Source of the DNA: Desulfovibrio sp. ZJ369
GTDB taxonomy: Bacteria; Desulfobacterota; Desulfovibrionia; Desulfovibrionales; Desulfovibrionaceae
Length of the DNA: 64,000 bases
Reading direction: 5' to 3'
Assembly (NCBI RefSeq): GCF_011039085.1
Contig: NZ_JAAKEI010000001.1
Span: 62,001 to 126,000 of the forward strand
The notes beneath the pieces were generated by a model that worked only from the letters and a program-made list of their open reading frames with translations, ran no database searches and was not told the DNA's origin. Position numbers and translations under genes: made by a program. Shown piece after piece: positions 1-64,000 of this stretch (the stretch's first letter is position 1; every line of letters starts with the position of its first letter).

Positions 1-1841
1 ACGCCGGTAGCGGTATCGGTGATCACGGCGAAGGGCGTCACTTCCGAGCCTGTGCCCGAAGTGGTGGGAATGGCGACCATGACCGCCTTTTTGCCCAGAT
101 CCGGGAAGGACACCACCCGCTTGCGGATGTCCATGAAGCGCAGGGCAACATCCTCAAACCTGATGTCCGGCACTTCATAGAGCAGCCAGATGATCTTGGC
201 CGCGTCCATGGGTGAGCCGCCGCCCAGGGCAATGAACATGTCCGGCTGAAAGGCATTGACCATGTCCAGGGCCTTCCGGGCCGTGGCAATGTCCGGGTCG
301 GGCTGCACGCCGGCAAAAATGCGGAACTCCATACCCATGCTTTCCAGAACGTCCGTCACTTTCTGCACATGCCCGAGCTTTTCCATGGTGGCATCGGTAA
401 TGATGCAGGCCCGGCGGCGATCCGCATACTCTTCCAGCGCAGGGCGCAGGGCTCCGAGCTTGAAATAGATTTTGGGCGGCACACGGTACCAGAGCATGTT
501 TTCACGGCGGCAGGCCACGGTTTTGACGTTCATGAGATGTTTCACCCCGATGTTTTCACTCACGGAATTGCCGCCCCAACTGCCACAGCCCAGGGTCAGG
601 GAAGGCGCAATGCGAAAGTTGTACACATCCCCTATGGCCCCTTGCGAGGCAGGCATATTGATCAAGGTCCGGCCGGTGGTCATGGTATCCTGAAAAAGCT
701 CAATGTGCGCCGTGTTTGACTCGCGCGTGTAGAGCACCGAAGTGTGCCCGGCCCCGCCCAATTGCACAAGGCTCTGGGCCATATCCACCGCGGCCGCGAA
801 ATCCGGCGCCCGGTAAAAACCGAGCACCGGCGAAAGCTTTTCATGCGCAAAGGGATCGTCGGCCCTGATGGCCGCGCGCTCGGCAATCAGCACCTTGGTG
901 TTTTCCGGCACGTCGATACCGGCCATTGCCGCAATGCGCGCAGCGGGCTGCCCGACTATGGCGCTGTTCAGCGCGCCGTTGACGAACAGGGTCCCGGCCA
1001 GGGCCTCGCTTTGCTTTTTGTCGGCAAACCAGGCCCCGCGTTTGAGAAATTCCTCGCGCACAGCGTCGGCAATGCTCTCTTCGGCGATCACAGTCTGTTC
1101 CGAAGCGCAGATCATGCCGTTGTCAAAGGTTTTGCTGAGCAGAATGGAATTGACCGCCATTTTGATGTCCGCCGTGGCGTCGATGATCACCGGCGTGTTG
1201 CCCGCGCCCACGCCGATGGCGGGCGTGCCGGAGCTGTAGGCGGCATGCACCATGCCCGGACCGCCGGTGGCCAGAATCAGGTTGACGTCCTTGTGGCTCA
1301 TCAGATGCTGGGAGAGCTCGGCGCTGGGTTCTTCCAGGCAGTCAATGATATTTTCCGGCGCTCCGGCCTGTACCGCGGCCTCCAGAATAATCATGGCCGC
1401 GGCCCTGGTGCTGCGCCTGGCGCGCGGATGCGGGGAAATAATGATGCCGTTGCGCGTCTTGAGGCAGAGCAGGGTCTTGAAAATGGCCGTGGACGTGGGG
1501 TTGGTGGTGGGCACGATGCCGGCCACCAGACCCAGGGGCGCGGCGATCTCCCGGTAGCCGGAAACCGGGTCGTCTTCAATGATCCCGCAGGTTTTGGCAT
1601 CTTTGTACTTGTTATAGATGTATTCCGAGGCAAAGTGATTTTTGATCACCTTGTCTTCCAGGACGCCCATGCCGGTTTCCTCCACAGCCATTTTCGCCAG
1701 CTCAATACGCTTGGCTGTGGCCACGGCAGCGGCATGGTGAAAAATCCTGTCCACCTGCTCCTGCGTGTAATGCGCAAAGATTGCCTGCGCCGCACGCACA
1801 CGCTCGATCATGGCGTCCAATTGTTCCGTTGCTTTGCTCAT
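1..1841 (-). CDS. adhE: Bifunctional acetaldehyde-CoA/alcohol dehydrogenase AdhE (C-terminus cut by window)
   Basis: This fermentative enzyme reduces acetyl-CoA to acetaldehyde and then to ethanol, or runs in reverse, using NAD(H) in the cytoplasm. About 613 codons are visible. The N-terminal aldehyde dehydrogenase half carries the catalytic Cys near residue 245 in the motif DNGMICASEQ. The start of the iron-dependent alcohol dehydrogenase half follows, with GGGSPMDAAK and TSGTGSEVTPFAV near the window edge. The remaining metal-ligand region lies beyond base 1. The ATG at 1841 is preceded by a good GGAG ribosome site (1847-1850). It stands alone, with an AT-rich leader upstream. The call is firm because both domains are present in the right order. 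Confidence 0.95.
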   Translation of the reverse strand, partial: MSKATEQLDAMIERVRAAQAIFAHYTQEQVDRIFHHAAAVATAKRIELAKMAVEETGMGVLEDKVIKNHFASEYIYNKYKDAKTCGIIEDDPVSGYREIAAPLGLVAGIVPTTNPTSTAIFKTLLCLKTRNGIIISPHPRARRSTRAAAMIILEAAVQAGAPENIIDCLEEPSAELSQHLMSHKDVNLILATGGPGMVHAAYSSGTPAIGVGAGNTPVIIDATADIKMAVNSILLSKTFDNGMICASEQTVIAEESIADAVREEFLKRGAWFADKKQSEALAGTLFVNGALNSAIVGQPAARIAAMAGIDVPENTKVLIAERAAIRADDPFAHEKLSPVLGFYRAPDFAAAVDMAQSLVQLGGAGHTSVLYTRESNTAHIELFQDTMTTGRTLINMPASQGAIGDVYNFRIAPSLTLGCGSWGGNSVSENIGVKHLMNVKTVACRRENMLWYRVPPKIYFKLGALRPALEEYADRRRACIITDATMEKLGHVQKVTDVLESMGMEFRIFAGVQPDPDIATARKALDMVNAFQPDMFIALGGGSPMDAAKIIWLLYEVPDIRFEDVALRFMDIRKRVVSFPDLGKKAVMVAIPTTSGTGSEVTPFAVITDTATG

Positions 1842-2104
1842 ATCCGCTCCTCTGCCGGGTTTGCGTTGCTCTTCATCATGTCTGAGGTCTTGCGGGCACT
1901 TGTGAGCCCTGCCGGACTGGCCCGAACCTTGCGTGGTCACGGCGCGCATGCGGCGACATTCAGCCATGCGCGGAAACATGAAAAGGCAAAGTCTCCAAGA
2001 CCTGTATATATCCTATATATAGAATACGATTTAGGCAACACAACCCCTTGATATAGAAATGGTTGCTTATTGCACGATGGGCAGATCCTGCCCTGCCCTG
2101 TACG
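1842..2104 (-). promoter_or_regulatory. adhE leader and promoter region
   Basis: No gene is visible here. Read on the minus strand there is an AT-rich stretch around 2005-2050 containing TATATA-type -10 candidates and TTGTGT/TTGCCT -35-like hexamers 16-17 bases upstream. The remarkably AT-rich TATATATCCTATATATAG (2004-2021) stands out against the GC-rich background. I looked for a Rex-type redox operator (TTGTG, 6-8 bases, CACAA) and did not find a convincing one. The promoter assignment is inference from base composition and position. Confidence 0.4.
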
Positions 2105-2132
2105 CAAAAAGGGAGGTTGCCCTCCCCTTTTT
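2105..2132 (-). terminator. Rho-independent terminator after dapL
   Basis: On the minus strand the sequence forms an A-rich, G-rich arm (AAAAAGGGGAGG), a GCAA loop and the complementary CCTCCCTTTTT arm ending in a T run. It lies about 25 bases past the dapL stop codon. The A/T-flanked arms would also allow termination in the opposite direction. Confidence 0.8.
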
Positions 2133-2157
2133 ACATTCATCCAATTCGATCACGGGT

Positions 2158-3384
2158 TCAATTCAGTGTGCGCAAGCGGCGGATGGCTTCTTCCGTATCT
2201 TCCGGCGAGCCAAAGGCCGTGAGGCGCACATAGCCTTCGCCGCTAAGCCCGAAACCCGCGCCCGGCGTGCAGACCAGGGCGGCCTGATGCAGGAGGCGAT
2301 CAAAAAAGCCCCAAGAATCCATGCCGTTGGGCACGCCGACCCAGATATACGGGGCATTGACGCCGCCAAAGACCTCCAGGCCCATTTCCTTCACAGCGGC
2401 GCTGAGCAGGGCGGCGTTGCTCTGGTAGCCCCTGATCACGCCCATGATTTCTTCCCGGCCCTTCTCGCTGTAGGCAGCGGCCGCGGCGCGCTGCACAATA
2501 TAGGCGCAACCGTTGTATTTTGTGCTTTGGCGGCGGTTCCAGAGCGCGTTCAGGCTGGCCGCGCCGCCCTTGCCGTCGCTGATCCGCAGGGCTTTGGGCA
2601 CCACGGTGTAGGCGCAGCGCAGGCCGGTAAAGCCGGCTGTTTTGGAAAAACTGCGAAATTCCACGGCCACTTCCTGCGCGCCGTCCAGCTCGTAAATGCT
2701 GTGCGGCACATCCGGGTCGCGGATAAAGGCTTCATAGGCGGAGTCATAAAGAATGACGCAGCCCTCGCGCCGGGCGTAGTCCACCCAGCCTTGCAGGGCC
2801 GCGCGCGAAAGCACTGTGCCCGTGGGATTGTTGGGGTAGCAGAGATAGATCATATCCGGCCGGGTTTTGGGAAAGTCCGGCACAAAGTCATTGGCTTTGA
2901 CGCAGGGCAGATACACAATCCTGCTCCACTGCCCGTTGGCCATGTCCCCGGCGCGGCCCGCCATGACGTTGGAATCCACATAGACCGGATACACCGGGTC
3001 GGTCACGGCCACCACGCTGTCCGGGGCGAAGAGTTCCTGAAAATTGCCCACATCGGACTTGGCCCCGTCGCTGACGAAAATTTCATCCGGGCTCAGATCC
3101 ACGCCGCGCGCCTTGTAATCGTACTCCATGATCAGATCGCGCAGAAAGGCATAGCCCTGCTCCGGGCCGTAGCCGTGAAAGCGGGCGGGGTCGCCCATGT
3201 CGTCCACGCCTTTGTGCAGGGCCTGAATCACGGCCGGAACCAGCGGGCGGGTCACGTCGCCGATGCCCAGGCTGATCACCCGGGCGTCGGGGTTGCGGTC
3301 TTTAAAATCCGCCACCTTGCGCGCAATGTCCGAAAAAAGGTAATTGCTTTGCAGCTTGAGAAAATCGGGGTTGATTGCAGCCAT
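2158..3384 (-). CDS. dapL: LL-diaminopimelate aminotransferase
   Basis: This PLP enzyme converts tetrahydrodipicolinate directly to LL-diaminopimelate, bypassing the succinylase or acetylase steps of lysine and peptidoglycan precursor synthesis. The 408-residue length fits the family. Visible motifs are the PNNPTG substrate loop near residue 184, the YDSAYE aspartate/tyrosine pair near 213, and [12 protein letters not shown] with the Schiff-base Lys near 248. The gene lies 17 bases downstream of dapF on the same strand, so the two probably form an operon for the last two DAP steps. The start has a GAGGGAT ribosome site upstream. Use of the DapL route is typical of Desulfovibrio and other anaerobes. 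Confidence 0.95.
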
Positions 3385-3401
3385 ATATCCCTCAATGGTT
3401 T

Positions 3402-4271
3402 TCAGATGAAATACACGCCTTCAAAAACAGTTGTTGCGCCGCCGGTCATGTAGACGTGATCGTCGCTTTTGTCCCAGTCGATATGCAGCACGCCGCCCCT
3501 GAGCTCCACATCCGGCGAACGGCCGGTATAACCGTTGAGCGCGCAGGCCACCGCCGCGGCGCAGGCTCCGGTGCCGCAGGCTAGGGTTTCCCCTGCCCCG
3601 CGCTCCCAGACGCGCATGCGGATTCTGGTGGAAGAAAGCACTTCCACAAATTCCGTATTGGTGCGCTGGGGAAACAGGGGGTGATGCTCAAAAAGCGGGC
3701 CCAGCTTCGGAAGATCCAGATCGTCTATGCCCTGCATGAAGACCACGGCGTGCGGGTTGCCCATGGACACGGCGGTAATCGCATAGGTGGTCCCGCCCAC
3801 TTCCACGGGTCGGGAGATAAAGCGCTGCGCGTCCTCGCCCGCAGCGGGCGCGGACGAAAGCCGCAGGGGAATGCGCTCCGGCGCGAGCACGGGCTCGCCC
3901 ATGTCCACGGTGGCGCCGCAGACCTGGCCCGCCTCGAAGAGCAGGCGCACGATCTTGATGCCCGCGGCTGTTTCCAGCCGGATGACATCTTTTTTGACGA
4001 TGCCGTGATCGTGCGCGAATTTGCCCACGCAGCGGGTGGCGTTGCCGCACATTTCCGCTTCCGAGCCGTCGGCGTTGAACATGCGCATGCGCACGTCGGC
4101 CGTGGCCGAGGGCAGGATCAGCACCAGGCCGTCGGAACCCACGCCAAAATGGCGGTCGCTGATCCGCGCGGCAAGCTCATGGGGATTGTCCACGCGCTCT
4201 TCAAAACCGTTGATGTACACATAATCGTTGCCGATGCCCTGCATCTTGGTAAAACGCACTCCCGCGCTCAT
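3402..4271 (-). CDS. dapF: Diaminopimelate epimerase
   Basis: This cofactor-free racemase interconverts LL- and meso-diaminopimelate, supplying lysine and the peptidoglycan cross-link residue. It is 289 residues long. The two catalytic cysteines are visible: Cys75 in [10 protein letters not shown] and Cys232 in [10 protein letters not shown]. The start at 4271 follows an AAGGAGCTGTC ribosome site. It is first in the dapF-dapL pair. Nothing unusual is seen. Confidence 0.96.
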
Positions 4272-4399
4272 GACAGCTCCTTTCTCCTGGGTAAAACGGG
4301 CCCGCGCCCGTTGCCGCCCGCAGCGCCCTTGCAGTGAACTGAGTTTGCCAGCATACCTGCGAAAAGCCTGAAAGTAAAGGCGGCCGCCCGAAGGAAGGA

Positions 4400-4424
4400 T
4401 TCACTGTTGGAGTGAAATTTTTTT
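4400..4424 (+). terminator. Hairpin with T-tract, no plus-strand gene upstream
   Basis: TTCACT (4400-4405), a 5-base loop and AGTGAA (4411-4416) are followed by ATTTTTTT. This is a short terminator-like structure on the plus strand inside the dapF upstream region. No plus-strand gene precedes it in the window, so it may end an antisense or small RNA, or be fortuitous. Confidence 0.4.
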
Positions 4425-4469
4425 CTCAACCATGTAACATTATAATGAATTTTTTACGGAAATCATCGC

Positions 4470-4700
4470 AAAGGCGAATCCCTCATGCGCGGCCACGGCC
4501 GCTCTCTGCGGCGCGCTTTGAGAGCGGGAAGCTCTTCAGCTTCCCGCTCCCGCGTTGCTCCTGCCTTGTCCGTTGCGGCGGAAAAGGCGTGAGAATCCCT
4601 GTTGCGGCGTGCGGTTCCGCAACCGGCCGGCAGCCGAGGAACCCATCTTCCCCCCCGGGATGCGGCTCCCCCGGCTCCCGACAATAAAACGTACGCTCTT
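4470..4700. other. GC-rich structured intergenic island, possible RNA element
   Basis: This 230-base stretch between dapF and glnN has no convincing ORF but strong structure. A perfect 12-base-pair hairpin lies at 4522-4549 (GAGCGGGAAGCT, loop CTTC). Further right, GTTGCGG (4600s) pairs with CCGCAAC. The plus-strand segment GGCGTGAGAATCCC followed by CCGCAACCGG and AGCCGAGGAACC faintly resembles a degraded cobalamin-riboswitch core. No plus-strand gene follows, and the match is not good enough for a family call. The next bases, 4700-4742, are AT-rich and featureless. Confidence 0.3.
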
Positions 4701-4742
4701 GTCTGCTAATCTTTACCTCTTTTGTTTACCGCATGTTATCAT

Positions 4743-4792
4743 TAGAGAATATTGCTTTGAGAGCGTTTAGCTCATTTCATGAGCAAAATGCT

Positions 4793-4795
<3 letters not shown>
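4743..4795. repeat. TAGAGC-family repeat, short copy at glnN 3' end
   Basis: The element starts TAGAGA and ends GCTCTA. Its main part is an imperfect palindrome, GAGCGTTTAGCTCAT, TTC, ATGAGCAAAATGCTC. Read on the minus strand, its terminal TAGAGC supplies the TAG stop codon of glnN (CAT TAG AGC). It probably also acts as a transcription-ending hairpin for glnN. It belongs to the dispersed family described under findings. Confidence 0.75.
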
Positions 4796-6985
<2,190 letters not shown>

Positions 6986-7020
6986 ACTCTTGTCTCCTTT
7001 TCTCGTCTGATTCTGACGTG

Positions 7021-8611
<1,591 letters not shown>

Positions 8612-8763
8612 GCCCATCTCCCTCATGGCCTGGGCGGCTTGTGGATACTGCGCGGATCGCGGCAGGGCGCAAAAGCCTGCCGGAGCGCAGCAACAGCCGC
8701 CCGTACCGGTTGAAAAACCTTTCAGGCAATGGAGCCGGCGCCTTGCCCCCTGCCCGCGCGGTC

Positions 8764-9034
8764 TAGAGCATTTTTTGATTGAAAATATTCATTTTCAATC
8801 ACTTCGCCGCCATCATTTCGCGTCCAGGCTTCAGCCGTTGCGACGAAGGAAGCTACGGATGAAGACAGCAACTGGTTACTGCGGCAGCCAGCCAACGCAA
8901 CCGCTGTCGCTATCCGTAAGCAAGCAAAGCTTGCTAACGGCTACCGCAACGCGGTCTGGACGCTCATTCGGCGCGGGCGCCAGCTAACGCTGTCGCCAGA
9001 GCGGTTTAGCTCATTTCATGAGCAAAACGCTCTA
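8764..9034. repeat. TAGAGC-family repeat, long copy upstream of amtB
   Basis: This is the largest copy, 271 bp from TAGAGC to GCTCTA. It contains the shared module CATCATTTCGCGTCCAG, then an insertion of about 120 bases with its own inverted pieces (CTACGGATGAAGACAGC and GCTATCCGTAAGC). The shared GCGGTCTGGACGCTCATTC and GGCGCGGGCGCCAGC modules follow, then the terminal hairpin GCGGTTTAGCTCAT, TTC, ATGAGCAAAACGC. No ORF is convincing inside it. Confidence 0.75.
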
Positions 9035-9179
9035 TGCCGCGTCCTCGTTTGCCGGGGGAGAGCATGAAGCGTACCAGGACGTGAAGCGTGGCGGGATTGA
9101 TGTATAACACTGTAATTTTACATGATATTTTTTCTACTCCGCCCTGCCGTTTTCAAACGTGTGCCCTAGTTGGCAATAA

Positions 9180-9432
9180 AAAATCCACATTTCTGTAGAA
9201 AAACAAAAAAGCTCAGGCCCGCGCAAAACGCAGACCTGAGCAGATCCCCAAAATAGTATATAAAATGAAAAGGTTATCGTACTATCTTAAAATACACATT
9301 TTTGTAGATATTTTGCACGGCTTTTTTGCCTGAACAGACAAAGAGAGGGCAATAAAACGCCTGGCGTCACGCTGCCTGCGGTTGTGGCAACAGAAAAAAC
9401 CGCCAGGAAAATCTACATTCAGGTAGATTTAT
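9180..9432. repeat. Three-copy dyad repeat (consensus AAAATcyACATT...GTAGA)
   Basis: Three copies of a roughly 23-base motif lie in tandem orientation at 9180-9202, 9289-9313 and 9408-9432, spaced about 109 and 119 bases apart. The best copy contains CTACATT, CAG, GTAG, a short inverted repeat; the others are CCACATTTCTGTAG and ACACATTTTTGTAG. The intervening sequences are unrelated. This spacing and dyad look like operator sites, but no protein is identified. It is the most regular feature in the gap between the sigma-54 activator and amtB. Confidence 0.5.
9205..9241 (-). terminator. Terminator downstream of the NifA-like gene
   Basis: On the minus strand CTCAGGTCTGCG, a TTTTG loop and CGCGGGCCTGAG are followed by CTTTTTTG. 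The stem is strong and has a proper T-tract. It lies about 280 bases beyond the regulator stop, so it may end that transcript or a leader RNA covering the dyad repeats. Confidence 0.75.
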
Positions 9433-9523
9433 CCCGTTCAAGCGCAACGAGCTACGGGCGCGGTAGCAAAAATGCGACCGGATGGCGGCCCGCAGGGCCC
9501 CTTCAGCGGGCACTGTGCAGCGC

Positions 9524-11191
9524 TTATTGCCCGATGTTTTGAGGCGGGTTGGCGTTTTCAGGCGCGTCCTGATCTGCCATCCGCCCCTGGCCCGCCACAG
9601 CCGCGGCCCGGAAGTCTTTGTAGTCCAGCCCGTATTTCTTGAGGCGCAGGGCCATGATTCGCTCCGTAAGGCCAAGGCGCGCCGCGGCTTTGCCCATCCG
9701 GCCGCGGCTCCATTCCAGGGCTTCCACAATGCAGGCGCGTTCCAGCTCATCCAGGCGTTCCTGCAGCCCGCCGGAAATTCCGGGCAGCGCGCAGCAGGCG
9801 CTGCCGCCCTGCCTGCCGGCGCACTGGACGCTGTGCAGGCCCGGCGGCAAATGCTGGGGCAAAATCAGCCCTTCCCGCCCCACCAGAAGCACGGCCCGCT
9901 CCATGACGTTTTCCAGCTCGCGGATATTTCCGGGCCAGGCGTAACGTTGCAGCATATCCATGACGGCCAGGGAAAGGCGCGCGTTTTTGCGGTCCCCGGC
10001 CTGCGCGTAGCGGCGGATAAAGTGATCGGCAAGCGGCAGAATATCTTCCGGACGCCGGCGCAAAGGCGGCAGAAAAATGGGGAAGACATTCAGCCGGTAG
10101 AATAAATCCCGGCGAAAGCCGCCCTGCTCCACCATTTCTTCCAGATTGCGGTTGGTGGCGGTGATGATCCGCACATCCACATGCTTTGTTTCCATGCCGC
10201 CCAGGCGCTCAAAGCTGCGTTCCTGCAAGACGCGCAACAGCTTGGCCTGGGTCATCAGCGACAGCTCGCCCACTTCATCCAAAAACAATGTGCCGCCGTC
10301 AGCCAACTCAAAGCGGCCCTTGCGCATGGCATTGGCCCCGGTAAACGCGCCGCGTTCGTGCCCGAAGAGCTCGCTTTCAATGAGGTTTTCCGGCAGGGCC
10401 GCGCAGTTCAGCGATATAAACGGCCTGGCCGCGCGCGGGCCGGACGCGTGGATGGCCCGTGCCGCCAATTCCTTGCCCGTGCCGGATTCCCCCTGCAAAA
10501 AAACCGTTGTGGCGGAAGAAGCCACCTGGGCAATCTGGGCATAGACCTTCTGCATGATTTCCGAGCTGCCCACAAAACCTTTGGGCCGCAAGGAGGGCCG
10601 CCCCTCTTCGCTCATTCTGCCCTGCGTTTCCAGAGCCGTATGCCCCAGAAGCGAGGCAATGATCAGGAGCAGGCGCACGTCGTCTTCCAGCGTGGCGGTG
10701 TCGGCCAGAAGGCGATCCACGGAAAGCGCGCCCACCACCTGACCATTGAGCCGGATGGGCACGCAGATGAAGGAAATATCCTCTTTGCTCAGATCGCGCG
10801 AGCGCGTGCGGTTCAGAAAAAGCGGCTCCCTGGAAACATGGGTGATGTACATGGGCCGCCCGCTCTCAATAACCCGGCCGGTAATGCCTTCGCCGCGCAC
10901 ATAATGGCCGCGGCGTCGCTCCGCCGGTTTGAGGCCGTAGGACGATTCAATGCGGATCTCGCCTGTCCGGGGGGAAACCAGAGTGATGGCCCCGCGCATC
11001 ATGTGCAGATGTTCCGCGATCAGGGCCAGGGCTTTATCCAGGACGCTGGCCACGTCTGTGACCGTATTCATGACCTGAACCAGCTCCAGCAAAAGCGTAA
11101 GCTGGCTTTCGCAATGGCCGGGGGTGGGCATGGAGGGGAAAGCCGGGCTGCCTGCCCTGGTTGCGCGCAACGTGGATTTGATCCTGGGCAT
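9524..11191 (-). CDS. Sigma-54-dependent activator, GAF-AAA+-Fis (NifA-like)
   Basis: This is a bacterial enhancer-binding protein. Roughly residues 30-190 form a GAF sensor domain. The AAA+ core shows Walker A GESGTGKE, the sigma-54 contact loop GAFTGA, and Walker [13 protein letters not shown]. The C-terminus is a Fis-type helix-turn-helix ([23 protein letters not shown]). Architecture matches NifA, and the position next to amtB-PII-glnN suggests control of nitrogen genes, which is inference. The interdomain linker has a few cysteines ([13 protein letters not shown]) but not a clear oxygen-sensitive NifA spacing. An in-frame TTG at 11209 is an alternative start; I prefer the ATG at 11191 with AGGCGG upstream. 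No sigma-54 promoter was recognised near amtB. Confidence 0.88.
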
Positions 11192-11261
11192 CTGCCGCCT
11201 ATATCCCAATCGGCCGCGCCGCGCAATGCGCGGCGCAAGGCCCGAAAGCGCGGGGCTGACC

Positions 11262-12113
11262 CTAGGCCGCGCACATTTTTCCGCAGGGCGAAAGAGTGCG
11301 CAGCAGGTTGAGCAGATCCGTCACCCCATGTCGGCGGCACGCCAGATAACAGCTTGTATATTCGCGATGCGTGAGCCGGGCGGCGAAAACAGGGTAGCGT
11401 CGTTCCCGGGCGGCAAAGGGCAGGCCCAGCAGCGGCCCCAGGGCCGGATGGATGGGCAGCCAGAAATCCTCTTGCGGATGAACGTAGGTTCGGCGCGCGT
11501 CTTCCGGCAGACGGCCCAGGCCAAGCAGACGCAAGAGGCAGTCCGCCACATGAAAGAGTAAGGTTTTGCCCGGATGGTTGACTGTGATGAACAATTGCTC
11601 GTCTCGCCAGCGCTCGCGCAAAAGCGACGCGCAGCGAATAGGGGCATGCGCTTCCTTGGCCTCCTCGCGCGTCAGCGAATCCTCGGCCACGGCCGCCACA
11701 TCGCCCAGCAATGCGGGATCGCCCCGCAGATAGAGATGCAGAACCTCCTCCGGGGCCAGCCCCTGGGCCAATAAACGCTCCAGCAAACTGTCCGCGAAGT
11801 TGACGGCTTTTATGGCGTTGGTCCAGAAGGGCCAGTATCCCTTGAAAAAAAGATTGGGAATTTCCACAACCTGACAGGAAGGTGAAAGACGCGGCAGGAG
11901 CTGCTCGGTGGAAAGCGCGCCCCAACGCGGGGCAAGACGCTGATACAGAAAAAGCGCGCACTGTTTCAGATCCGCTTCGGCAATGCTTTGGCGGGTGTAG
12001 TTGACATACTGCCGGATGCGGAAAAAGCGGCTGAAGGCCGGGCTGTTTTCCAGCAGCGGGCGCAAGGCGTCACCCTGGCAGTTGGCGTGCAGAAGACAAA
12101 GGGCCGATGGCAT
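11262..12113 (-). CDS. WcbI-family polysaccharide biosynthesis-like protein
   Basis: The protein begins [20 protein letters not shown]; the HANCQG motif near the N-terminus and overall length (about 283 residues) resemble the WcbI family, known from capsule loci of Gram-negative bacteria. The family has been linked to capsule modification, with an uncertain reaction. No capsule genes surround it here; it follows queD by about 125 bases on the same strand. The start at 12113 is chosen because the conserved motif begins there, although its ribosome site is weak (ACGGA). Residues 100 onward are leucine- and arginine-rich with no further motif I recognise. Confidence 0.6.
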
Positions 12114-12238
12114 GGGATGTCCGTCAAAAAAACATTTTTGCCGGAATATTGCACAGATTATGCCAGAAAACGACAGGTGGGCTGAATGTGTCCCACGACG
12201 CCGACGGGCGCTCTGTGGGCCGCCCCCTGGCGGCATTT

Positions 12239-12652
12239 TCAGGCGTCCGGCATTTCCAGATAGGTGGCAGTCTGGCTGCCTTTTTCCGAAACGCTCACGC
12301 TGAAGAGGCGCACGGCCCGCGCCTGGGGATCAGCGCTGCGAGCCAGCCGATGGGCCATATTTTGCCAGATGTGGCGAGCGAGATTCTCCGAAGAGGGATT
12401 GATGCGCTCAAAGGGCGGCGTTTCGTTGAGAACCCGGTGGTCCAGCTCCCGCAGGGTCTCCTTGAGCGCGCTTTTGAGCGTTTTGAAATCCAGCAGCAGC
12501 TCGGTATCCGGTGTCAGGCGCTCGCCCTCCACCGTCAATTCCACGGCGAAATTGTGGCCGTGCAGGCGTTCGCATTTGCCCTGGTAGCAGCGCAGGGCAT
12601 GCCCGGCCGAAAATTCGTCGCGCACCGTAAGACGCCAGAATTGCCGCGCCAT
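12239..12652 (-). CDS. queD: 6-carboxy-5,6,7,8-tetrahydropterin synthase (QueD)
   Basis: This enzyme converts dihydroneopterin triphosphate to 6-carboxytetrahydropterin, the second step toward queuosine in tRNA. The 137 residues include the zinc-binding histidines in FSAGHALR and LHGHNF, and the catalytic Cys in GKCERLHGH. The start codon overlaps the stop of an upstream 57-residue gene (TGATG), implying translational coupling, which explains the lack of a separate ribosome site. A later queuosine enzyme, QueH, is encoded 4 kb away. Confidence 0.9.
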   Translation of the reverse strand: MARQFWRLTVRDEFSAGHALRCYQGKCERLHGHNFAVELTVEGERLTPDTELLLDFKTLKSALKETLRELDHRVLNETPPFERINPSSENLARHIWQNMAHRLARSADPQARAVRLFSVSVSEKGSQTATYLEMPDA

Positions 12653-12825
12653 CAGGACAAAATCCAGTAGACTATCAGGGCCGAGATGAAAACAATGATG
12701 ATGGCCAGGACAATACGGGCGTTCTGGTTCCATTCAAAGCCGGGAGTCTCGTCATCCAGTTCGGCATCACTGACGGATGTGGACGGCGGGCTGAAGATGC
12801 GTTGCAGCCAGGAGGAAAAGGACAT
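12652..12825 (-). CDS. Small single-pass membrane protein, 57 residues
   Basis: I found this ORF by reading upstream of queD. It begins MSFSSWLQRIFSPPST, has an acidic stretch (DAELDDETPG), and ends with one hydrophobic segment (about residues 38-56: ARIVLAIIIVFISALIVYW). A GGAGAACC ribosome site precedes the ATG at 12825. The stop overlaps the queD start. Predicted topology is a short cytoplasmic N-terminus with a C-terminal anchor. No family is recognised. Confidence 0.75.
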   Translation of the reverse strand: MSFSSWLQRIFSPPSTSVSDAELDDETPGFEWNQNARIVLAIIIVFISALIVYWILS

Positions 12826-13062
12826 GGTTCTCCAGAAAAAGATTTTTGCGCGATTACGATGCTGTTCGCGTCATACTACTGAGAGGCTGTTTTTTTGTCA
12901 AAAGGTGCGAGGGGGCCGAAAATCATCAGCCCCCAGTACCAGGCAACACCTGAAATGAAGTGTTCAGTCCCACAGCGCCCCTTTCGCTTGCGCCTTGCGC
13001 CTGCATTCCGTACATTGGACTGGAGCCTTTGCAGGCTTCATACCGCACGCAAGGAGAAAGCC

Positions 13063-13686
13063 ATGAAAGTTCTTTTGCTCAACGGCAGTCCGCACCCCAA
13101 GGGCTGTACATATACGGCCCTGTCAACCGTGGCCGGCCAGCTGGAAAAAAACGGTCTGGCCACGGATATTTTGCAAATGGGCAACAAAGCCGTGCGCGGC
13201 TGCATTGCCTGCGGCAAGTGCGCAAAAACCGGCCACTGCGTGTTCACCGACGATGCGGTCAACACGGCCATTGACAAGCTGCGCGAGGCCGATGCGTTCG
13301 TGGTGGGTTCGCCGGTCTATTATGCCGGGCCCAACGGCTCCATCTGCGCCTTTCTGGATCGGATGTTCTACCTGAAAGCCGCGCCCTACGCCTTCAAACC
13401 CGCAGCCGCGGTGGTCAGTTGCCGCCGGGGCGGGGCCAGCGCCTCCTTTGACCGACTCAATAAATATTTCACCATCGCGCGCATGCCCGTAGTTTCCTCC
13501 CAGTACTGGAACTCCGTACACGGGAATACCCCGCAGGAAGTGCTTCAGGACAAGGAAGGCCTGCAGATCATGCGCACGCTGGGCGACAATATGGCCTGGC
13601 TGCTCAAGTGCATTGCCGCAGGCAAGGCCGCGGGCGTGGCCTGTCCGACGCCGGAACCCTGGGAGCCTACCAACTTCATCCACTGA
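13063..13686 (+). CDS. Iron-sulfur flavoprotein / NADPH-dependent FMN reductase family
   Basis: This 207-residue flavodoxin-fold protein starts MKVLLLNGSPHPKG, the FMN phosphate-binding loop of the family. A compact cysteine motif, CIACGKCAKTGHC (C-x2-C-x2-C-x5-C), matches iron-sulfur flavoproteins of strict anaerobes, which carry a 4Fe-4S cluster beside FMN. GSPVYYAGPNGSICAFLDR is the usual second FMN loop. The role is probably electron transfer or oxidative-stress reduction; the substrate is unknown. The ATG at 13063 has an AAGGAGAAAGCC site. It is a single-gene unit. Confidence 0.85.
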   Translation: MKVLLLNGSPHPKGCTYTALSTVAGQLEKNGLATDILQMGNKAVRGCIACGKCAKTGHCVFTDDAVNTAIDKLREADAFVVGSPVYYAGPNGSICAFLDRMFYLKAAPYAFKPAAAVVSCRRGGASASFDRLNKYFTIARMPVVSSQYWNSVHGNTPQEVLQDKEGLQIMRTLGDNMAWLLKCIAAGKAAGVACPTPEPWEPTNFIH

Positions 13687-13690
13687 GGAT

Positions 13691-13714
13691 TGCCTGCAAA
13701 GCAGGATTTTTTTT
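13691..13714 (+). terminator. Terminator after the iron-sulfur flavoprotein gene
   Basis: CCTGC, AAA, GCAGG followed by ATTTTTTTT begins five bases past the stop codon. The stem is short but the T-tract is long. Confidence 0.75.
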
Positions 13715-14116
13715 CGCTGCCGGGCAAAAAATCCGGGCTGAGGGCGCAGCTCCGAAGCCGGGCCCGGCATCAGGACACATCCGGCCCTTGCACGGGATAA
13801 AGGCGGCCGGCGCCCTGCGCTTTATGCGGTACAGGGTGCCGGCTGTGCCGTCTTTGAGCCGCACAGGCGGTTCTGCCGCAAGAACAGGGGCGAAAGCGCG
13901 GCGCTGTGCCAGGCAGTCTGAAAAACCTTCTGGCGCAACAGCACGCACCCTTGCATATTTTCCAAAAATACGTACTCTTACATAAACAGTCCGGCATGCC
14001 TGCGGTATACGCGCGCCCACATGGCGCTGCGTCCGTCTTTGCTCTTGCAGGTTTCGGCATGCCTGCCGCAAATTTTTCGCGGTGGTTCCTTCGGACCACC
14101 CCACAAAAGGATTTTC
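13715..14116 (+). promoter_or_regulatory. RNase E/G upstream region and structured leader
   Basis: No gene is visible in this 400-base gap. The first 230 bases are GC-rich without a recognisable RNA. Around 13950-13985 the sequence turns AT-rich (TTGCATATTTTCC, then TACATAA), a possible promoter. The leader has the direct repeat CGGCATGCCTGC at about 13991 and 14056. A perfect 8-pair hairpin at 14081-14100 (GGTGGTTC, CTTC, GGACCACC) lies just before the ribosome site AAAGGAT. In E. coli RNase E autoregulates through leader hairpins; a similar role here is only a suggestion. Confidence 0.4.
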
Positions 14117-16612
14117 ATGACCACTGACCAGGATTTTTCCGTGGCCGCGTCTGACGCTTCCGCCCCCAATGCGCCGGACAGCGCAAGCCAGGACGCCCCC
14201 AAGCCCAAACGCCGCACTTCTTCCCGCAGATCTTCAAAAAAACCTTCCGATGCAGTCACGTCCCAGAAGTCAGCCGAGGTCGGCAACAGTGCCGCCGATG
14301 CCGAGGAAGTGGCTTCCCAAAGGCCCAAAACTTCCAAATCACGCGGCAGCCGGGCACGCACCGCCGCGACGCCCGAAGAAAATACAGCAGAGCCTGCGGC
14401 CAGGCCCCGGCGTTCCACAGCGCGGAGCGCCCAACGCCCCAAAACCGCGGCAAAAACCGACACAGAGACAGCGCCGGCCGCAATGCCCCTGCCCGAACAA
14501 GCCCCAGAGGGCGATACCCAACAAATTCCCCCCCTTGCGCCGGATGGCAAAGCCAGGCCCACGGCTCCGAAACGCGCCCGCGCAAGCGCGGCCCGCGGCG
14601 CTCGTGGCAGCCGCTCCAAGCAATCGGAAAATGAGCAGTCGGCCCCGCCCGAAGCCGCAGCATTGCAGGAAGGCGAATCCGGGACAGTGGAAAGCCGCCG
14701 CAGCGAAGCGCCTTTGCCTCCCGTGGAAAACGCGCCCCCTGCGCAGGATGCGCCTCCGTCCCAGGCTGTGACGGCAGACGATGCAAGTGCCGCAACGCCG
14801 GACGAGGCGGCTGTCATTGATGCGATTGATGCGTCGGAAGCATCCGCCGCAACGGACGAAAACGGCGAGTCGCCCCGGCGCAAAAGCCGCCGGGGCCGCC
14901 GGGGCGGCCGCGGGCGCAGCCGCAAGACCAGGCCGGCTGACGCGGATGAGGCCGCAGCAGATGCCGTGAGCGAAGCTGTTGCCCACAGTGCGGAGGATGA
15001 CGCGGCTATGACGGCGGAAGAGGCCGCCAGCCCCGACGACGGGGCACAAACGGCTCAAGCCCGCGCCAAAGCGACAAAAAGCCGTGAAACCCGGAGCGTT
15101 GACGACGAGAGCGAGACGAACGCCACAGCGCGGGCTGCCACGGCCAGAACCAGGGCGGACGCCGCTCCCGGAAAACGGCGCATGTTCATCAGCGTGCTGC
15201 CCGGCGAGCAGGTGGAGGTGGCCCTGGCCGAAGAAGGTCAGGTGCTGGAATACTACCTTGACATGCTCCACCAACGCAAAATCAAGGGCAATATTTACAA
15301 GGGCGTCATTCACAATATTGACACCAACCTGCAAGCCGCCTTTGTGAGTTACGGATCGGGCAAAAACGGCTTTTTGCAGATTGACGAGATTCATCCCGAA
15401 TACTGGCTTGCGCATCACGAGCCGGCCAAAGGCAAAAAATTTCCGCCCATCCAGAAGGTGCTCAAGGCCGGGCAGGAAGTGCTTGTGCAGGTGGTCAAGG
15501 AGCCCACAGGCAACAAGGGCGCGTTTCTGACCACCTGGCTTTCGCTGGCAGGACGCTTTCTGGTGCTCACGCCGGGTCAGGAACAGATCGGCGTTTCGCG
15601 CAAGGTGGATAACGACGAGGAACGCAGCCGCCTGCGTGATCTGATGACCGGCATTGATCCCGGTCAGGGTCTGGGTGTCATCGTGCGCACGGTCAGCGCC
15701 GGCACGCCCAAGACCACGCTGAAAAACGATCTGCAATATCTCAAACGCCTCTGGCGCGACATCCGCAAAAAAGCCACCGAAGTTTCGGCCCCGGCCCTGG
15801 TGTACCAGGAACCCGGCCTTTCCGAGCGCGCGGTGCGCGACTACCTCACGGACGATGTGTGCGAAATCTGGGTGGACAATGAAGAGGTCGCCCAGTCTAT
15901 CCGCGATACCGTCAGCCTGCTTTTCCCGCGCAAAAAGGATCTGGTACGGCTGCACGACGACGTGCGCCAACCCATGTGGGAACGTTTCAACCTTCGCCGT
16001 CAACTCGATCAAATCTATTCCCGCGAAGTGCTCTTGCCTTCGGGCGGTCGCCTGGTCTTTGACCAGACCGAAGCGCTGATGGCCATTGATATCAATTCCG
16101 GCAAAATTTCCGGCAAGGGCAATTTTGAAGCCATGGCCCACAAGACCAATATGGAAGCCGCGGAAACCATTGCCCGTCACCTCAAATTGCGGGATGTGGG
16201 CGGGCAGGTGGTCATTGACTTCATCGAAATGCGCGAAAAAAAACATGTGCTGGAAGTGGAGAAGACCCTGCGCGCGGCCATGAAAAACGATCGCGCGCGG
16301 CACGACGTAGGCCGGATGAGCTCCTTCGGCCTGCTGGAACTGGTGCGCCAGCGCACCGGCTCCTCGGCCCTGGCCATCACTATGGAGCCCTGCCCGGCCT
16401 GCGGCGGCACGGGCCAGCGCCGCAACCTGGAATGGCAGGCCCTGCAGGCCCTGCGTGAACTGCGCCGCACGTTGCGCGCCGGCTCCAATCCGAAATGCGT
16501 TTTTCAGACCAGCCCGGAACTGGGCCTTTATCTGCTCAACCACAAGCGCGACAGTCTGCGCGAAATGGAGCAGGATTACGGAAAATGCCTGGAAATAGCG
16601 ATCCGCGCCTGA
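14117..16612 (+). CDS. Ribonuclease E/G family endoribonuclease with long N-terminal disordered extension
   Basis: The catalytic part starts near residue 356 (RRMFISVLPGEQVEVAL) with an S1-like domain (GNIYKGVIHNI). It continues with the RNase E/G active site: ALMAIDINSGK and VVIDFIEM supply the two metal-binding aspartates, and CPACGG matches the zinc-link cysteines. The first 355 residues are low complexity, rich in Ala, Lys, Arg, Ser, Glu and Pro, with RRGRRGGRGR-like clusters. In E. coli RNase E the disordered scaffold is C-terminal, so here it is at the other end. Start chosen as the ATG at 14117 after AAAGGAT. Function: mRNA decay and RNA maturation. RNase J is also encoded in this window. 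Confidence 0.92.
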   Translation: MTTDQDFSVAASDASAPNAPDSASQDAPKPKRRTSSRRSSKKPSDAVTSQKSAEVGNSAADAEEVASQRPKTSKSRGSRARTAATPEENTAEPAARPRRSTARSAQRPKTAAKTDTETAPAAMPLPEQAPEGDTQQIPPLAPDGKARPTAPKRARASAARGARGSRSKQSENEQSAPPEAAALQEGESGTVESRRSEAPLPPVENAPPAQDAPPSQAVTADDASAATPDEAAVIDAIDASEASAATDENGESPRRKSRRGRRGGRGRSRKTRPADADEAAADAVSEAVAHSAEDDAAMTAEEAASPDDGAQTAQARAKATKSRETRSVDDESETNATARAATARTRADAAPGKRRMFISVLPGEQVEVALAEEGQVLEYYLDMLHQRKIKGNIYKGVIHNIDTNLQAAFVSYGSGKNGFLQIDEIHPEYWLAHHEPAKGKKFPPIQKVLKAGQEVLVQVVKEPTGNKGAFLTTWLSLAGRFLVLTPGQEQIGVSRKVDNDEERSRLRDLMTGIDPGQGLGVIVRTVSAGTPKTTLKNDLQYLKRLWRDIRKKATEVSAPALVYQEPGLSERAVRDYLTDDVCEIWVDNEEVAQSIRDTVSLLFPRKKDLVRLHDDVRQPMWERFNLRRQLDQIYSREVLLPSGGRLVFDQTEALMAIDINSGKISGKGNFEAMAHKTNMEAAETIARHLKLRDVGGQVVIDFIEMREKKHVLEVEKTLRAAMKNDRARHDVGRMSSFGLLELVRQRTGSSALAITMEPCPACGGTGQRRNLEWQALQALRELRRTLRAGSNPKCVFQTSPELGLYLLNHKRDSLREMEQDYGKCLEIAIRA

Positions 16613-17310
16613 ACGACGCGGCCTTGCCGGATCAGACCGCAGGCGCGTCCTGCCCCAGGCCCTCCGGGCATGGTGTGCGCTCGGATCAGCGCGGCCCCAA
16701 GAGCCTGCTCCTGCATGTCTGCTGCGGCCCCTGCGCGATCATGCCTCTCAGCCGCCTGCTGGACGAGGGTTTTGCGCTCACGGCCTGGTTCATGAATCCC
16801 AATATCCACCCCCTGACCGAATACCTGCGCCGCCGCGAGGCAGCCGGGGAATGCGCCGCGCGGCTGGGCGTGGATATCCTTTACGCGGACGAAACCTGGG
16901 ATATTACGGCCTGGCTGCGCGCCGTGGCCGGCCGGGACGTGCCGCCGTCGCGTTGCGCCTTCTGCTGTGAAAGCCGCCTTGCGGCCGCTTTTGCCAAAGC
17001 GCGGGAGCTGGGCTTTGCCTGGGTGAGCACCAGCCTGCTCTACTCCCGTTACCAGCCGCATGAGACCATCGCTGCGGCGGGCCAGCGCCTGACGCAGGCG
17101 TATGCGGCCAGGCCGGAGAACAGTGGGGATTGCGGCCGGGGCGGACCTGCCTTTCTCTATCGGGATTTCCGCGCGGACTGGCAGGCAGGCATTGACCGTT
17201 CCAAGGCCTGGGGCCTTTACCGCCAGCCCTATTGCGGGTGTGTGTACAGCGAAGCGGATCGCTACCGCAAACGGCTTGTCCGTTTGACGCAGCACGCTGC
17301 CAAGGAGTAA
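16585..17310 (+). CDS. queH: Epoxyqueuosine reductase QueH
   Basis: This iron-sulfur enzyme performs the last step of queuosine synthesis, replacing QueG in many anaerobes. The 241-residue product has the CCGPC motif (LLLHVCCGPCAI), a second pair in CAFCCES, and YRQPYCGCVYSE near the end, all diagnostic of the DUF208/QueH family. Its start overlaps the end of the RNase E/G gene by 28 bases. That indicates co-transcription. An in-frame upstream ATG at 16495 would overlap more deeply and is less likely. The first 35 residues are variable. Confidence 0.9.
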   Translation: MPGNSDPRLNDAALPDQTAGASCPRPSGHGVRSDQRGPKSLLLHVCCGPCAIMPLSRLLDEGFALTAWFMNPNIHPLTEYLRRREAAGECAARLGVDILYADETWDITAWLRAVAGRDVPPSRCAFCCESRLAAAFAKARELGFAWVSTSLLYSRYQPHETIAAAGQRLTQAYAARPENSGDCGRGGPAFLYRDFRADWQAGIDRSKAWGLYRQPYCGCVYSEADRYRKRLVRLTQHAAKE

Positions 17311-17335
17311 TTGTTATGCCAGGATAACTTTTTGC

Positions 17336-17364
17336 TTGACCTGGCGCGCGCTTTTCCGTAAGAA
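17336..17364 (+). promoter_or_regulatory. tRNA-Asn promoter
   Basis: TTGACC (17336-17341), a 17-base spacer and TAAGAA (17359-17364) give a plausible sigma-70 promoter ending 18 bases before the tRNA. The -10 hexamer is moderate. Confidence 0.5.
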
Positions 17365-17382
17365 ATGTTCTGTCTTCACCAT

Positions 17383-17458
17383 TCCCCGATAGCTCAATCG
17401 GCAGAGCGGGTGACTGTTAATCACTAGGTTGGCGGTTCAAGTCCGTCTCGGGGAGCCA
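17383..17458 (+). tRNA. tRNA-Asn (GTT)
   Basis: A 76-base cloverleaf with acceptor arms TCCCCGA/TCGGGGA, D-loop AGCTCAATCGGCAGAGC, anticodon loop CTGTTAA (anticodon GTT), T-arm GGCGGTTCAAGTCCGTC and encoded CCA. The sequence just downstream contains a mobile-element remnant, and tRNA genes are common landing sites. Confidence 0.97.
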
Positions 17459-17472
17459 ATTCCAAATCCAAG

Positions 17473-17523
17473 GAAGCCCCACAAAGCCCAAAAGGCCTTG
17501 TGGGGCTTCACTTTTCTCCTTTT
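17473..17523 (+). terminator. Terminator after tRNA-Asn
   Basis: GAAGCCCCACAA pairs with TTGTGGGGCTTC across a short loop, followed by ACTTTTCTCCTTTTT. It begins 15 bases past the tRNA CCA. Confidence 0.85.
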
Positions 17524-17550
17524 TGACGCTCGGCCATCCGGTAACGTCTA

Positions 17551-17580
17551 TCGACATACCGACCGTCAGGTCGGTATAAT
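17551..17580 (+). promoter_or_regulatory. Orphan promoter with perfect 9-bp operator palindrome in its spacer
   Basis: TCGACA (17551-17556), an 18-base spacer and TATAAT (17575-17580) form a near-consensus promoter. The palindrome ATACCGACC, GTCA, GGTCGGTAT (17556-17577) fills the spacer and overlaps the -10, as for repressed promoters, and resembles TetR-family operators. The only thing downstream is a terminator hairpin 40 bases away and a transposase remnant, so its target gene may have been lost. Confidence 0.55.
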
Positions 17581-17616
17581 GTTCGGTATCCGATGTGAGC
17601 TGTCGCGTAAAATGAG

Positions 17617-17658
17617 AACGTGCCGGGGCAGATTTTCCGCTCTGGCACGTTTTTTGTA
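17617..17658 (+). terminator. Terminator-like hairpin downstream of orphan promoter
   Basis: AACGTGCC pairs with GGCACGTT around a 19-base loop and runs into TTTTTTG. Transcription from the promoter at 17551 would produce only a very short RNA if this stops it. Confidence 0.65.
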
Positions 17659-17689
17659 TAGTTCTCGCGCTGTGTTGCCCGCGTGTGTC

Positions 17690-18047
17690 AGAGCATACAC
17701 AAATCTAGCCCTCAATTATCCATCCCACAAAGTCCCCGAAGCGGAAGACTTCCACCGCGTCCTCGCCAAGTTCGCCGGGGTACAGCGGGCGGAAAATGGC
17801 GTCCTCGCCAAAATTTTTGAGCGGCTTCAGCGCGAGCGGCTCATTGCCGTCAAAATCAAGGTTCTTTCTCTTGACAGCACTATCATCAAGGTTCACCCCG
17901 ATGGAACAGGGGCTTAAAAAAACAGGCCCCCAATCCATCGGCAAATCCAGAGGCGGATGGACAACCAAACTTCATTTGGTTGCCGCGTCCCCTGAATGTG
18001 CCCTGATATTCAGTCTTTCCCCCGGCAATGCGGGAGATGCAAGAAGG
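17690..18047 (+). pseudogene. IS5-family transposase remnant, frameshifted and truncated
   Basis: Two overlapping frames carry IS5-type (IS427-like) transposase sequence. Frame one has LSLDSTIIKVHPDGTGA, including the DST catalytic aspartate motif. The next frame continues LKKTGPQSIGKSRGGWTTKLHLVAA and SLSPGNAGDA. The break falls at GCTTAAAAAAAC, a possible slippage site or an indel. Protein similarity stops at about 18045, where the antisense strand becomes hflX coding, so the C-terminal half is gone. No terminal inverted repeats were found. The remnant sits beside tRNA-Asn. Confidence 0.75.
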
Positions 18048-19698
18048 GAACGTCCGCCAGCGGCGGCCTGTGCAGGGTCAGCAGCGCGCTTTCCAACTGC
18101 GCCAGAAGACTTTTCAGCCCTTCGCCGCTTTTGGCCGAAACCGGCAGGGCAGTTGGAAAAGCATCGGCCAGCTCGGCTCTGGCCGGGGCTTCCAGCTGAT
18201 CCCATTTGTTGAGCAGCAGCAGGCGCGGCACGCGATTCAGTTCCATTTCGGCAAGAATTGTTTCCACGGCCGCAATCTGCTGCAACAGGTCGGGATGCGA
18301 AGCGTCCGCCACATGCAGCAGCAAATCCGCCGCGTCCAGCTCTTCCAGAGTGGCGCGGAAGGCGTCGGTCAGCTCTTGGGGCAGATTGCGGATAAAGCCC
18401 ACGGTATCGGCCAGAATGATTTCTTTTTCAGCAGGAAAGCGCAGCCGCCGGGTGGTCGGATCCAATGTGGCGAAGAGCTTGTTTTCAGCCCGCACTTCCG
18501 AGCGGGTCAACGTGTTCAGAAGGGTAGACTTGCCTGCATTGGTATAGCCCACCAGCGCGGCCAGGGGAATGCCCTGGCGCGAGCGGCGGCTTCGGGTGAA
18601 GGCGCGTTGTCGCCGCAGCTGATCCAGCTCTTTGCGCAGCCGCGTCATGCGCTCGCGGCTTTTGCGGCGATCCGTTTCCAGCTTGGTTTCACCGGGCCCG
18701 CGGCCGCCGATGCCGCCCATCAGCCGATCCATGGCCCGGTTTTTGCCCACCAGCCGCGGCAGGGTATACCGCAACTGAGCCAGCTCTACCTGGAGCTTGC
18801 CTGCTCTGCTTACGGCATGCTGCGCAAAAATGTCCAGAATAAGCTGGGTGCGGTCAATGACCTTGCGCTCGGTGATGTCAGCCAGATTATGCAGCTGCGT
18901 GGGCGAGAGCTCGCCGTCGAAAACCAGCATGCCCGCGCGGCCCTGCAGGGCCAGCACTTCCAGTTCCGCCACTTTGCCTTTGCCCAGGATCAGGCGGGGA
19001 TTGATCTGCGCCACGCGCTGCACCATGCGCCCGGCTACAATCAACCCGGCTGTGCGGGCCAGTTCGGCCAGCTCGTCCAGGTTGCGCTCCTGCAAAACCC
19101 GCGGCAGGGTCGCCACGGAAACCAGCAGAGCGCGCGGCGCGGCGCCGGCCTGCCGGGCATCCTCGGCGCTGCGGCCCAGTTCCGCTTCCAGCGCCTCGGC
19201 TGTGGCCGAAAACTGCGCGGCCGTATGATCCCAGGGGCGCGGCGCTTCCAGATGGTAAGGCTTGTCTGCCGCGCCCGATGGCAGCAGATGCGCGGCCTGC
19301 CATTGTACAGGCTCGCCTGTCGGGTTCACGCTGAGCGTGATGATCGCGTCCAGCCGCAGGAAGAGCATATCCATGAGGTCTTCCTGGCTCACGCCGTCAG
19401 GCGAAAGGTGGGTATGCAGGAATCGCAGGCCGCGCAGACGATCCGCGCCGGAACGGCCGCGCGGCAGTTCGGGAATCAGAATGCTTGCAGGCTCGCCCAC
19501 CAGAACCATGTTCACCCGGCCCTTGCGATCGATAAGCAAACCCACCTGCCGCCCCACGGCGCGCGAAAGCAGCGCGAGCTCGCGGGCCTGCTCAATGGTA
19601 TAAACGTCTTCGGCCGGAAAACGGCGGTTGAAAAGCCGGTTCAGCGCGTTGATCTGACTTGGCTTGAGGCCTTGCAGGTTGCCTTCGGGTTTAGAGAT
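18010..19698 (-). CDS. hflX: Ribosome-associated GTPase HflX
   Basis: HflX binds the 50S subunit and splits stalled ribosomes. The G domain shows GYTNAGKSTL, the switch region DTVGFI, and the NKWD specificity motif. Before it lies the HflX N-terminal domain with GGIGGRGPGETKLETDRR. The first in-frame GTG is at 19557, but upstream codons encode GLKPSQINALNRLFNRRFPAE, the normal N-terminus of this family. The frame is open to a stop at about 19714, and AGGAG lies six bases before an ATC codon at 19698. I therefore place the start at ATC. The last residues (LPHCRGKD) are encoded by the antisense of the transposase remnant. Confidence 0.88.
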   Translation of the reverse strand: MSKPEGNLQGLKPSQINALNRLFNRRFPAEDVYTIEQARELALLSRAVGRQVGLLIDRKGRVNMVLVGEPASILIPELPRGRSGADRLRGLRFLHTHLSPDGVSQEDLMDMLFLRLDAIITLSVNPTGEPVQWQAAHLLPSGAADKPYHLEAPRPWDHTAAQFSATAEALEAELGRSAEDARQAGAAPRALLVSVATLPRVLQERNLDELAELARTAGLIVAGRMVQRVAQINPRLILGKGKVAELEVLALQGRAGMLVFDGELSPTQLHNLADITERKVIDRTQLILDIFAQHAVSRAGKLQVELAQLRYTLPRLVGKNRAMDRLMGGIGGRGPGETKLETDRRKSRERMTRLRKELDQLRRQRAFTRSRRSRQGIPLAALVGYTNAGKSTLLNTLTRSEVRAENKLFATLDPTTRRLRFPAEKEIILADTVGFIRNLPQELTDAFRATLEELDAADLLLHVADASHPDLLQQIAAVETILAEMELNRVPRLLLLNKWDQLEAPARAELADAFPTALPVSAKSGEGLKSLLAQLESALLTLHRPPLADVPFLHLPHCRGKD

Positions 19699-19713
19699 GG
19701 GGAACTCCTGGGG

Positions 19714-20304
19714 TTAGGGCCGCAGATAGGACGTGATCAGCGCGTCATAGCGCGAGGTGGCCTCAAAAGCCCGCGAAGCCATAATCTGCCGGAACTCCAG
19801 GCCCACGGTCATTTCATTCTTGCGCATTTCATCCATTGCCGCACCGTACCATTGCGGCGAGGGCAGCACCAGGACGCTGTGAAAGTTTTTGGCCGCAGCG
19901 CGCAGCATGCAGGGGCCGCCGATATCGATTTCCTCCACGGCTTCTTCCAGAGAAAGGCGACGCTCCACAGCGCCGGCAAAGTCGTAGAGGTTGACGCAGA
20001 CCAGGTCAAAAGGCCGGATGCCCTTTTCCGCCAGGGTCTGCAAATGGAAGGGATCGTCCTTATTGGCCAGGATGCCCGCGTGGATTTTGGGATGCAGCGT
20101 TTTGACGCGGCCGTCCAGAATTTCCGGAAAACCCGTCACCGTGCTTACGGCAGTGACGGGCAGCCCGGCCGCGCAGAGCACTTTCTGGGTGCCCCCCGTG
20201 GAGATCAGCTCCACGCCGCGCGCAACAAGAAATGTGGCGAAATCCACAAGCCCGCTCTTGTCTGTGACGCTCAAAATAGCGCGACGGATGGGCAATCTTT
20301 CCAT
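19714..20304 (-). CDS. IMP cyclohydrolase domain protein (stand-alone PurH N-terminal domain)
   Basis: The 196-residue product matches the MGS-like inosinicase domain of PurH: ILSVTDKSGLVDFATFL, ELISTGGTQKVL, GRVKTLHPKIHAGIL and DLVCVNLYDF. It lacks the AICAR transformylase domain, so the formyl transfer must be done by another protein. It catalyses closure of FAICAR to IMP in purine synthesis. The ATG at 20304 has AAGGAG upstream. hflX follows with only about 15 bases between, so the two are probably co-transcribed. Confidence 0.85.
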   Translation of the reverse strand: MERLPIRRAILSVTDKSGLVDFATFLVARGVELISTGGTQKVLCAAGLPVTAVSTVTGFPEILDGRVKTLHPKIHAGILANKDDPFHLQTLAEKGIRPFDLVCVNLYDFAGAVERRLSLEEAVEEIDIGGPCMLRAAAKNFHSVLVLPSPQWYGAAMDEMRKNEMTVGLEFRQIMASRAFEATSRYDALITSYLRP

Positions 20305-20520
20305 GAGGGCACTCCTTGCAGACGAAACGTATACCTGCCGGCGAGCGAATTCAGTGTCAGATCCGACGCTCACAAACACTTTTCCTGTACCGGAAAAAAA
20401 AACTCTTCGCAACGGCCTGCGCGCAGGCAGGTTTTTCGGATGCCGCGCCTTGTGGGAGACCTTTTCGCACTGCTTGCTCTCCTGCGCGGGCCAGGGTATT
20501 TTGCCGCCAGTGGAGGGAGT

Positions 20521-21327
20521 ATGCTGATCAAACTTGTTTCCTGGAATGTAAACGGCCTGCGGGCCCTGGCCGCCAAAAGCGATTGGCGCTGGTTCGCGGA
20601 AACGGACGCGCAGATTGTGGCCCTGCAGGAAACCAAGGCCCATCCCGATCAGCTCAGGCCGGAAGTGGCCGAGCCCGCCGGTTGGCAGGCGCACTGGGAT
20701 TCAAGCCATGTCAGGAAAGGCTATTCGGGCGTAGCCGTATTCAGCAAGATCGCCCCTCTGGCCGCGCGGGCGGAACTGCCCGATCCCGCCTACCAGGGCG
20801 AGGGGCGTTTGCTGCATCTCGAATTTGCGGATTTTCATTTTTTCAACGGGTACTTCCCCAATGGCGGGGCCGAGGAGTTGGATGAAAACGGCAAGCCCAC
20901 AGGGCGATTCAGGCGCGTGCCCTATAAAATGGGTTTTTTCGAGGCGTTTCTGAGCTATGCCGAAGAGTGCCGCCAAAGCAAACCTGTTGTGGTCTGCGGG
21001 GATTTCAACATTGCCCACAAAGCCATTGATCTGGCACGCCCCAGGCAAAATGTGAAAAATACCGGTTTTCTGCCCGAAGAACGCGCCTTTTTGGATCGTT
21101 TCACAGCAATGGGCTATGTGGATACCTTCCGCCAGGTGCATGGCGACAAAACCGGCTGCTATTCCTGGTGGTCGTACAAAACGCGCGCGCGGGCAAAGAA
21201 CATCGGCTGGCGCATTGATTATTTTTTTGTTTCCGAAGAACTGGAGCCGGCCATCCGCGACGCCTGGATTGAAGACCAGGTCTACGGCTCGGATCATTGC
21301 CCGGTGGGCCTTGCCCTGGAACTGTAG
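20521..21327 (+). CDS. Exodeoxyribonuclease III (ExoA/XthA family)
   Basis: This AP endonuclease and 3'-exonuclease acts in base-excision repair. The 268 residues start MLIKLVSWNVNGLRA, with LQETKA (metal-binding Glu), YSGVAVFSK, CGDFNIAHKAIDL (Asp/Asn pair) and the terminal YGSDHCPVGL catalytic His. GGAGGGAGT precedes the ATG. It is divergent from the IMP cyclohydrolase gene. Confidence 0.95.
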   Translation: MLIKLVSWNVNGLRALAAKSDWRWFAETDAQIVALQETKAHPDQLRPEVAEPAGWQAHWDSSHVRKGYSGVAVFSKIAPLAARAELPDPAYQGEGRLLHLEFADFHFFNGYFPNGGAEELDENGKPTGRFRRVPYKMGFFEAFLSYAEECRQSKPVVVCGDFNIAHKAIDLARPRQNVKNTGFLPEERAFLDRFTAMGYVDTFRQVHGDKTGCYSWWSYKTRARAKNIGWRIDYFFVSEELEPAIRDAWIEDQVYGSDHCPVGLALEL

Positions 21328-21455
21328 CGCCTGCCCGCATTTCTGCCGCCACAGCAGCGCGATGACGGCACGATGCGGCGCGGGTTCTGCCCAAGCGAGC
21401 GGAGGCAGCCCGCAGGGCTGTTGCCGTTGACGAGTACAATGAGCCTTGCGGCAAT

Positions 21456-21680
21456 CGACAGCAGCGATAAGCGCTTTTTCCGTCAGAACGAAACTTTGAA
21501 ACGCACGGCGGCTCAAAAGCAATATGCTCTAGAGCATTTTGCTTTTGAAATTATTCAATTTCAAAAGCGGCGCTGCCATCATTTCGCGTCCAGAGCGCGG
21601 TCTGGACGCTCATTCGGCGCGGGCGCCAGCTAACGCTGTCGCCAGAGCGGTTTAGCTAATTTTATTAGCAAACCGCTCTA
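21456..21680. repeat. TAGAGC-family repeat, composite copy between exoA and mltB
   Basis: The core copy runs TAGAGC (21530) to GCTCTA (21680), 151 bp. It has the arm GCTTTTGAAATTATTCAATTTCAAAAGC, then CATCATTTCGCGTCCAGA, GCGCGG, TCTGGACGC hairpin, CATTCGGCGCGGGCGCCAGC, and the end hairpin GCGGTTTAGCTAAT, TTTATTAGCAAACCGC. A second module (21456-21530, CGACAGCAGCGATAAGCG... CAATATGCTCTA) abuts it and shares its terminal TA. It fills the space between two convergent genes. Confidence 0.78.
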
Positions 21681-21757
21681 GCTCTTCCCCGTCCGAAGAG
21701 CCGGAGGCACACAGGAGGCAGTCCGATCTCCGCAAGGCACTTTCCCGTCCGTGGATT

Positions 21758-22882
21758 TCAGCGTGATTTCGCCGATGGGATCTCAGGCGTTCGGGTCACC
21801 AGATCGCTCAGGGCCAGGATGGTGTTGGCATAGGTTTGTGAATGGTTGTAGGCCATCAGGATCTTGTGCTGCCGGTCGCGCGCGAGCCCCGGCTTCCAGC
21901 CGTGTCTGGCCAGATAGTTGGCCAGGCTGGCCACCGCGTCGGGCACGCTGAAAAGATCCACCTTTCCGTCGCCGTCGCCGTCAGCGCCATAGACGGCAAT
22001 ATTGGAGGGCATAAACTGGCACAGACCCACGGCCCCGTAAATAGAACCGGGGAGCGTGCGCGGATCGGCCTTCTCGCGCAGCAGATGCTGCAGCAAGGCG
22101 CGCACTTCCTTGTACGCCCAGTCTGCGCGCCTGGGCATGGTTGCTGCAAACCAGTCCAGATGCTGCTCATAGCCGGGCATGCGCGGCAGCCATTGGCTGA
22201 TGCTTTGGGGCTCCCGGCTCACCGCCATGCTGGCCAGGGTGTAAAAGGCATTTTCAGGCACGTCGGCCAGCACCTTGCCGAGGCGCGTCTCCACAAAAAG
22301 CAGGGATGCGGCAATGGCCGGGGGCACGCCGTAGCACGCCTCGGCACTGGCAAAAGCCTGCGCGTTGGCCGCGATAAACTCCCGGCACAAGCGGGCGTTG
22401 CGCTCTGTGGCCACGCCCTTGTAATACAAGGGCGCGGGCTTGCCCGAAGGCGGCCTGGGGAAAAAACGCCGCAGATAGAGCTCGCGCATCTTGCGGCCCA
22501 TGGGCGACTGGCTGGGCGTATTCCCCAGCGTGGCCAGCAGCCTGTCCACCTCGGGGCCGGCCAGACCGTCCGCGGCCAGGCGGCGGGCCAGGGGCTGCCA
22601 CACAGGCGCAATGCCCGCAGCCGGGCCGGGCGGCGCGGCCTGCGTATGGCCGCCCGGCGCCGACACGCTTGCAGAGTCGCTTGAGGCTGGCGCGCCCCGG
22701 TTTGGGGAAAGCGGCGGAACAGGATCTGAAATTGTGTCGCCCGTCGCGCCTGCGGCGGGCGGCGGTGAAGCCGTTTGGGCCCCGCCGCAGGCAGCGAGCA
22801 ACAAACAAATGGTCAAAAAGCAGCCCGGCAAAAAAACCCGGCAAAAGCATACGGTTTTGTGCCGCGGCCGCCAAGGGCGCAT
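21758..22882 (-). CDS. Lytic murein transglycosylase, MltB-like lipoprotein
   Basis: A signal peptide ends in a lipobox (LLLAAC, Cys32), so the enzyme is anchored in the outer or inner membrane facing the periplasm. After a Pro/Ala-rich linker (33-95), the SLT_2/MltB catalytic domain has the acid in SLLFVETRLGK, and GAVGLCQFMPSN, DGDGKVDLFS and YNHSQTYANTIL. It cleaves peptidoglycan to 1,6-anhydromuropeptides. Length 374 residues fits. The gene follows a CI-type regulator with two bases between the stop and this start. Confidence 0.9.
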   Translation of the reverse strand: MRPWRPRHKTVCFCRVFLPGCFLTICLLLAACGGAQTASPPPAAGATGDTISDPVPPLSPNRGAPASSDSASVSAPGGHTQAAPPGPAAGIAPVWQPLARRLAADGLAGPEVDRLLATLGNTPSQSPMGRKMRELYLRRFFPRPPSGKPAPLYYKGVATERNARLCREFIAANAQAFASAEACYGVPPAIAASLLFVETRLGKVLADVPENAFYTLASMAVSREPQSISQWLPRMPGYEQHLDWFAATMPRRADWAYKEVRALLQHLLREKADPRTLPGSIYGAVGLCQFMPSNIAVYGADGDGDGKVDLFSVPDAVASLANYLARHGWKPGLARDRQHKILMAYNHSQTYANTILALSDLVTRTPEIPSAKSR

Positions 22883-22884
22883 GC

Positions 22885-23577
22885 TTACAGCTCCTGCAGA
22901 ATCCAGACGACCCGGCCCAACAGGCGCTTGGCCAGCAGTTCGGGCGTCAATGCGGTTTCGGGAAAATCCGGACTCTCCGAGCGCAGCAGATAGCCGTCCT
23001 GCGCGCTGTTCAAAAACACGCGGCGCAGCATAAGCCCTTCATTGGGCGCAAAAATGGCGTATATCTGGCCGGAAACCACGGTATTGTCCAGAGTATCCAC
23101 ACCCAAATGCGCTCCGGGAAGGATCAGGGGGCTCATGTTGGCCCCGCGCATGCGCAGCACCAGAAGCCCTTCCCGTCCCAGAGAAAGCGGCAAGGCGATT
23201 TTGCCCACCGGCGTCAGCTCCGGCCGGGAGGCCTTGTCGTTATACGCGCACTGCATGTCGAAAATCGTGGAAACGGAATGCTTGGCCAGGGCATCACCGT
23301 AATGGGCCGCGCTTTCGGCCAGAGCGGCCGGCGCGTCCTGCGGCATGTAGCCGTGCTCGGTGCGCAGATACATGGGCCCTACTCCCTGCTTGAGCCAGTC
23401 AGGGTTAAGACCGAACTTTTCAAACAACTTCATATACCAGTCGCCCGGCACGGAATTGCGCCGTTTGGCGTCTGAAATGCTCGACTGGCGAATATCCAGC
23501 ACTTCGGCCAGTTCCACTTGGGTGCGGCTGCTGGTGGCCAGCTTGATGCGTTCGTATATCTCTGCAAAGGCAGGCAT
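22885..23577 (-). CDS. CI/S24-type transcriptional regulator, lacking the peptidase lysine
   Basis: Residues 1-70 form a phage CI-like helix-turn-helix (TQVELAEVLDIRQSSISDAKRR); residues 120-230 form a LexA/S24-like domain. The nucleophile Ser149 is present in ANMSPLILPGA, but the region where family members have the catalytic Lys reads GLMLRRVF, with Arg185-Arg186. That suggests no RecA-stimulated autocleavage, so ligand or partner control is more likely. No phage genes are nearby. It sits directly upstream of the transglycosylase gene, its possible target or operon partner. Confidence 0.82.
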   Translation of the reverse strand: MPAFAEIYERIKLATSSRTQVELAEVLDIRQSSISDAKRRNSVPGDWYMKLFEKFGLNPDWLKQGVGPMYLRTEHGYMPQDAPAALAESAAHYGDALAKHSVSTIFDMQCAYNDKASRPELTPVGKIALPLSLGREGLLVLRMRGANMSPLILPGAHLGVDTLDNTVVSGQIYAIFAPNEGLMLRRVFLNSAQDGYLLRSESPDFPETALTPELLAKRLLGRVVWILQEL

Positions 23578-23612
23578 GAGGCGACTCCATAACGCGGCTC
23601 AGGGCCGCGTTG

Positions 23613-24461
23613 TCATTGTTGCAGATTAAGAAGCGGCGCTTGATTGGTAAGCACCATTTTACTGTTGTCTTTGAAGGATTTGCGCATGGCCTCCAGCCAA
23701 CGCTGGTAGGCATAAAATTCCGGCGACTTGTTGTAGGCCTCCGCATAGATGGACGCAGCCCTGGCGTCGCCCGCGCCACGCACGATCTGCGCCTCACGGG
23801 CGGCTTCGGCGAGGATCACGGCGCTCTGGCGATCCGCGTCCGAGCGGATGCGCGTGGATTCCTCCTCGCCCTCCGAACGGTACTGCTTGGCCTGGCGCTC
23901 GCGCTCGGCGCGCATGCGTCCGAAAATGGCCCGTTGGTTTTCCGCCGGCAAATCCGTGCGCTTGATGCGCACGTCCAGCACTTCCACGCCGAAAGGCTTC
24001 ATCAGCTCCGAGACCTTGTTGGTCACTTCCTTCATGATCGCCGCGCGCTGGGAAGACACCACCTCGGTGAGGGTGTACGCGCCGATCAAAGCCCGCAACT
24101 GTGAATAGACCACATCGTCCAGGCGCGCCTGCGCTCCGGGTATGGTGCGCATGGTGCGGTAAAACTGGAGCGGATTGATGATCTTCCAGCGGGCGTAGTT
24201 ATCAAGCACGATGGCCTTCTTGTCCACGGTGAAGGCTTCTCGCGAGCGTGCCTCGTAATCCAGCACGCGGGAATCAAAATAGACCACGTTCTGAATAAAG
24301 GGCAGCTTGAAATGCAGGCCCGGCCCGTACACCCGCGAAAGCGGCTCGCCCAGTTGCAGCACCAGGGCTTTCTGGGTCTGGTGTACGGTGAAGAAACACT
24401 GGCTGGCAAAAATCACGACGACAAGTGCCAGAACAGTCAGAAGCAGCGGATTTTTACGCAT
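23613..24461 (-). CDS. hflC: HflC, modulator subunit of FtsH protease
   Basis: This SPFH/band-7 membrane protein forms the periplasm-facing HflKC cage around FtsH. The 282-residue protein has an N-terminal membrane anchor (LLLTVLALVVVIFASQCFF), then the SPFH domain (YGPGLHFKLPFIQNVVYFD) and a coiled-coil rich in Glu, Arg and Ala (RMRAERERQAKQYRSEGEEE). Its ATG overlaps the hflK stop (TAATG). Confidence 0.95.
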   Translation of the reverse strand: MRKNPLLLTVLALVVVIFASQCFFTVHQTQKALVLQLGEPLSRVYGPGLHFKLPFIQNVVYFDSRVLDYEARSREAFTVDKKAIVLDNYARWKIINPLQFYRTMRTIPGAQARLDDVVYSQLRALIGAYTLTEVVSSQRAAIMKEVTNKVSELMKPFGVEVLDVRIKRTDLPAENQRAIFGRMRAERERQAKQYRSEGEEESTRIRSDADRQSAVILAEAAREAQIVRGAGDARAASIYAEAYNKSPEFYAYQRWLEAMRKSFKDNSKMVLTNQAPLLNLQQ

Positions 24462-25615
24462 TACTTTTTCTCCGGGCCCCTAGGGGCCTGAGGCTGGTCC
24501 AGGCCGGGCAGCGGCAGATAGGGCAACACGCGGCCGGCGGCTGCGCCGTCCATCAGCACCTTGTCTTTCGCGCCGGACAGAATTCCTTCCATTGCTTCAT
24601 AATACAGCCGCTGCTCCGTGACCTTGGGGGCTTTGGCATGTTCCTGGCGCAGGGCATCGAAACGGGAGGCATCGCCCTCGGCAGTGCGCACCCGGGTGGC
24701 ATTGTAGGCTTCGGCCTGGTTGCGCAGGGCCGCCGCCTGCCCGCGCGCCTTGGGCAAAAGCTCGTTGCGGTAGGCTTCGGCTTCATTGATGATCCGGCTC
24801 TTGTCCTCGCGGGCGCTGGCCACATCCTTGAAGGCGTCGATGACGTCCTGCGGGGGATGCACGTCCTGCAACTGCACGGCTATGACCTGAATGCCCGCTC
24901 CATAGCGATTGAGAATCTGCTGCAGAAGCTGCGTGGCCTCGCTCTGGATCTTGAGCTTGCCGTCAGTGATCGCGGAGTCGATCTGGCTGTTGCCGATGAC
25001 TTCGCGCATGGCGGCCTCGGCCGCGTTGCGCACAAGTGCGGTAGGCGCGCTCACATTGAAAAGATATTGCACGGGATCGCTGATCTTGTACTGCACGCTG
25101 AACTGGACATTGACGATATTTTCGTCGCCCGTCAGCATGGAGGCTTCTTCGGGTATTGTCCGCAACTGGCCCTGCTGGAAGGTGGCGCTCTGCCCCACGG
25201 AGCGGAACCCCACCTCGCTGCGCAACACCTGGGTGACATGCGGCTTGTAGACCGACTCAATGGGCACAGGCCAGGCATAATGCGGCCCGGGGCCTTCCGT
25301 GCGGTCATACTTGCCGAAGCGCAGCACCACGCCCTGCTCATCGGGGTTGACGATGTAAATGCCCGACAACAGCCATAGAACCACAACGGCAAGCACGACC
25401 AGAATCACCGCTCGCCCTTTGGGCACGCGCATTTGGGAAAGGCGATTGAACGGATTGCCGTCCGGCTGCCTGCCCTTGCCAAAGGGAGTGCGCCTGGCGC
25501 GGGGCTCGCCGCGCTCCGACGCCTCATCATCCTGATCGCGGGGGGGGCGGGGGGGCGGATTCTGCCCCTGCTGTCTCTGCCGTTTTTCCTGTAATTTGTC
25601 CCAATCCCAATTCAT
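24461..25615 (-). CDS. hflK: HflK, modulator subunit of FtsH protease
   Basis: The partner of HflC. A proline- and charge-rich cytoplasmic N-terminus (residues 1-65, NPPPRPPRD) precedes one membrane segment (VILVVLAVVVLWLLSGIYIV). The SPFH domain follows with NPDEQGVVLRFGKY and GPGPHYAWPVP. The C-terminal helix is charged. The 384 residues match HflK. Co-transcribed with hflC by overlap. Confidence 0.95.
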   Translation of the reverse strand: MNWDWDKLQEKRQRQQGQNPPPRPPRDQDDEASERGEPRARRTPFGKGRQPDGNPFNRLSQMRVPKGRAVILVVLAVVVLWLLSGIYIVNPDEQGVVLRFGKYDRTEGPGPHYAWPVPIESVYKPHVTQVLRSEVGFRSVGQSATFQQGQLRTIPEEASMLTGDENIVNVQFSVQYKISDPVQYLFNVSAPTALVRNAAEAAMREVIGNSQIDSAITDGKLKIQSEATQLLQQILNRYGAGIQVIAVQLQDVHPPQDVIDAFKDVASAREDKSRIINEAEAYRNELLPKARGQAAALRNQAEAYNATRVRTAEGDASRFDALRQEHAKAPKVTEQRLYYEAMEGILSGAKDKVLMDGAAAGRVLPYLPLPGLDQPQAPRGPEKK

Positions 25616-26073
25616 GGTGGAGGCAATACCTTTGCTTCAGATGTGCGGGCGGCCATAGACAATGCATACAGATGGTACGCCCTGAGGGTGAGGGGTAGTG
25701 TTTATAAATAGGACACGATTCCATCCTGGTCAAGACGGGCGACAGCACAATAACAGGCCGGGGCGCGGCGCGCCGGTTGGCAAAACGCGAGGAAGAATCT
25801 CCGCAAGTTTAAGATGGGAAAGACTTTTCGACTGATGCTTTTTTAGAAAGAGCGGCGTTGAGAACGTATTCTGAAAGGGCATAAAAAGCCATCGGACCAT
25901 ACACTGCCGCATTTGCTTCCCACAGAACACATAAAAAACACCATGGCCCCGCCTTTGCAAACTGCGATGCCGGAAAGCGGGCTTTCGCCCTGGCTTGTAC
26001 AAATTATTTTTCTATAATAGGACTTTTTATTTTTTCGGCAAGGACTCACGGCAGATGCTCCGGCAGCCGCCAG
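25616..26073. other. Gene-free interval upstream of hflK
   Basis: About 460 bases with no convincing ORF on either strand. It includes the AT-rich hflK leader (TTTATAAATAGGAC at about 25700) and another AT-rich patch at 25993-26035. A small palindrome GGAAAGCGGGCTTTC lies at about 25972. I see no RNA family here. Confidence 0.5.
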
Positions 26074-26098
26074 AGAATTTCAAAATGAAATTGCCCTA
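26074..26098. repeat. Short AATTTCA/TGAAATT hairpin, partial TAGAGC-family end
   Basis: AGAGAATTTCAAAATGAAATTGCCCT matches the AGAGCAATTTCAAAGTGAAATTGCTCT end hairpin of the copy at 35178-35205, and again lies at the 3' end of a gene (the small membrane protein on the minus strand). Confidence 0.55.
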
Positions 26099-26371
26099 CT
26101 CCGCCATGCCAGCCACATACTCCTTTCCGGCGCGCACACTGGGGCTGCGCAGGCTTGCGCCTGCCAGCGGCACCACGCGCACAACGCGCACCACGTCGGC
26201 CTCCACCGCGAAGCCGGGCGCATACTCGCTCAGGCCGCGGCGCGGGTCCTGGGCCGTGCCGCCTTGCCAGAGCAGAAAAGCGAAAAAGAATGCGCTGCCC
26301 AGCAGCACCGTGCTTAACAGGGCATAAGGAGCCGTATACGCTTTGCTCAAGGTAATGATCCGCTGTGCCAT
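26096..26371 (-). CDS. Small single-pass membrane protein, 91 residues
   Basis: Start ATG at 26371 has an excellent GGAGGAAGC ribosome site. The protein has one hydrophobic segment near residues 14-37 (APYALLSTVLLGSAFFFAFLLW). A likely extracytoplasmic domain follows, with VVRVVRVVPLAGASLRSP. It follows RNase J on the same strand by about 250 bases. No family recognised. Confidence 0.65.
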   Translation of the reverse strand: MAQRIITLSKAYTAPYALLSTVLLGSAFFFAFLLWQGGTAQDPRRGLSEYAPGFAVEADVVRVVRVVPLAGASLRSPSVRAGKEYVAGMAE

Positions 26372-26623
26372 GCTTCCTCCGGGAGAGTCCTTTTGGGGCA
26401 AAGCGCCCGTGCCGCGCAGGGGGCCACGGCACTTTTTTCCGCCTGTCTCTCCTTACAGGGGGAAGGAAGCAAAAAGCATACCGCCCGGCAGAGAGCAGAA
26501 CCGCTGCCCTTTGCCGGGCGTCTGAAAAGAAATTCGCGCCAGGGCCGTTTGGCTGTTTTGCGGACGGCCGCGCCCGTGCTGCCGGGGTATTCGGCAGATC
26601 CTTTTGAACAGGTTGAACAGGCT

Positions 26624-28282
26624 CTACACTTCGCTGATGATCGGCACCACCACCGGGTCGCGTTCCAGCACGCGGCGGAAAAAACGCCGCAGGGAAGAGC
26701 GGATGCCCTCCTGCATGCGCGTAAGCTGCCCGGGCCGGGCCGCCTCGATCTCATCCAGCACAAGGCATTTGGCGTCTTCCAGCAAGTGGCTGTAATGCTG
26801 CTCGAAAACAAAGCCCTTGGAAATCATTTCCGGACCGTGCAGCACGCTGCCTGTCTCCGAATCCACCACCAGAACCACAATGACCATGCCTTCGTCGCCC
26901 AGTATGCGCCGTTCCTTGAGCACGGCAAAACCCACGTCGCCCACGCCCTTGCCGTCCACCAGAGTGCATTCCACGGGCACGCGATCTTCCAGGCGGAAGG
27001 CGTCGGGCAAAAGCGTCAGAGGCTGGCCGTCTTCCAGAAGGATGATATTTTCCTGCGCCACGCCGCACGCGGCGGCCAGCCGGCCGTGCTTGACCAGATG
27101 CTGATACTCGCCATGCACCGGCACAAAAAGCTCTGGCTGCACCGCCAGGAGCATTTCGCGCAATTCCTCGCTGTGGGCATGGCCGGAAGCGTGGATGGCG
27201 TGCACGCTCTCATAGAGCACTTCCGCGCCCAGGCGGTACATCTCATTGATCAGGCGGGAAATGGCCTTGGCGTTGCCCGGAATCATCCGCGAGCTCATGA
27301 CCACCGTATCGCCCTTGCGGATGCAGAGCTGGCGGTGGCCGCCCAGAACCATACGCGAGAGCGCCGAGAGCGGCTCGCCCTGCGCGCCGGTGACCACCAG
27401 CACGAGCCGGTTGTCCGGCAGATCCGGCACCCCGTTGTGCGCGTTGAAAAAGGCGGGCGGCAGCCTGGCAAAGCCCAGATCCCGCGCCATTTCAATATTA
27501 TTGGCCAGGGATTTGCCGCTGATCACCACCGTGCGCCCGTGCTCCCGGGCCAGATCGAAGACTTCCTGGATGCGCTGGATATGGCTGGAAAAAAGCGTGA
27601 TCACAATCCGGCCTTCCGCCGAATCAAAGACCTTGCCCAGAGACTCCTTGACTTCCCGCTCCGTGAGCGAACGCCCCTCGCGCATCACATTGGTGGAATC
27701 CGAAAGCAAGAGGCGCGCGCCTTTTGGCCCGGCGAAGTCGCGAAACAACTGCAAATCCGTGCCCGATCCGCCCAGGGGGTGCGGATCGATTTTGAAATCC
27801 CCGCTGTGCACCACCCGGCCCACTGGCGTTTCCACGCCCAGGCCGAAGCCTTCGGGAATGGAATGACAGACCGGGAAAAAGTGAAACTTCAAATCGCCCA
27901 GCGGCAGCACGGTTTTGGCGTCCACCGGGCAAAGTTCCACCCAGTCCAGGATTTCGTGCTCGCGCAGCTTGTGCTCCACCAGAGCCAGGGTGAAGCGCGA
28001 GCCGTAAATGCGCGTGCCCTTGAGTTCCGGCACAAGCCAGGGCAGCGCGCCAATGTGATCCTCATGGCCGTGGGTGAGCACAATGCCCAGCAGCTTGTCT
28101 TTGATGTTCCTCACAGCGCCGAAATGCGGAATGACCACGTCCACGCCCAGATGCGCGTCGTCCGGGAACATCAGCCCGCAGTCCACCATGACCACGCCGC
28201 CCGCGCTTTCCCACAGTTGACAGTTGAGGCCGATTTCCCCAAGCCCCCCAAGAGGCGTAATGCTGAGATATGCTTCGTTCAT
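26624..28282 (-). CDS. Ribonuclease J
   Basis: This metallo-beta-lactamase/beta-CASP ribonuclease has 5'-3' exonuclease and endonuclease activity. The zinc motif HGHEDHIGALP appears near residue 75, with HSIPEG, HSGDFK and LLLSDSTN further on, and ISGKSLANNIE and HASGHAHSEELREML in the beta-CASP part. The 552-residue length fits. It coexists with an RNase E/G gene in this window. Confidence 0.94.
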   Translation of the reverse strand: MNEAYLSITPLGGLGEIGLNCQLWESAGGVVMVDCGLMFPDDAHLGVDVVIPHFGAVRNIKDKLLGIVLTHGHEDHIGALPWLVPELKGTRIYGSRFTLALVEHKLREHEILDWVELCPVDAKTVLPLGDLKFHFFPVCHSIPEGFGLGVETPVGRVVHSGDFKIDPHPLGGSGTDLQLFRDFAGPKGARLLLSDSTNVMREGRSLTEREVKESLGKVFDSAEGRIVITLFSSHIQRIQEVFDLAREHGRTVVISGKSLANNIEMARDLGFARLPPAFFNAHNGVPDLPDNRLVLVVTGAQGEPLSALSRMVLGGHRQLCIRKGDTVVMSSRMIPGNAKAISRLINEMYRLGAEVLYESVHAIHASGHAHSEELREMLLAVQPELFVPVHGEYQHLVKHGRLAAACGVAQENIILLEDGQPLTLLPDAFRLEDRVPVECTLVDGKGVGDVGFAVLKERRILGDEGMVIVVLVVDSETGSVLHGPEMISKGFVFEQHYSHLLEDAKCLVLDEIEAARPGQLTRMQEGIRSSLRRFFRRVLERDPVVVPIISEV

Positions 28283-28615
28283 GTCTGCCGTGCCTGTTGT
28301 TGACGCGCTGCAAAACGGGCGCGCTCCGTGATTGCGAGTTCAGGCCGAAACCGCATGACGCGGCATCGGGGTTGCGGCCACGGCGGGAGCATGATCCCGC
28401 CCCTTCCCCACGGTTCCGCATTCCGGCACGGCCTGCTGCCGTCCGCTTCCGGATGCGCTGGAGAAGATTGCTTTTGAAACGCTTTGCCTTTGCAAAGGCT
28501 CATTGAGTGGAAAAAACTGTTCGCGAGCCAATCCCGCGCCTTGCGGCGCACGATGCGCGGCATCACTGCGTTTGAGCCTTGAGATGCGCTGCCTTTCGCG
28601 AAAGCCGGGCAGCGC
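28283..28615. other. Gene-free interval between RNase J and TolC-family gene
   Basis: No ORF is convincing here. A perfect 7-pair hairpin lies at 28382-28401 (GGCGGGA, GCATGA, TCCCGCC). The interval must hold the RNase J promoter (minus strand) and the end of nothing on the plus strand. No clear -35/-10 pair was identified. Confidence 0.45.
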
Positions 28616-30097
28616 CTACCGTTGCATGAGGTCGGGATGAAATTCGCCCATAGCTACATAAATCTGGGCCAGGGCCGTAAGATAATCCGCCTTGGCGCCG
28701 GTCAGCGAGGCCTGGGCCGTGGTCAGCCTGGCGGAAGCGTCAAGCACGTCGAAGTTGGTGCCCACCTGCTCCTGATACCGGGCCAGGGCCACATTATACG
28801 CTTCCCTTGCCTGCTCCACGCCCTTTTCGGCCACGGAAATGCGCTTCTGCGCCTCATGCACGGCCAGCAATTTGGATTTGATCTCATAGCCTACCGTGAG
28901 CTTCAGGTTGTCCTCTTCGTAGCGCATTTTGCTGACCAGCCAGCCCGCCTGCTTATCCGCGTAATAGGTGGCGCCCCATTGAAAGACATTCCAGGTGGCG
29001 CGGGCTCCCACCTCCCAGGTGGTTCCGCGCGAGCTGCGATCGCTGCTGCCCGCCCGTTGCAGATCCGGGGTGTTGCCGGTCTGCGTGATGTTGTAATAGG
29101 CCTCCACCTCCGGGTAATAGTCGCTCTGGACCTCGCGCTGCTCCTTGCCCGCGATTTCCACGGATCTGGCGGCCATATAGAGATCGGGCCGCTGCCGGTA
29201 CGCGGTTTCCAGACATTGCTCCAGAGTCCGGTTGAACGGCACATGGGCGAGCCTGCCCGCATATTCCGCCCTGGCCGTGGCAGGCAGCCCCAGCAGTGTA
29301 TTGAGCATGGCCAGACTGGTGTCGCGGTTGTTTTCCGCCTGGATCAGCAGGTTTTCCGCCTGGCTCACATTGACCTCCGCCTGCAGCACGTCCAGACGCG
29401 GCCGCAGGCCCACATCGAAAAAGGCCGTGGTGATGCGCAGTTGATCGCGCAGCCGGGCCAGAGAGTCCCGCTCGCTGCGCACGTTTTCCTCAGCGCGCAG
29501 ATAATTCAGAAAATAGGTCTGCACCTGTTCGGTCATGGCCAGCTCGGCATTGCGCAGGGCGGCCTTGTCGCTGTCCGCCTGCAAGGCGGCTTTCTGATAC
29601 CTGGCCAGCAGCCTGAAACCCTGAAATACCGGCTGGGAGACTTCCACCCCCCAGCTGTAGGTTCCCAGTTCCGGCGGGCGCGTGGTGGAAGGGGAGGAGG
29701 TTCTCTCCTGCCTGACGGCCGTATAGCTCATGCCCAGCTTGGGGCCAAAGGCGCCGCGCGCGGATTTGCGGCCCTCTTCCGAGGAGCGGCTCTGCGATTC
29801 CTGCGCGCCCAGGCTGGGATTGAACTTCAGGGCGCGTTCAACGGCCTGGGGCATGGTTATGGCATCCGGCAGGCCCTGATGCGCATTTTCCAGAGATTGC
29901 GGGCGTTGCCCCTTGTAGAGCGGCGCGGGTGCGGATTTCATGGAACCTGCGCGGGAAGCCGCCGCGGAAGAATTCTGGGCCGCCGCCCAAACGGCATTGC
30001 AAGCGGAACAGACGCCCACAGCCCACAAAAAGGCAAAAAGCCACGGCGCAAGGCCACGGCAAAACACTATTCGCATTGGCATGCCCGCAACATACAC
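28616..30097 (-). CDS. TolC-family outer membrane efflux channel protein
   Basis: A signal peptide (hydrophobic residues about 15-38, ending AVWAA) precedes a two-repeat TolC/OEP fold. The first repeat starts at TMPQAVERALKFNPSLGAQES. Long Ala/Gln/Arg-rich helices follow (AEVNVSQAENLLIQAENNRD), and the second repeat lies near LEQCLETAYRQRPDLYMAARS. At 493 residues the size is normal. No inner membrane pump or adaptor is adjacent; it is divergent from the tol operon. An ATG at 30076 (MRIVFC) is an alternative start; neither has a strong ribosome site. Confidence 0.88.
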   Translation of the reverse strand: MYVAGMPMRIVFCRGLAPWLFAFLWAVGVCSACNAVWAAAQNSSAAASRAGSMKSAPAPLYKGQRPQSLENAHQGLPDAITMPQAVERALKFNPSLGAQESQSRSSEEGRKSARGAFGPKLGMSYTAVRQERTSSPSTTRPPELGTYSWGVEVSQPVFQGFRLLARYQKAALQADSDKAALRNAELAMTEQVQTYFLNYLRAEENVRSERDSLARLRDQLRITTAFFDVGLRPRLDVLQAEVNVSQAENLLIQAENNRDTSLAMLNTLLGLPATARAEYAGRLAHVPFNRTLEQCLETAYRQRPDLYMAARSVEIAGKEQREVQSDYYPEVEAYYNITQTGNTPDLQRAGSSDRSSRGTTWEVGARATWNVFQWGATYYADKQAGWLVSKMRYEEDNLKLTVGYEIKSKLLAVHEAQKRISVAEKGVEQAREAYNVALARYQEQVGTNFDVLDASARLTTAQASLTGAKADYLTALAQIYVAMGEFHPDLMQR

Positions 30098-30433
30098 TCA
30101 GAGCAGCGGCATTGGCAATACGACTTTTCGGGCACGCTAGGGCTGACCCTGGCCCCAAAACGCGGTTTCCAGCTCGTTTCCGGCGGATCTGCCGCCGCGT
30201 CAGGCTCTCGCCTGACGGGAGAAAGCATGTCTGAAATGACTTCCGGTACTTGTGAAGATGCGCGCCGCGCCGGACTCCTGCTCTGCGTTGGAAATCAGCC
30301 CCGAAATAACTTTAAAAAAAATCTTGAAAAAATGCCCCACTCGTTGCATCCTCCGCAGCAAAAGCCTGTGGCGCTCTTCCCGCCACGGGCACAACGTCAG
30401 CCGGGTGTATTGCGCATTGTTACGGAGAACCAC
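30098..30433. promoter_or_regulatory. Divergent control region, TolC-family gene and tolQ
   Basis: A 336-base gap with two hairpins: GGCGG, ATCTG, CCGCC (30182-30196) and a perfect CGTCAGGC, TCTC, GCCTGACG (30198-30217). It becomes A-rich at about 30310-30340 (ACTTTAAAAAAAATCTTGAAAAAATG). No gene is seen. Promoters for both flanking units should lie here. Confidence 0.45.
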
Positions 30434-31129
<696 letters not shown>

Positions 31130-31130
31130 G

Positions 31131-31583
31131 ATGGGCGCCAACCTGGGCAACGGCAATAAATTCGTCTCGGAAATCAACGTCACGCCCTTTGTGGACGTGA
31201 TGCTGGTGCTTTTGATCATCTTTATGGTGGCCACGCCCATGATGAGCCAGGGGCTGGATGTGGATCTGCCCCAGACCAAACAGGTGGAAGTGCTGCCCAC
31301 CGAGAATGACCATATGATCCTGACCGTGCGTCGCGACGGCAGGATTTTTCTGGATGAATATGCCGTGGACGACATGGACGAGCTGGAAGGCCACCTGCAA
31401 CGCCTGGTCAAGGAAAAAAACAAAAGCCTTTTCCTGCGGGCCGACAAGGAAGTTCCTTACGGCATTGTGGTTGAGGTCATGGGCCATATCAAGGCCGTGG
31501 GCATTGAAAAGCTGGGCGTGGTGGCCGAACAGCCCGAAGACGTCCCCGGCGGCAGGCGCGCTCCCGGCGCGTCCTCGAAGTAG
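31131..31583 (+). CDS. tolR: TolR, ExbD-family subunit of Tol-Pal
   Basis: The 150-residue protein has a short cytoplasmic N-terminus and one membrane helix carrying the essential Asp (NVTPFVDVMLVLLIIFMV). A periplasmic domain follows. It pairs with TolQ. The C-terminal tail (DVPGGRRAPGASSK) is not conserved. Confidence 0.94.
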   Translation: MGANLGNGNKFVSEINVTPFVDVMLVLLIIFMVATPMMSQGLDVDLPQTKQVEVLPTENDHMILTVRRDGRIFLDEYAVDDMDELEGHLQRLVKEKNKSLFLRADKEVPYGIVVEVMGHIKAVGIEKLGVVAEQPEDVPGGRRAPGASSK

Positions 31584-31589
31584 GTTTAC

Positions 31590-32549
31590 ATGCGCCTGGC
31601 TTCCTATGTTCTTTCCCTCTGCCTGCATCTGGCGGCTTTTTTGCTGATCTGGTTCTGGCCCGCCAGCCCGCCGATCAGGCTTGACAGCATGCCGGTAATG
31701 ATCAGCCTGGTAGAGGGCGCGCCCGGCGGCAACCGGACGCCCTCCCCGATTCTGGGGCACATGGGCGAACCCGGCGACGGGCCTCTGGCCCCCACGCCGC
31801 CTGCGCCCAAAAACGAAATCGCCGCGCGCGCGCGGGAAGAAGTCAAGGAACCGGCGCCCCTGCCCGCTCCCCCCAGGGAAGCTACGCCGATCAAGCGGCC
31901 CGAACCTTTGAAGGAACCCAAAAAACCGGCGCCCGTCAAAGAACAGGCCACCCCCATTGCGCAGAAAAAAGAGGAAAAGCCCCAGACGGAAAAGCCGAAA
32001 AAGGAAGAAAAAAAGCCTGCCGAAAAGCCGAAAAAGCAGGAAAAGAAAGCAGAGCCGAAAAAAGAAAGCCCGAAAAAGCAGGCTCCCAAAGAGGATCCTG
32101 TAGCCGCCGCCCTGAAGCAGGCCCGGCGCAAGGCTTCTTCGCGCGCGGATTCCGGCGACCGGGGCAATGCCATTGAGCAGGCCCTGGCCCAGGCCCAGCG
32201 CCAGGCCGGCGGCAACCGCGGCGGAGGCGGCGGCGAAGGCGACGGGCCGGGCGGAGGCGGGCTGAACAACCTGTATATGGGCGAGGTTATGCTGGCCGTG
32301 CGCCCCAACTGGAGCTTCAATTCCGCGCAACGGGTCAATCTGAGCTGCGTGGTCAAGGTCCGGGTGGACATGCAGGGCAACGTGCAGCAAGCGGAAGTCA
32401 GCCAGAGTTCGGGCAACGCCTTGTTTGACGCTTCGGCAGTGAACTCCGTGCTGAGCACCAGCCGCGCAGGGGAGTTCCCGCCGCCGCCCTCGCCCGAATA
32501 CACGGATCTGGATCTGATCTTCAGATATGAAGAACTTATGGCGCGCTAG
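31590..32549 (+). CDS. tolA: TolA-like protein with TonB-type C-terminal domain
   Basis: One N-terminal membrane helix (YVLSLCLHLAAFLLIWFW) is followed by a long Lys/Pro/Glu-rich rod (KKEEKPQTEKPKKEEKKPAE, residues 80-180). A Gly-rich hinge and a C-terminal domain at about 235-319 follow (VNLSCVVKVRVDMQGNVQQAEV, FDASAVNSVL, FPPPPSPEY). It spans the periplasm to couple TolQR to TolB/Pal. The 319-residue length and position fit TolA. Confidence 0.9.
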   Translation: MRLASYVLSLCLHLAAFLLIWFWPASPPIRLDSMPVMISLVEGAPGGNRTPSPILGHMGEPGDGPLAPTPPAPKNEIAARAREEVKEPAPLPAPPREATPIKRPEPLKEPKKPAPVKEQATPIAQKKEEKPQTEKPKKEEKKPAEKPKKQEKKAEPKKESPKKQAPKEDPVAAALKQARRKASSRADSGDRGNAIEQALAQAQRQAGGNRGGGGGEGDGPGGGGLNNLYMGEVMLAVRPNWSFNSAQRVNLSCVVKVRVDMQGNVQQAEVSQSSGNALFDASAVNSVLSTSRAGEFPPPPSPEYTDLDLIFRYEELMAR

Positions 32550-32563
32550 CCCGCAAGGAGGCC

Positions 32564-32746
32564 ATGCCGTTTCCGCTGCGCGCATGTTTTTTGATCCCGC
32601 TGGCCGCCCTGCTGTGCATGGCCGTCCGGCTTCCGGCCCAGGCCGTGAGGCGCGCCTGCGACGCGGGGCAGTTCCCGCCTCCGCCGTCATCCGGGTATAC
32701 GGAACCGGAGCTGGTGTTCACGTCGGACGAAACCGTGAAAGGCTGA
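32564..32746 (+). pseudogene. 60-codon remnant: signal peptide joined to a TolA-like tail
   Basis: The ORF starts MPFPLRACFLIPLAALL, very like the next gene's MSFPLRAGALILLGALI. It then passes directly to AGQFPPPPSSGYTEPELVF, which matches the end of TolA (AGEFPPPPSPEYTDLDLIF). An AAGGAGGCC ribosome site precedes it. The simplest reading is a paralogue with signal peptide and TonB-like domain that lost its middle, leaving only both ends. It could still be translated. Confidence 0.6.
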
Positions 32747-32796
32747 AGCAAGGTCACACTTTCACGCGCCTCGTCGCCCATAAGGAGAACAATGCT

Positions 32797-33714
32797 ATGT
32801 CATTTCCGTTGCGCGCGGGCGCGCTGATCCTGCTGGGGGCTTTGATCTTCACCCCGGGCCCTGCGTCTGGCGCGGCTTTGGCCGCGGCGGACCAGAACGA
32901 CGGCTATTCCGGCAAAGTGCTTGACAAGGTGCTCGCGGTCTGGGCCCCGCCGCCCGCGCTCAAAGGCGAATTTGAAGTCAGAGTGCGCATTTCCCTGGAC
33001 GGCCAGGGCAAGGTGCTGGCCTGCACGCCGACCAGGACATCGGGCATGGAGGCTCTGGACAGCTCCGCCTGCGGGGCGGTGCGCCAGATCGCCGGTTTCG
33101 GCACGCCGCCGTACGGCATGCCCCTGGATGTGCATCTGGCTTTCTGGACCGGCATGCCCAGGGGCAAGGATTCCGCTGCCAGGCCTGCCGCCAGCGCCGC
33201 GCGCCCCGGCACAGCGAAAACCGGAGTGAGCGACGAGAGCGCGGCCACAGTACCGATCAAGGATTCTCAAAAGAAAAGCGCGGCCAAAGCCGTTGCCGCC
33301 GGAACGAAAAAGCCCGCGGCATCGCAGAAGCCCTCCCCCACGGGCCTGACCGATGAAGAAATGCGGCTGACCCTGAGCGCGCCGGAACCCGCGGCCCAGG
33401 GGCGGCCCGTGCAGCCCAAGGCGCAGGACAAGTACGATCCGCGCTACCGCAAATATCTTTCCCGTGTGGTCTGGGATCTGCGCAAGGCCATGTTTATCCC
33501 GGCGGAAACCGCGCCCGGCACCTATTACGCCACTGTGCGGCTGTTGCTGGAGCCCACAGGGGCGATCAAAGACGCCACGCTGCTGGAAAGCAGCGGGGAT
33601 AAACGGCTTGACAGGTTCGTGCTGCAGGGCATACGCCGGGCAAACAGAGTGTCGCCCCCCCCCGCGGGCCTCGGCACCACCCTGGAACTCACCTTTACAC
33701 TGGTGCGCCACTAG
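32797..33714 (+). CDS. Periplasmic protein with two TonB-C-like domains
   Basis: A signal peptide (1-27, ending ASGAALA) is followed by a first TonB-C-like domain near residues 35-115 (FEVRVRISLDGQGKVLACTPTRTSG, ALDSSACGAVRQI). An Ala/Lys/Pro linker follows, then a second at about 215-305 (YRKYLSRVVWDLRKAMFIPAE, GTYYATVRLLLEPTGAIKDA, LDRFVLQGIRRA). There is no membrane anchor like TolA. It sits between tolA and tolB in the operon, so a Tol-Pal accessory role is likely. The AAGGAG site precedes ATG 32797. Confidence 0.75.
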   Translation: MSFPLRAGALILLGALIFTPGPASGAALAAADQNDGYSGKVLDKVLAVWAPPPALKGEFEVRVRISLDGQGKVLACTPTRTSGMEALDSSACGAVRQIAGFGTPPYGMPLDVHLAFWTGMPRGKDSAARPAASAARPGTAKTGVSDESAATVPIKDSQKKSAAKAVAAGTKKPAASQKPSPTGLTDEEMRLTLSAPEPAAQGRPVQPKAQDKYDPRYRKYLSRVVWDLRKAMFIPAETAPGTYYATVRLLLEPTGAIKDATLLESSGDKRLDRFVLQGIRRANRVSPPPAGLGTTLELTFTLVRH

Positions 33715-33746
33715 GCGGCGCGCCCTTGAACGAGGATACGGACGCC

Positions 33747-35066
33747 ATGAAAAAATACTTCCTTCTCCTGGCCATCGGGCTCTGGCTGGCTCTGGGCGGA
33801 GCGGCCCAGGCAGCCATGCGCGTGGACATCATCGGTCCGGGCCAGAATATCGTCAATCTGTCCCTGGCCGCCCCGCTTACGGCTCCCCAGGTTCAGGCCA
33901 CGGGCATGGGCGCGGCATTGCAAAAACTGATCGAGCAGAATTTGAGTTTTTTGCCTTTCATGCGCCTTACGGACCCCAAAGCCGTGCTGGGCGGCATCGT
34001 GCTGGCGGGCTACGAGCCGCCTGCCCTGGATTTCAAGCGCTTCCAGCTGGCCGGCTCGGACATTGTGGTCACCACCTTCTGGCCTGACGGCGACAAGGGC
34101 ACAAGGCCCGTCCAGATCCGCGCCTTTGAGACCAACACCGGCAGCCGTCTGTTCGGCAAGGAATATCCCAAAGTCGCCACCCGCGACCTGCCCGAAGTGG
34201 CGGATCGCTTTTGCGCGGATCTGCTGGAAGCCCTGACCGGCAACGGGGCCTTTTTCCGCTCCACCCTGGCCTTTGTAAAAAAGGTCGGCAAGCTGAGCGC
34301 CAATGTCTGGCTGGTCAAGCCCACCGGACGGGATCTGCGCCAGATCACCAATATGCCGGGCGAAGCCATGTCCCCGGCCTGGTCGCCGGACGGACGCTTT
34401 GTGGTCTTTACCCACATCGATCCCAAATCCCATGCCCTGGGCGTCTGGGATCGCACATCGGGCAAGGTGCAGCGCATCCGCTTTCCGGGCAATGTGGTCA
34501 TCGGCCCGGCCTTCATGCCGGACAACAAGGTTGCCGTGGCGCTTTCCAACGGCAAATACCCGGTGATCTTCCTGCTCAACCACGTTTTTCAGAAGGAACG
34601 CATTCTGGAACAGAGCAATGCGATCAACGTCTCGCCCACCTTTGACAGCACCGGAACCAGGATGGCTTTCACCTCCTCCCGCATGGGCGGCCCGCAGATC
34701 TTCCTCAAGGATCTGAGCAGCGGCGCGGTGACCAGAGTGAGCAAGAACGGCACATACAACACCGAGGCCAACCTCTCCCCGGACGGCACGCTGGTGGTCT
34801 ACAGCCGGATGACCGATTTCGGGCACCGCATCTTCGTGCAGGATATGCTGACCGGCATTGAGCGCCAGATAACCTTTGGCCCGGGCAGCGACGAGCAGCC
34901 TTCCTTCTGCGCGGACAGCTACTTCATCGCCTTTTCCTCCACCCGCGGGGGCGGCCGCGGCATCTACCTGACCACCCGGCACGGCGGCGACGCCAAAAAA
35001 GTGCCCACCGGAAGCGGCCCGGCATCCTTCCCGCGCTGGGGCATGCCGGTGAACGCCTCCAAATAG
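33747..35066 (+). CDS. tolB: TolB, periplasmic beta-propeller of Tol-Pal
   Basis: A signal peptide (MKKYFLLLAIGLWLALGGAAQA) is followed by an N-terminal domain. A WD40-like propeller comes next, with repeated motifs SPAWSPDGRFVVFTH, SPTFDSTGTRMAFTSSR and EANLSPDGTLVVYSR. The 439 residues match TolB. It bridges TolA and Pal. The TAG stop is the first three bases of the repeat that follows. An upstream TTG (33726) in frame is unlikely. Confidence 0.94.
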   Translation: MKKYFLLLAIGLWLALGGAAQAAMRVDIIGPGQNIVNLSLAAPLTAPQVQATGMGAALQKLIEQNLSFLPFMRLTDPKAVLGGIVLAGYEPPALDFKRFQLAGSDIVVTTFWPDGDKGTRPVQIRAFETNTGSRLFGKEYPKVATRDLPEVADRFCADLLEALTGNGAFFRSTLAFVKKVGKLSANVWLVKPTGRDLRQITNMPGEAMSPAWSPDGRFVVFTHIDPKSHALGVWDRTSGKVQRIRFPGNVVIGPAFMPDNKVAVALSNGKYPVIFLLNHVFQKERILEQSNAINVSPTFDSTGTRMAFTSSRMGGPQIFLKDLSSGAVTRVSKNGTYNTEANLSPDGTLVVYSRMTDFGHRIFVQDMLTGIERQITFGPGSDEQPSFCADSYFIAFSSTRGGGRGIYLTTRHGGDAKKVPTGSGPASFPRWGMPVNASK

Positions 35067-35205
35067 AACATTTTGCTTTTGAAATTATTCAATTTCAAAA
35101 GCGGCGCTGCCATCATTTCGCGTCCAGAACGCGGTCTGGACGCTCATTCGGCGCGGGCGTCCGCTCCCGCGGCCGCCAGAGCAATTTCAAAGTGAAATTG
35201 CTCTA
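35064..35205. repeat. TAGAGC-family repeat after tolB
   Basis: 142 bp from TAGAAC to GCTCTA. It carries the GCTTTTGAAATTATTCAATT arm, the CATCATTTCGCGTCCAGA, ACGCGG, TCTGGACGC hairpin, GGCGCGGGCG, and ends with the alternative hairpin AGAGCAATTTCA, AAG, TGAAATTGCTCT. It supplies the tolB stop codon (AAA TAG AAC). Confidence 0.78.
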
Positions 35206-35229
35206 ACAGGCAGACAAGGCAGGCAACGC

Positions 35230-35273
35230 ATTGGCCTCCCGGAGTGCGGTTTTCGCATCCGGGAGGCTTTTTT
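35230..35273 (+). terminator. Terminator of the tol operon
   Basis: GCCTCCCGGA pairs with TCCGGGAGGC around a 16-base loop and is followed by TTTTTT. It separates tolB from pal, which has its own promoter. Confidence 0.88.
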
Positions 35274-35447
35274 CTGCGCAAATCGCTGCCGTGGCCCGGT
35301 CCTGGAAGAGGCTGTTGCCATGCACCGCGCCATCCGGCGTTGCGAGGGATTTTGCCTGAGAAAGCCGCCTGAAGCTCTTTTTCCTCCCTCCCGCAGGGCC
35401 GGGTAAAAAAAATTTTACGAAAGTGTGCGGAATACGCCTTTCATGCC

Positions 35448-35475
35448 TTGACAAAAATAGAGGGGCAGATACCAT
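35448..35475 (+). promoter_or_regulatory. pal promoter
   Basis: TTGACA (35448-35453), a 16-base spacer and TACCAT (35470-35475). The leader to the ATG is about 75 bases. The -35 is perfect and the -10 is 4/6. Confidence 0.6.
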
Positions 35476-35557
35476 CTCTTCTGCGAGGCCAATGAGGTCC
35501 CGCGTTGTGCAGAAAGGAAAGGTATTTTTTTGGAGTACGAGCTGTCAGGAGGACACC

Positions 35558-36025
35558 ATGAAACGTTATGCTCTTCTTCTCGCCTTAGTTCTGGCCCTGG
35601 CCGCCGGTTTCGGCTGCGCCAAGAAGACCACCGCCGAACCCGGCTATGACGATGGCCTTACGCCCGAAATGCGCGCCGCCATCCAGCAGATTACCGACGC
35701 CCGCGTCTATTTCGCTTTTGACAAGTTCAACATTGATCCCCAGTACAAGGAAATGTTGAAGGCCAAAGCCGACTTGATGAAGCAGTACCCCAGCATCCGC
35801 GTGCGCATTGAAGGCAACTGCGACGAACGCGGCACCCAGGAATACAACCTGGCCCTCGGCGAACGCCGCGCCCGCGCCGCCTACGAATACATGGTCATGC
35901 TGGGCGTGAACCCCAACCAGCTTGAAATGCTCAGCTACGGCAAGGAAAATCCGGCCGTGCAGGGCAATAACGAGGCTGCCTGGGCCAAGAACCGCCGCGA
36001 CGACTTCCGCGTGATCGCCCACTAG
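35558..36025 (+). CDS. pal: Peptidoglycan-associated lipoprotein Pal
   Basis: A lipoprotein signal peptide ends at Cys20 (AAGFGCAKK). The OmpA-C domain binds peptidoglycan: VYFAFDKFNIDP, IEGNCDERGTQEYNLALGERRA and NRRDDFRVIA, with the Asp/Arg pair in place. At 155 residues it is normal. It tethers the outer membrane to the wall and is the outer end of the Tol system. GGAGGACACC precedes the ATG. Confidence 0.95.
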   Translation: MKRYALLLALVLALAAGFGCAKKTTAEPGYDDGLTPEMRAAIQQITDARVYFAFDKFNIDPQYKEMLKAKADLMKQYPSIRVRIEGNCDERGTQEYNLALGERRARAAYEYMVMLGVNPNQLEMLSYGKENPAVQGNNEAAWAKNRRDDFRVIAH

Positions 36026-36046
36026 GCTTTCGCCCCGCAGGCATTG

Positions 36047-36078
36047 TGAGGCCGTCCCGTTCGGGGCGGCCTTTTCTT
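36047..36078 (+). terminator. Terminator after pal
   Basis: GAGGCCGTCCCG, TTC, CGGGGCGGCC followed by TTTTCTTG. Confidence 0.8.
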
Positions 36079-36157
36079 GTGCCCTTAGCCCGCTCTGCCA
36101 CGCTTGCGGGCCGGCCCGGCTTCACGTTACACTGCTCTCATAACCAAGGATGTTGTC

Positions 36158-37129
36158 ATGAAAATAGCCGTTCTGGACGGAGCCGTGCTGAACCCCGGTG
36201 ATGTGGACTGGGCTCCCCTCAAGGCTCTCGGAGCACTGACCGTGTACAACGAAACCTCCGGGGAAGAACTGGCCGAACGGGCGCGCGGCGTGGACGTGCT
36301 GCTGGTCAACAAAACCGCACTGCGCCGCCAGGATCTGGACAAGCTTGACGGCGTGCGTCTGGTGGGCGTGCTGGCCACAGGCTACAATACTGTGGACATA
36401 GAGGGCCTGGCCGAGCGGAAGATCCCGGTCTGCAACGTGGTCGCCTACGGCGTGGACGATGTGGCCCAGCATGCCCTGGCCCTCTTGCTGGAGCTTTGCC
36501 GGCACACCAGTCTGCACACCCGCAGCGTCAGGAACGGCGATTGGGAAAAGTCCGGGCAATGGTGCTACTGGAAACGCACCCCGCTGTGCCTGCAGGGTCT
36601 GACCATGGGCGTGATCGGTTTTGGTTCCATCGGCCGCCGGGTGGGCGAGCTGGCGCACGCTTTCGGCATGAGCGTGCTGGCGCAGTGCCGCACGCCCAAA
36701 AATCCGCCAGCCTACACGCCCTTTGCCTTTGCCGGGCTGGAGCAGGTGCTGGCCTGCTCGGATGTCATTTCCCTGCACTGTCCGCTCACGCCCGAAACGC
36801 GCGGGCTGATCAACGCGCAAAGCCTGGCGAAAATGCGCCACGGCGTCATTTTGCTGAACACGGCGCGCGGCCCGCTGGTGGATGAAGCCGCCGCGGCTGA
36901 AGCTCTGAAAAGCGGCCGCCTCCGCGGCCTGGGCACGGATGTGCTCTCCGTGGAGCCGCCCGCGCCGGACAACCCCTTGCTCAGCGCGCCCAACACCCTG
37001 ATAACGCCGCACATGGCCTGGGCCACCACCAAAGCCCGGCAGAACATCATTGATCTTATGGCCGAAAACATCCGCCGCTGGCAGCAAGGCGCTCCGATCA
37101 ACGTGGTCAATGGAGTCTGCAAGGCATAG
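36158..37129 (+). CDS. D-isomer-specific 2-hydroxyacid dehydrogenase
   Basis: NAD(P)-dependent enzyme reducing a 2-keto acid such as hydroxypyruvate or glyoxylate. The 323 residues have the dinucleotide motif GVIGFGSIGRRVG (near residue 150), the catalytic Arg in LLNTARGPLVDE, Glu in LSVEPP and His in ITPHMAW. The sequence is closest in feel to glycerate dehydrogenase (HprA), but the substrate cannot be fixed. ATG 36158 is preferred over upstream in-frame starts. It is followed two bases later by an amidohydrolase gene. Confidence 0.85.
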   Translation: MKIAVLDGAVLNPGDVDWAPLKALGALTVYNETSGEELAERARGVDVLLVNKTALRRQDLDKLDGVRLVGVLATGYNTVDIEGLAERKIPVCNVVAYGVDDVAQHALALLLELCRHTSLHTRSVRNGDWEKSGQWCYWKRTPLCLQGLTMGVIGFGSIGRRVGELAHAFGMSVLAQCRTPKNPPAYTPFAFAGLEQVLACSDVISLHCPLTPETRGLINAQSLAKMRHGVILLNTARGPLVDEAAAAEALKSGRLRGLGTDVLSVEPPAPDNPLLSAPNTLITPHMAWATTKARQNIIDLMAENIRRWQQGAPINVVNGVCKA

Positions 37130-37131
37130 CC

Positions 37132-37947
37132 ATGTTCATCGACATCCATACCCACGCCTTTCACCCCAAAATCGCCCATAAGGCTGTGGATCATCTCAAC
37201 AGCTTTTATAATGTGGCCTGCGCCGGCGACGGCACCATCGATCACCTGCTGGCGCGGGAAAAACACGCGGGTCTGGACAAATGCGTGGTGCTCTGCGCGG
37301 CCACGGCTCCGGCCCAGGTGATCCCGGCCAACAATTACGCCGTGAGCCTGCAGAACAGCCACCCTGAAGTCATCGGCTTCGGGACGCTGCACCCCGGCTA
37401 TGCAAGCTGGCAGGCCGAACTGGCGCGGATCAAGGCCGCGGGCCTGCGGGGGATCAAGCTGCATCCGGATTTTCAGGGCTTCTGGCTCAACGACGAGCGG
37501 CTGTTGCCCATCTTTGAGGCCGCGCAGGAGGATTTTATTTTTGAAATCCACATCGGGGACGCCACGCGCCCGGAGAATAATCCCTCCTGCCCCTATAAGC
37601 TGGCCCACATTCTGGATACCTTTCCCCGGCTCAGGATCATTGCCGCGCATCTGGGCGGCTACCGCATGTGGGAGCACGCGCTCAAAGCCCTGGGCGGCAG
37701 GCAGCGCGACAATCTCTGGTTCGATACCTCAAGCAGCACCCCTTTTGTCACGCCCGAACTGCTCAAAACCCTGTTCGCCGTCTTTCCGAGAGAGCGCCTG
37801 CTGTTCGGCACGGACTGGCCGCTCTATGACCCGGAGGAAGAGCTGGAGCGGCTGCAACGCATGGCGGGCCTGAGCGAGGACGAGCTGGAAGCCGTGATGA
37901 GCAATGCCACGGAGTTGTTCGCCTTGCAGGAGAAGGGATTGGGATAA
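37132..37947 (+). CDS. Amidohydrolase-family metal-dependent hydrolase
   Basis: A TIM-barrel enzyme of 271 residues. Metal ligands appear as FIDIHTHAF (HxH at the N-terminus), [18 protein letters not shown] and LFGTDWPLYDP. This resembles the amidohydrolase-2 group (decarboxylases and lactone hydrolases). It is likely co-transcribed with the hydroxyacid dehydrogenase. Substrate unknown. Confidence 0.82.
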   Translation: MFIDIHTHAFHPKIAHKAVDHLNSFYNVACAGDGTIDHLLAREKHAGLDKCVVLCAATAPAQVIPANNYAVSLQNSHPEVIGFGTLHPGYASWQAELARIKAAGLRGIKLHPDFQGFWLNDERLLPIFEAAQEDFIFEIHIGDATRPENNPSCPYKLAHILDTFPRLRIIAAHLGGYRMWEHALKALGGRQRDNLWFDTSSSTPFVTPELLKTLFAVFPRERLLFGTDWPLYDPEEELERLQRMAGLSEDELEAVMSNATELFALQEKGLG

Positions 37948-37992
37948 CGGCATATTCAGAGGACGTGCTTCTTCGCTTCCCGCACACGCGCA

Positions 37993-38021
37993 TTGACAGA
38001 CAGCCCGTTTTGCGGGTAAAG
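37993..38021 (+). promoter_or_regulatory. Candidate promoter of SRP RNA
   Basis: TTGACA at 37993-37998, then 16-17 bases to GGTAAAG. The -35 is perfect but the -10 is weak. Confidence 0.4.
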
Positions 38022-38028
38022 CTTTTGC

Positions 38029-38111
38029 CAGGCCGGACGGCGGCAGCACTGCCAACCCCGTCAGGTCCGAAAGGAAGCAGCGGCAACAGAGGTTGCCGGG
38101 TGTCCGGCCCA
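38029..38111 (+). ncRNA. ffs: Bacterial signal recognition particle RNA (4.5S type)
   Basis: The universal SRP domain IV motif is present: GTCAGGTCCGAAAGGAAGCAGC, the Ffh-binding hairpin. The ends pair as GGCCGGAC (38031-38038) with GTCCGGCC (38102-38109). The inner arm GGCAAC.GTTGCC is also visible. Length about 80-85 bases, the short type. Exact ends are estimated. Confidence 0.93.
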
Positions 38112-38112
38112 C

Positions 38113-38147
38113 AAAAGCCGCAACGAGATTTCTCCGTTGCGGCTTTT
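38113..38147 (+). terminator. Terminator of SRP RNA
   Basis: AAAAGCCGCAACG, AGATTTCT, CCGTTGCGGCTTTT: a long perfect stem flanked by A and T runs. Confidence 0.88.
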
Positions 38148-38179
38148 GCCGTTCAGGGCCGCGCCACGAGAGAAGGCTT

Positions 38180-38320
38180 TAGAGCGTTTTCTCTTTGAAA
38201 ATGCTCTGCTGACGCGAAAGCGGCAGCCGCCGCAACGAGGCGTACATTCAGGCGAAAACCGCGTTTTTCGCCTGAATGCCACCTTTGACTTTCATAAAAA
38301 GTCAAAGGTAATCTGCTCTA
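38180..38320. repeat. TAGAGC-family repeat between SRP RNA and the GntR gene
   Basis: 141 bp from TAGAGC to GCTCTA. It starts with the short hairpin AGAGCGTTTTC, TCTTTG, AAAATGCTCT. The central hairpin is TTCAGGCGAAAA, CCGCG, TTTTTCGCCTGAA, in the same place as the TCCAGA/TCTGGA hairpin of other copies. It ends with CCTTTGACTTT, CATA, AAAAGTCAAAGG and TAATCTGCTCTA. Confidence 0.72.
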
Positions 38321-38338
38321 GCGCGGCCACGTCCGGCC

Positions 38339-39211
38339 TCAGCCGGAAATTTTCTCCGGCGTAATGGCTGTTGCTGCTGCCGCGCCGCGGCTGCTTTTCA
38401 TTGCAGGAAAAGCGAGGTCTGCGCCGTTTTTCGGGGCATGGGCGAAAAGCGCGTTGTCCCACTGCGTTTCGACCATCGGATCCACCTGATAGATGGCGCG
38501 CATTTCTTCCAGGTGCAGGCGCATGGCTTGCTCGGCGCCGTCGGGATCGCGCCGGGTCAAGGCCTCAAAAACAGCCTGATGCGCCGTGCAGGATCGCTCG
38601 CTCTGGCGGCGTACCTGCATGGAAGCATAGAGGGGCGTGATCAGCCAGCCCGCAAAGCCTTCGGCCAGCAGGCCGAGAAAAGGATTGCCCAGAAATTCCA
38701 CCAGCAGCCGGTGAAATGCGATATCCGCCTCGGCAAAGGAGCGGATTTCGGAATGCTCCAGAAAATGCCGCTGGCTTTCCAGAACTTCTTCCAACTGGCC
38801 CAGTTGCGCGTCCGTGATGCTGTGCGCCAGCTGCCTGGCTACCGAGGTTTCAAAAAAAAGGCGCAGATCATGCAACTGCCGCCAGCCGTCCGGCGAACTG
38901 GAATAAATTTGCAGCGTGGCGCGCATTTCCTCCAGCAGCGGCCTGAGGGTCAGCTTGCAGACCCGGGCGCGCATGCCCGGCGACAATTCGACAAGCCCCA
39001 TCCGACCCAAGGCGGACAAGGCCTCCCGCACTGCCGGCCTGCCCACGCCGAACTCTTCCATGAGTTCCCGCTCGGAAGGCAATTTCTGCCCTTCCTGGTA
39101 AATGCCGGACTGAATGTCCTCCAAAAGACAGGTCAACACCTCGGTATGCACGCGCGGCCGCTGGATGTTGCGCCTTCTGGTTCCCAGTATGTCTGTAAGT
39201 TTGCTTCTCAT
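38339..39211 (-). CDS. GntR-family (FadR-type) transcriptional regulator
   Basis: The N-terminal winged helix-turn-helix reads GQKLPSERELMEEFGVGRPAVREALSAL. The all-helical FCD ligand domain follows (RLFFETSVARQLAHSITDAQL, FAEADIAFHRLLVEFLGNP, TAHQAVFEALTRRDPDGAEQAM), whose Asp/His residues usually bind a metal and a small carboxylate. It is 290 residues and divergent from the lyase/oxidase operon, which it probably controls in response to a hydroxyacid or citrate-like acid (inference). An extended C-terminal tail of about 25 residues is Ala-rich. Confidence 0.88.
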   Translation of the reverse strand: MRSKLTDILGTRRRNIQRPRVHTEVLTCLLEDIQSGIYQEGQKLPSERELMEEFGVGRPAVREALSALGRMGLVELSPGMRARVCKLTLRPLLEEMRATLQIYSSSPDGWRQLHDLRLFFETSVARQLAHSITDAQLGQLEEVLESQRHFLEHSEIRSFAEADIAFHRLLVEFLGNPFLGLLAEGFAGWLITPLYASMQVRRQSERSCTAHQAVFEALTRRDPDGAEQAMRLHLEEMRAIYQVDPMVETQWDNALFAHAPKNGADLAFPAMKSSRGAAAATAITPEKISG

Positions 39212-39370
39212 AATAATCACTGGCACGGGTAAAAAAGTCCACTGAAAGTGACGCTGCATGCCTTGAGTTACTCTGCCGCACTGTCCGGCAATTGTAAACT
39301 CAATGCGCACATTACCCCGGACGAATTTCGGTGGCTGCCGAAATTCCTTGCACTTTTTTGGTATGACATG

Positions 39371-39382
39371 TTGACTTGTCAA
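39371..39382. promoter_or_regulatory. Candidate operator of the GntR regulator
   Basis: TTGAC, TT, GTCAA is a palindrome in the AT-rich part of the divergent gap (39360-39400), with the nearby half ATGACATG. Size and symmetry suit a FadR-type dimer. The rest of the 388-base gap (39212-39599) shows no gene. Confidence 0.4.
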
Positions 39383-39599
39383 TAGCAATCTCCTATTCAT
39401 AAGGAAAGCTCACAAAGTCCCGCCGACCGGAAGATCGCTCGCGCACAGCGCGAGCAGCATGAACGTCGCGCGCGGGTCCGGATCGCGCCGGCCTTGCTCC
39501 CGCGGACACTCCCGAGGAGGAGGGACGCGCCGGAATTATTTTCGTCTGGTGAAATGGTCAAGGCAATTTTGTACGACTTTTACACAGAGGAGTTTTCAA

Positions 39600-40493
39600 A
39601 TGGCTGTCATGCGCTCCGTCTTCTATGTCCCCGGCAACAACCCCAAGTTCATCGAAAAAGCCCCCTCCATCCCGGCCGACATCATCACGCTGGACCTGGA
39701 AGACGCCGTTCCCCCGTCCGAGAAGGAAAACGCGCGCAAGATGATCGTCGAGAACATGAACAAGATCGCCAAGGCCAGCGTGAGCGGCGCTGAAATGTAT
39801 GTGCGTATCAACAACTGGGAAACCGAGATGACCAACGACGACCTGGAAGCCGTGGTGCAGCCCGGCCTCAACGGCGTCACCCTGGCCAAAACCGGTCATC
39901 CCGACGACGTGAAACGCCTGGCCTGGAAGCTGGAAGAGCTGGAACGCCGCCGCGGCATGGAAGTCGGCACGGTGAAAATCTCCATGCTGCTGGAAACCGC
40001 CAAGGGCATCATGAACGCCTATGAGTGCTGCATGGCCAGCCCGCGCAACGTCAACGCCATCTTCGGCGCCGTGGACTACTGCCGCGACATGCACGTCAAA
40101 ATCACCAACGAAGCCGTGGAGCAGCTCTGGGGCCGCGCCAAGGTCGCCATCGCCTGCCGCGCCTCCGGCCTCGTGGCCATTGACGCCCCCTTTGTCTCCT
40201 TCCAGGACACCGAAGCTTTTGAACGGAACGTGCGCGACGGTCTGCAGATGGGCTACGGCGGCCGCATGATCATCCATCCCAGCCAGGTGGAGCCTTCCAA
40301 CCGTCTGTATGCGCCGGATCCGGCCGACGTGGAATGGGCCCGTGGCGTGGTGAAGGTCTTCGAGGAAGAGGGCCTGGCCAAGGGCAAAGCCGCCGTGTCC
40401 TACCTGGGCAAGATGGTTGACACCCCGGTATATGACAACGCCCGCGACATTCTGGCCGCTCAGGCTGAAATCGACGCCAAGAACAACAGATAA
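39600..40493 (+). CDS. HpcH/HpaI-family lyase, CitE-like
   Basis: A TIM-barrel lyase of 297 residues, the normal length of citrate lyase beta subunits (citryl-ACP/CoA lyase) and malyl-CoA-type lyases. Visible: LDLEDAVPPSEKENAR, MYVRINNW, the metal Glu in MLLETAKGIMNA, and AIFGAVDYCRDM. It ends with the usual MIIHPSQVEP. GAGGAG lies before the ATG. It is first in an operon with malic enzyme, an oxidase pair and citDF. Since the second CitE-like gene here is short and altered, this one may be the working lyase. Confidence 0.82.
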   Translation: MAVMRSVFYVPGNNPKFIEKAPSIPADIITLDLEDAVPPSEKENARKMIVENMNKIAKASVSGAEMYVRINNWETEMTNDDLEAVVQPGLNGVTLAKTGHPDDVKRLAWKLEELERRRGMEVGTVKISMLLETAKGIMNAYECCMASPRNVNAIFGAVDYCRDMHVKITNEAVEQLWGRAKVAIACRASGLVAIDAPFVSFQDTEAFERNVRDGLQMGYGGRMIIHPSQVEPSNRLYAPDPADVEWARGVVKVFEEEGLAKGKAAVSYLGKMVDTPVYDNARDILAAQAEIDAKNNR

Positions 40494-40626
40494 GCGCGCC
40501 GCCTCCACGGTTTCCGGGCGCGACCGCCCGGAAACCGCGTATTCAGCCGAGGCCGCCGACGGCATAGGGCTCAGTGCGGCTTTTCCGGCTCCGCCACCTG
40601 GATTCTACAGATGAAGGAGAGACTCC

Positions 40627-41886
40627 ATGTCACGTATCAAAAATCTGCGCGAAGAAGCCCTGGCCATGCACAAGGACAACCAGGGGAAAATTGAAATCCG
40701 GGTTAAGGTGCCTGTGCGGGATGCCGATGATCTGACCCTCGCCTATTCCCCGGGCGTGGCCGAGCCCTGCATGGAAATCAACAAAAATCCGTCCGATGTG
40801 GACGTGTACACCAACCACTCCAACTTTGTCTGCGTGGTCTCCGACGGCACGGCCGTGCTGGGCCTCGGAAACATCGGCCCGGCCGCGGCCATGCCGGTTA
40901 TGGAAGGCAAATCCCTGCTGTTCAAGACCTTCGGCGACGTGGATGCCTTCCCCCTGTGCGTGAACACCAGGGACACCGCCAAAATCGTGGAGCTCGTCGA
41001 GCTTCTCGCCCCCACCTTCGGCGGGGTGAACCTTGAGGACATCAAGGCGCCCGAATGTTTTGTGATTGAAGACAGCCTGAAGAAAAACGGCGTCTTCAAG
41101 GGCCCCATCTTCCATGACGATCAGCACGGCACGGCGGTGGTCACCCTGGCCGGTCTGATCAATGCCCTGAAAGTGGTGGGCAAAAAGCTGGAAGACATCA
41201 AGGTTGTCACCAGCGGCGCGGGCGCGGCCGGCATTGCGATCATCAAGCTGCTGATGGCCGTGGGCCTCAAGAACGTGATCATGTGCGACTCCAGGGGCGC
41301 CATCTGGGACGGACGCGCCGAGGGCATGAATCCCTATAAGGTCGAGATCGCAAAGCACACCAATCCGGACAAGGTCAAGGGCGGTCTGGCCGAGGCCATC
41401 AAGGGCGCGGATGTCTTCATCGGCGTGTCGGCTCCCAATTCTCTGGACGAAGCCATGATCAAAAGCATGGCCAAAGATCCCATTGTCTTTGCCCAGGCCA
41501 ATCCCATTCCGGAAATCTGGCCCTTGCAGCGCGCCCATGACGCCGGGGCCAGGGTTGTGGCCACGGGGCGCTCGGACTGCCCCAACCAGATCAACAATGT
41601 TCTCGCCTTTCCGGGCATTTTCCGGGGCGCCATCGACGTGCGCGCCACGGACATCAACGACGCCATGAAGATTGCCGCGGCCCGGGCCATCGCGGAACTG
41701 GTTCCGGCCGCAGAACTGAGCCCGACCCTGATTATTCCTTCCACCCTGAACCCCGACGTGGCGCCTATGGTTGCGGCGGCAACGGCGAAAGCGGCTATGG
41801 ACAGCGGCATTGCCCGCGTGAACATCGATCCCGCCGTGGTGGCGGAAAATCTACGGCAGCGCCTGGCCAAGCAAGTGCGCGCCTGA
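40627..41886 (+). CDS. NAD(P)-dependent malic enzyme, short type
   Basis: Oxidative decarboxylation of malate to pyruvate. The 419 residues lack the phosphotransacetylase domain of longer forms. Motifs include YSPGVAEPC near residue 40, the catalytic Lys region MPVMEGKSLLFK, FHDDQHGTA, and the dinucleotide loop SGAGAAGIAIIKLL. QANPIPEIWP and GRSDCPNQINN follow. Nearby genes suggest it drains malate, or oxaloacetate after reduction, to pyruvate. Confidence 0.92.
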   Translation: MSRIKNLREEALAMHKDNQGKIEIRVKVPVRDADDLTLAYSPGVAEPCMEINKNPSDVDVYTNHSNFVCVVSDGTAVLGLGNIGPAAAMPVMEGKSLLFKTFGDVDAFPLCVNTRDTAKIVELVELLAPTFGGVNLEDIKAPECFVIEDSLKKNGVFKGPIFHDDQHGTAVVTLAGLINALKVVGKKLEDIKVVTSGAGAAGIAIIKLLMAVGLKNVIMCDSRGAIWDGRAEGMNPYKVEIAKHTNPDKVKGGLAEAIKGADVFIGVSAPNSLDEAMIKSMAKDPIVFAQANPIPEIWPLQRAHDAGARVVATGRSDCPNQINNVLAFPGIFRGAIDVRATDINDAMKIAAARAIAELVPAAELSPTLIIPSTLNPDVAPMVAAATAKAAMDSGIARVNIDPAVVAENLRQRLAKQVRA

Positions 41887-41929
41887 GCATGTCGCTCGCA
41901 AAATCCTCTAACCCTGTTGGGGAAAAGAC

Positions 41930-43321
41930 ATGTTGAGTGATTCCCTTGCCAAGGAATTTGAGGCTATTGTCGGTAAGGAAAACGTCTTTACCAGCGAAGC
42001 TGACCGCCAGAACTACGCCTATGACTCGTGCGTGTGGGCTCCCTGCATTCCCGGCGGCGTCGTGCGACCCACCAGCACCGAGCAGCTGGGCCCGATCATC
42101 GAGCTCTGCTACAAGGAAGGCCTGCCCATGACCGTGCGCGGCGCGGGCACCAACCTTTCCGGCGGCACCATTCCGGACAGCAGCGACACCATCGTCATTC
42201 TGACCACCGCGCTGAACCGCATCCTTGAAATCAATACCGAAGACCTCTACGCCATTGTGGAACCCGGCGTGATCACCGCTCCTATGGCGGCCAAAATCGC
42301 TTCCCTGGGCGTCTTCTATCCCCCGGATCCGGGCTCCATGTCCGTATCCACCATCGGCGGCAACGTGGCCGAGAACTCCGGCGGCCTGCGCGGTCTGAAA
42401 TACGGCACCACCAAAGACTACGTCATGGGCATGGAAGTCTATGCCAACACCGGCGATCTGGTGCGTTGCGGCTCGCGTTGCGTGAAATGCGCCACGGGGT
42501 ACGCCATTGCTCCCCTTCTGGTGGGCAGCGAAGGCACCCTGGCCGTCACCAGCCAGGTCACCCTGAAACTTGTGCCCCCGCCCAAGGCCTCCAAAGCCAT
42601 GATGGCCCTGTTCTCGGACATGCAGTCCGCCTCCAGGGCCGTGGCCGCGATCATCTCCGCGCATGTGGTGCCCTGTACCCTGGAATTTCTGGATCACGCC
42701 ACCATCAACTATGTGGAAGATTATGTGAAGATCGGCCTGCCCCGCGACGCCGGCGCCATGCTGCTTGTGGAAGTGGACGGCCATCCCGCCCAGGTCCAGG
42801 ACGAAGCCGCCATCGTGGAAAAGGTGCTCAAGGACTGCGGCTCCACGGAAGTGGTGGTGGCCAAGGACGCCGAGCAGAAAAAGAATATCTGGGAAGCCCG
42901 CCGCGTGGCCATTCCGGCTCTCGCCCGCGCCCGTCCCACGTTCATGATGGAAGACGTCACCGTGCCGCGCTCCCAGATTCCGGCCATGATCGCGGGTCTG
43001 GAAAAGATCGCCAAGGATCGCAACGTGACCATTGCCACCTTTGGCCACGCCGGCGACGGCAACCTGCACCCCGGCATCCTCTGCGACAAGCGCGACAAGC
43101 AGGAATGGGCGCGCGTGGAACTGGCCGTGGACGACCTCTTCAACCTCGGCCTTGAGCTCAAGGGCACGCTTTCCGGCGAGCACGGCATCGGCCTTGCCAA
43201 GAAGCAGTGGCTTGAGAAAGAGACGTCGAGAGGCTCCATCATGTTCTCGCGCCGCCTGCGCAACGCATTTGACCCCAAGGGCCTGTTCAATCCGGAAAAA
43301 ATCGTCGGCGCCCGTGGGTAG
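41930..43321 (+). CDS. FAD-linked hydroxyacid oxidase (GlcD / D-lactate dehydrogenase type)
   Basis: A VAO-family flavoprotein of 463 residues. The FAD domain has GAGTNLSGGTIP and GSMSVSTIGGNVAENSGGLR, and the C-terminal catalytic part HAGDGNLHPGI and GTLSGEHGIGLAKK. It oxidises a 2-hydroxy acid such as D-lactate or glycolate. The next gene encodes the Fe-S partner, together forming a membrane-linked dehydrogenase. Substrate not determinable. Position in the citrate-lyase operon is unusual. Confidence 0.9.
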   Translation: MLSDSLAKEFEAIVGKENVFTSEADRQNYAYDSCVWAPCIPGGVVRPTSTEQLGPIIELCYKEGLPMTVRGAGTNLSGGTIPDSSDTIVILTTALNRILEINTEDLYAIVEPGVITAPMAAKIASLGVFYPPDPGSMSVSTIGGNVAENSGGLRGLKYGTTKDYVMGMEVYANTGDLVRCGSRCVKCATGYAIAPLLVGSEGTLAVTSQVTLKLVPPPKASKAMMALFSDMQSASRAVAAIISAHVVPCTLEFLDHATINYVEDYVKIGLPRDAGAMLLVEVDGHPAQVQDEAAIVEKVLKDCGSTEVVVAKDAEQKKNIWEARRVAIPALARARPTFMMEDVTVPRSQIPAMIAGLEKIAKDRNVTIATFGHAGDGNLHPGILCDKRDKQEWARVELAVDDLFNLGLELKGTLSGEHGIGLAKKQWLEKETSRGSIMFSRRLRNAFDPKGLFNPEKIVGARG

Positions 43322-43420
43322 AAAATCCGCCGGGGCGGCATCGCCGCCCCGGAACCATCAATCTCAAGCAGCCGGATGGACGACGGCAAACAGCTTTCCG
43401 TCCGGCACAGGGGCTGGAGC

Positions 43421-44713
43421 ATGAACGATCTTACCAGGCTTGCCAATTCGTTGATGGCTCTGGACGACAAGTTGGTCTCCTGCATGAAATGCGGCTTTTG
43501 CCAGGCCTTCTGCCCGGTTTTTGACGAAACCGGCCAGGAAGGCGACGTGACCCGAGGCAAAATCGCCCTTGTGGAAAACCTGGCCCACCTTGTCCTCCAG
43601 GATCCTGAAGCGGTTCACGAGCGGCTTTCCCGCTGTCTCCTTTGCGGCGGCTGCAATTTCAGCTGCCCGGCAGGCGCGCCCACTATGGACATTTTCCTTG
43701 AAGCGCGCGCCATTGTGGTCGGCTATCTGGGGCTTTCGCCCATCAAGAAGGCCATCTTCCGCACGTTGCTTCCCAATCCGAAACTTTTCAGCACCCTCTT
43801 GAAATTGAGCTCGCCCTTCCAGGGCCTGTTCATCAGAAAGGACAACTCGCCCCAGAACACGGCCTGCGTGCCAATGTTCAAGGCTTTTATCGGCGAGCGG
43901 CATATCCCCATGCTGGCTAAGCAGACCCTGGCCGCCAAAGTGGGCAAGCGCGATACCCCGGCCGGCAAAAGCGGGCTCAGGGTGGCCTTCTTCCCCGGCT
44001 GCATGGGCGACAAGATCTATGTGGACATGAGCATGGCCTGTCTGAAGGTCTTCGAGCATCACGGCGTAGGCGTCTTTTTGCCCGACAACCTTGCCTGTTG
44101 CGGCATTCCCGCGCTGGTTTCCGGCGACAAGCAGAGTTTTTCCAAGATGGCGAAATACAATCTGGACGTGTTCAAAAAGGGCAATTTCGACTATATTGTC
44201 ACGCCCTGCTCGTCCTGCACGGCCACCATCAAGGAACACTGGCAGAACGCCGACGATCTTTCGGCCCAGGACAAGGAATTTGCCCGTCAACTGGGCGAAA
44301 AAGCCATGGATATCAACGCCTTTGTGGTGGATGTGCTCAAAGTGACGCCGCCCGAGGGCGCGGGCAAAGGCCGGACCAAGGTCACATATCATGAATCCTG
44401 CCATCTGATGAAATCTCTGCGGGTCAGCAAACAACCCAAGGATCTCATCAAGATGAACAAAGACTATGAATATGTGCCCCTGAAGGAAGCGGATCACTGC
44501 TGCGGCTGCGGCGGCACCTTCACCCTCACCCAGCCGGAGCTTTCCGCCAAGATCGGCCAGCGCAAGCGCGACAATATCGTGGCCAGCGGCGCCGAGGTCG
44601 TGGCCATGGGCTGCCCGGCCTGCATGATGCAGATATCCGACATGCTGGCCCGCAATCATGACCCGATCAAAGTCAAGCACACCATTGAGATCTACGCGGA
44701 TTCCCTGCACTGA
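43421..44713 (+). CDS. (Fe-S)-binding oxidase subunit (GlcF / CCG-domain type)
   Basis: Two 4Fe-4S motifs near the N-terminus (CMKCGFCQAFCP and CLLCGGCNFSCP) precede two cysteine-rich CCG domains (FFPGCMGD..ACCGIP and YHESCHL..CCGCGG). This architecture is that of GlcF and LldE-like electron-transfer subunits. It partners the FAD gene just upstream. The ATG at 43421 is chosen; another in-frame ATG lies at 43376. Length 430 residues. Confidence 0.9.
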   Translation: MNDLTRLANSLMALDDKLVSCMKCGFCQAFCPVFDETGQEGDVTRGKIALVENLAHLVLQDPEAVHERLSRCLLCGGCNFSCPAGAPTMDIFLEARAIVVGYLGLSPIKKAIFRTLLPNPKLFSTLLKLSSPFQGLFIRKDNSPQNTACVPMFKAFIGERHIPMLAKQTLAAKVGKRDTPAGKSGLRVAFFPGCMGDKIYVDMSMACLKVFEHHGVGVFLPDNLACCGIPALVSGDKQSFSKMAKYNLDVFKKGNFDYIVTPCSSCTATIKEHWQNADDLSAQDKEFARQLGEKAMDINAFVVDVLKVTPPEGAGKGRTKVTYHESCHLMKSLRVSKQPKDLIKMNKDYEYVPLKEADHCCGCGGTFTLTQPELSAKIGQRKRDNIVASGAEVVAMGCPACMMQISDMLARNHDPIKVKHTIEIYADSLH

Positions 44714-45088
44714 GCAAACGCGGGCCGCACGGCATCCGGCATGCGACCCGCGGCAAAAAACGCCGCCGGCCGGCGGGATGTGAATCAATGCGAAGCAAAT
44801 GGGCAGGACCGTTGAGGCCCTGCCCATTGCGGAACAGTCGCTTATTTTTTGCAAAACCTGTGGCCGCAAAGTAGAGCATTTTGCCCTTGAAAATGCTCTC
44901 ATACCGTACACTGTGCGGCATGGGAGCATTTCAAAATTGAAGTGCTCCAGGGGGCTGAAAAGCGCGACCAACGTCCTTTTGCCGGAAAAAGCATCAGGGA
45001 CGGCGCGCAATCAGACCGGCCTGCCCCAGGGCCTGTTTATTGCCTTTTCCCAGGTTGAAAATGCCAAAACCACAAGGAGACCAGCACC
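44714..45088. other. Gap between oxidase subunit gene and citD
   Basis: A gap of 375 bases in the middle of the operon. It contains one TAGAGC-family repeat (44872-44949) and otherwise no gene. The bases just before citD (45060-45088) contain the AAGGAGACCAGCACC ribosome site. Whether the operon reads through the repeat is open. Confidence 0.5.
44872..44949. repeat. TAGAGC-family repeat within the citrate-lyase operon
   Basis: 78 bp from TAGAGC to GCTCCA. It starts TAGAGCATTTTGCCCTTGA, AAATGCTCT, continues CATACCGTACACTGTGCGGCATG, and ends GGGAGCATTTCAAAATTGAAGTGCTCC. It is a compact copy made of two hairpins. Confidence 0.7.
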
Positions 45089-45358
45089 ATGCACCTCAGC
45101 AAAATCGGCGAAGCCGGAGCGGCTGAAAGCGGCGATATTCTTGTGACTGTGACACCCGCCCAGGAAACGGGCATTCAGGTGGAACTGACCGGAAAGCCGG
45201 TTATCCTCAAACAGTTCGGACGCCAGATTAAAGAGTTGATTGCCGAAACTGCCGCCAAAAGCGGCGTGCAGCATGCCCTGATCAGCGCCAAAGACGGCGG
45301 CGCGCTTGATTGCACCATCAAAGCCAGAGTCCGCGCGGCCATCCAGCGGGCTGTGTAA
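45089..45358 (+). CDS. citD: Citrate lyase acyl carrier protein (gamma subunit)
   Basis: An 89-residue protein matching CitD; the phosphoribosyl-dephospho-CoA prosthetic group attaches to the Ser in the N-terminal part (AAESGDILVTV). The remaining length fits. CitC, CitX and CitG, which build and load that cofactor, are not in the window. Confidence 0.88.
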   Translation: MHLSKIGEAGAAESGDILVTVTPAQETGIQVELTGKPVILKQFGRQIKELIAETAAKSGVQHALISAKDGGALDCTIKARVRAAIQRAV

Positions 45359-45370
45359 GGGAGCGTCACC

Positions 45371-46063
45371 ATGAGAAGCGTACTGTTCATTAACGGCAAC
45401 GACCCCAAAGCCCTGCTCAACTCCACGCTCTACGGCGCGGACGCGCTGGCCTATGATCTGCATGACGCGGTGGACGCGGCCAATAAAGACGCGGCTCGCC
45501 TGCTGCTGCAAGAGGCTCTGGCCTTTTTTGAATTCGGGCAGGCCAAGGTTTTCGTGCGGATAAATCCCATGAGCGAGTGCGGCGCCGAGGATATCGCGGT
45601 GGCGGGCAAAGGCAGACCGCAGGCTTTTATTCTTCCCCAGGCCGATGCGGCTTGCGTGCGCAAGGCCGATACGGCCATTGCCGCACTGGAAGCGGAAAAC
45701 GGCTTTGCTGCGGGCTCGATCAAGCTGATTCCCGTGGCGGAAAGCGCCCTGGCCATTGCAAACACCGCCGAGTTGCTGGCAAGCTGCCCCAGAATCATAG
45801 CCGCTGTTTTCAACGCCAAGGGTTTTCTGAAAGATATGGGAGTGCCCGACACCGGCGAGAGCGAACAAGTGCTTTATGCCCGCAGCAGGCTGGCCGTTGC
45901 CTGCCGCGTGGCCGGCATTCCGGCCATTGACGGGGCCTTTCTCCAGGCCAAGGATGCGGACGGCCTTGCAGCGGACGCGGCCAGAGCCAGATCTCTCGGC
46001 TTCAGCGGCAAAGTGGCTGTGAGCGGCAATCAGGTTCCGATTATCAATGAAATTTTCGCCTGA
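45371..46063 (+). CDS. Short CitE-like protein (second citrate lyase beta-type subunit)
   Basis: Only 230 residues against about 290-300 for active CitE. The start (MRSVLFINGNDPKALLNSTL) and MRVNPMS-like VFVRINPMS fit the family. The LEDAV motif is altered to YDLHDAVD. The metal region AVFGAEDF-like sequence is AVFNAKGFLKDM, with the acidic residue lost. The C-terminal third is shortened. It may be structural. It lies between citD and citF, where citE normally sits. Confidence 0.72.
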   Translation: MRSVLFINGNDPKALLNSTLYGADALAYDLHDAVDAANKDAARLLLQEALAFFEFGQAKVFVRINPMSECGAEDIAVAGKGRPQAFILPQADAACVRKADTAIAALEAENGFAAGSIKLIPVAESALAIANTAELLASCPRIIAAVFNAKGFLKDMGVPDTGESEQVLYARSRLAVACRVAGIPAIDGAFLQAKDADGLAADAARARSLGFSGKVAVSGNQVPIINEIFA

Positions 46064-46090
46064 CCGCAGCCGCACGATCCTCTCAGACAG

Positions 46091-46220
46091 GAGAGCGTTT
46101 TGCTCATGAAATCAGCTCAACGCTCTGGCAGGGCGAAGCCATGCCCGCCGCAAATCTGCATGTGGGAGCAGGCATCTTCCATACTTTGAAAGTATCTCAT
46201 CTCAAAGGTAATCTGCTCTC
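46091..46220. repeat. TAGAGC-family repeat between citE-like gene and citF
   Basis: 130 bp from GAGAGC to GCTCTC. The starting hairpin is AGAGCGTTTTGCTCATGAAATCAGCTCAACGCTCT; then CAGGGCGAAGCCATGCCCGCCG as in the copy at 62917. It ends TTTGAAAGTATCTCATCTCAAAGG, TAATCTGCTCT like the copy at 38180. Confidence 0.7.
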
Positions 46221-46244
46221 GATAACTGAAGAAGGGAAAGCAGC

Positions 46245-47804
46245 ATGAAAAATATTCTGGGCCGTGATATCCCCGACTATATTGAAGGGTACGGGCAGGT
46301 GAAGCCGTTTATCGGCGCATACGCCAGCCTTGACGACAGATCGAGAACCATTGTCAAACGCCGCACCGTTAAACCCGGCAACAAGCTTGAGGCCGGCGAT
46401 CAAAAGCTGCTCGGCTCCATTGAGGAAGTGCTGGACAAGGTGGGCCTGCGCGACGGCATGACCGTGTCTTTTCACCATCATCTGCGCAACGGCGACTATG
46501 TCACCAATATGGTCATGAAAGCCATTGCCGACAGGGGGATTAAAGACATTCATGTGGCTGCCACCGGCATTTTCGCCTGCCATGAGCCCCTGGTGGAATA
46601 CATCAAATCCGGCGTGATCACCGGCATTTCCGTCAACTACATCTCGCCCGGCCCGGTGGCCAAGGCCATCACCAGGGGCCTTCTGGCCAAACCGGCGGTG
46701 TTCCGCAGCCACGGCGGCCGCCCCAGAGCCGTGGAGGCCGGAGATCTGCATGTGGACGTGGCTTTCATTGCCGCGCCCTGCTGCGATGTTTACGGCAACC
46801 TCAACGGCACGCAGGGCAAGTCGGCCTGCGGCGTGCTCTCCTATATCTATCCTGATGCTCAGTATGCGGATCAGGTGGTGGCCGTCACGGACAATCTTGT
46901 GGATTATCCGGCCTGCCCCATTGAAATCAGCCAGGATTTCGTGGATTATGTCGTGGTTGTGGATTCCATCGGCGATCCCAACGGCATTGTGTCCGGCACC
47001 ACCAGGGTCACTTCGGATCCCATCGGCCTGAAAATCGCGGCCGCGGCTGCCGAGCTGCTCGACGAGACCGGCTACATCAAGGAAGGCATGTCCTGCCAGA
47101 CCGGCGCGGGCGGCACCTCCCTGGCCGTGGCCGCCGAGATCAAAAAGCGCATGCTCGCCAAAAATGTTGTCGGTTCTTTCGGCGCGGGCGGCATTACCGC
47201 CTATTTTGTGGAAATGCTCAATGAAGGCCTTTTCCGCGCGCTTTTCGACGTGCAGGATTTTGATCTGGTATCCGTGGCCTCGGCCGGGAGCAATCCCAAA
47301 CACATGGCCATGAGCGGCTCCTTGTACGGCAACCCGCACAACTGCGGACCGGTGGTCAACAACCTGGACATCATGATCCTGGGCGCCACGGAAATAGATA
47401 CGGACTTTAACGTCAATGTGGTCACCGGCTCGGACGGCACGATCATGGGCGCTTCCGGCGGGCATAACGACACGGCCGCCGGGAGTAAAATCTCCATTGT
47501 GGTCACCAATCTGCTCAAGGGCCGCCTCTGCGTGCTGCGCGACAAGGTCACCACCGTGACTTCGCCGGGCGAAACAATTGATGTGCTGGTGACGGACAGG
47601 GGCATTGCCGTCAACCCGCGGCGCACCGATCTGCTGGAAAAACTGAAAGACTCCGCGCTGCCGATCATGGACATCCATAAACTCAAGGATATCGGCGAAA
47701 GACTGGCCGGAAAGCCGGACCCCATTGCATTTACGGATAAGGTGGTGGCCGTGGTGGAATACCGCGACGGCACCGTCATTGATGTGGTCCGGCAGCCCAA
47801 ATAA
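46245..47804 (+). CDS. citF: Citrate lyase alpha subunit (citrate:acyl-ACP transferase)
   Basis: The 519-residue CitF exchanges the acetyl group on the carrier protein for citrate. Visible family segments: GYGQVKPFIGAYASL, VKRRTVKPGNKL, TVSFHHHLRNGDY, GAGGTSLAVAAEIKK and SFGAGGITAYFVEML. Near the end is GIAVNPRRTDL. Length normal. It is the last gene, followed by a strong terminator. Confidence 0.93.
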   Translation: MKNILGRDIPDYIEGYGQVKPFIGAYASLDDRSRTIVKRRTVKPGNKLEAGDQKLLGSIEEVLDKVGLRDGMTVSFHHHLRNGDYVTNMVMKAIADRGIKDIHVAATGIFACHEPLVEYIKSGVITGISVNYISPGPVAKAITRGLLAKPAVFRSHGGRPRAVEAGDLHVDVAFIAAPCCDVYGNLNGTQGKSACGVLSYIYPDAQYADQVVAVTDNLVDYPACPIEISQDFVDYVVVVDSIGDPNGIVSGTTRVTSDPIGLKIAAAAAELLDETGYIKEGMSCQTGAGGTSLAVAAEIKKRMLAKNVVGSFGAGGITAYFVEMLNEGLFRALFDVQDFDLVSVASAGSNPKHMAMSGSLYGNPHNCGPVVNNLDIMILGATEIDTDFNVNVVTGSDGTIMGASGGHNDTAAGSKISIVVTNLLKGRLCVLRDKVTTVTSPGETIDVLVTDRGIAVNPRRTDLLEKLKDSALPIMDIHKLKDIGERLAGKPDPIAFTDKVVAVVEYRDGTVIDVVRQPK

Positions 47805-47855
47805 GCCGGGATTCAAGCCGCCGGGGACGTGGAACCCTTGCAACGGCTTGCTGCG

Positions 47856-47897
47856 ACAGGACGCGCGAAATGCTTCGCGCGTCCTGTTTTTTTATTG
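47856..47897 (+). terminator. Terminator of the citrate-lyase operon
   Basis: A perfect 14-pair stem, ACAGGACGCGCGAA, ATGC, TTCGCGCGTCCTGT, then TTTTTTTATT. Confidence 0.92.
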
Positions 47898-47899
47898 AA

Positions 47900-48000
47900 A
47901 AGCGGCCGCCTTACGGATGACGACAGCAGAGACAAGCGCAGGCGCAATTTACTTGCGCCGTTAAGCGCCGGAGCGAGCGTTTCAAAAACAATATGCTCTA
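47900..48000. repeat. TAGAGC-family repeat (module 3) after citF
   Basis: About 100 bp, CCTTACGGATGACGACAGCAGAGACAAGCGCAGGCGCAATTTACTTGCGCCGTTAAGCGCCGG and ends AATATGCTCTA. About 90 percent identical by eye to 63010-63109. On the minus strand its first TAGAGC gives the stop of the response regulator gene (CAT TAG AGC). Confidence 0.75.
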
Positions 48001-49377
48001 ATGGCCCGTGATGGCGTATTTCTTCAGCTTATACTGCAGCAAGCTCTTGGAAATTCCCAGATATTCCGCTGCCTTGACTTGTATCAGATCGGCGCGCACC
48101 AAGGCCCGGCGGATCAATGCGGCCTCGATCTTTTCCAGCGTGTCCGCCAGATCCAGTTGCACGGGCAGCAGATCCACGGCGCTTTTGAACTGCGATTCCT
48201 CATCGCGGATTTCCGGGGGCAGATTGTCCACCTCTATGACGGGTCCCGGAACCAGCACCAGGCAGCTTTCCACCACGTTTTCCAACTGCCGGATATTGCC
48301 GGGCCACTCGTAGCCTGTGAGGTAATTGAGGGCCTCGGTGCTGAAGGTCTTGGGCGGCATATTGTTGTCCGCCGTGACCTTTTCCACAAAATGCGCCACC
48401 AGCAGGGGGATGTCCTCGCGCCGCTCGCGCAGAGGCGGCAGAGGAATCTGCACCACGTTCAGCCGGTAATACAAATCATCGCGAAAGGTCCCCTTTTCCA
48501 CCAGGGCGGTCAGATCCTTGTTGGTGGCGGCCACGACGCGAATATCCACCTCAATTTCCTCGCCGCCGCCCACGCGCTCGAACCTGCGCTCCTGTAAAAC
48601 GCGCAGCAGTTTGACCTGAAGATCAGGCGTCAGTTCCGCGATCTCATCCAAAAAGAGCGTGCCCCCGTCCGCCTGCTCGAAACGCCCCCTGCGCATGGCC
48701 ACCGCGCCGGTGAAGGAGCCTTTTTCATGCCCGAAAAGCTCGCTTTCCAGCACGCCGGGATTCAGGGCCATGCAATTCACGGAAATAAAGGGCTTGTCCT
48801 TGCGCGGGCTGGTGTAATGAATGGCCCGGGCCACCAGCTCCTTGCCGGTGCCTGACTCGCCGGTGATCAACACGGTGGAGCGGCTCGGCGCGGCACGATC
48901 GACCATCACCAGCACATCGCGGATGCCCCGGCTGCGGCCCACAATCTTGTGCACGCCATAGCGCTCGGCCATGGCTTCCTGCAAGAGCCGATACTGGCGA
49001 TGGGTGCGCGAGAGCTCGGCCGCATTATGAATGGAAAGCAGGAGCTCGTCATTGGAAAAGGGCTTGGTAATATAATCAAAGGCCCCGTACTTCATCACTT
49101 CCACCGCGCTTTCGATGGAGCCGAAAGCCGTCATGATCAGCACGGGGATATGCGGCCAGTTTTTCTTGACCCGCTCCAGAACCTCACGGCCCGTGACCTT
49201 GGGCATTTTCATGTCCGTCACCACCACGTCCACTTCGCTTTCGTTCAGAAAAGCCAGCGCGGTTTCAGGATCGCTGATGGCCGTGACCGTGTAGCCCTCG
49301 TCTTCCAGCAGGGTTTGCAGGACCAGCAGGTAATTTTTTTCGTCGTCAATAACCAGAATATGGGATTTTTCACTCAT
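47998..49377 (-). CDS. Sigma-54 response regulator (receiver-AAA+-Fis)
   Basis: An N-terminal receiver with phospho-acceptor Asp near 55 (VVTDMKMPK). The AAA+ core has [10 protein letters not shown], the loop reading GSFTGA rather than GAFTGA (a common tolerated variant), and [13 protein letters not shown] Fis helix-turn-helix is at the end ([21 protein letters not shown]). The 459 residues start at ATG 49377 with AAGGAAGG upstream. It is paired with the kinase gene upstream (ten bases between). Target genes unknown; the signal is not visible. Confidence 0.92.
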
Positions 49378-49387
49378 CGTGCCTTCC

Positions 49388-50914
49388 TTATGCGGGGGGA
49401 TCGGCCGCGGGCAGCAGCACGCGCACCAGCGCCCCGCCCTCAGGGCCGTTCTCAAGTTCGATCACGCCGCCGTGGCTGACGATAATCGACTGGACAATGG
49501 GCAGGCCCAGGCCTGTGCCCCCGTCCTTGGTGGTAAAAAAGGGATCCAGCAGATTGGGCAGCGTGCCCGGATCAAAGCCCGGCCCGGAATCCAGAAATTC
49601 AAGACGCACGCGGCCTTGCCCGTTCTCGCGCTCAAGATCGCCGCGAATCCGCACAATGCCCGGCCCGTCCATGGCCTGCTGGCCGTTAACAAAAATATTG
49701 TAAAAAGCCCGATACAGCAAATCCTTGTCCCCGCGCACAAAAAGCCCGGCTTCAGTCTCCCGCTCCACGGCAATGCCGTGGCGGCCCATTTCCCCTTCCA
49801 GAAAAGCCAGCACCTGATCAAGCACCAGATTCACGTCCGCCAGATCCTGCCTGGGTCGGCGCGGCCGGGCATAATCCAGAAAATCATTGACCGTCTGGGA
49901 AAGGCGCACGGATTCATCATAAATGGCGCCCAAAATACGCGCCGTGCCCGCGTCGGCCTTGTCTGTGCGCCGTTGCAGCAACTCGGCGCTGGAGCGGATA
50001 ATACCCAGAGGATTGCGGATTTCATGCGCAATGCTGGCGATCACCCGGCCCATGCCGGCCAGTTTTTCATTGCTGTGCAGCTCGTTTTCCAAGAGGCGGT
50101 TTTTGTGCATGCGCTCGGCCAGCACGCGCTCGGCGCGGTGAATGAGCATCAGCAGCAGCCCGAAGAGAATCACCGAAGACAAGAGGCACATGACCACGAT
50201 GATGCCCTGAAAAGCCAGCACCTGCTCGTAGTCGCCGGTGATGTCCTGGGTCAGCTCCAGCGCGCCCATGACCGGCGCTTCCTGCCCGGGCCGCAGGGGC
50301 TCGCCGCGCAGAGGATAGAGCACGCGCAGCACAAAGGTGCCCTCGTGCAAGGGCACCCGGAAAGGGGCTTGCCAGGCCGGAATGCTGGAAATAATTTCGG
50401 ATTTGGGAGCCGCGCCGTGCAGCACCTCGTCCAGATTGGGCGGGGAGAGACCGGCCCGGCCCACGTCTTCCTTTCTGGTGGAATAAGCCACCAGACGCGA
50501 AAAATCATAGATCCGCAGCCGTTCCACCGGCAGCCCATGAATCACGGATTGCACGACCCGATCCAGGTGTTCGTACTGCGTGGGCTGACGCAGGGCAATG
50601 CGCCCGCTGGCCAGAATAGTGGGCAGAGCGAAACGGCGGAAGATCTGACTGTTGAGATTCTCCACCAGCAGGCGCGCAAAATCCTCCTGACGGGTCAACA
50701 GGGTTTGGCGCGCCGAATTGGAAATGAAAAAGGACAGCGCAAGGCTGGTCAGCAAAATGAGCACCAGAGACAGCCAGGACAAGGTGCGCGCATAGCTCAG
50801 GGGCAAATCCGTGTCAGCCGCGGGAGCCTGTCTGGAGGTTTCCTCAGCCCCCGGCAGCCCGGAACCGGCAGAGGATCCCGAAGCCGGCCCGGAAGCGGAA
50901 TGCGACTCATTCAT
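49388..50914 (-). CDS. Sensor histidine kinase, partner of the sigma-54 regulator
   Basis: A 508-residue kinase. Membrane segment one (SLVLILLTSLALSFFISN) and two (VLAFQGIIVVMCLLSSVILFGLLLML) bracket a periplasmic sensor domain of about 150 residues. The H-box is IASIAHEIRNPLG and the ATPase shows DSGPGFDPG and GGTGLGLPIVQSI. Looks like the AtoS/ZraS/NtrB-type kinases. Precedes the regulator gene on the same strand. Confidence 0.92.
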   Translation of the reverse strand: MNESHSASGPASGSSAGSGLPGAEETSRQAPAADTDLPLSYARTLSWLSLVLILLTSLALSFFISNSARQTLLTRQEDFARLLVENLNSQIFRRFALPTILASGRIALRQPTQYEHLDRVVQSVIHGLPVERLRIYDFSRLVAYSTRKEDVGRAGLSPPNLDEVLHGAAPKSEIISSIPAWQAPFRVPLHEGTFVLRVLYPLRGEPLRPGQEAPVMGALELTQDITGDYEQVLAFQGIIVVMCLLSSVILFGLLLMLIHRAERVLAERMHKNRLLENELHSNEKLAGMGRVIASIAHEIRNPLGIIRSSAELLQRRTDKADAGTARILGAIYDESVRLSQTVNDFLDYARPRRPRQDLADVNLVLDQVLAFLEGEMGRHGIAVERETEAGLFVRGDKDLLYRAFYNIFVNGQQAMDGPGIVRIRGDLERENGQGRVRLEFLDSGPGFDPGTLPNLLDPFFTTKDGGTGLGLPIVQSIIVSHGGVIELENGPEGGALVRVLLPAADPPA

Positions 50915-51018
50915 GCAAACGGTCCTCAGGGCATTCCGTTTTGAAATGCCCGGTTAATGCCTGATGCAAAACATCAGAGGCGCGAACCCCAGAGGGTTTC
51001 GCGGCGGCGCGGCCGCTT

Positions 51019-51186
51019 TAGAGCGTTTTGCTAATGAAATTAGCTAAACGCTCTGGTGGTCGCGGGAGCGGACGCCCGCGCCGAATGAGCCTGAAAACCA
51101 CGCTTTTCAGGCGCTTGTCCCGCTTGCGGGGAAATGATGGCAACGCCGCTTTTGAAATTGAATAATTTCAAAAGCAAAATGCTCCA
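51019..51186. repeat. TAGAGC-family repeat, inverted orientation, after pgi
   Basis: 168 bp from TAGAGC to GCTCCA. Reverse orientation to the copies at 21530 and 35064. Read on the minus strand the middle has GCGCCTGAAAA, GCGTGG, TTTTCAGGC where others have GCGTCCAGA, GCGCGG, TCTGGACGC: sequence differs but the stem is kept. It also keeps CATCATTTC and TTTTGAAATTGAATAATTTCAAAA. Confidence 0.78.
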
Positions 51187-51450
51187 GGGCTGAAGACGGC
51201 AGAGATCCGGCACTCGACCGAACAACAGATGGAATCCGGCTTCAGCCCTTGCGAGGCGGGAGCGCCAGCGCAGGCGAACGTGCGAGCCGTACAGCTCAAA
51301 GACTCGCCTGCGCCTGGCGCACGTTCTTCGGGCAAAGGCTGTCGCACGCAGCAGGCGGGCCAAAAGGCAGCGCGGTAAGGGCCCTCGGGCACAGCGCCAA
51401 GGGCCCGGACAGATCTGCGGGGAGCCGCGGCCTTGCTTGTTACAACGACG
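51187..51450. other. Gap with strong palindromes downstream of pgi
   Basis: No gene. A long near-perfect inverted repeat, GCGCCAGCGCAGGCGA (51262-51277) and TCGCCTGCGCCTGGCGC (51304-51320, one bulge), encloses 26 bases. AACGTGCG and CGCACGTT nearby offer an alternative pairing. A second hairpin, GGGCCCT and AGGGCCC, is at 51379-51406. No T-tract, so a terminator is not the obvious reading. Confidence 0.5.
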
Positions 51451-52791
51451 TTAAAAAACCTGCGTCTGTTGCGGAGCCGACAAATAGGCCGCCAAATCCG
51501 CCTCTTCCTGCGGATAACCGCCCGCGCCGAGGCGGGCGTTGGCCAGACGCTTGCCCAATTCCACGGCGGGCTGATCCAGGGGGTTGATCCCCATCAGCCA
51601 TCCGGTGAAAAGCGTGGCCGCTTCCAGAAGCATCATCAGGGAGCCCGCCGCCCTGGGGCCGGTATCGCTCATTTCAATGTGCACAAGAGGCACGCCGCTT
51701 TTGCCCAGCGCCATGCGCGTGCCCAGGGCCTCGGCTTCCAGCAGGCTTCCAAAAGGCTTGGCGCGCAGCCAGGCCCATTGTTCGGGCACGTCCATGCCGA
51801 AATTGCGGCCCTGGGGCTGGTTGCCGCTGGTCAGGAAAATGCAGCCCTTGTTGCGCGGGCCGTCCAGGAACATCTGATTAATGGAGTGCTGATCCGTCAC
51901 CCCCGTGGCGGGCACGGGCATGCTGCCTTTGCCCTCCTTGCCCAGACTTTCGGCCCAGAGCTGGGCGAACCAGGGGCCAAAGGTGGCCCACTGCGGGATG
52001 TAGCAGAAAAAGATCAACTGGCTGTAGTCGTGATCTTCCAGGGCCTTGGCCCAGCAAGCCAGGGAAAAGGAAGGGTGTTGGCCCAGGGCCGCCGGATTTT
52101 TTGCCAAAGGCCGCGCCACGTCTGCCGCGCCATCCAGCAGAGCCTGCCAGTCAATGCCCAGAAAGGCCGCGGGCAACAAACCCACTGCCGAAAGCGCGGA
52201 GTAACGGCCGCCCAGATAATCGGGGACTTCCAGAGCCGTAAGGCCGTATCGCTGCGCCTCTTGGCGCAAATAGCCCTTGCTTTCGTCGGTGACCACAATC
52301 ATCTGTTCCTGCCAGCGCGCGCCCAGCGCGGCCTTGAGCCAATCACGCACCAGAAAATACTGGGCAATGGTCTCAATGGTACCGCCGGATTTACTGATGC
52401 AAACCACCACGGTGTCGGCGGGCCTGAGCCTGGAGAGCCAGGCTTCAAAGGTTTCGGCGCAGACATTGTCCGCGATCCAGAGCCAGGGTCCGGTATGTCC
52501 GGGCCCGTCCTGACCCGGCGCAAAAGCCCGCTGCATGGCGCGCGCGCCCAGGGCCGAACCGCCGATGCCGAGCACCAGCATATGTTTATAGGCCTTGATG
52601 CGCGGAATCAGGGGGGCCATTTCCACTTCCAGCTTGGCGCGGTACGGCATGGTCAGAAAAGGCAGTTCTCCGGCGGCGGTTTCCTGCGCCAGGCGGCGCC
52701 CCAGTTCCTCGTGCCGGGCGGCGCAGGCCGCGGCGGCTTCTTTGGGCAGACGATGGCCATAGGCCCTGGACCATTCAAGCAGGTGAGACAT
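51451..52791 (-). CDS. pgi: Glucose-6-phosphate isomerase
   Basis: Interconverts glucose-6-phosphate and fructose-6-phosphate. The 446-residue short type has LGIGGSALGARAM near residue 75, VVCISKSGGTIET, YLGGRYSALSAVGLLP, and VTDQHSINQMFLDGP with the catalytic His. GAGGTACGC precedes the ATG at 52791. Confidence 0.95.
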   Translation of the reverse strand: MSHLLEWSRAYGHRLPKEAAAACAARHEELGRRLAQETAAGELPFLTMPYRAKLEVEMAPLIPRIKAYKHMLVLGIGGSALGARAMQRAFAPGQDGPGHTGPWLWIADNVCAETFEAWLSRLRPADTVVVCISKSGGTIETIAQYFLVRDWLKAALGARWQEQMIVVTDESKGYLRQEAQRYGLTALEVPDYLGGRYSALSAVGLLPAAFLGIDWQALLDGAADVARPLAKNPAALGQHPSFSLACWAKALEDHDYSQLIFFCYIPQWATFGPWFAQLWAESLGKEGKGSMPVPATGVTDQHSINQMFLDGPRNKGCIFLTSGNQPQGRNFGMDVPEQWAWLRAKPFGSLLEAEALGTRMALGKSGVPLVHIEMSDTGPRAAGSLMMLLEAATLFTGWLMGINPLDQPAVELGKRLANARLGAGGYPQEEADLAAYLSAPQQTQVF

Positions 52792-52804
52792 GCGTACCTC
52801 CCGC

Positions 52805-52834
52805 GTTTTGAACATTTCAAAAAATGAAATGCTC
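52805..52834. repeat. Short hairpin, possible TAGAGC-family fragment
   Basis: TTGAACATTTCAAAAAATGAAATGCTCCC resembles the GAGCATTTCAA, TTGAAGTGCTCC end of the copy at 44872, lying just upstream of pgi. Confidence 0.4.
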
Positions 52835-52895
52835 CCAATGCCCGTAGGGGCGGCGGCGCAATACCGCGTGAATCCGGATTGCACCCTGTTGCCAG

Positions 52896-53252
52896 TCATT
52901 GCTGCCAAAGCCGCAAAGGCCGGGGAGCGAAAAAACGCCGGCGCACGGCTTTATAGGTTTGCGGCCGCACCCCGAAACGGCAACGCCAGAGCGAGCAGTC
53001 CTCGCGCGCCGCACAGGCGCGCACTTCGCTCCGGCTGCCCGCGCAGCCCATGCACTGCCTGCGGACGGCCCGCAAGGCCGCGCGTTCGGCCGCATCGGGC
53101 GGGGCCGGGCAATCTCCGCCGGGAACAGCTGCCATGCGCCACGCATTCAGGGGGCAGTCAACGTCGGAACAGGAGCGCACCGCCTTGGGCGATGCCCCCT
53201 GGCACTCCAGGCAAAATTGCCGGATAGCCGCCACGACGCCGCTCCTGGCCAT
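52896..53252 (-). CDS. Small Cys-rich protein with duplicated C-x2-C-type motif
   Basis: 118 residues from the ATG at 53252, two bases past the stop of the YchJ-type gene. Two related motifs: CLECQGASPKAVRSCSDVDC and CMGCAGSRSEVRACAAREDC, each C-x2-C, V-x2-C, then a C four to five residues later, followed by L and R. This looks like a zinc-binding or metal-binding fold repeated in tandem. The C-terminus is Arg-rich. I know no function. Confidence 0.6.
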   Translation of the reverse strand: MARSGVVAAIRQFCLECQGASPKAVRSCSDVDCPLNAWRMAAVPGGDCPAPPDAAERAALRAVRRQCMGCAGSRSEVRACAAREDCSLWRCRFGVRPQTYKAVRRRFFAPRPLRLWQQ

Positions 53253-53254
53253 GC

Positions 53255-53767
53255 TTACCCAGCCGCCGCGGCGCAACATTTTTTGTATTTTTTGCCGCTG
53301 CCGCAAGGGCAAGGATCATTGCGGCCCACCTTGGGGGCGGGGCGCCGGTAGCCCTCAGGGCGCAACGCCACCCCATCCACATAATAGAGTTTGCCATCCT
53401 TGCGGCTGAAAAAACTTCTTTCGCCCAGTTGGCGGGGGATGCCGTCCAATTCGTAAAAAGCATGAAATTCCACAAGATCATAAAGCTCGCCATTGACGCC
53501 CACGGGCGCGTCCTTGAGGCTCTTGCCCACGTCCAGACGCAGCCAGCGCACGCCCTTGCTTTGCTCCGCAATTTTTTCAGCCGTAATGCCTTCACGAAAA
53601 TCAGGATGCGTGCTTTGGACCAGCCAGTCATAACGGCCGAGCGCATACGCCGCATAGCGGGAACGCATCAAAACCTCGGCCTCGACGGGCCAGGCCGTGC
53701 CGTCAAGATACGGGCCGCAACATTCCGCCAGAGGGCGGTTGCTGCCGCAGGGACAGGTAGGGGACAT
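53255..53767 (-). CDS. YchJ/UPF0225-type SEC-C domain protein
   Basis: The 170-residue protein has zinc motifs at both ends: [18 protein letters not shown] at the N-terminus and [16 protein letters not shown] at the C-terminus. The middle domain shows the family's [17 protein letters not shown] and STHPDFREG. Function of the family is not firmly known. Start ATG 53767; an upstream ORF extension is without motif. Confidence 0.88.
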
Positions 53768-53891
53768 GAAAGCCGCCTTGGTTATATGCGCCGGGTGAAC
53801 TCCCGCACTACAACCACTATAGCCTATGCCCTGCCGGGCGGCAAGGCCGAGGCAGGCACGGCGCAAGGCTGGCCCTGGCTGCCGGGAGGCT

Positions 53892-54755
53892 TCAGACGTT
53901 GGCATCCGGGGCTTTTTCCGCTCCGGGAAAAGAAGGCGGGCGCAAGCGGACCAGACTGCCGGGCAGAACAGCTTCAGGGTCGCGCATCAGCAATTCCAGC
54001 ACGCCCTTGCGCTGCACATCAACCGTGGCCTCGCCCAGTGCGTTCCCCTGGACGTCAAGCACTGTGCAGGTCTGCCCCGCAGCAGGCGCTTTCAGGCCGT
54101 GCAGCAGGCACCAGAGACGGCAGCCGCCGTCTTCCAGGCGCAGACGGAAGACTTCGCCGCAGCCCAAAGTAGCTGCCAGGCGGGCAGAACGCCGCCCCAG
54201 CACATACACGCAACCGCCGCAGAGCAAGGCGATCATGCCGCAACCGGCGGCCAGCACAAAGGGATTCCAGCCTGTGAGGCGGTAGATGAAAGAGGCCGAA
54301 CCCGCGCGCCGGGCCGAGGCATCCTCCCACACGCGCACCTTGAACGTCTGCGCGCTGCTTGAGGCCGTCCCCCGGAACCAAACCCGCAGGGCATAACTGC
54401 CCTGCTCCGCAAGCGGTTCCGCCGTAACCGTGCCGCGCCACATTCCGTTGCCGAACCAGTAGCCTGCGAAAAATTCGTCCAATCGGAAGTGCAGCGGCGC
54501 ATCCTCAGGCAGGAACCGGGCCTGCAAGTCATTTGTCACGGGATTTTTGAGCGGGAGCGGCCCGGAAAGCACCAGAGCGTCGCCGGGCAGCAGCTCCAGA
54601 AGATCCGAACCCCTGCGCATGTGCGCCAGCAAGCCGTCGATCAGGCCCACCAGGGCCACTGCCAGCAGAACCGCGCTGATCCAGCCAATGCTGCGCTGCT
54701 GTGAACGGGTCTTGCGCAAGGTTTGCCAGAACTTTTGGTCGGGATGAGGGTTCAT
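53892..54755 (-). CDS. Membrane protein of unknown function, two membrane segments
   Basis: 287 residues. Segment one near 25-46 ([20 protein letters not shown]); an extracytoplasmic domain to about 160; segment two near 163-187 ([22 protein letters not shown]). The cytoplasmic C-terminus ends in a Pro/Ala-rich tail. Reads as a conserved hypothetical. The adjacent downstream gene on this strand is the YchJ-type protein. Confidence 0.7.
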
Positions 54756-54971
54756 GGGTTCACCTTAGCCCCGGCGCGGCAGAAGAACAAGCCCAAAGCC
54801 CGCGCCATGCCCGCTGCCGCCGCCATACGGCTGCAAGAACCCTGCCGCCCGCAAGCCGGTTGCAAAGCCTGCGCATCCCCGGCCGGGCCCCTGCCCGGGC
54901 TGTACCCGACCCTGTACGGATGTCGCCTGAGGCACGCGAAAAAAATACGGCGCATGTCTCAGACATTGGTT

Positions 54972-55280
54972 TCAACGGCTGAGAAGGCCCGGACGGCCCG
55001 ATGATTCAAGCACGCGCCAGCGCACCAGACAGCGCCCCTGACGGGGCAGGTCGATGAGGCTTTCCTGCTCGGCCGGAAAACGCCTTTTGATCACCCGATT
55101 CAAATAAAAGGCAGATGCCCAGAGCGGCACGGTTATGCCGAAAAACCAGAGGCAAAAGGTTATTTCCGAAGAAGCGCCGCGCGCGGCCTGATACATGGCC
55201 AGAAAAACCGCTCCCACCATCAGCAGGTTGGCCATGACGCGGATCAGGGCGCTGTACAGAGATTGTTTGTAGCTGTTCAT
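54972..55280 (-). CDS. Small membrane protein, two segments, 102 residues
   Basis: Start ATG 55280 with GGAGAAATCTC. Hydrophobic stretches near 10-32 (LIRVMANLLMVGAVFLAMY) and 38-58 (EITFCLWFFGITVPLWASAFYL), then a basic tail with RVIKRRFPAEQESLIDLPRQG. No family recognised. The 216 bases between it and the gene downstream hold nothing visible. Confidence 0.65.
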   Translation of the reverse strand: MNSYKQSLYSALIRVMANLLMVGAVFLAMYQAARGASSEITFCLWFFGITVPLWASAFYLNRVIKRRFPAEQESLIDLPRQGRCLVRWRVLESSGRPGLLSR

Positions 55281-55301
55281 GAGATTTCTCCGGTCTGCGA
55301 G

Positions 55302-55480
55302 GGCATTGTACTGTTGAAATGCTCTCATGCCGCACACGCCGCAGCGCTGCTGTCGACGCCCGTAAACCTTGCAGGCTGACGGGCCGCCATCCGCTCAGGA
55401 ACGGCATGGATGCGGCCGAAAAACCTGCTTTTCGGCGGCCTGAGCCTTTGAAAAAAGCGACCCGTTTCAAAGGCAAGCTT
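55302..55480. repeat. Degenerate TAGAGC-family-like copy
   Basis: It starts GGGCATTGTACTGTTGAAATGCTCTCATGCCG, then a hairpin GCCGAAAA, ACCTGC, TTTTCGGC and another CCTTTGAAA, AAGCGACCCG, TTTCAAAGG. These occupy the order of hairpins in the copy at 38180 but the ends are not TAGAGC. A degraded member is likely. Confidence 0.45.
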
Positions 55481-55528
55481 TTGGAGAATTTGCCGGAGCG
55501 GGATGGCCCCGCTCCGGCAGCTCGCGTT

Positions 55529-56122
55529 TTACTTCTTGAAGATATCCGTCTTGGTGACGTTCATGATTCTCATAGCCTGGCTCTTGTCCTCATTCCTGTA
55601 CGCGATGCGCATCTCATTGCCCGCCGTCCAGCTATACGGAGGCAGATCAAGCAGATCGGCCGGCACCCTGAAGGTCACCAGCGCGTTCAGGCGCGTGGAA
55701 TACACGGTTACGGTGCTCTGTTCCCTGTCGATGACCGGGAAGGTCTTGCCCGCAACCTTGGGATGATTCTTCTTGATGTTCTTTTCCACGTCCGTGAACT
55801 CCACAGGCACCACCTCCACGCTCTTGGCGGAGGGATCATAGATGAGCACTTCGGACTTGGCGAGGTTAATCATCAGGCGGCCGCCCACATCGGGAAGCGG
55901 ACCCATGTCCCTGGCTTCCGGGGGCAGTTTGAAGGTATGCACGCCGCCGCTGTAATGGGGATTAAACTGATCGTGGTTGACGTCCACCACAATGGTCAGG
56001 GTCCTGGCGGTCGGGTCAAAGGCCACGCACCGGCCCTGCTCCACGCCTCCGTCAAAATCACAGGCTGTGAGCAGCGCAAAGGAGAGGGCCAGCGCCAGCG
56101 ACAGCAGAATACGTATTTTCAT
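55529..56122 (-). CDS. DUF4881-type lipoprotein
   Basis: Lipobox at Cys21 (SFALLTAC). The 197-residue protein is a mature beta-rich domain with TARTLTIVVDVNHDQFNPHY, GGRLMINLAKSEVLIYDP and TVTVYSTRLNALVTFRVP. I recall this as a Desulfovibrio lipoprotein (DUF4881) beside a TauE/SafE exporter. It lies 12 bases downstream of the exporter gene. Function unknown; periplasmic partner of the exporter is a guess. Confidence 0.75.
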   Translation of the reverse strand: MKIRILLSLALALSFALLTACDFDGGVEQGRCVAFDPTARTLTIVVDVNHDQFNPHYSGGVHTFKLPPEARDMGPLPDVGGRLMINLAKSEVLIYDPSAKSVEVVPVEFTDVEKNIKKNHPKVAGKTFPVIDREQSTVTVYSTRLNALVTFRVPADLLDLPPYSWTAGNEMRIAYRNEDKSQAMRIMNVTKTDIFKK

Positions 56123-56134
56123 GGCTTGTCTCCT

Positions 56135-57199
56135 TTAGTTGCCGACGGCCTGTTGCTTCTTGGCGGCCAGTTCCGCCTTGGCGCCCTGCACCATGCGAAT
56201 CGCGATGTAAATGGAGATGATGCTTACAAAACCCAGCACTTCCACCGTGGCCATGGGGCCGAACAGCCAGGCCAGGGAGGGGAATTCGGCCTGCAGAAGC
56301 TTGAGCACCACGGACATCAGGCAGCCGAGCACAGCCAGACCGAACACGATGCGGATGCCGTAGCCCTTGACGTACTTGGTGGCCACAACGCCGATCTGCG
56401 CGCCGATGGCCGCGCCGCAGAGCATGATGATGGCCGCGAGCAGTTCCACGCGTCCCTTGTAGGCATACGAGGCTGTGCCGTACAAACCGGAAATGGCCAC
56501 TTCAAAAAGGTCCGTGCCCACGGCCAGATGCGTGGGGCAACCCACCAGATAGACCAGGGCGGGCATGCGGATCAGGCCGCCGCCGATGCCCAGAATGCCC
56601 GCCAGCCAACCCGTGAACAGACTCACGATGATCGGCAGCCAGGCCGAGCAGGTGATGCCGGCGCGCTTGAAATGCACCATGGGAGGAATCCTGAAGGACT
56701 GCAGCTTGGAGGCCCAGTCAAGGCCCACGGCCGTCTTGTCAAGTTCCTGCTTGTGGGCCTTGGCCTCGCGTTCCTTTTTGCGGCGCAGGGCCACGTCATG
56801 AAAGACCAGCCAGGCCAGCAGAATCAGGAGCACCACATAGAGCCAGCGCACGACCTTGTCCACACTCCCGATGCGTTCCAGCCACATGACCATCTGCGCG
56901 CCGATTTCCACGCCGATCACCGTGCCCACCAGCATGGTCAGGCCAAGGACGTAGTCCACGTTGCCGAATTTGCCGTGGCGCATGGTGGAAATCAAGGATT
57001 TGCCGGCCATCTGGGCCACGTCCGTGCCGATGGCGAACGCCATGGGAAAGCCCAGGATATTCAGGCCCGGAGTCACCATCCAGGCCCCGCCCAGGCCGAA
57101 GAAACCGCCAATGATCCCGACGCCCAGCCCGAGAATGATCAAACCGGGCCAGAAAATGTTCACGCCGGAAATGGGCATCAAAATATACAGCCAATCCAT
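56135..57199 (-). CDS. TauE/SafE-family sulfite exporter
   Basis: 354 residues with about eight membrane segments, GFFGLGGAWMVTPGLNILG near the N-terminus and GILGIGGGLIRMPALVYLVG in the second half, the two repeats of the TauE fold. GTDVAQMAGKS and GTDLFEVAISG are the repeat partners. The family exports sulfite, sulfoacetate or other C1-C2 sulfonates. It sits in an operon of three with an apparent sigma-54 promoter upstream. Confidence 0.9.
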   Translation of the reverse strand: MDWLYILMPISGVNIFWPGLIILGLGVGIIGGFFGLGGAWMVTPGLNILGFPMAFAIGTDVAQMAGKSLISTMRHGKFGNVDYVLGLTMLVGTVIGVEIGAQMVMWLERIGSVDKVVRWLYVVLLILLAWLVFHDVALRRKKEREAKAHKQELDKTAVGLDWASKLQSFRIPPMVHFKRAGITCSAWLPIIVSLFTGWLAGILGIGGGLIRMPALVYLVGCPTHLAVGTDLFEVAISGLYGTASYAYKGRVELLAAIIMLCGAAIGAQIGVVATKYVKGYGIRIVFGLAVLGCLMSVVLKLLQAEFPSLAWLFGPMATVEVLGFVSIISIYIAIRMVQGAKAELAAKKQQAVGN

Positions 57200-57217
57200 A
57201 TCTGCCTCCTTTCCGGG

Positions 57218-57520
57218 CTATTTTTCCGCCAGTTCGCGATGTTCGAGGTCAATGCCGATATGGCGCATGACGACGTCTGCCAAAAGACCGAGGATCGTGC
57301 CGAGGATCGGAATGATGATCATGGTCAGAATGGCGAAGAAGAAATGGCTTTCATTATACATTTCCGCCCACCAGTACAAAAGGCCGTCCAGTTTGCGCGT
57401 ATCGGCCACAATGACCACGTCGGCCTTTTTCTTGGCCGCCAGTGCCAATGACGGCATAAGCACGGGCAGCATCAGCGCGCAGCCCGTAAGCCAGATCCAA
57501 AGCCTGCGCATTTTGTTCAT
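57218..57520 (-). CDS. Small membrane protein (DVU0150-like)
   Basis: 100 residues. A signal-like N-terminus (IWLTGCALMLPVLMPSLALA) precedes KKKADVVIVADTRKLDG, then a membrane segment (HFFFAILTMIIIPILGTILGLLADVV). GGAGGATGTT precedes the ATG at 57520. I recall this as the unnamed DVU0150 family in Desulfovibrio, always by a TauE gene. First gene of the sigma-54 operon. Role unknown. Confidence 0.75.
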   Translation of the reverse strand: MNKMRRLWIWLTGCALMLPVLMPSLALAAKKKADVVIVADTRKLDGLLYWWAEMYNESHFFFAILTMIIIPILGTILGLLADVVMRHIGIDLEHRELAEK

Positions 57521-57622
57521 AACATCCTCCACTGTGTTGGGTTTGCCCCAGGGGGCGACGCCTTGGCCAAAGTCTGCGACCGCCCGTTCCAAAACCACTT
57601 GCCGATAATTTGTGAAAATTAA

Positions 57623-57638
57623 AGCAAAGGCCGTGCCA
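57623..57638 (-). promoter_or_regulatory. Sigma-54 promoter of the exporter operon
   Basis: On the minus strand TGGCACG, GCCT, TTGCT matches the -24/-12 consensus exactly with correct spacing. It lies about 100 bases upstream of the DVU0150-like start and between divergent genes. This predicts activation by an AAA+ enhancer-binding protein, the most obvious candidate being the divergent neighbour. Confidence 0.88.
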
Positions 57639-57772
57639 TTGCACGATCACAGACAGCTAGCTCGCCGCAAGCGCGTCCGGGTTGCCCCATTGCGGCGGAT
57701 TTGCTTGTCAATGTTTTTTTTCTCGCCTATACTCGGTTCATGCTTGCGCTTTTTTGCGCAAAGAGGAGGAGA

Positions 57773-60355
57773 ATGCGCATCTTCAGCTCCCTCTCCCGCA
57801 GCGGATCGCTGCAAAACGCCTCTTTTTTTCTGAACCGCAGCCTTGCAAAGCGCATGCTGCTCCTGGGCCTGCCGCTGCTCGCCCTGGTGCTGCTGCTGAT
57901 TTTTTTCCTTACCGGGCGAAGCATTGAAAGCATCGTCAATCGCGCAATAGCGCGCAACGCGCAACTGCAGGCCCAGGCCATCAGCCTTGCCCTGGAACAA
58001 ATCCTGGTGGAAACGCGCAACCAGTTGCTGATTCTGGCCGCAGGCTCCATGGATCGGCAGGATATGCTGCGCAGGCTCAAATTCCGCGCCCAGGCCGAAG
58101 GTCTGCGCTACCGCGAAGTGGCCTTCATGGGCCTGAGCCCTGAAAAACGCTTTCTGCTCCTGAACTACGGCGGCGAGATCATCGTCATCCCCCCCCAGAC
58201 GGCTCTGGATACGCCGGCCAGCCCCTTTCAGACCATCAGCGCGGGGCAGCGCCCCGGCCATGTCAACGTGAGCCAGCCGCTGGAAGTGGTCTACCCCATG
58301 GTGCGGATCAACGACTCCCTGCAAAGCCTGCCCTTGTATGTCATCCGCTTTTCCACTCCCATTTATGACGGGGAAGGGAATTTCCAGGGCATTCTGGTTC
58401 TCTCGCTGGATCTTGAGGTCCTGCGCGACGCGGTTTCGCTCTTTTCCTCCCCCGAAGCGCCGATCAACGCAGGCAGCGAAAGCACCCGCATCCGCAGCTT
58501 CTTTTTCGACAAGGAGGGCTGGATGCTCTTTCAATCCGAAACGACGGACAAAAACAGCAAAGAAAGCGCGCTGAGCTCGGACGCGGTGCGGGCAGGCTTT
58601 CGCGGGGATTTCGGCCGGCCCGGCTTCAGCGTCGCCTTTCGCCCCGGACCGGAGCATCTCAATTACTGGAACATCGTGGCCGACGTGCAGAACGGCCATG
58701 CCGGGCAATTTTTCCTTGCCAACGAGGCCACAGCCTGGAGCGACGGGCAATTGCGGGTGGAAGGCGTCAGCTATGCGCCCGTGACGTTCATGCCCAATGC
58801 CGAAGGGCCGCGCACCGTTCTGGGCGGCCTTGCCGTGCTGGACACCAGCTTCACGGCCACGCACACGGGCCTGCAACTCGTGGGCACCTATGTCTTGTGT
58901 TTTCTGGGGGGCTTGCTGCTGCTGGGGCTGAGTCTCTGGTGGCTCGCCCGGGGCATGGGCAGACATTTGAACATTCTCAGCGCCGAGCTGCAAAGCCGCA
59001 ACGAGCATGACGACGCCGCAGCCCTCTGCCTGCCGCGCCTGCCCCCGGAGCTGGAAAGGATCAAGCAGAATATCAACGTGCTTCTGGAACGCCTGCGCCT
59101 GGCCAGAGCCGACCAGATCTCCCAGGAGGCCATGCAGACCGCCCAATGGCAGCGGGAACCAGTTGAAGGCCTGCCCAGTCCCGCCGCGCTGCCCGAAAAA
59201 GGCCTGGTCGGAACTTCCGCGCCCATGCAGGCCCTGCACAGCCAGATTCAAAAGGCCGCGCAAGTGCTTGCCGATGTTCTGATCGTGGGCGAAACCGGCA
59301 CGGGCAAGGAGCTGGTTTCCCAGGCCATCCACAGCCTGAGCCGCCGCGCCGACGGTCCCTTTATCACCATCAACTGCGGCGCTCTGGATGAAACCCTGCT
59401 GATGGATACGCTCTTCGGCCATGTGAAGGGCGCGTTCACCGAGGCCAGGCAGGCCCGCAAAGGCGCTTTTCTGGCCGCTGAAGGCGGAACCCTGATGCTG
59501 GACGAGATAGGCAACGCCACGCCCAAAGTCCAGCAGGCCCTGCTGCGCGCCCTCTCCACCCGGAGCATCCGGCCCTTGGGCAGTGATCACGATCTGCCTT
59601 TTGACACCAGGATCATTGCGGCCACCAACGCCGAGCTGCACGGCGAGGCCCAGGACGGCTCCTTTCGCGAGGACTTGTATTACCGCCTCGCGGTCCTGAC
59701 CATCCGCACACCGCCCCTGCGGCGGCGCAAGGAAGATATCCCGGCTCTTGTGGTCTATTTTCTGGCCCGCGCCGTGGAAGCCTCCGGTGCGGGCCATGCC
59801 CGCGCGCTCCCCAAAATCAGCCGCGGGGCTCTGGACAAGCTCATGCGCCACCATTGGCCCGGAAATGTGCGCGAGCTGGAAAATACCCTGACCAGGGCGC
59901 TGACATTCTGCGAGGGGCACATACTCTATGCGGAAAATATTCAGTTCGGGCCCGGTTCGCCGCCGCCTCCGGCGCATCCTGCAAAAAAAGACGCTCTCGC
60001 CCATCCCGAAGCTGACGCCGCCGCTCCGGAAAACAACGGGCCTGCGGAAAGGACGCCGGACGCCCGGCCCGACGCCACGGCCCAGGCCGCCGGGCCGGCC
60101 ACGGATACGACGTTGCTCAACTACCGCCAGCGGGCGCTGCTGCCCTGTCTCAAGGATCGGGGGAGCATCAGCCGCCAGGAATATCAGGCCCTGGCCGGAG
60201 AAGGCATCTCCATGCGCACGGCCCAGTATGATCTGCAATTGCTGGTGCAGCTCGGCCTGATGTATAAGGTGGGCCGCGGCCCGGCCCAGCGTTATATGTT
60301 TACGGCGCGCCCCGGCGTCGCGGATGACAGGCAGACGGAAAAAGGAGCCTCCTGA
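57773..60355 (+). CDS. Membrane-bound AAA+ sigma-54-activator-like protein with GAFTEA loop and winged-helix C-terminus
   Basis: A membrane segment near residues 26-48 is followed by a Cache-like sensor domain (to about 350) and a second segment (YVLCFLGGLLLLGLSLWWLA). The AAA+ core shows GETGTGKELVS and GGTLMLDEIGNATPKV. The loop that contacts sigma-54 reads GAFTEA (residues 553-558) instead of GAFTGA. The C-terminus has no Fis helix-turn-helix; instead NYRQRALLPCLKDRGSIS, RQEYQALA, SMRTAQYDLQLLVQLGLMYK looks like a winged helix. The start ATG 57773 follows AGAGGAGGAGA. The stop overlaps the next ATG. It sits opposite a sigma-54 promoter. Confidence 0.85.
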   Translation: MRIFSSLSRSGSLQNASFFLNRSLAKRMLLLGLPLLALVLLLIFFLTGRSIESIVNRAIARNAQLQAQAISLALEQILVETRNQLLILAAGSMDRQDMLRRLKFRAQAEGLRYREVAFMGLSPEKRFLLLNYGGEIIVIPPQTALDTPASPFQTISAGQRPGHVNVSQPLEVVYPMVRINDSLQSLPLYVIRFSTPIYDGEGNFQGILVLSLDLEVLRDAVSLFSSPEAPINAGSESTRIRSFFFDKEGWMLFQSETTDKNSKESALSSDAVRAGFRGDFGRPGFSVAFRPGPEHLNYWNIVADVQNGHAGQFFLANEATAWSDGQLRVEGVSYAPVTFMPNAEGPRTVLGGLAVLDTSFTATHTGLQLVGTYVLCFLGGLLLLGLSLWWLARGMGRHLNILSAELQSRNEHDDAAALCLPRLPPELERIKQNINVLLERLRLARADQISQEAMQTAQWQREPVEGLPSPAALPEKGLVGTSAPMQALHSQIQKAAQVLADVLIVGETGTGKELVSQAIHSLSRRADGPFITINCGALDETLLMDTLFGHVKGAFTEARQARKGAFLAAEGGTLMLDEIGNATPKVQQALLRALSTRSIRPLGSDHDLPFDTRIIAATNAELHGEAQDGSFREDLYYRLAVLTIRTPPLRRRKEDIPALVVYFLARAVEASGAGHARALPKISRGALDKLMRHHWPGNVRELENTLTRALTFCEGHILYAENIQFGPGSPPPPAHPAKKDALAHPEADAAAPENNGPAERTPDARPDATAQAAGPATDTTLLNYRQRALLPCLKDRGSISRQEYQALAGEGISMRTAQYDLQLLVQLGLMYKVGRGPAQRYMFTARPGVADDRQTEKGAS

Positions 60356-62919
60356 TGAACGCCGTGGATACCGTGCGGAAACTGTTGGGCCTGACGCGAC
60401 GCATCAGCCGGGAAAAGGCCATGGCCGTCTTTACCCGGCGTTACGCCTCCTTCAAGGAACTTTTGCAGGCCAACGCGGATCTCGCGGGCATTCTGGCCTC
60501 CCTGGACGCGGCCCAGCGCGGCGAGCGCAGCCTGGAAATCGGCCAGGTGCGCAAAGAGGCCCGGCGGGCTATTTTTCAGTGCGAACGGATGGCGGGCTGT
60601 CTCAACGACATGTCCTCGCAGCGCCATGCGGAGCTCGGCGCGGTGGTGGAAGCCATCAGCGAGCGCATTGTGCGGGAGCTTGAGCAGTACGCGCGCGGGG
60701 ACGTGACCTCCCTGACGCTGCCGCTCAGCGAAGTGGACGCCAGCATGGCATACAGCGTGGGCGGCAAAAACGCCAATCTCGGCGAGTTGCGCAATATGCT
60801 GGATATGCCCGTGCCGCGCGGTTTCGCCATTACCATCAAGGCCGGAAGCCTCTTTTTGCTGCGCAGCAACAGCCTGTTCAAAAACATCTACAGCCAGCTG
60901 CGCTCCGTGGACGCTGAAAAGCCGTCCACTATCAGCGCGGCGGCCCGGGAAGTGGAGCGGCTGATCCTCAATGCCCCGGTGCCCGATGAAGTGAGCGGCC
61001 CCATACTGGCGGCCTGGGACGAGGTTTTCGGCGCGGAAAGCGATATTGTGGCCGCCCTGCGCTCCAGCGCCATTGCCGAAGACGGCGTGCAGTCCTTTGC
61101 CGGGCAGTACCGCAGTATTCTGGGCGTCACGCGGCAGGATCTGCTCATGGCTTTCAAAAAGGTGGTGGCCAGCCTCTTTTCCCCCCGCGCCCTGGCCTAC
61201 CGGGCCGTCCACGGCTACGCCCTGGACGCCACGGGCATGGGCCTGTGCTGCCTTGAAATGGTGCGGGCCAAGGCGGCCGGAGTCGCGTTTTCCAGGCATC
61301 CTGTGGATCTGCGTTCCAACTGCGTGCTGATCAACGGTCTCTGGGGCCTCGGGGAAATGGTGGTGGACGGCACGGGCACGCCGGATCAATGGCTGGTTTC
61401 GCGCGCCACGCGGCGCATAAGCCGCGAAACCGTAGCCCATAAGGAGGCGCGGCTGCTCCTTGTGCGCAAGGAGGGCAAGGTTGAAAGCGAGGTCGTGGAC
61501 GTGCCAGAGACTCTGCGCGACGTGCCCTGCCTCAGCCATGCCCAGGTGGAACAGTTGGCGGCCCTGGCCCTGACCCTGGAACGCCATTATCAGTATCCGC
61601 AGGATCTGGAATGGGCAGTGGATGAGGAAGATCGGATCATCCTGCTCCAAACCCGGCCCATGTGCCTGGACTGCGGCGCCGAAATCGCCGCGCCCGCGCT
61701 GGGGCATATGCGGCCCCTGCTGCGCGGGGCGGATGTGGCGGCCAAGGGCGTGGGCTGCGGCCCCGTGGTCCTGGCCCACCCCGACGAGGATCTCACCCAC
61801 TTTCCGGAGGGCGCGGTCATGCTTTTGGCCCACTCCTCGCCCAACGCCATGCCGGCCATGCCGCGAGCCGCGGCGGTCATTGCCGAAACAGGCAGCCTGA
61901 CCGGGCATATGGCCTCCATCTGCCGCGAGTTCGGCGTGCCCACGCTGATGAATCTGCCGGGCGCGCTCAGCCTGCTCACGCCGGGGCAGGTCGTCACGGT
62001 GGACGCCCTTTCAGGACGCGTTTTCAAGGGCGAGGTGCCGGAATTGCTGGCTCTGAGCCTGAGCCGCAAGCTGCCCAGGGCCGATACGCCCGCCCTGGTT
62101 CTGTTGCGGCGGATAGCGCCGCATATTCTGCCCTTGCACCTGGTGGACCCGCAATCGGAACTTTTCACGCCGGGCAACTGCACCTCGCTCCACGATGTCA
62201 TGCGTTACGCGCACGAATTAAGCTATACGGAGATGTTTCTGCTCTCGGACAGCGTCTCGGAGAACAGCGCGGGCGTGGCCAGCCGCCTGCAATGCGCCGT
62301 GCCGCTGGATCTGTATGTGATTGATCTGGGCGGCGGCCTGAAAAAACCGGAAGCTGCGCTGGTCGGGCCGGAGGATGTGACCAGTGTGCCTTTCCGGCAG
62401 CTTCTGGACGGCATGCTCCACCCGGCGGTGCGGGCCAACGGCCCCCGCCCTGTGAACATGCGCGGCTTTCTCTCCGTGATGGGCCAGAGCATGATTGGCG
62501 GCAATCAGCAGAACGGCGCGCGCTTCGGCGAACGCAGCTACGCCATTGTTTCCGATCGCTACCTCAACTTTTCCTCGCGTGTGGGCTATCATTACGCCAT
62601 TCTGGACACCTGGTGCGGCGACACGCTCAGTAAAAACTATATCCGTTTTGAATTTGCGGGCGGCGCGGCAGGAAGCGTGCAGCGAGCCCGGCGCGTGCGC
62701 TGCATCGGCCTGATTCTCACGGAACTCGGCTTTACCGTCGTGGTCAACGGCGATAGAATACGGGCGCGCTACCAGAAATACCCCAAGCTTGAACTGCTCT
62801 CGCGCTTGGATCAACTGGGGCGGCTTTTAATCATGACCCGCCAGATGGATATGCTCATGGTGGACGACGAGGCTGTCCAGGCCTATGCCGCCAAATTTCT
62901 CAACGGCGAATACCATTAG
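60355..62919 (+). CDS. PEP-synthase-like protein with unusual C-terminal domain
   Basis: The central region is the pyruvate-phosphate dikinase ATP-binding domain (YSVGGKNANLGELRNML, VPRGFAITIKAG, ALRSSAIAEDGVQSFAGQY, AAGVAFSRHP). The phosphohistidine domain follows with His518 in ETGSLTGHMAS. The classic PEP/pyruvate TIM-barrel is missing. Instead, the last 270 residues form a domain I do not recognise (FTPGNCTSLHDVMRYAHELSY, NGARFGERSYAIVSDRYLNFSS). The first 130 residues are a helical leader. Total 854 residues. Its start overlaps the AAA+ gene stop (TGATG). It may transfer phosphate to an unknown target. Confidence 0.82.
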   Translation: MNAVDTVRKLLGLTRRISREKAMAVFTRRYASFKELLQANADLAGILASLDAAQRGERSLEIGQVRKEARRAIFQCERMAGCLNDMSSQRHAELGAVVEAISERIVRELEQYARGDVTSLTLPLSEVDASMAYSVGGKNANLGELRNMLDMPVPRGFAITIKAGSLFLLRSNSLFKNIYSQLRSVDAEKPSTISAAAREVERLILNAPVPDEVSGPILAAWDEVFGAESDIVAALRSSAIAEDGVQSFAGQYRSILGVTRQDLLMAFKKVVASLFSPRALAYRAVHGYALDATGMGLCCLEMVRAKAAGVAFSRHPVDLRSNCVLINGLWGLGEMVVDGTGTPDQWLVSRATRRISRETVAHKEARLLLVRKEGKVESEVVDVPETLRDVPCLSHAQVEQLAALALTLERHYQYPQDLEWAVDEEDRIILLQTRPMCLDCGAEIAAPALGHMRPLLRGADVAAKGVGCGPVVLAHPDEDLTHFPEGAVMLLAHSSPNAMPAMPRAAAVIAETGSLTGHMASICREFGVPTLMNLPGALSLLTPGQVVTVDALSGRVFKGEVPELLALSLSRKLPRADTPALVLLRRIAPHILPLHLVDPQSELFTPGNCTSLHDVMRYAHELSYTEMFLLSDSVSENSAGVASRLQCAVPLDLYVIDLGGGLKKPEAALVGPEDVTSVPFRQLLDGMLHPAVRANGPRPVNMRGFLSVMGQSMIGGNQQNGARFGERSYAIVSDRYLNFSSRVGYHYAILDTWCGDTLSKNYIRFEFAGGAAGSVQRARRVRCIGLILTELGFTVVVNGDRIRARYQKYPKLELLSRLDQLGRLLIMTRQMDMLMVDDEAVQAYAAKFLNGEYH

Positions 62920-63109
62920 AGCGTTTTGCTAGAGCGGTTTGCTAATGAAATGAGCTAAACGCTCTGGCAAGGCGAAGCCATGCCCGCCGTGCGCGTCAGC
63001 CGCTGGCGGCTGTGCCGCCTTACGGATGACGACAGCAGAGATAGGCGCAGGCGCAATTTACTTGCGCCGTTAAGCGCCGGAACGAGCGTTTCAAAAGAAA
63101 TATGCTCTA
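62917..63109. repeat. TAGAGC-family repeat after the PEP-synthase-like gene
   Basis: 193 bp. TAGAGC occurs twice (62917 and 62930, a nested start), then the hairpin GCGGTTTGCTAATGAAATGAGCTAAACGCTCT, GGCAAGGCGAAGCCATGCCCGCCG, and module 3 (CCTTACGGATGACGACAGCAGAGATAGGCGCAGGCGCAATTTACTTGCGCC). It ends AATATGCTCTA. It supplies the TAG stop codon of the gene (CAT TAG AGC). Confidence 0.78.
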
Positions 63110-63158
63110 ACCGGATGGCCGGAAAGCCGCCCGCGCAACCGCTTCTTCAGGACAACTC

Positions 63159-64000
63159 ATGAGCAATCTTTTTCGCGCCATACCCGCCGTTGACCTCTGC
63201 CTGGAGGCTTTGACGGCCGCCGATCCGGGGCTGGCCCAGGCGCCGCGCGCCCTGTTGCGCGAGCTGACCGCCGCCTTCTGGGAGCAACGACGCCAGGATA
63301 TCCGGGCCGGGCGCTGCCAGGAGTCCGCCGCCCTGGGCCTGGACGCGCAGTTGCCCGCCCTGCTGGCTCATGTCCGTTCCGGCTTGCGCCCCTGCCTGCG
63401 GCCGGTGCTCAACGCCACGGGCGTTGTGATCCACACCAATATGGGCCGCTCGGTCCTGGCCCGGGAGGCCCGTGCCGCCGTGGCCCTGGCCGCTCAAGGC
63501 TATTGCAACCTGGAGCTCGACCTGCGCAGCGGCGGGCGCGGCAGCCGTTATGATCTGGTGGAAGGGCTGATCTGCCGCCTGAGCGGCGCGGAGGCCGCGC
63601 TGGTGGTCAACAACAACGCCGCCGCCGTGCTCCTCGTGCTGGACACCTTCTGCAAGGGCGGCGAAGTCATTGTCTCGCGCGGGGAACTGGTGGAGATCGG
63701 CGGCAGCTTCCGCATCCCTGACATAATGGAAAAAAGCGGCGCGCATCTGCGGGAGGTGGGAGCCACCAACCGCACCCATCTGCGGGATTACGCCGCGGCC
63801 ATCACTGAGAACACCCGCGCCCTGATGCGCGTGCATACCTCCAATTACCGCATTGTGGGCTTTCATTCGGCCGTGTCCCTGCCGGAGCTGGCGGCTCTGG
63901 CGCGCGAGCACAGGCTGCCCCTGATTGAAGATCTCGGCAGCGGCAGTTTTACGGATTTTTCATCCTGCGGCCTGCCCAACGAGCCCACTGTGCCTTTTGT
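63159..64000 (+). CDS. selA: L-seryl-tRNA(Sec) selenium transferase (C-terminus cut by window)
   Basis: PLP enzyme that converts seryl-tRNA(Sec) to selenocysteinyl-tRNA(Sec). About 280 residues visible: [72 protein letters not shown] and [13 protein letters not shown], all of the family. The PLP lysine lies past the window. Implies the organism makes selenoproteins. Confidence 0.94.

Follow-up and report, generated by a model that had tools for sequence, protein, structure and literature searches.

A reading frame of 60 codons between tolA and the next gene of a Desulfovibrio tol operon is, with a probability of about 0.8, the remnant of a gene for a stand-alone secreted TolA C-terminal domain that has collapsed in frame. 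The frame is a fragment of a domain and not a domain; no Pfam or NCBIfam family matched the 60-residue protein at E-values up to 1. It was found in a window of 64,000 nucleotides, the whole stretch of DNA that was analysed, which belongs to an assembly (G000, contig C18) of 2.88 Mb in 108 contigs. The operon in the window lies entirely on the plus strand and reads tolQ-tolR-tolA, the 60-codon frame, a gene with two TonB-C domains (here the double gene), tolB and a pal-like gene. Its features are as follows.

30434–31129, plus strand: tolQ (TIGR02796 tolQ, 220.0 bits; cut-off 221)
31131–31583, plus strand: tolR (reading frame and position; start by eye)
31590–32549, plus strand: tolA, with membrane anchor, variable linker and TonB-C/TolA domain III (PF13103, 48.6 bits; matches Pseudomonas aeruginosa TolA, 6s3w/1lr0)
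32446–32534, plus strand: 3' stretch of tolA with homology to the 60-codon frame's tail (repeat D2; 63 of 89 positions, exceeding 500 shuffles)
32564–32746, plus strand: 60-codon frame, probable collapsed remnant of a chimeric gene for a signal peptide and TolA C-terminal domain (sequence comparison)
32550–32642, plus strand: 5' block of the probable remnant, with ribosome-binding site and signal peptide; homology to the start of the double gene (48 of 69 positions with 32777–32851, above 500 shuffles)
32797–33714, plus strand: double gene, secreted protein with two TonB-C domains (Pfam, NCBIfam, AlphaFold)
32899–33147, plus strand: TonB-C domain 1 of the double gene, with the invariant cysteines C76 and C92 (HMM match; invariant columns)
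33451–33702, plus strand: TonB-C domain 2 of the double gene (HMM match; AlphaFold)
33747–35066, plus strand: tolB (TIGR02800, 308 bits; cut-off 343; PD40 repeats)
35558–36025, plus strand: pal-like gene for an OmpA-type lipoprotein (reading frame and position)

Against the equivalog model TIGR02794 the TolA of the window scored 54.6 bits (cut-off 59.45); its domain and its position in the operon are consistent with TolA. Between tolB and pal a palindrome of 27 nucleotides, AGAGCAATTTCAAAGTGAAATTGCTCT, is present at 35178–35204. It occurs at 67 genomic places with at most two mismatches, versus 0 for the reversed control, and is a REP-like dispersed repeat.

Two parents of the 60-codon frame

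The frame was cut at 32642/32643 and its 5' and 3' pieces were compared separately with the neighbouring genes, with 500 shuffles as the null. The 5' piece (32550–32642) matched the start of the double gene with a score of 20.5 (shuffle maximum 16), whereas its score with tolA was 12, below the 99% level of the null (14), and thus no match. For the 3' piece (32643–32746) the parent was the other neighbour: it scored 37 with tolA, against a shuffle maximum of 17, which rules out a chance resemblance of the tail, and 11 with the double gene, which is no match. The initial annotation, in which a signal peptide like that of the next gene is joined to a tail like that of TolA, was thereby borne out, as both matches exceeded all shuffles, and the motifs it had set side by side (FPPPPSSGY in the frame, FPPPPSPEY in TolA) are as it stated. 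The 5' homology with the double gene was reached by none of 1000 shuffles at the DNA level, whereas the score of a tolB control was reached by 49 of 1000. At the protein level the signal-peptide stretch scored 44 with the double gene of its own genome, the top value among the starts of 58 double genes (median 21); with the start of its own TolB the score was 20. The homology is modest, with 58% identity in register. The frame has a plausible signal peptide, ending in LPAQA, and a strong Shine-Dalgarno sequence that is, however, just 2 nucleotides away from the ATG.

The double gene starts at ATG 32797 and encodes 305 amino acids. It had previously been placed at 32527–33714, but the 395-residue frame that opens at 32527 is a mechanical one whose first codons still belong to tolA. 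Pfam (TonB_2), NCBIfam (tonB_Cterm) and AlphaFold agree on the two domains. PF13103 and PF03544 (TonB_2/TonB_C) scored 73.6 bits (cut-off 22) and 46.5 bits (cut-off 24.6), and each of the Pfam and NCBIfam models matched two stretches; the AlphaFold model has two TonB-C folds at residues 37–117 and 209–304, with a pLDDT mostly above 90 and a disordered linker between them, and its best PDB match was TolA domain III (1lr0, E = 1.3e-4). An HMM scan of the same-genus loci recognized two domains in 55 of 67, one in five and none in seven. Domains 1 and 2 branch separately, each on its own branch across the groups g1, g16 and g19 and apart from TolA. Since they do so, the double gene is older than the intermediate genes described below, and encodes a distinct secreted protein. 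Across 26 orthologues W49, G71, C76, S82, C92 and A94 of domain 1 are invariant, and C76 and C92 perhaps form a disulphide. From the position of the gene it may be guessed that the protein is a periplasmic partner of the Tol system. No intact double gene was found at four loci from genomes of 1.4–1.6 Mb (G008, G035, G002 and G078; L088, L092, L100 and L166), and at four others (G015, G029, G074 and G077; L117, L118, L162 and L165) only its first domain was recognizable, in a frame of about 440–620 amino acids.

The intermediate gene in same-genus relatives

The interval between tolA and tolB was searched for in 79 genomes of the same genus, and 67 spacers, that of the window included, could be measured; the other 12 genomes gave no tol match or had tolA and the next gene on separate pieces. 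The spacers were translated in three frames and aligned to both intact intermediates, with 60 dinucleotide shuffles per spacer as a control. A gene or remnant was detected in seven of the 67 spacers: two intact, four decayed (one of them weak) and the collapsed frame of the window. The intact gene of G055 encodes 135 amino acids and lies between tolA and the double gene; that of G070, at the same place, encodes 149 and is more divergent. Broken copies were seen in G054 (score 179, control maximum 49), G016 (165 and 56), G028 (121 and 54) and G058 (63 and 47). The last is weak, as about one of 67 spacers is expected to exceed 60 shuffles by chance. The spacer of the window scored 99 against 43. 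The spacer of G035 was likewise above its control (55 against 42), and was left out of the seven because the piece was read as a remnant of the second domain of the double gene. Among the remaining 59 spacers, 58 were at or below their controls and one (G056, 18 nucleotides) was too short for the comparison. A palindrome related to that downstream of tolB in the window seems to lie within the decayed copy of G016 (L074).

Full-length intermediates, which the initial annotation had proposed to look for, are thus present in relatives, and the 60-codon form was found in none of the 66 other same-genus spacers, so that the short frame is not a conserved feature of a group that lacks longer versions. 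In a tree of tolQ and tolB the carriers are in two places. Clade A comprises the genome of the window, G055 and G028, with gene or remnant, and G024, G076, G006, G037 and G065, which are without; in G024, the sister of G028, the spacer is down to 145 nucleotides. Clade B comprises G058, G054, G016 and G070, with gene or remnant, and G020 without. The domains of the intermediates group with TolA C-terminal domains in the domain tree, apart from those of the double gene. As judged by eye, the intact intermediates have a signal peptide or a lipobox followed directly by linker and domain III, with no transmembrane anchor or motor contact.

The G055 gene has the composition of a clean chimera, in which the signal peptide of the double gene precedes the linker and C-terminal domain of TolA. 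Its positions 2965–3078 matched the double gene (3390–3514) at 81 of 114 aligned positions, with a 5' score that none of 1000 shuffles reached, and 3074–3382 matched tolA (2640–2948) at 254 of 309. At their junction, past the signal peptide and inside the glycine-rich linker of tolA, the two blocks overlap by 5 nucleotides. Because its signal peptide comes from the double gene, the intermediate of clade A cannot be called a simple paralogue of tolA or of the double gene. Since the homology blocks abut, a single tandem duplication of about 435 nucleotides that began in the tolA linker and ended shortly beyond the signal-peptide codons of the double gene could have created the gene. It would have placed the ribosome-binding site and signal peptide of the double gene before the linker and domain III of TolA and left both parents whole. 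The second step, in which the gene stayed intact in G055 and decayed in G028, is established. A similar gene with a putative lipoprotein signal is intact in the second clade (G070) and decayed in G016 and G054.

In G055 the middle 135 nucleotides of the copy are about 95% identical to its own tolA and include an identical run of 65 nucleotides, while toward both ends the identity is only 57–70%. As the longest identical run in the same stretch of tolA between G055 and G028 is 26 nucleotides, it is likely that gene conversion has homogenized the copy with its own tolA. The gene of G070 begins like that of a lipoprotein (LLLTSC, by eye), and its 5' end does not resemble that of its own double gene (score reached by 265 of 1000 shuffles). 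For this reason clade B may represent a separate birth. A single origin of both clades was considered as well, and 'SARNA' and 'RTD', which are common to both, speak for it; the unlike 5' ends and the interleaving of the two clades speak against it.

Probable in-frame collapse in the window

When the frame of the window was laid on the G055 protein, the signal peptide ending in AQA was followed immediately by residue 102. This indicates that about 76 codons were lost in frame between the end of the signal peptide and helix 2, a third step that is established by the comparison. The junction was read by eye from protein alignments; a multiple alignment proved too gapped to place it. The expected length fits (60 + 76 = 136, against 135 in G055). 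In the AlphaFold model of the intact protein a helix (residues 36–56), two strands (68–75 and 81–89), a second helix (93–109) and a last strand (122–128) follow each other. Placed on this model, the remnant retains half of helix 2, the last strand and the tail, whereas the first helix and the first two strands are absent. Without them it cannot form the TonB-C fold, and it is most likely a dead remnant. Its GC3 is normal (0.82), and no sign of relaxed constraint was found in the tail, which differs from the G055 intermediate by nine synonymous and 15 non-synonymous codon differences, compared with six and 12 between the two TolA tails. Because the frame is open, with a strong Shine-Dalgarno sequence, normal GC3 and an unrelaxed tail, the collapse is possibly recent, or some late or weak residual translation may have persisted.

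The same two parents would be expected if the frame had been born short, by a duplication that ended inside the last helix of tolA and fused the signal peptide directly to the TolA tail, so that a full-length gene never existed. The DNA of the tail is about equidistant from both candidates (33 of 102 differences to the G055 intermediate, 30 of 93 to its own tolA) and hence no closer to the intermediate, as a short birth would have it. However, the close relative G055 has, at the same place, a chimera of full length whose signal peptide is the same, and AV[KR]R and FTSDE are common to the frame and the G055 intermediate and absent from their TolAs. The protein is also 59% identical to this intermediate versus 45% to its own TolA, and in the domain tree the tail clusters with the G028 remnant (support 0.80, on few residues). 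A short birth is therefore unlikely.

Improbable to a somewhat greater degree is a working small secreted peptide that has kept the last strand of TolA, to which the N-terminus of TolB adds in TolAIII of P. aeruginosa, and that modulates the Tol system. Strand augmentation is the binding mode described for TolB and TolAIII in PMC7391070, and the open frame with its ribosome-binding site, LPAQA signal peptide and unrelaxed tail would suit such a role. Against it are the restriction of the form to the window among the same-genus spacers, the loss of the fold and the short distance between Shine-Dalgarno sequence and start codon. An artefact, in which the draft of 108 contigs dropped a repeat-like segment of a longer gene resembling the neighbouring tolA, is very improbable, as the tail differs from its own tolA at about one third of the positions, which should keep reads from collapsing, as the loss preserves the frame, and as decay occurred independently in other genomes. 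The in-frame collapse of a full-length chimera thus remains the preferred account of the frame.

Stand-alone TolA domains in the family and their possible role

Outside the genus 87 loci of the family were scanned with an HMM for TonB-C domains near tolB. One domain was found in 63 loci, two in ten, three in three, four in one and none in ten. In seven lineages (G171, G142, G195, G162, G121, G185 and G119) an extra domain was closest to its own TolA or to the TolA clade of its own genus. For G195 the support is only 0.48, and the identity is 78% to its own TolA versus 60% to the next; in G119 two extra TolA-like copies were placed beside their own TolA. Judged by eye, every extra gene opens with a signal peptide or, in G171 and G195, with a lipobox. 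Beyond the genus, seven or more further lineages thus appear to carry stand-alone secreted or lipidated copies of this kind. Sampled sister species have TolA alone in six of these genera: g55 (two species), g53 (two), g34 (three), g42 (three), g51 (two) and g32 (three). G117 and G156 have one older extra domain in common, and the second domain of G103 is distant from TolA. Such genes have been made several times independently in the family and often lost again. The earlier proposal that TonB-C domains in the interval from tolA to tolB were repeatedly duplicated and deleted is accordingly supported by the 67 spacers of the genus and the 87 loci of the family. In the open-licence PMC literature that was searched, no description was found of duplicated TolA domains that stand as separate genes in a tol operon.

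One tandem-duplication recipe for all lineages was not supported. The 5' ends of the extra genes in G119, G185 and G121 are weakly or not like those of the next gene, with scores reached by 4–9, 7 and 87 of 1000 shuffles, respectively, and for this reason it is only for clade A that the signal peptide is claimed to have been captured from the next gene. Two kinds of arrangement were also observed. Three stand-alone TonB-C genes follow tolA in G119 (L195:2896–4299), two of which are tandem copies of the TolA domain that hardly differ from each other. Outside the tol operon, G051 (contig C2; L172:1836–2321, minus strand), G061 and G062 have a TonB-C gene that stands alone and is lipoprotein-like; the G051-type gene (LLILSCARN, frame of 161 amino acids) shows 27–30% identity with the G055 intermediate along almost the entire length.

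The N-terminus of TolB binds TolA domain III with a Kd of about 40–200 µM, according to PMC7391070, and phage g3p and colicin N are described as binding the same face of the domain as TolB (PMC4339652). A fusion of a signal sequence to TolAIII has been used in Escherichia coli as a laboratory construct that helps to release periplasmic protein (Levengood-Freyermuth 1993; Wan and Baneyx 1998, as cited in PMC6195910), although leakage was also seen there without the TolAIII fusion at high expression. The intact genes would export domain III without the anchor that is driven by TolQR. Such a free domain could occupy the periplasmic partners of TolA, above all the N-terminus of TolB, without pulling; it would compete with TolA and be costly when not useful. 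As the intact genes share the architecture of the fusion, we infer by analogy that they encode a free competitor of TolA. Their role may lie in regulation, in defence or in nothing at all. A wider reading is unlikely. It holds that TolA C-terminal domains which are exported on their own form a recurrent convergent device, produced by repeated tandem duplication in the tol operon, each time with a newly gained signal peptide or lipobox, subject to gene conversion and soon lost. Their use would be that of a natural decoy or inhibitor of TolA, for example in defence against filamentous phages and bacteriocins whose docking site is domain III; the region between tolA and tolB would be the record of an arms race and the frame of the window a spent decoy.

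What was an oddity of one genome has become the traced life cycle of a gene, with a probable one-step birth that joined the export signal of a neighbour to the tip domain of TolA, persistence with likely gene conversion, and frameshift decay or collapse in frame. This raises the question why a free TolA domain has repeatedly been released into the periplasm, given that its export is used in E. coli to render the outer membrane leaky. Caution is called for as well, as small TonB-C reading frames in tol operons may be remnants.

Among known systems, TolA domain III (1lr0, 6s3w) resembles the intact intermediates in fold and sequence and gave the best hits of the G055 model, whereas the intermediates are separate genes with their own signal peptide or lipobox and are without the membrane anchor and motor-contact segment of TolA. 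The E. coli fusion has the same architecture as the G055 gene, an export signal followed by TolA domain III, but it was made in the laboratory, while the natural genes probably go back to duplications within the operon. A further periplasmic protein with a C-terminal domain like that of TolA and TonB and no membrane anchor is VreA of P. aeruginosa, described in PMC2729926. It differs in having a signalling domain of cell-surface-signalling receptors, in lying outside tol-pal and in not being a recent copy of TolA. Finally, duplication of TonB-C domains has been described before and was likewise a source of new envelope proteins, but that duplication is ancient, and the conserved order of the tol-pal genes was stressed there.
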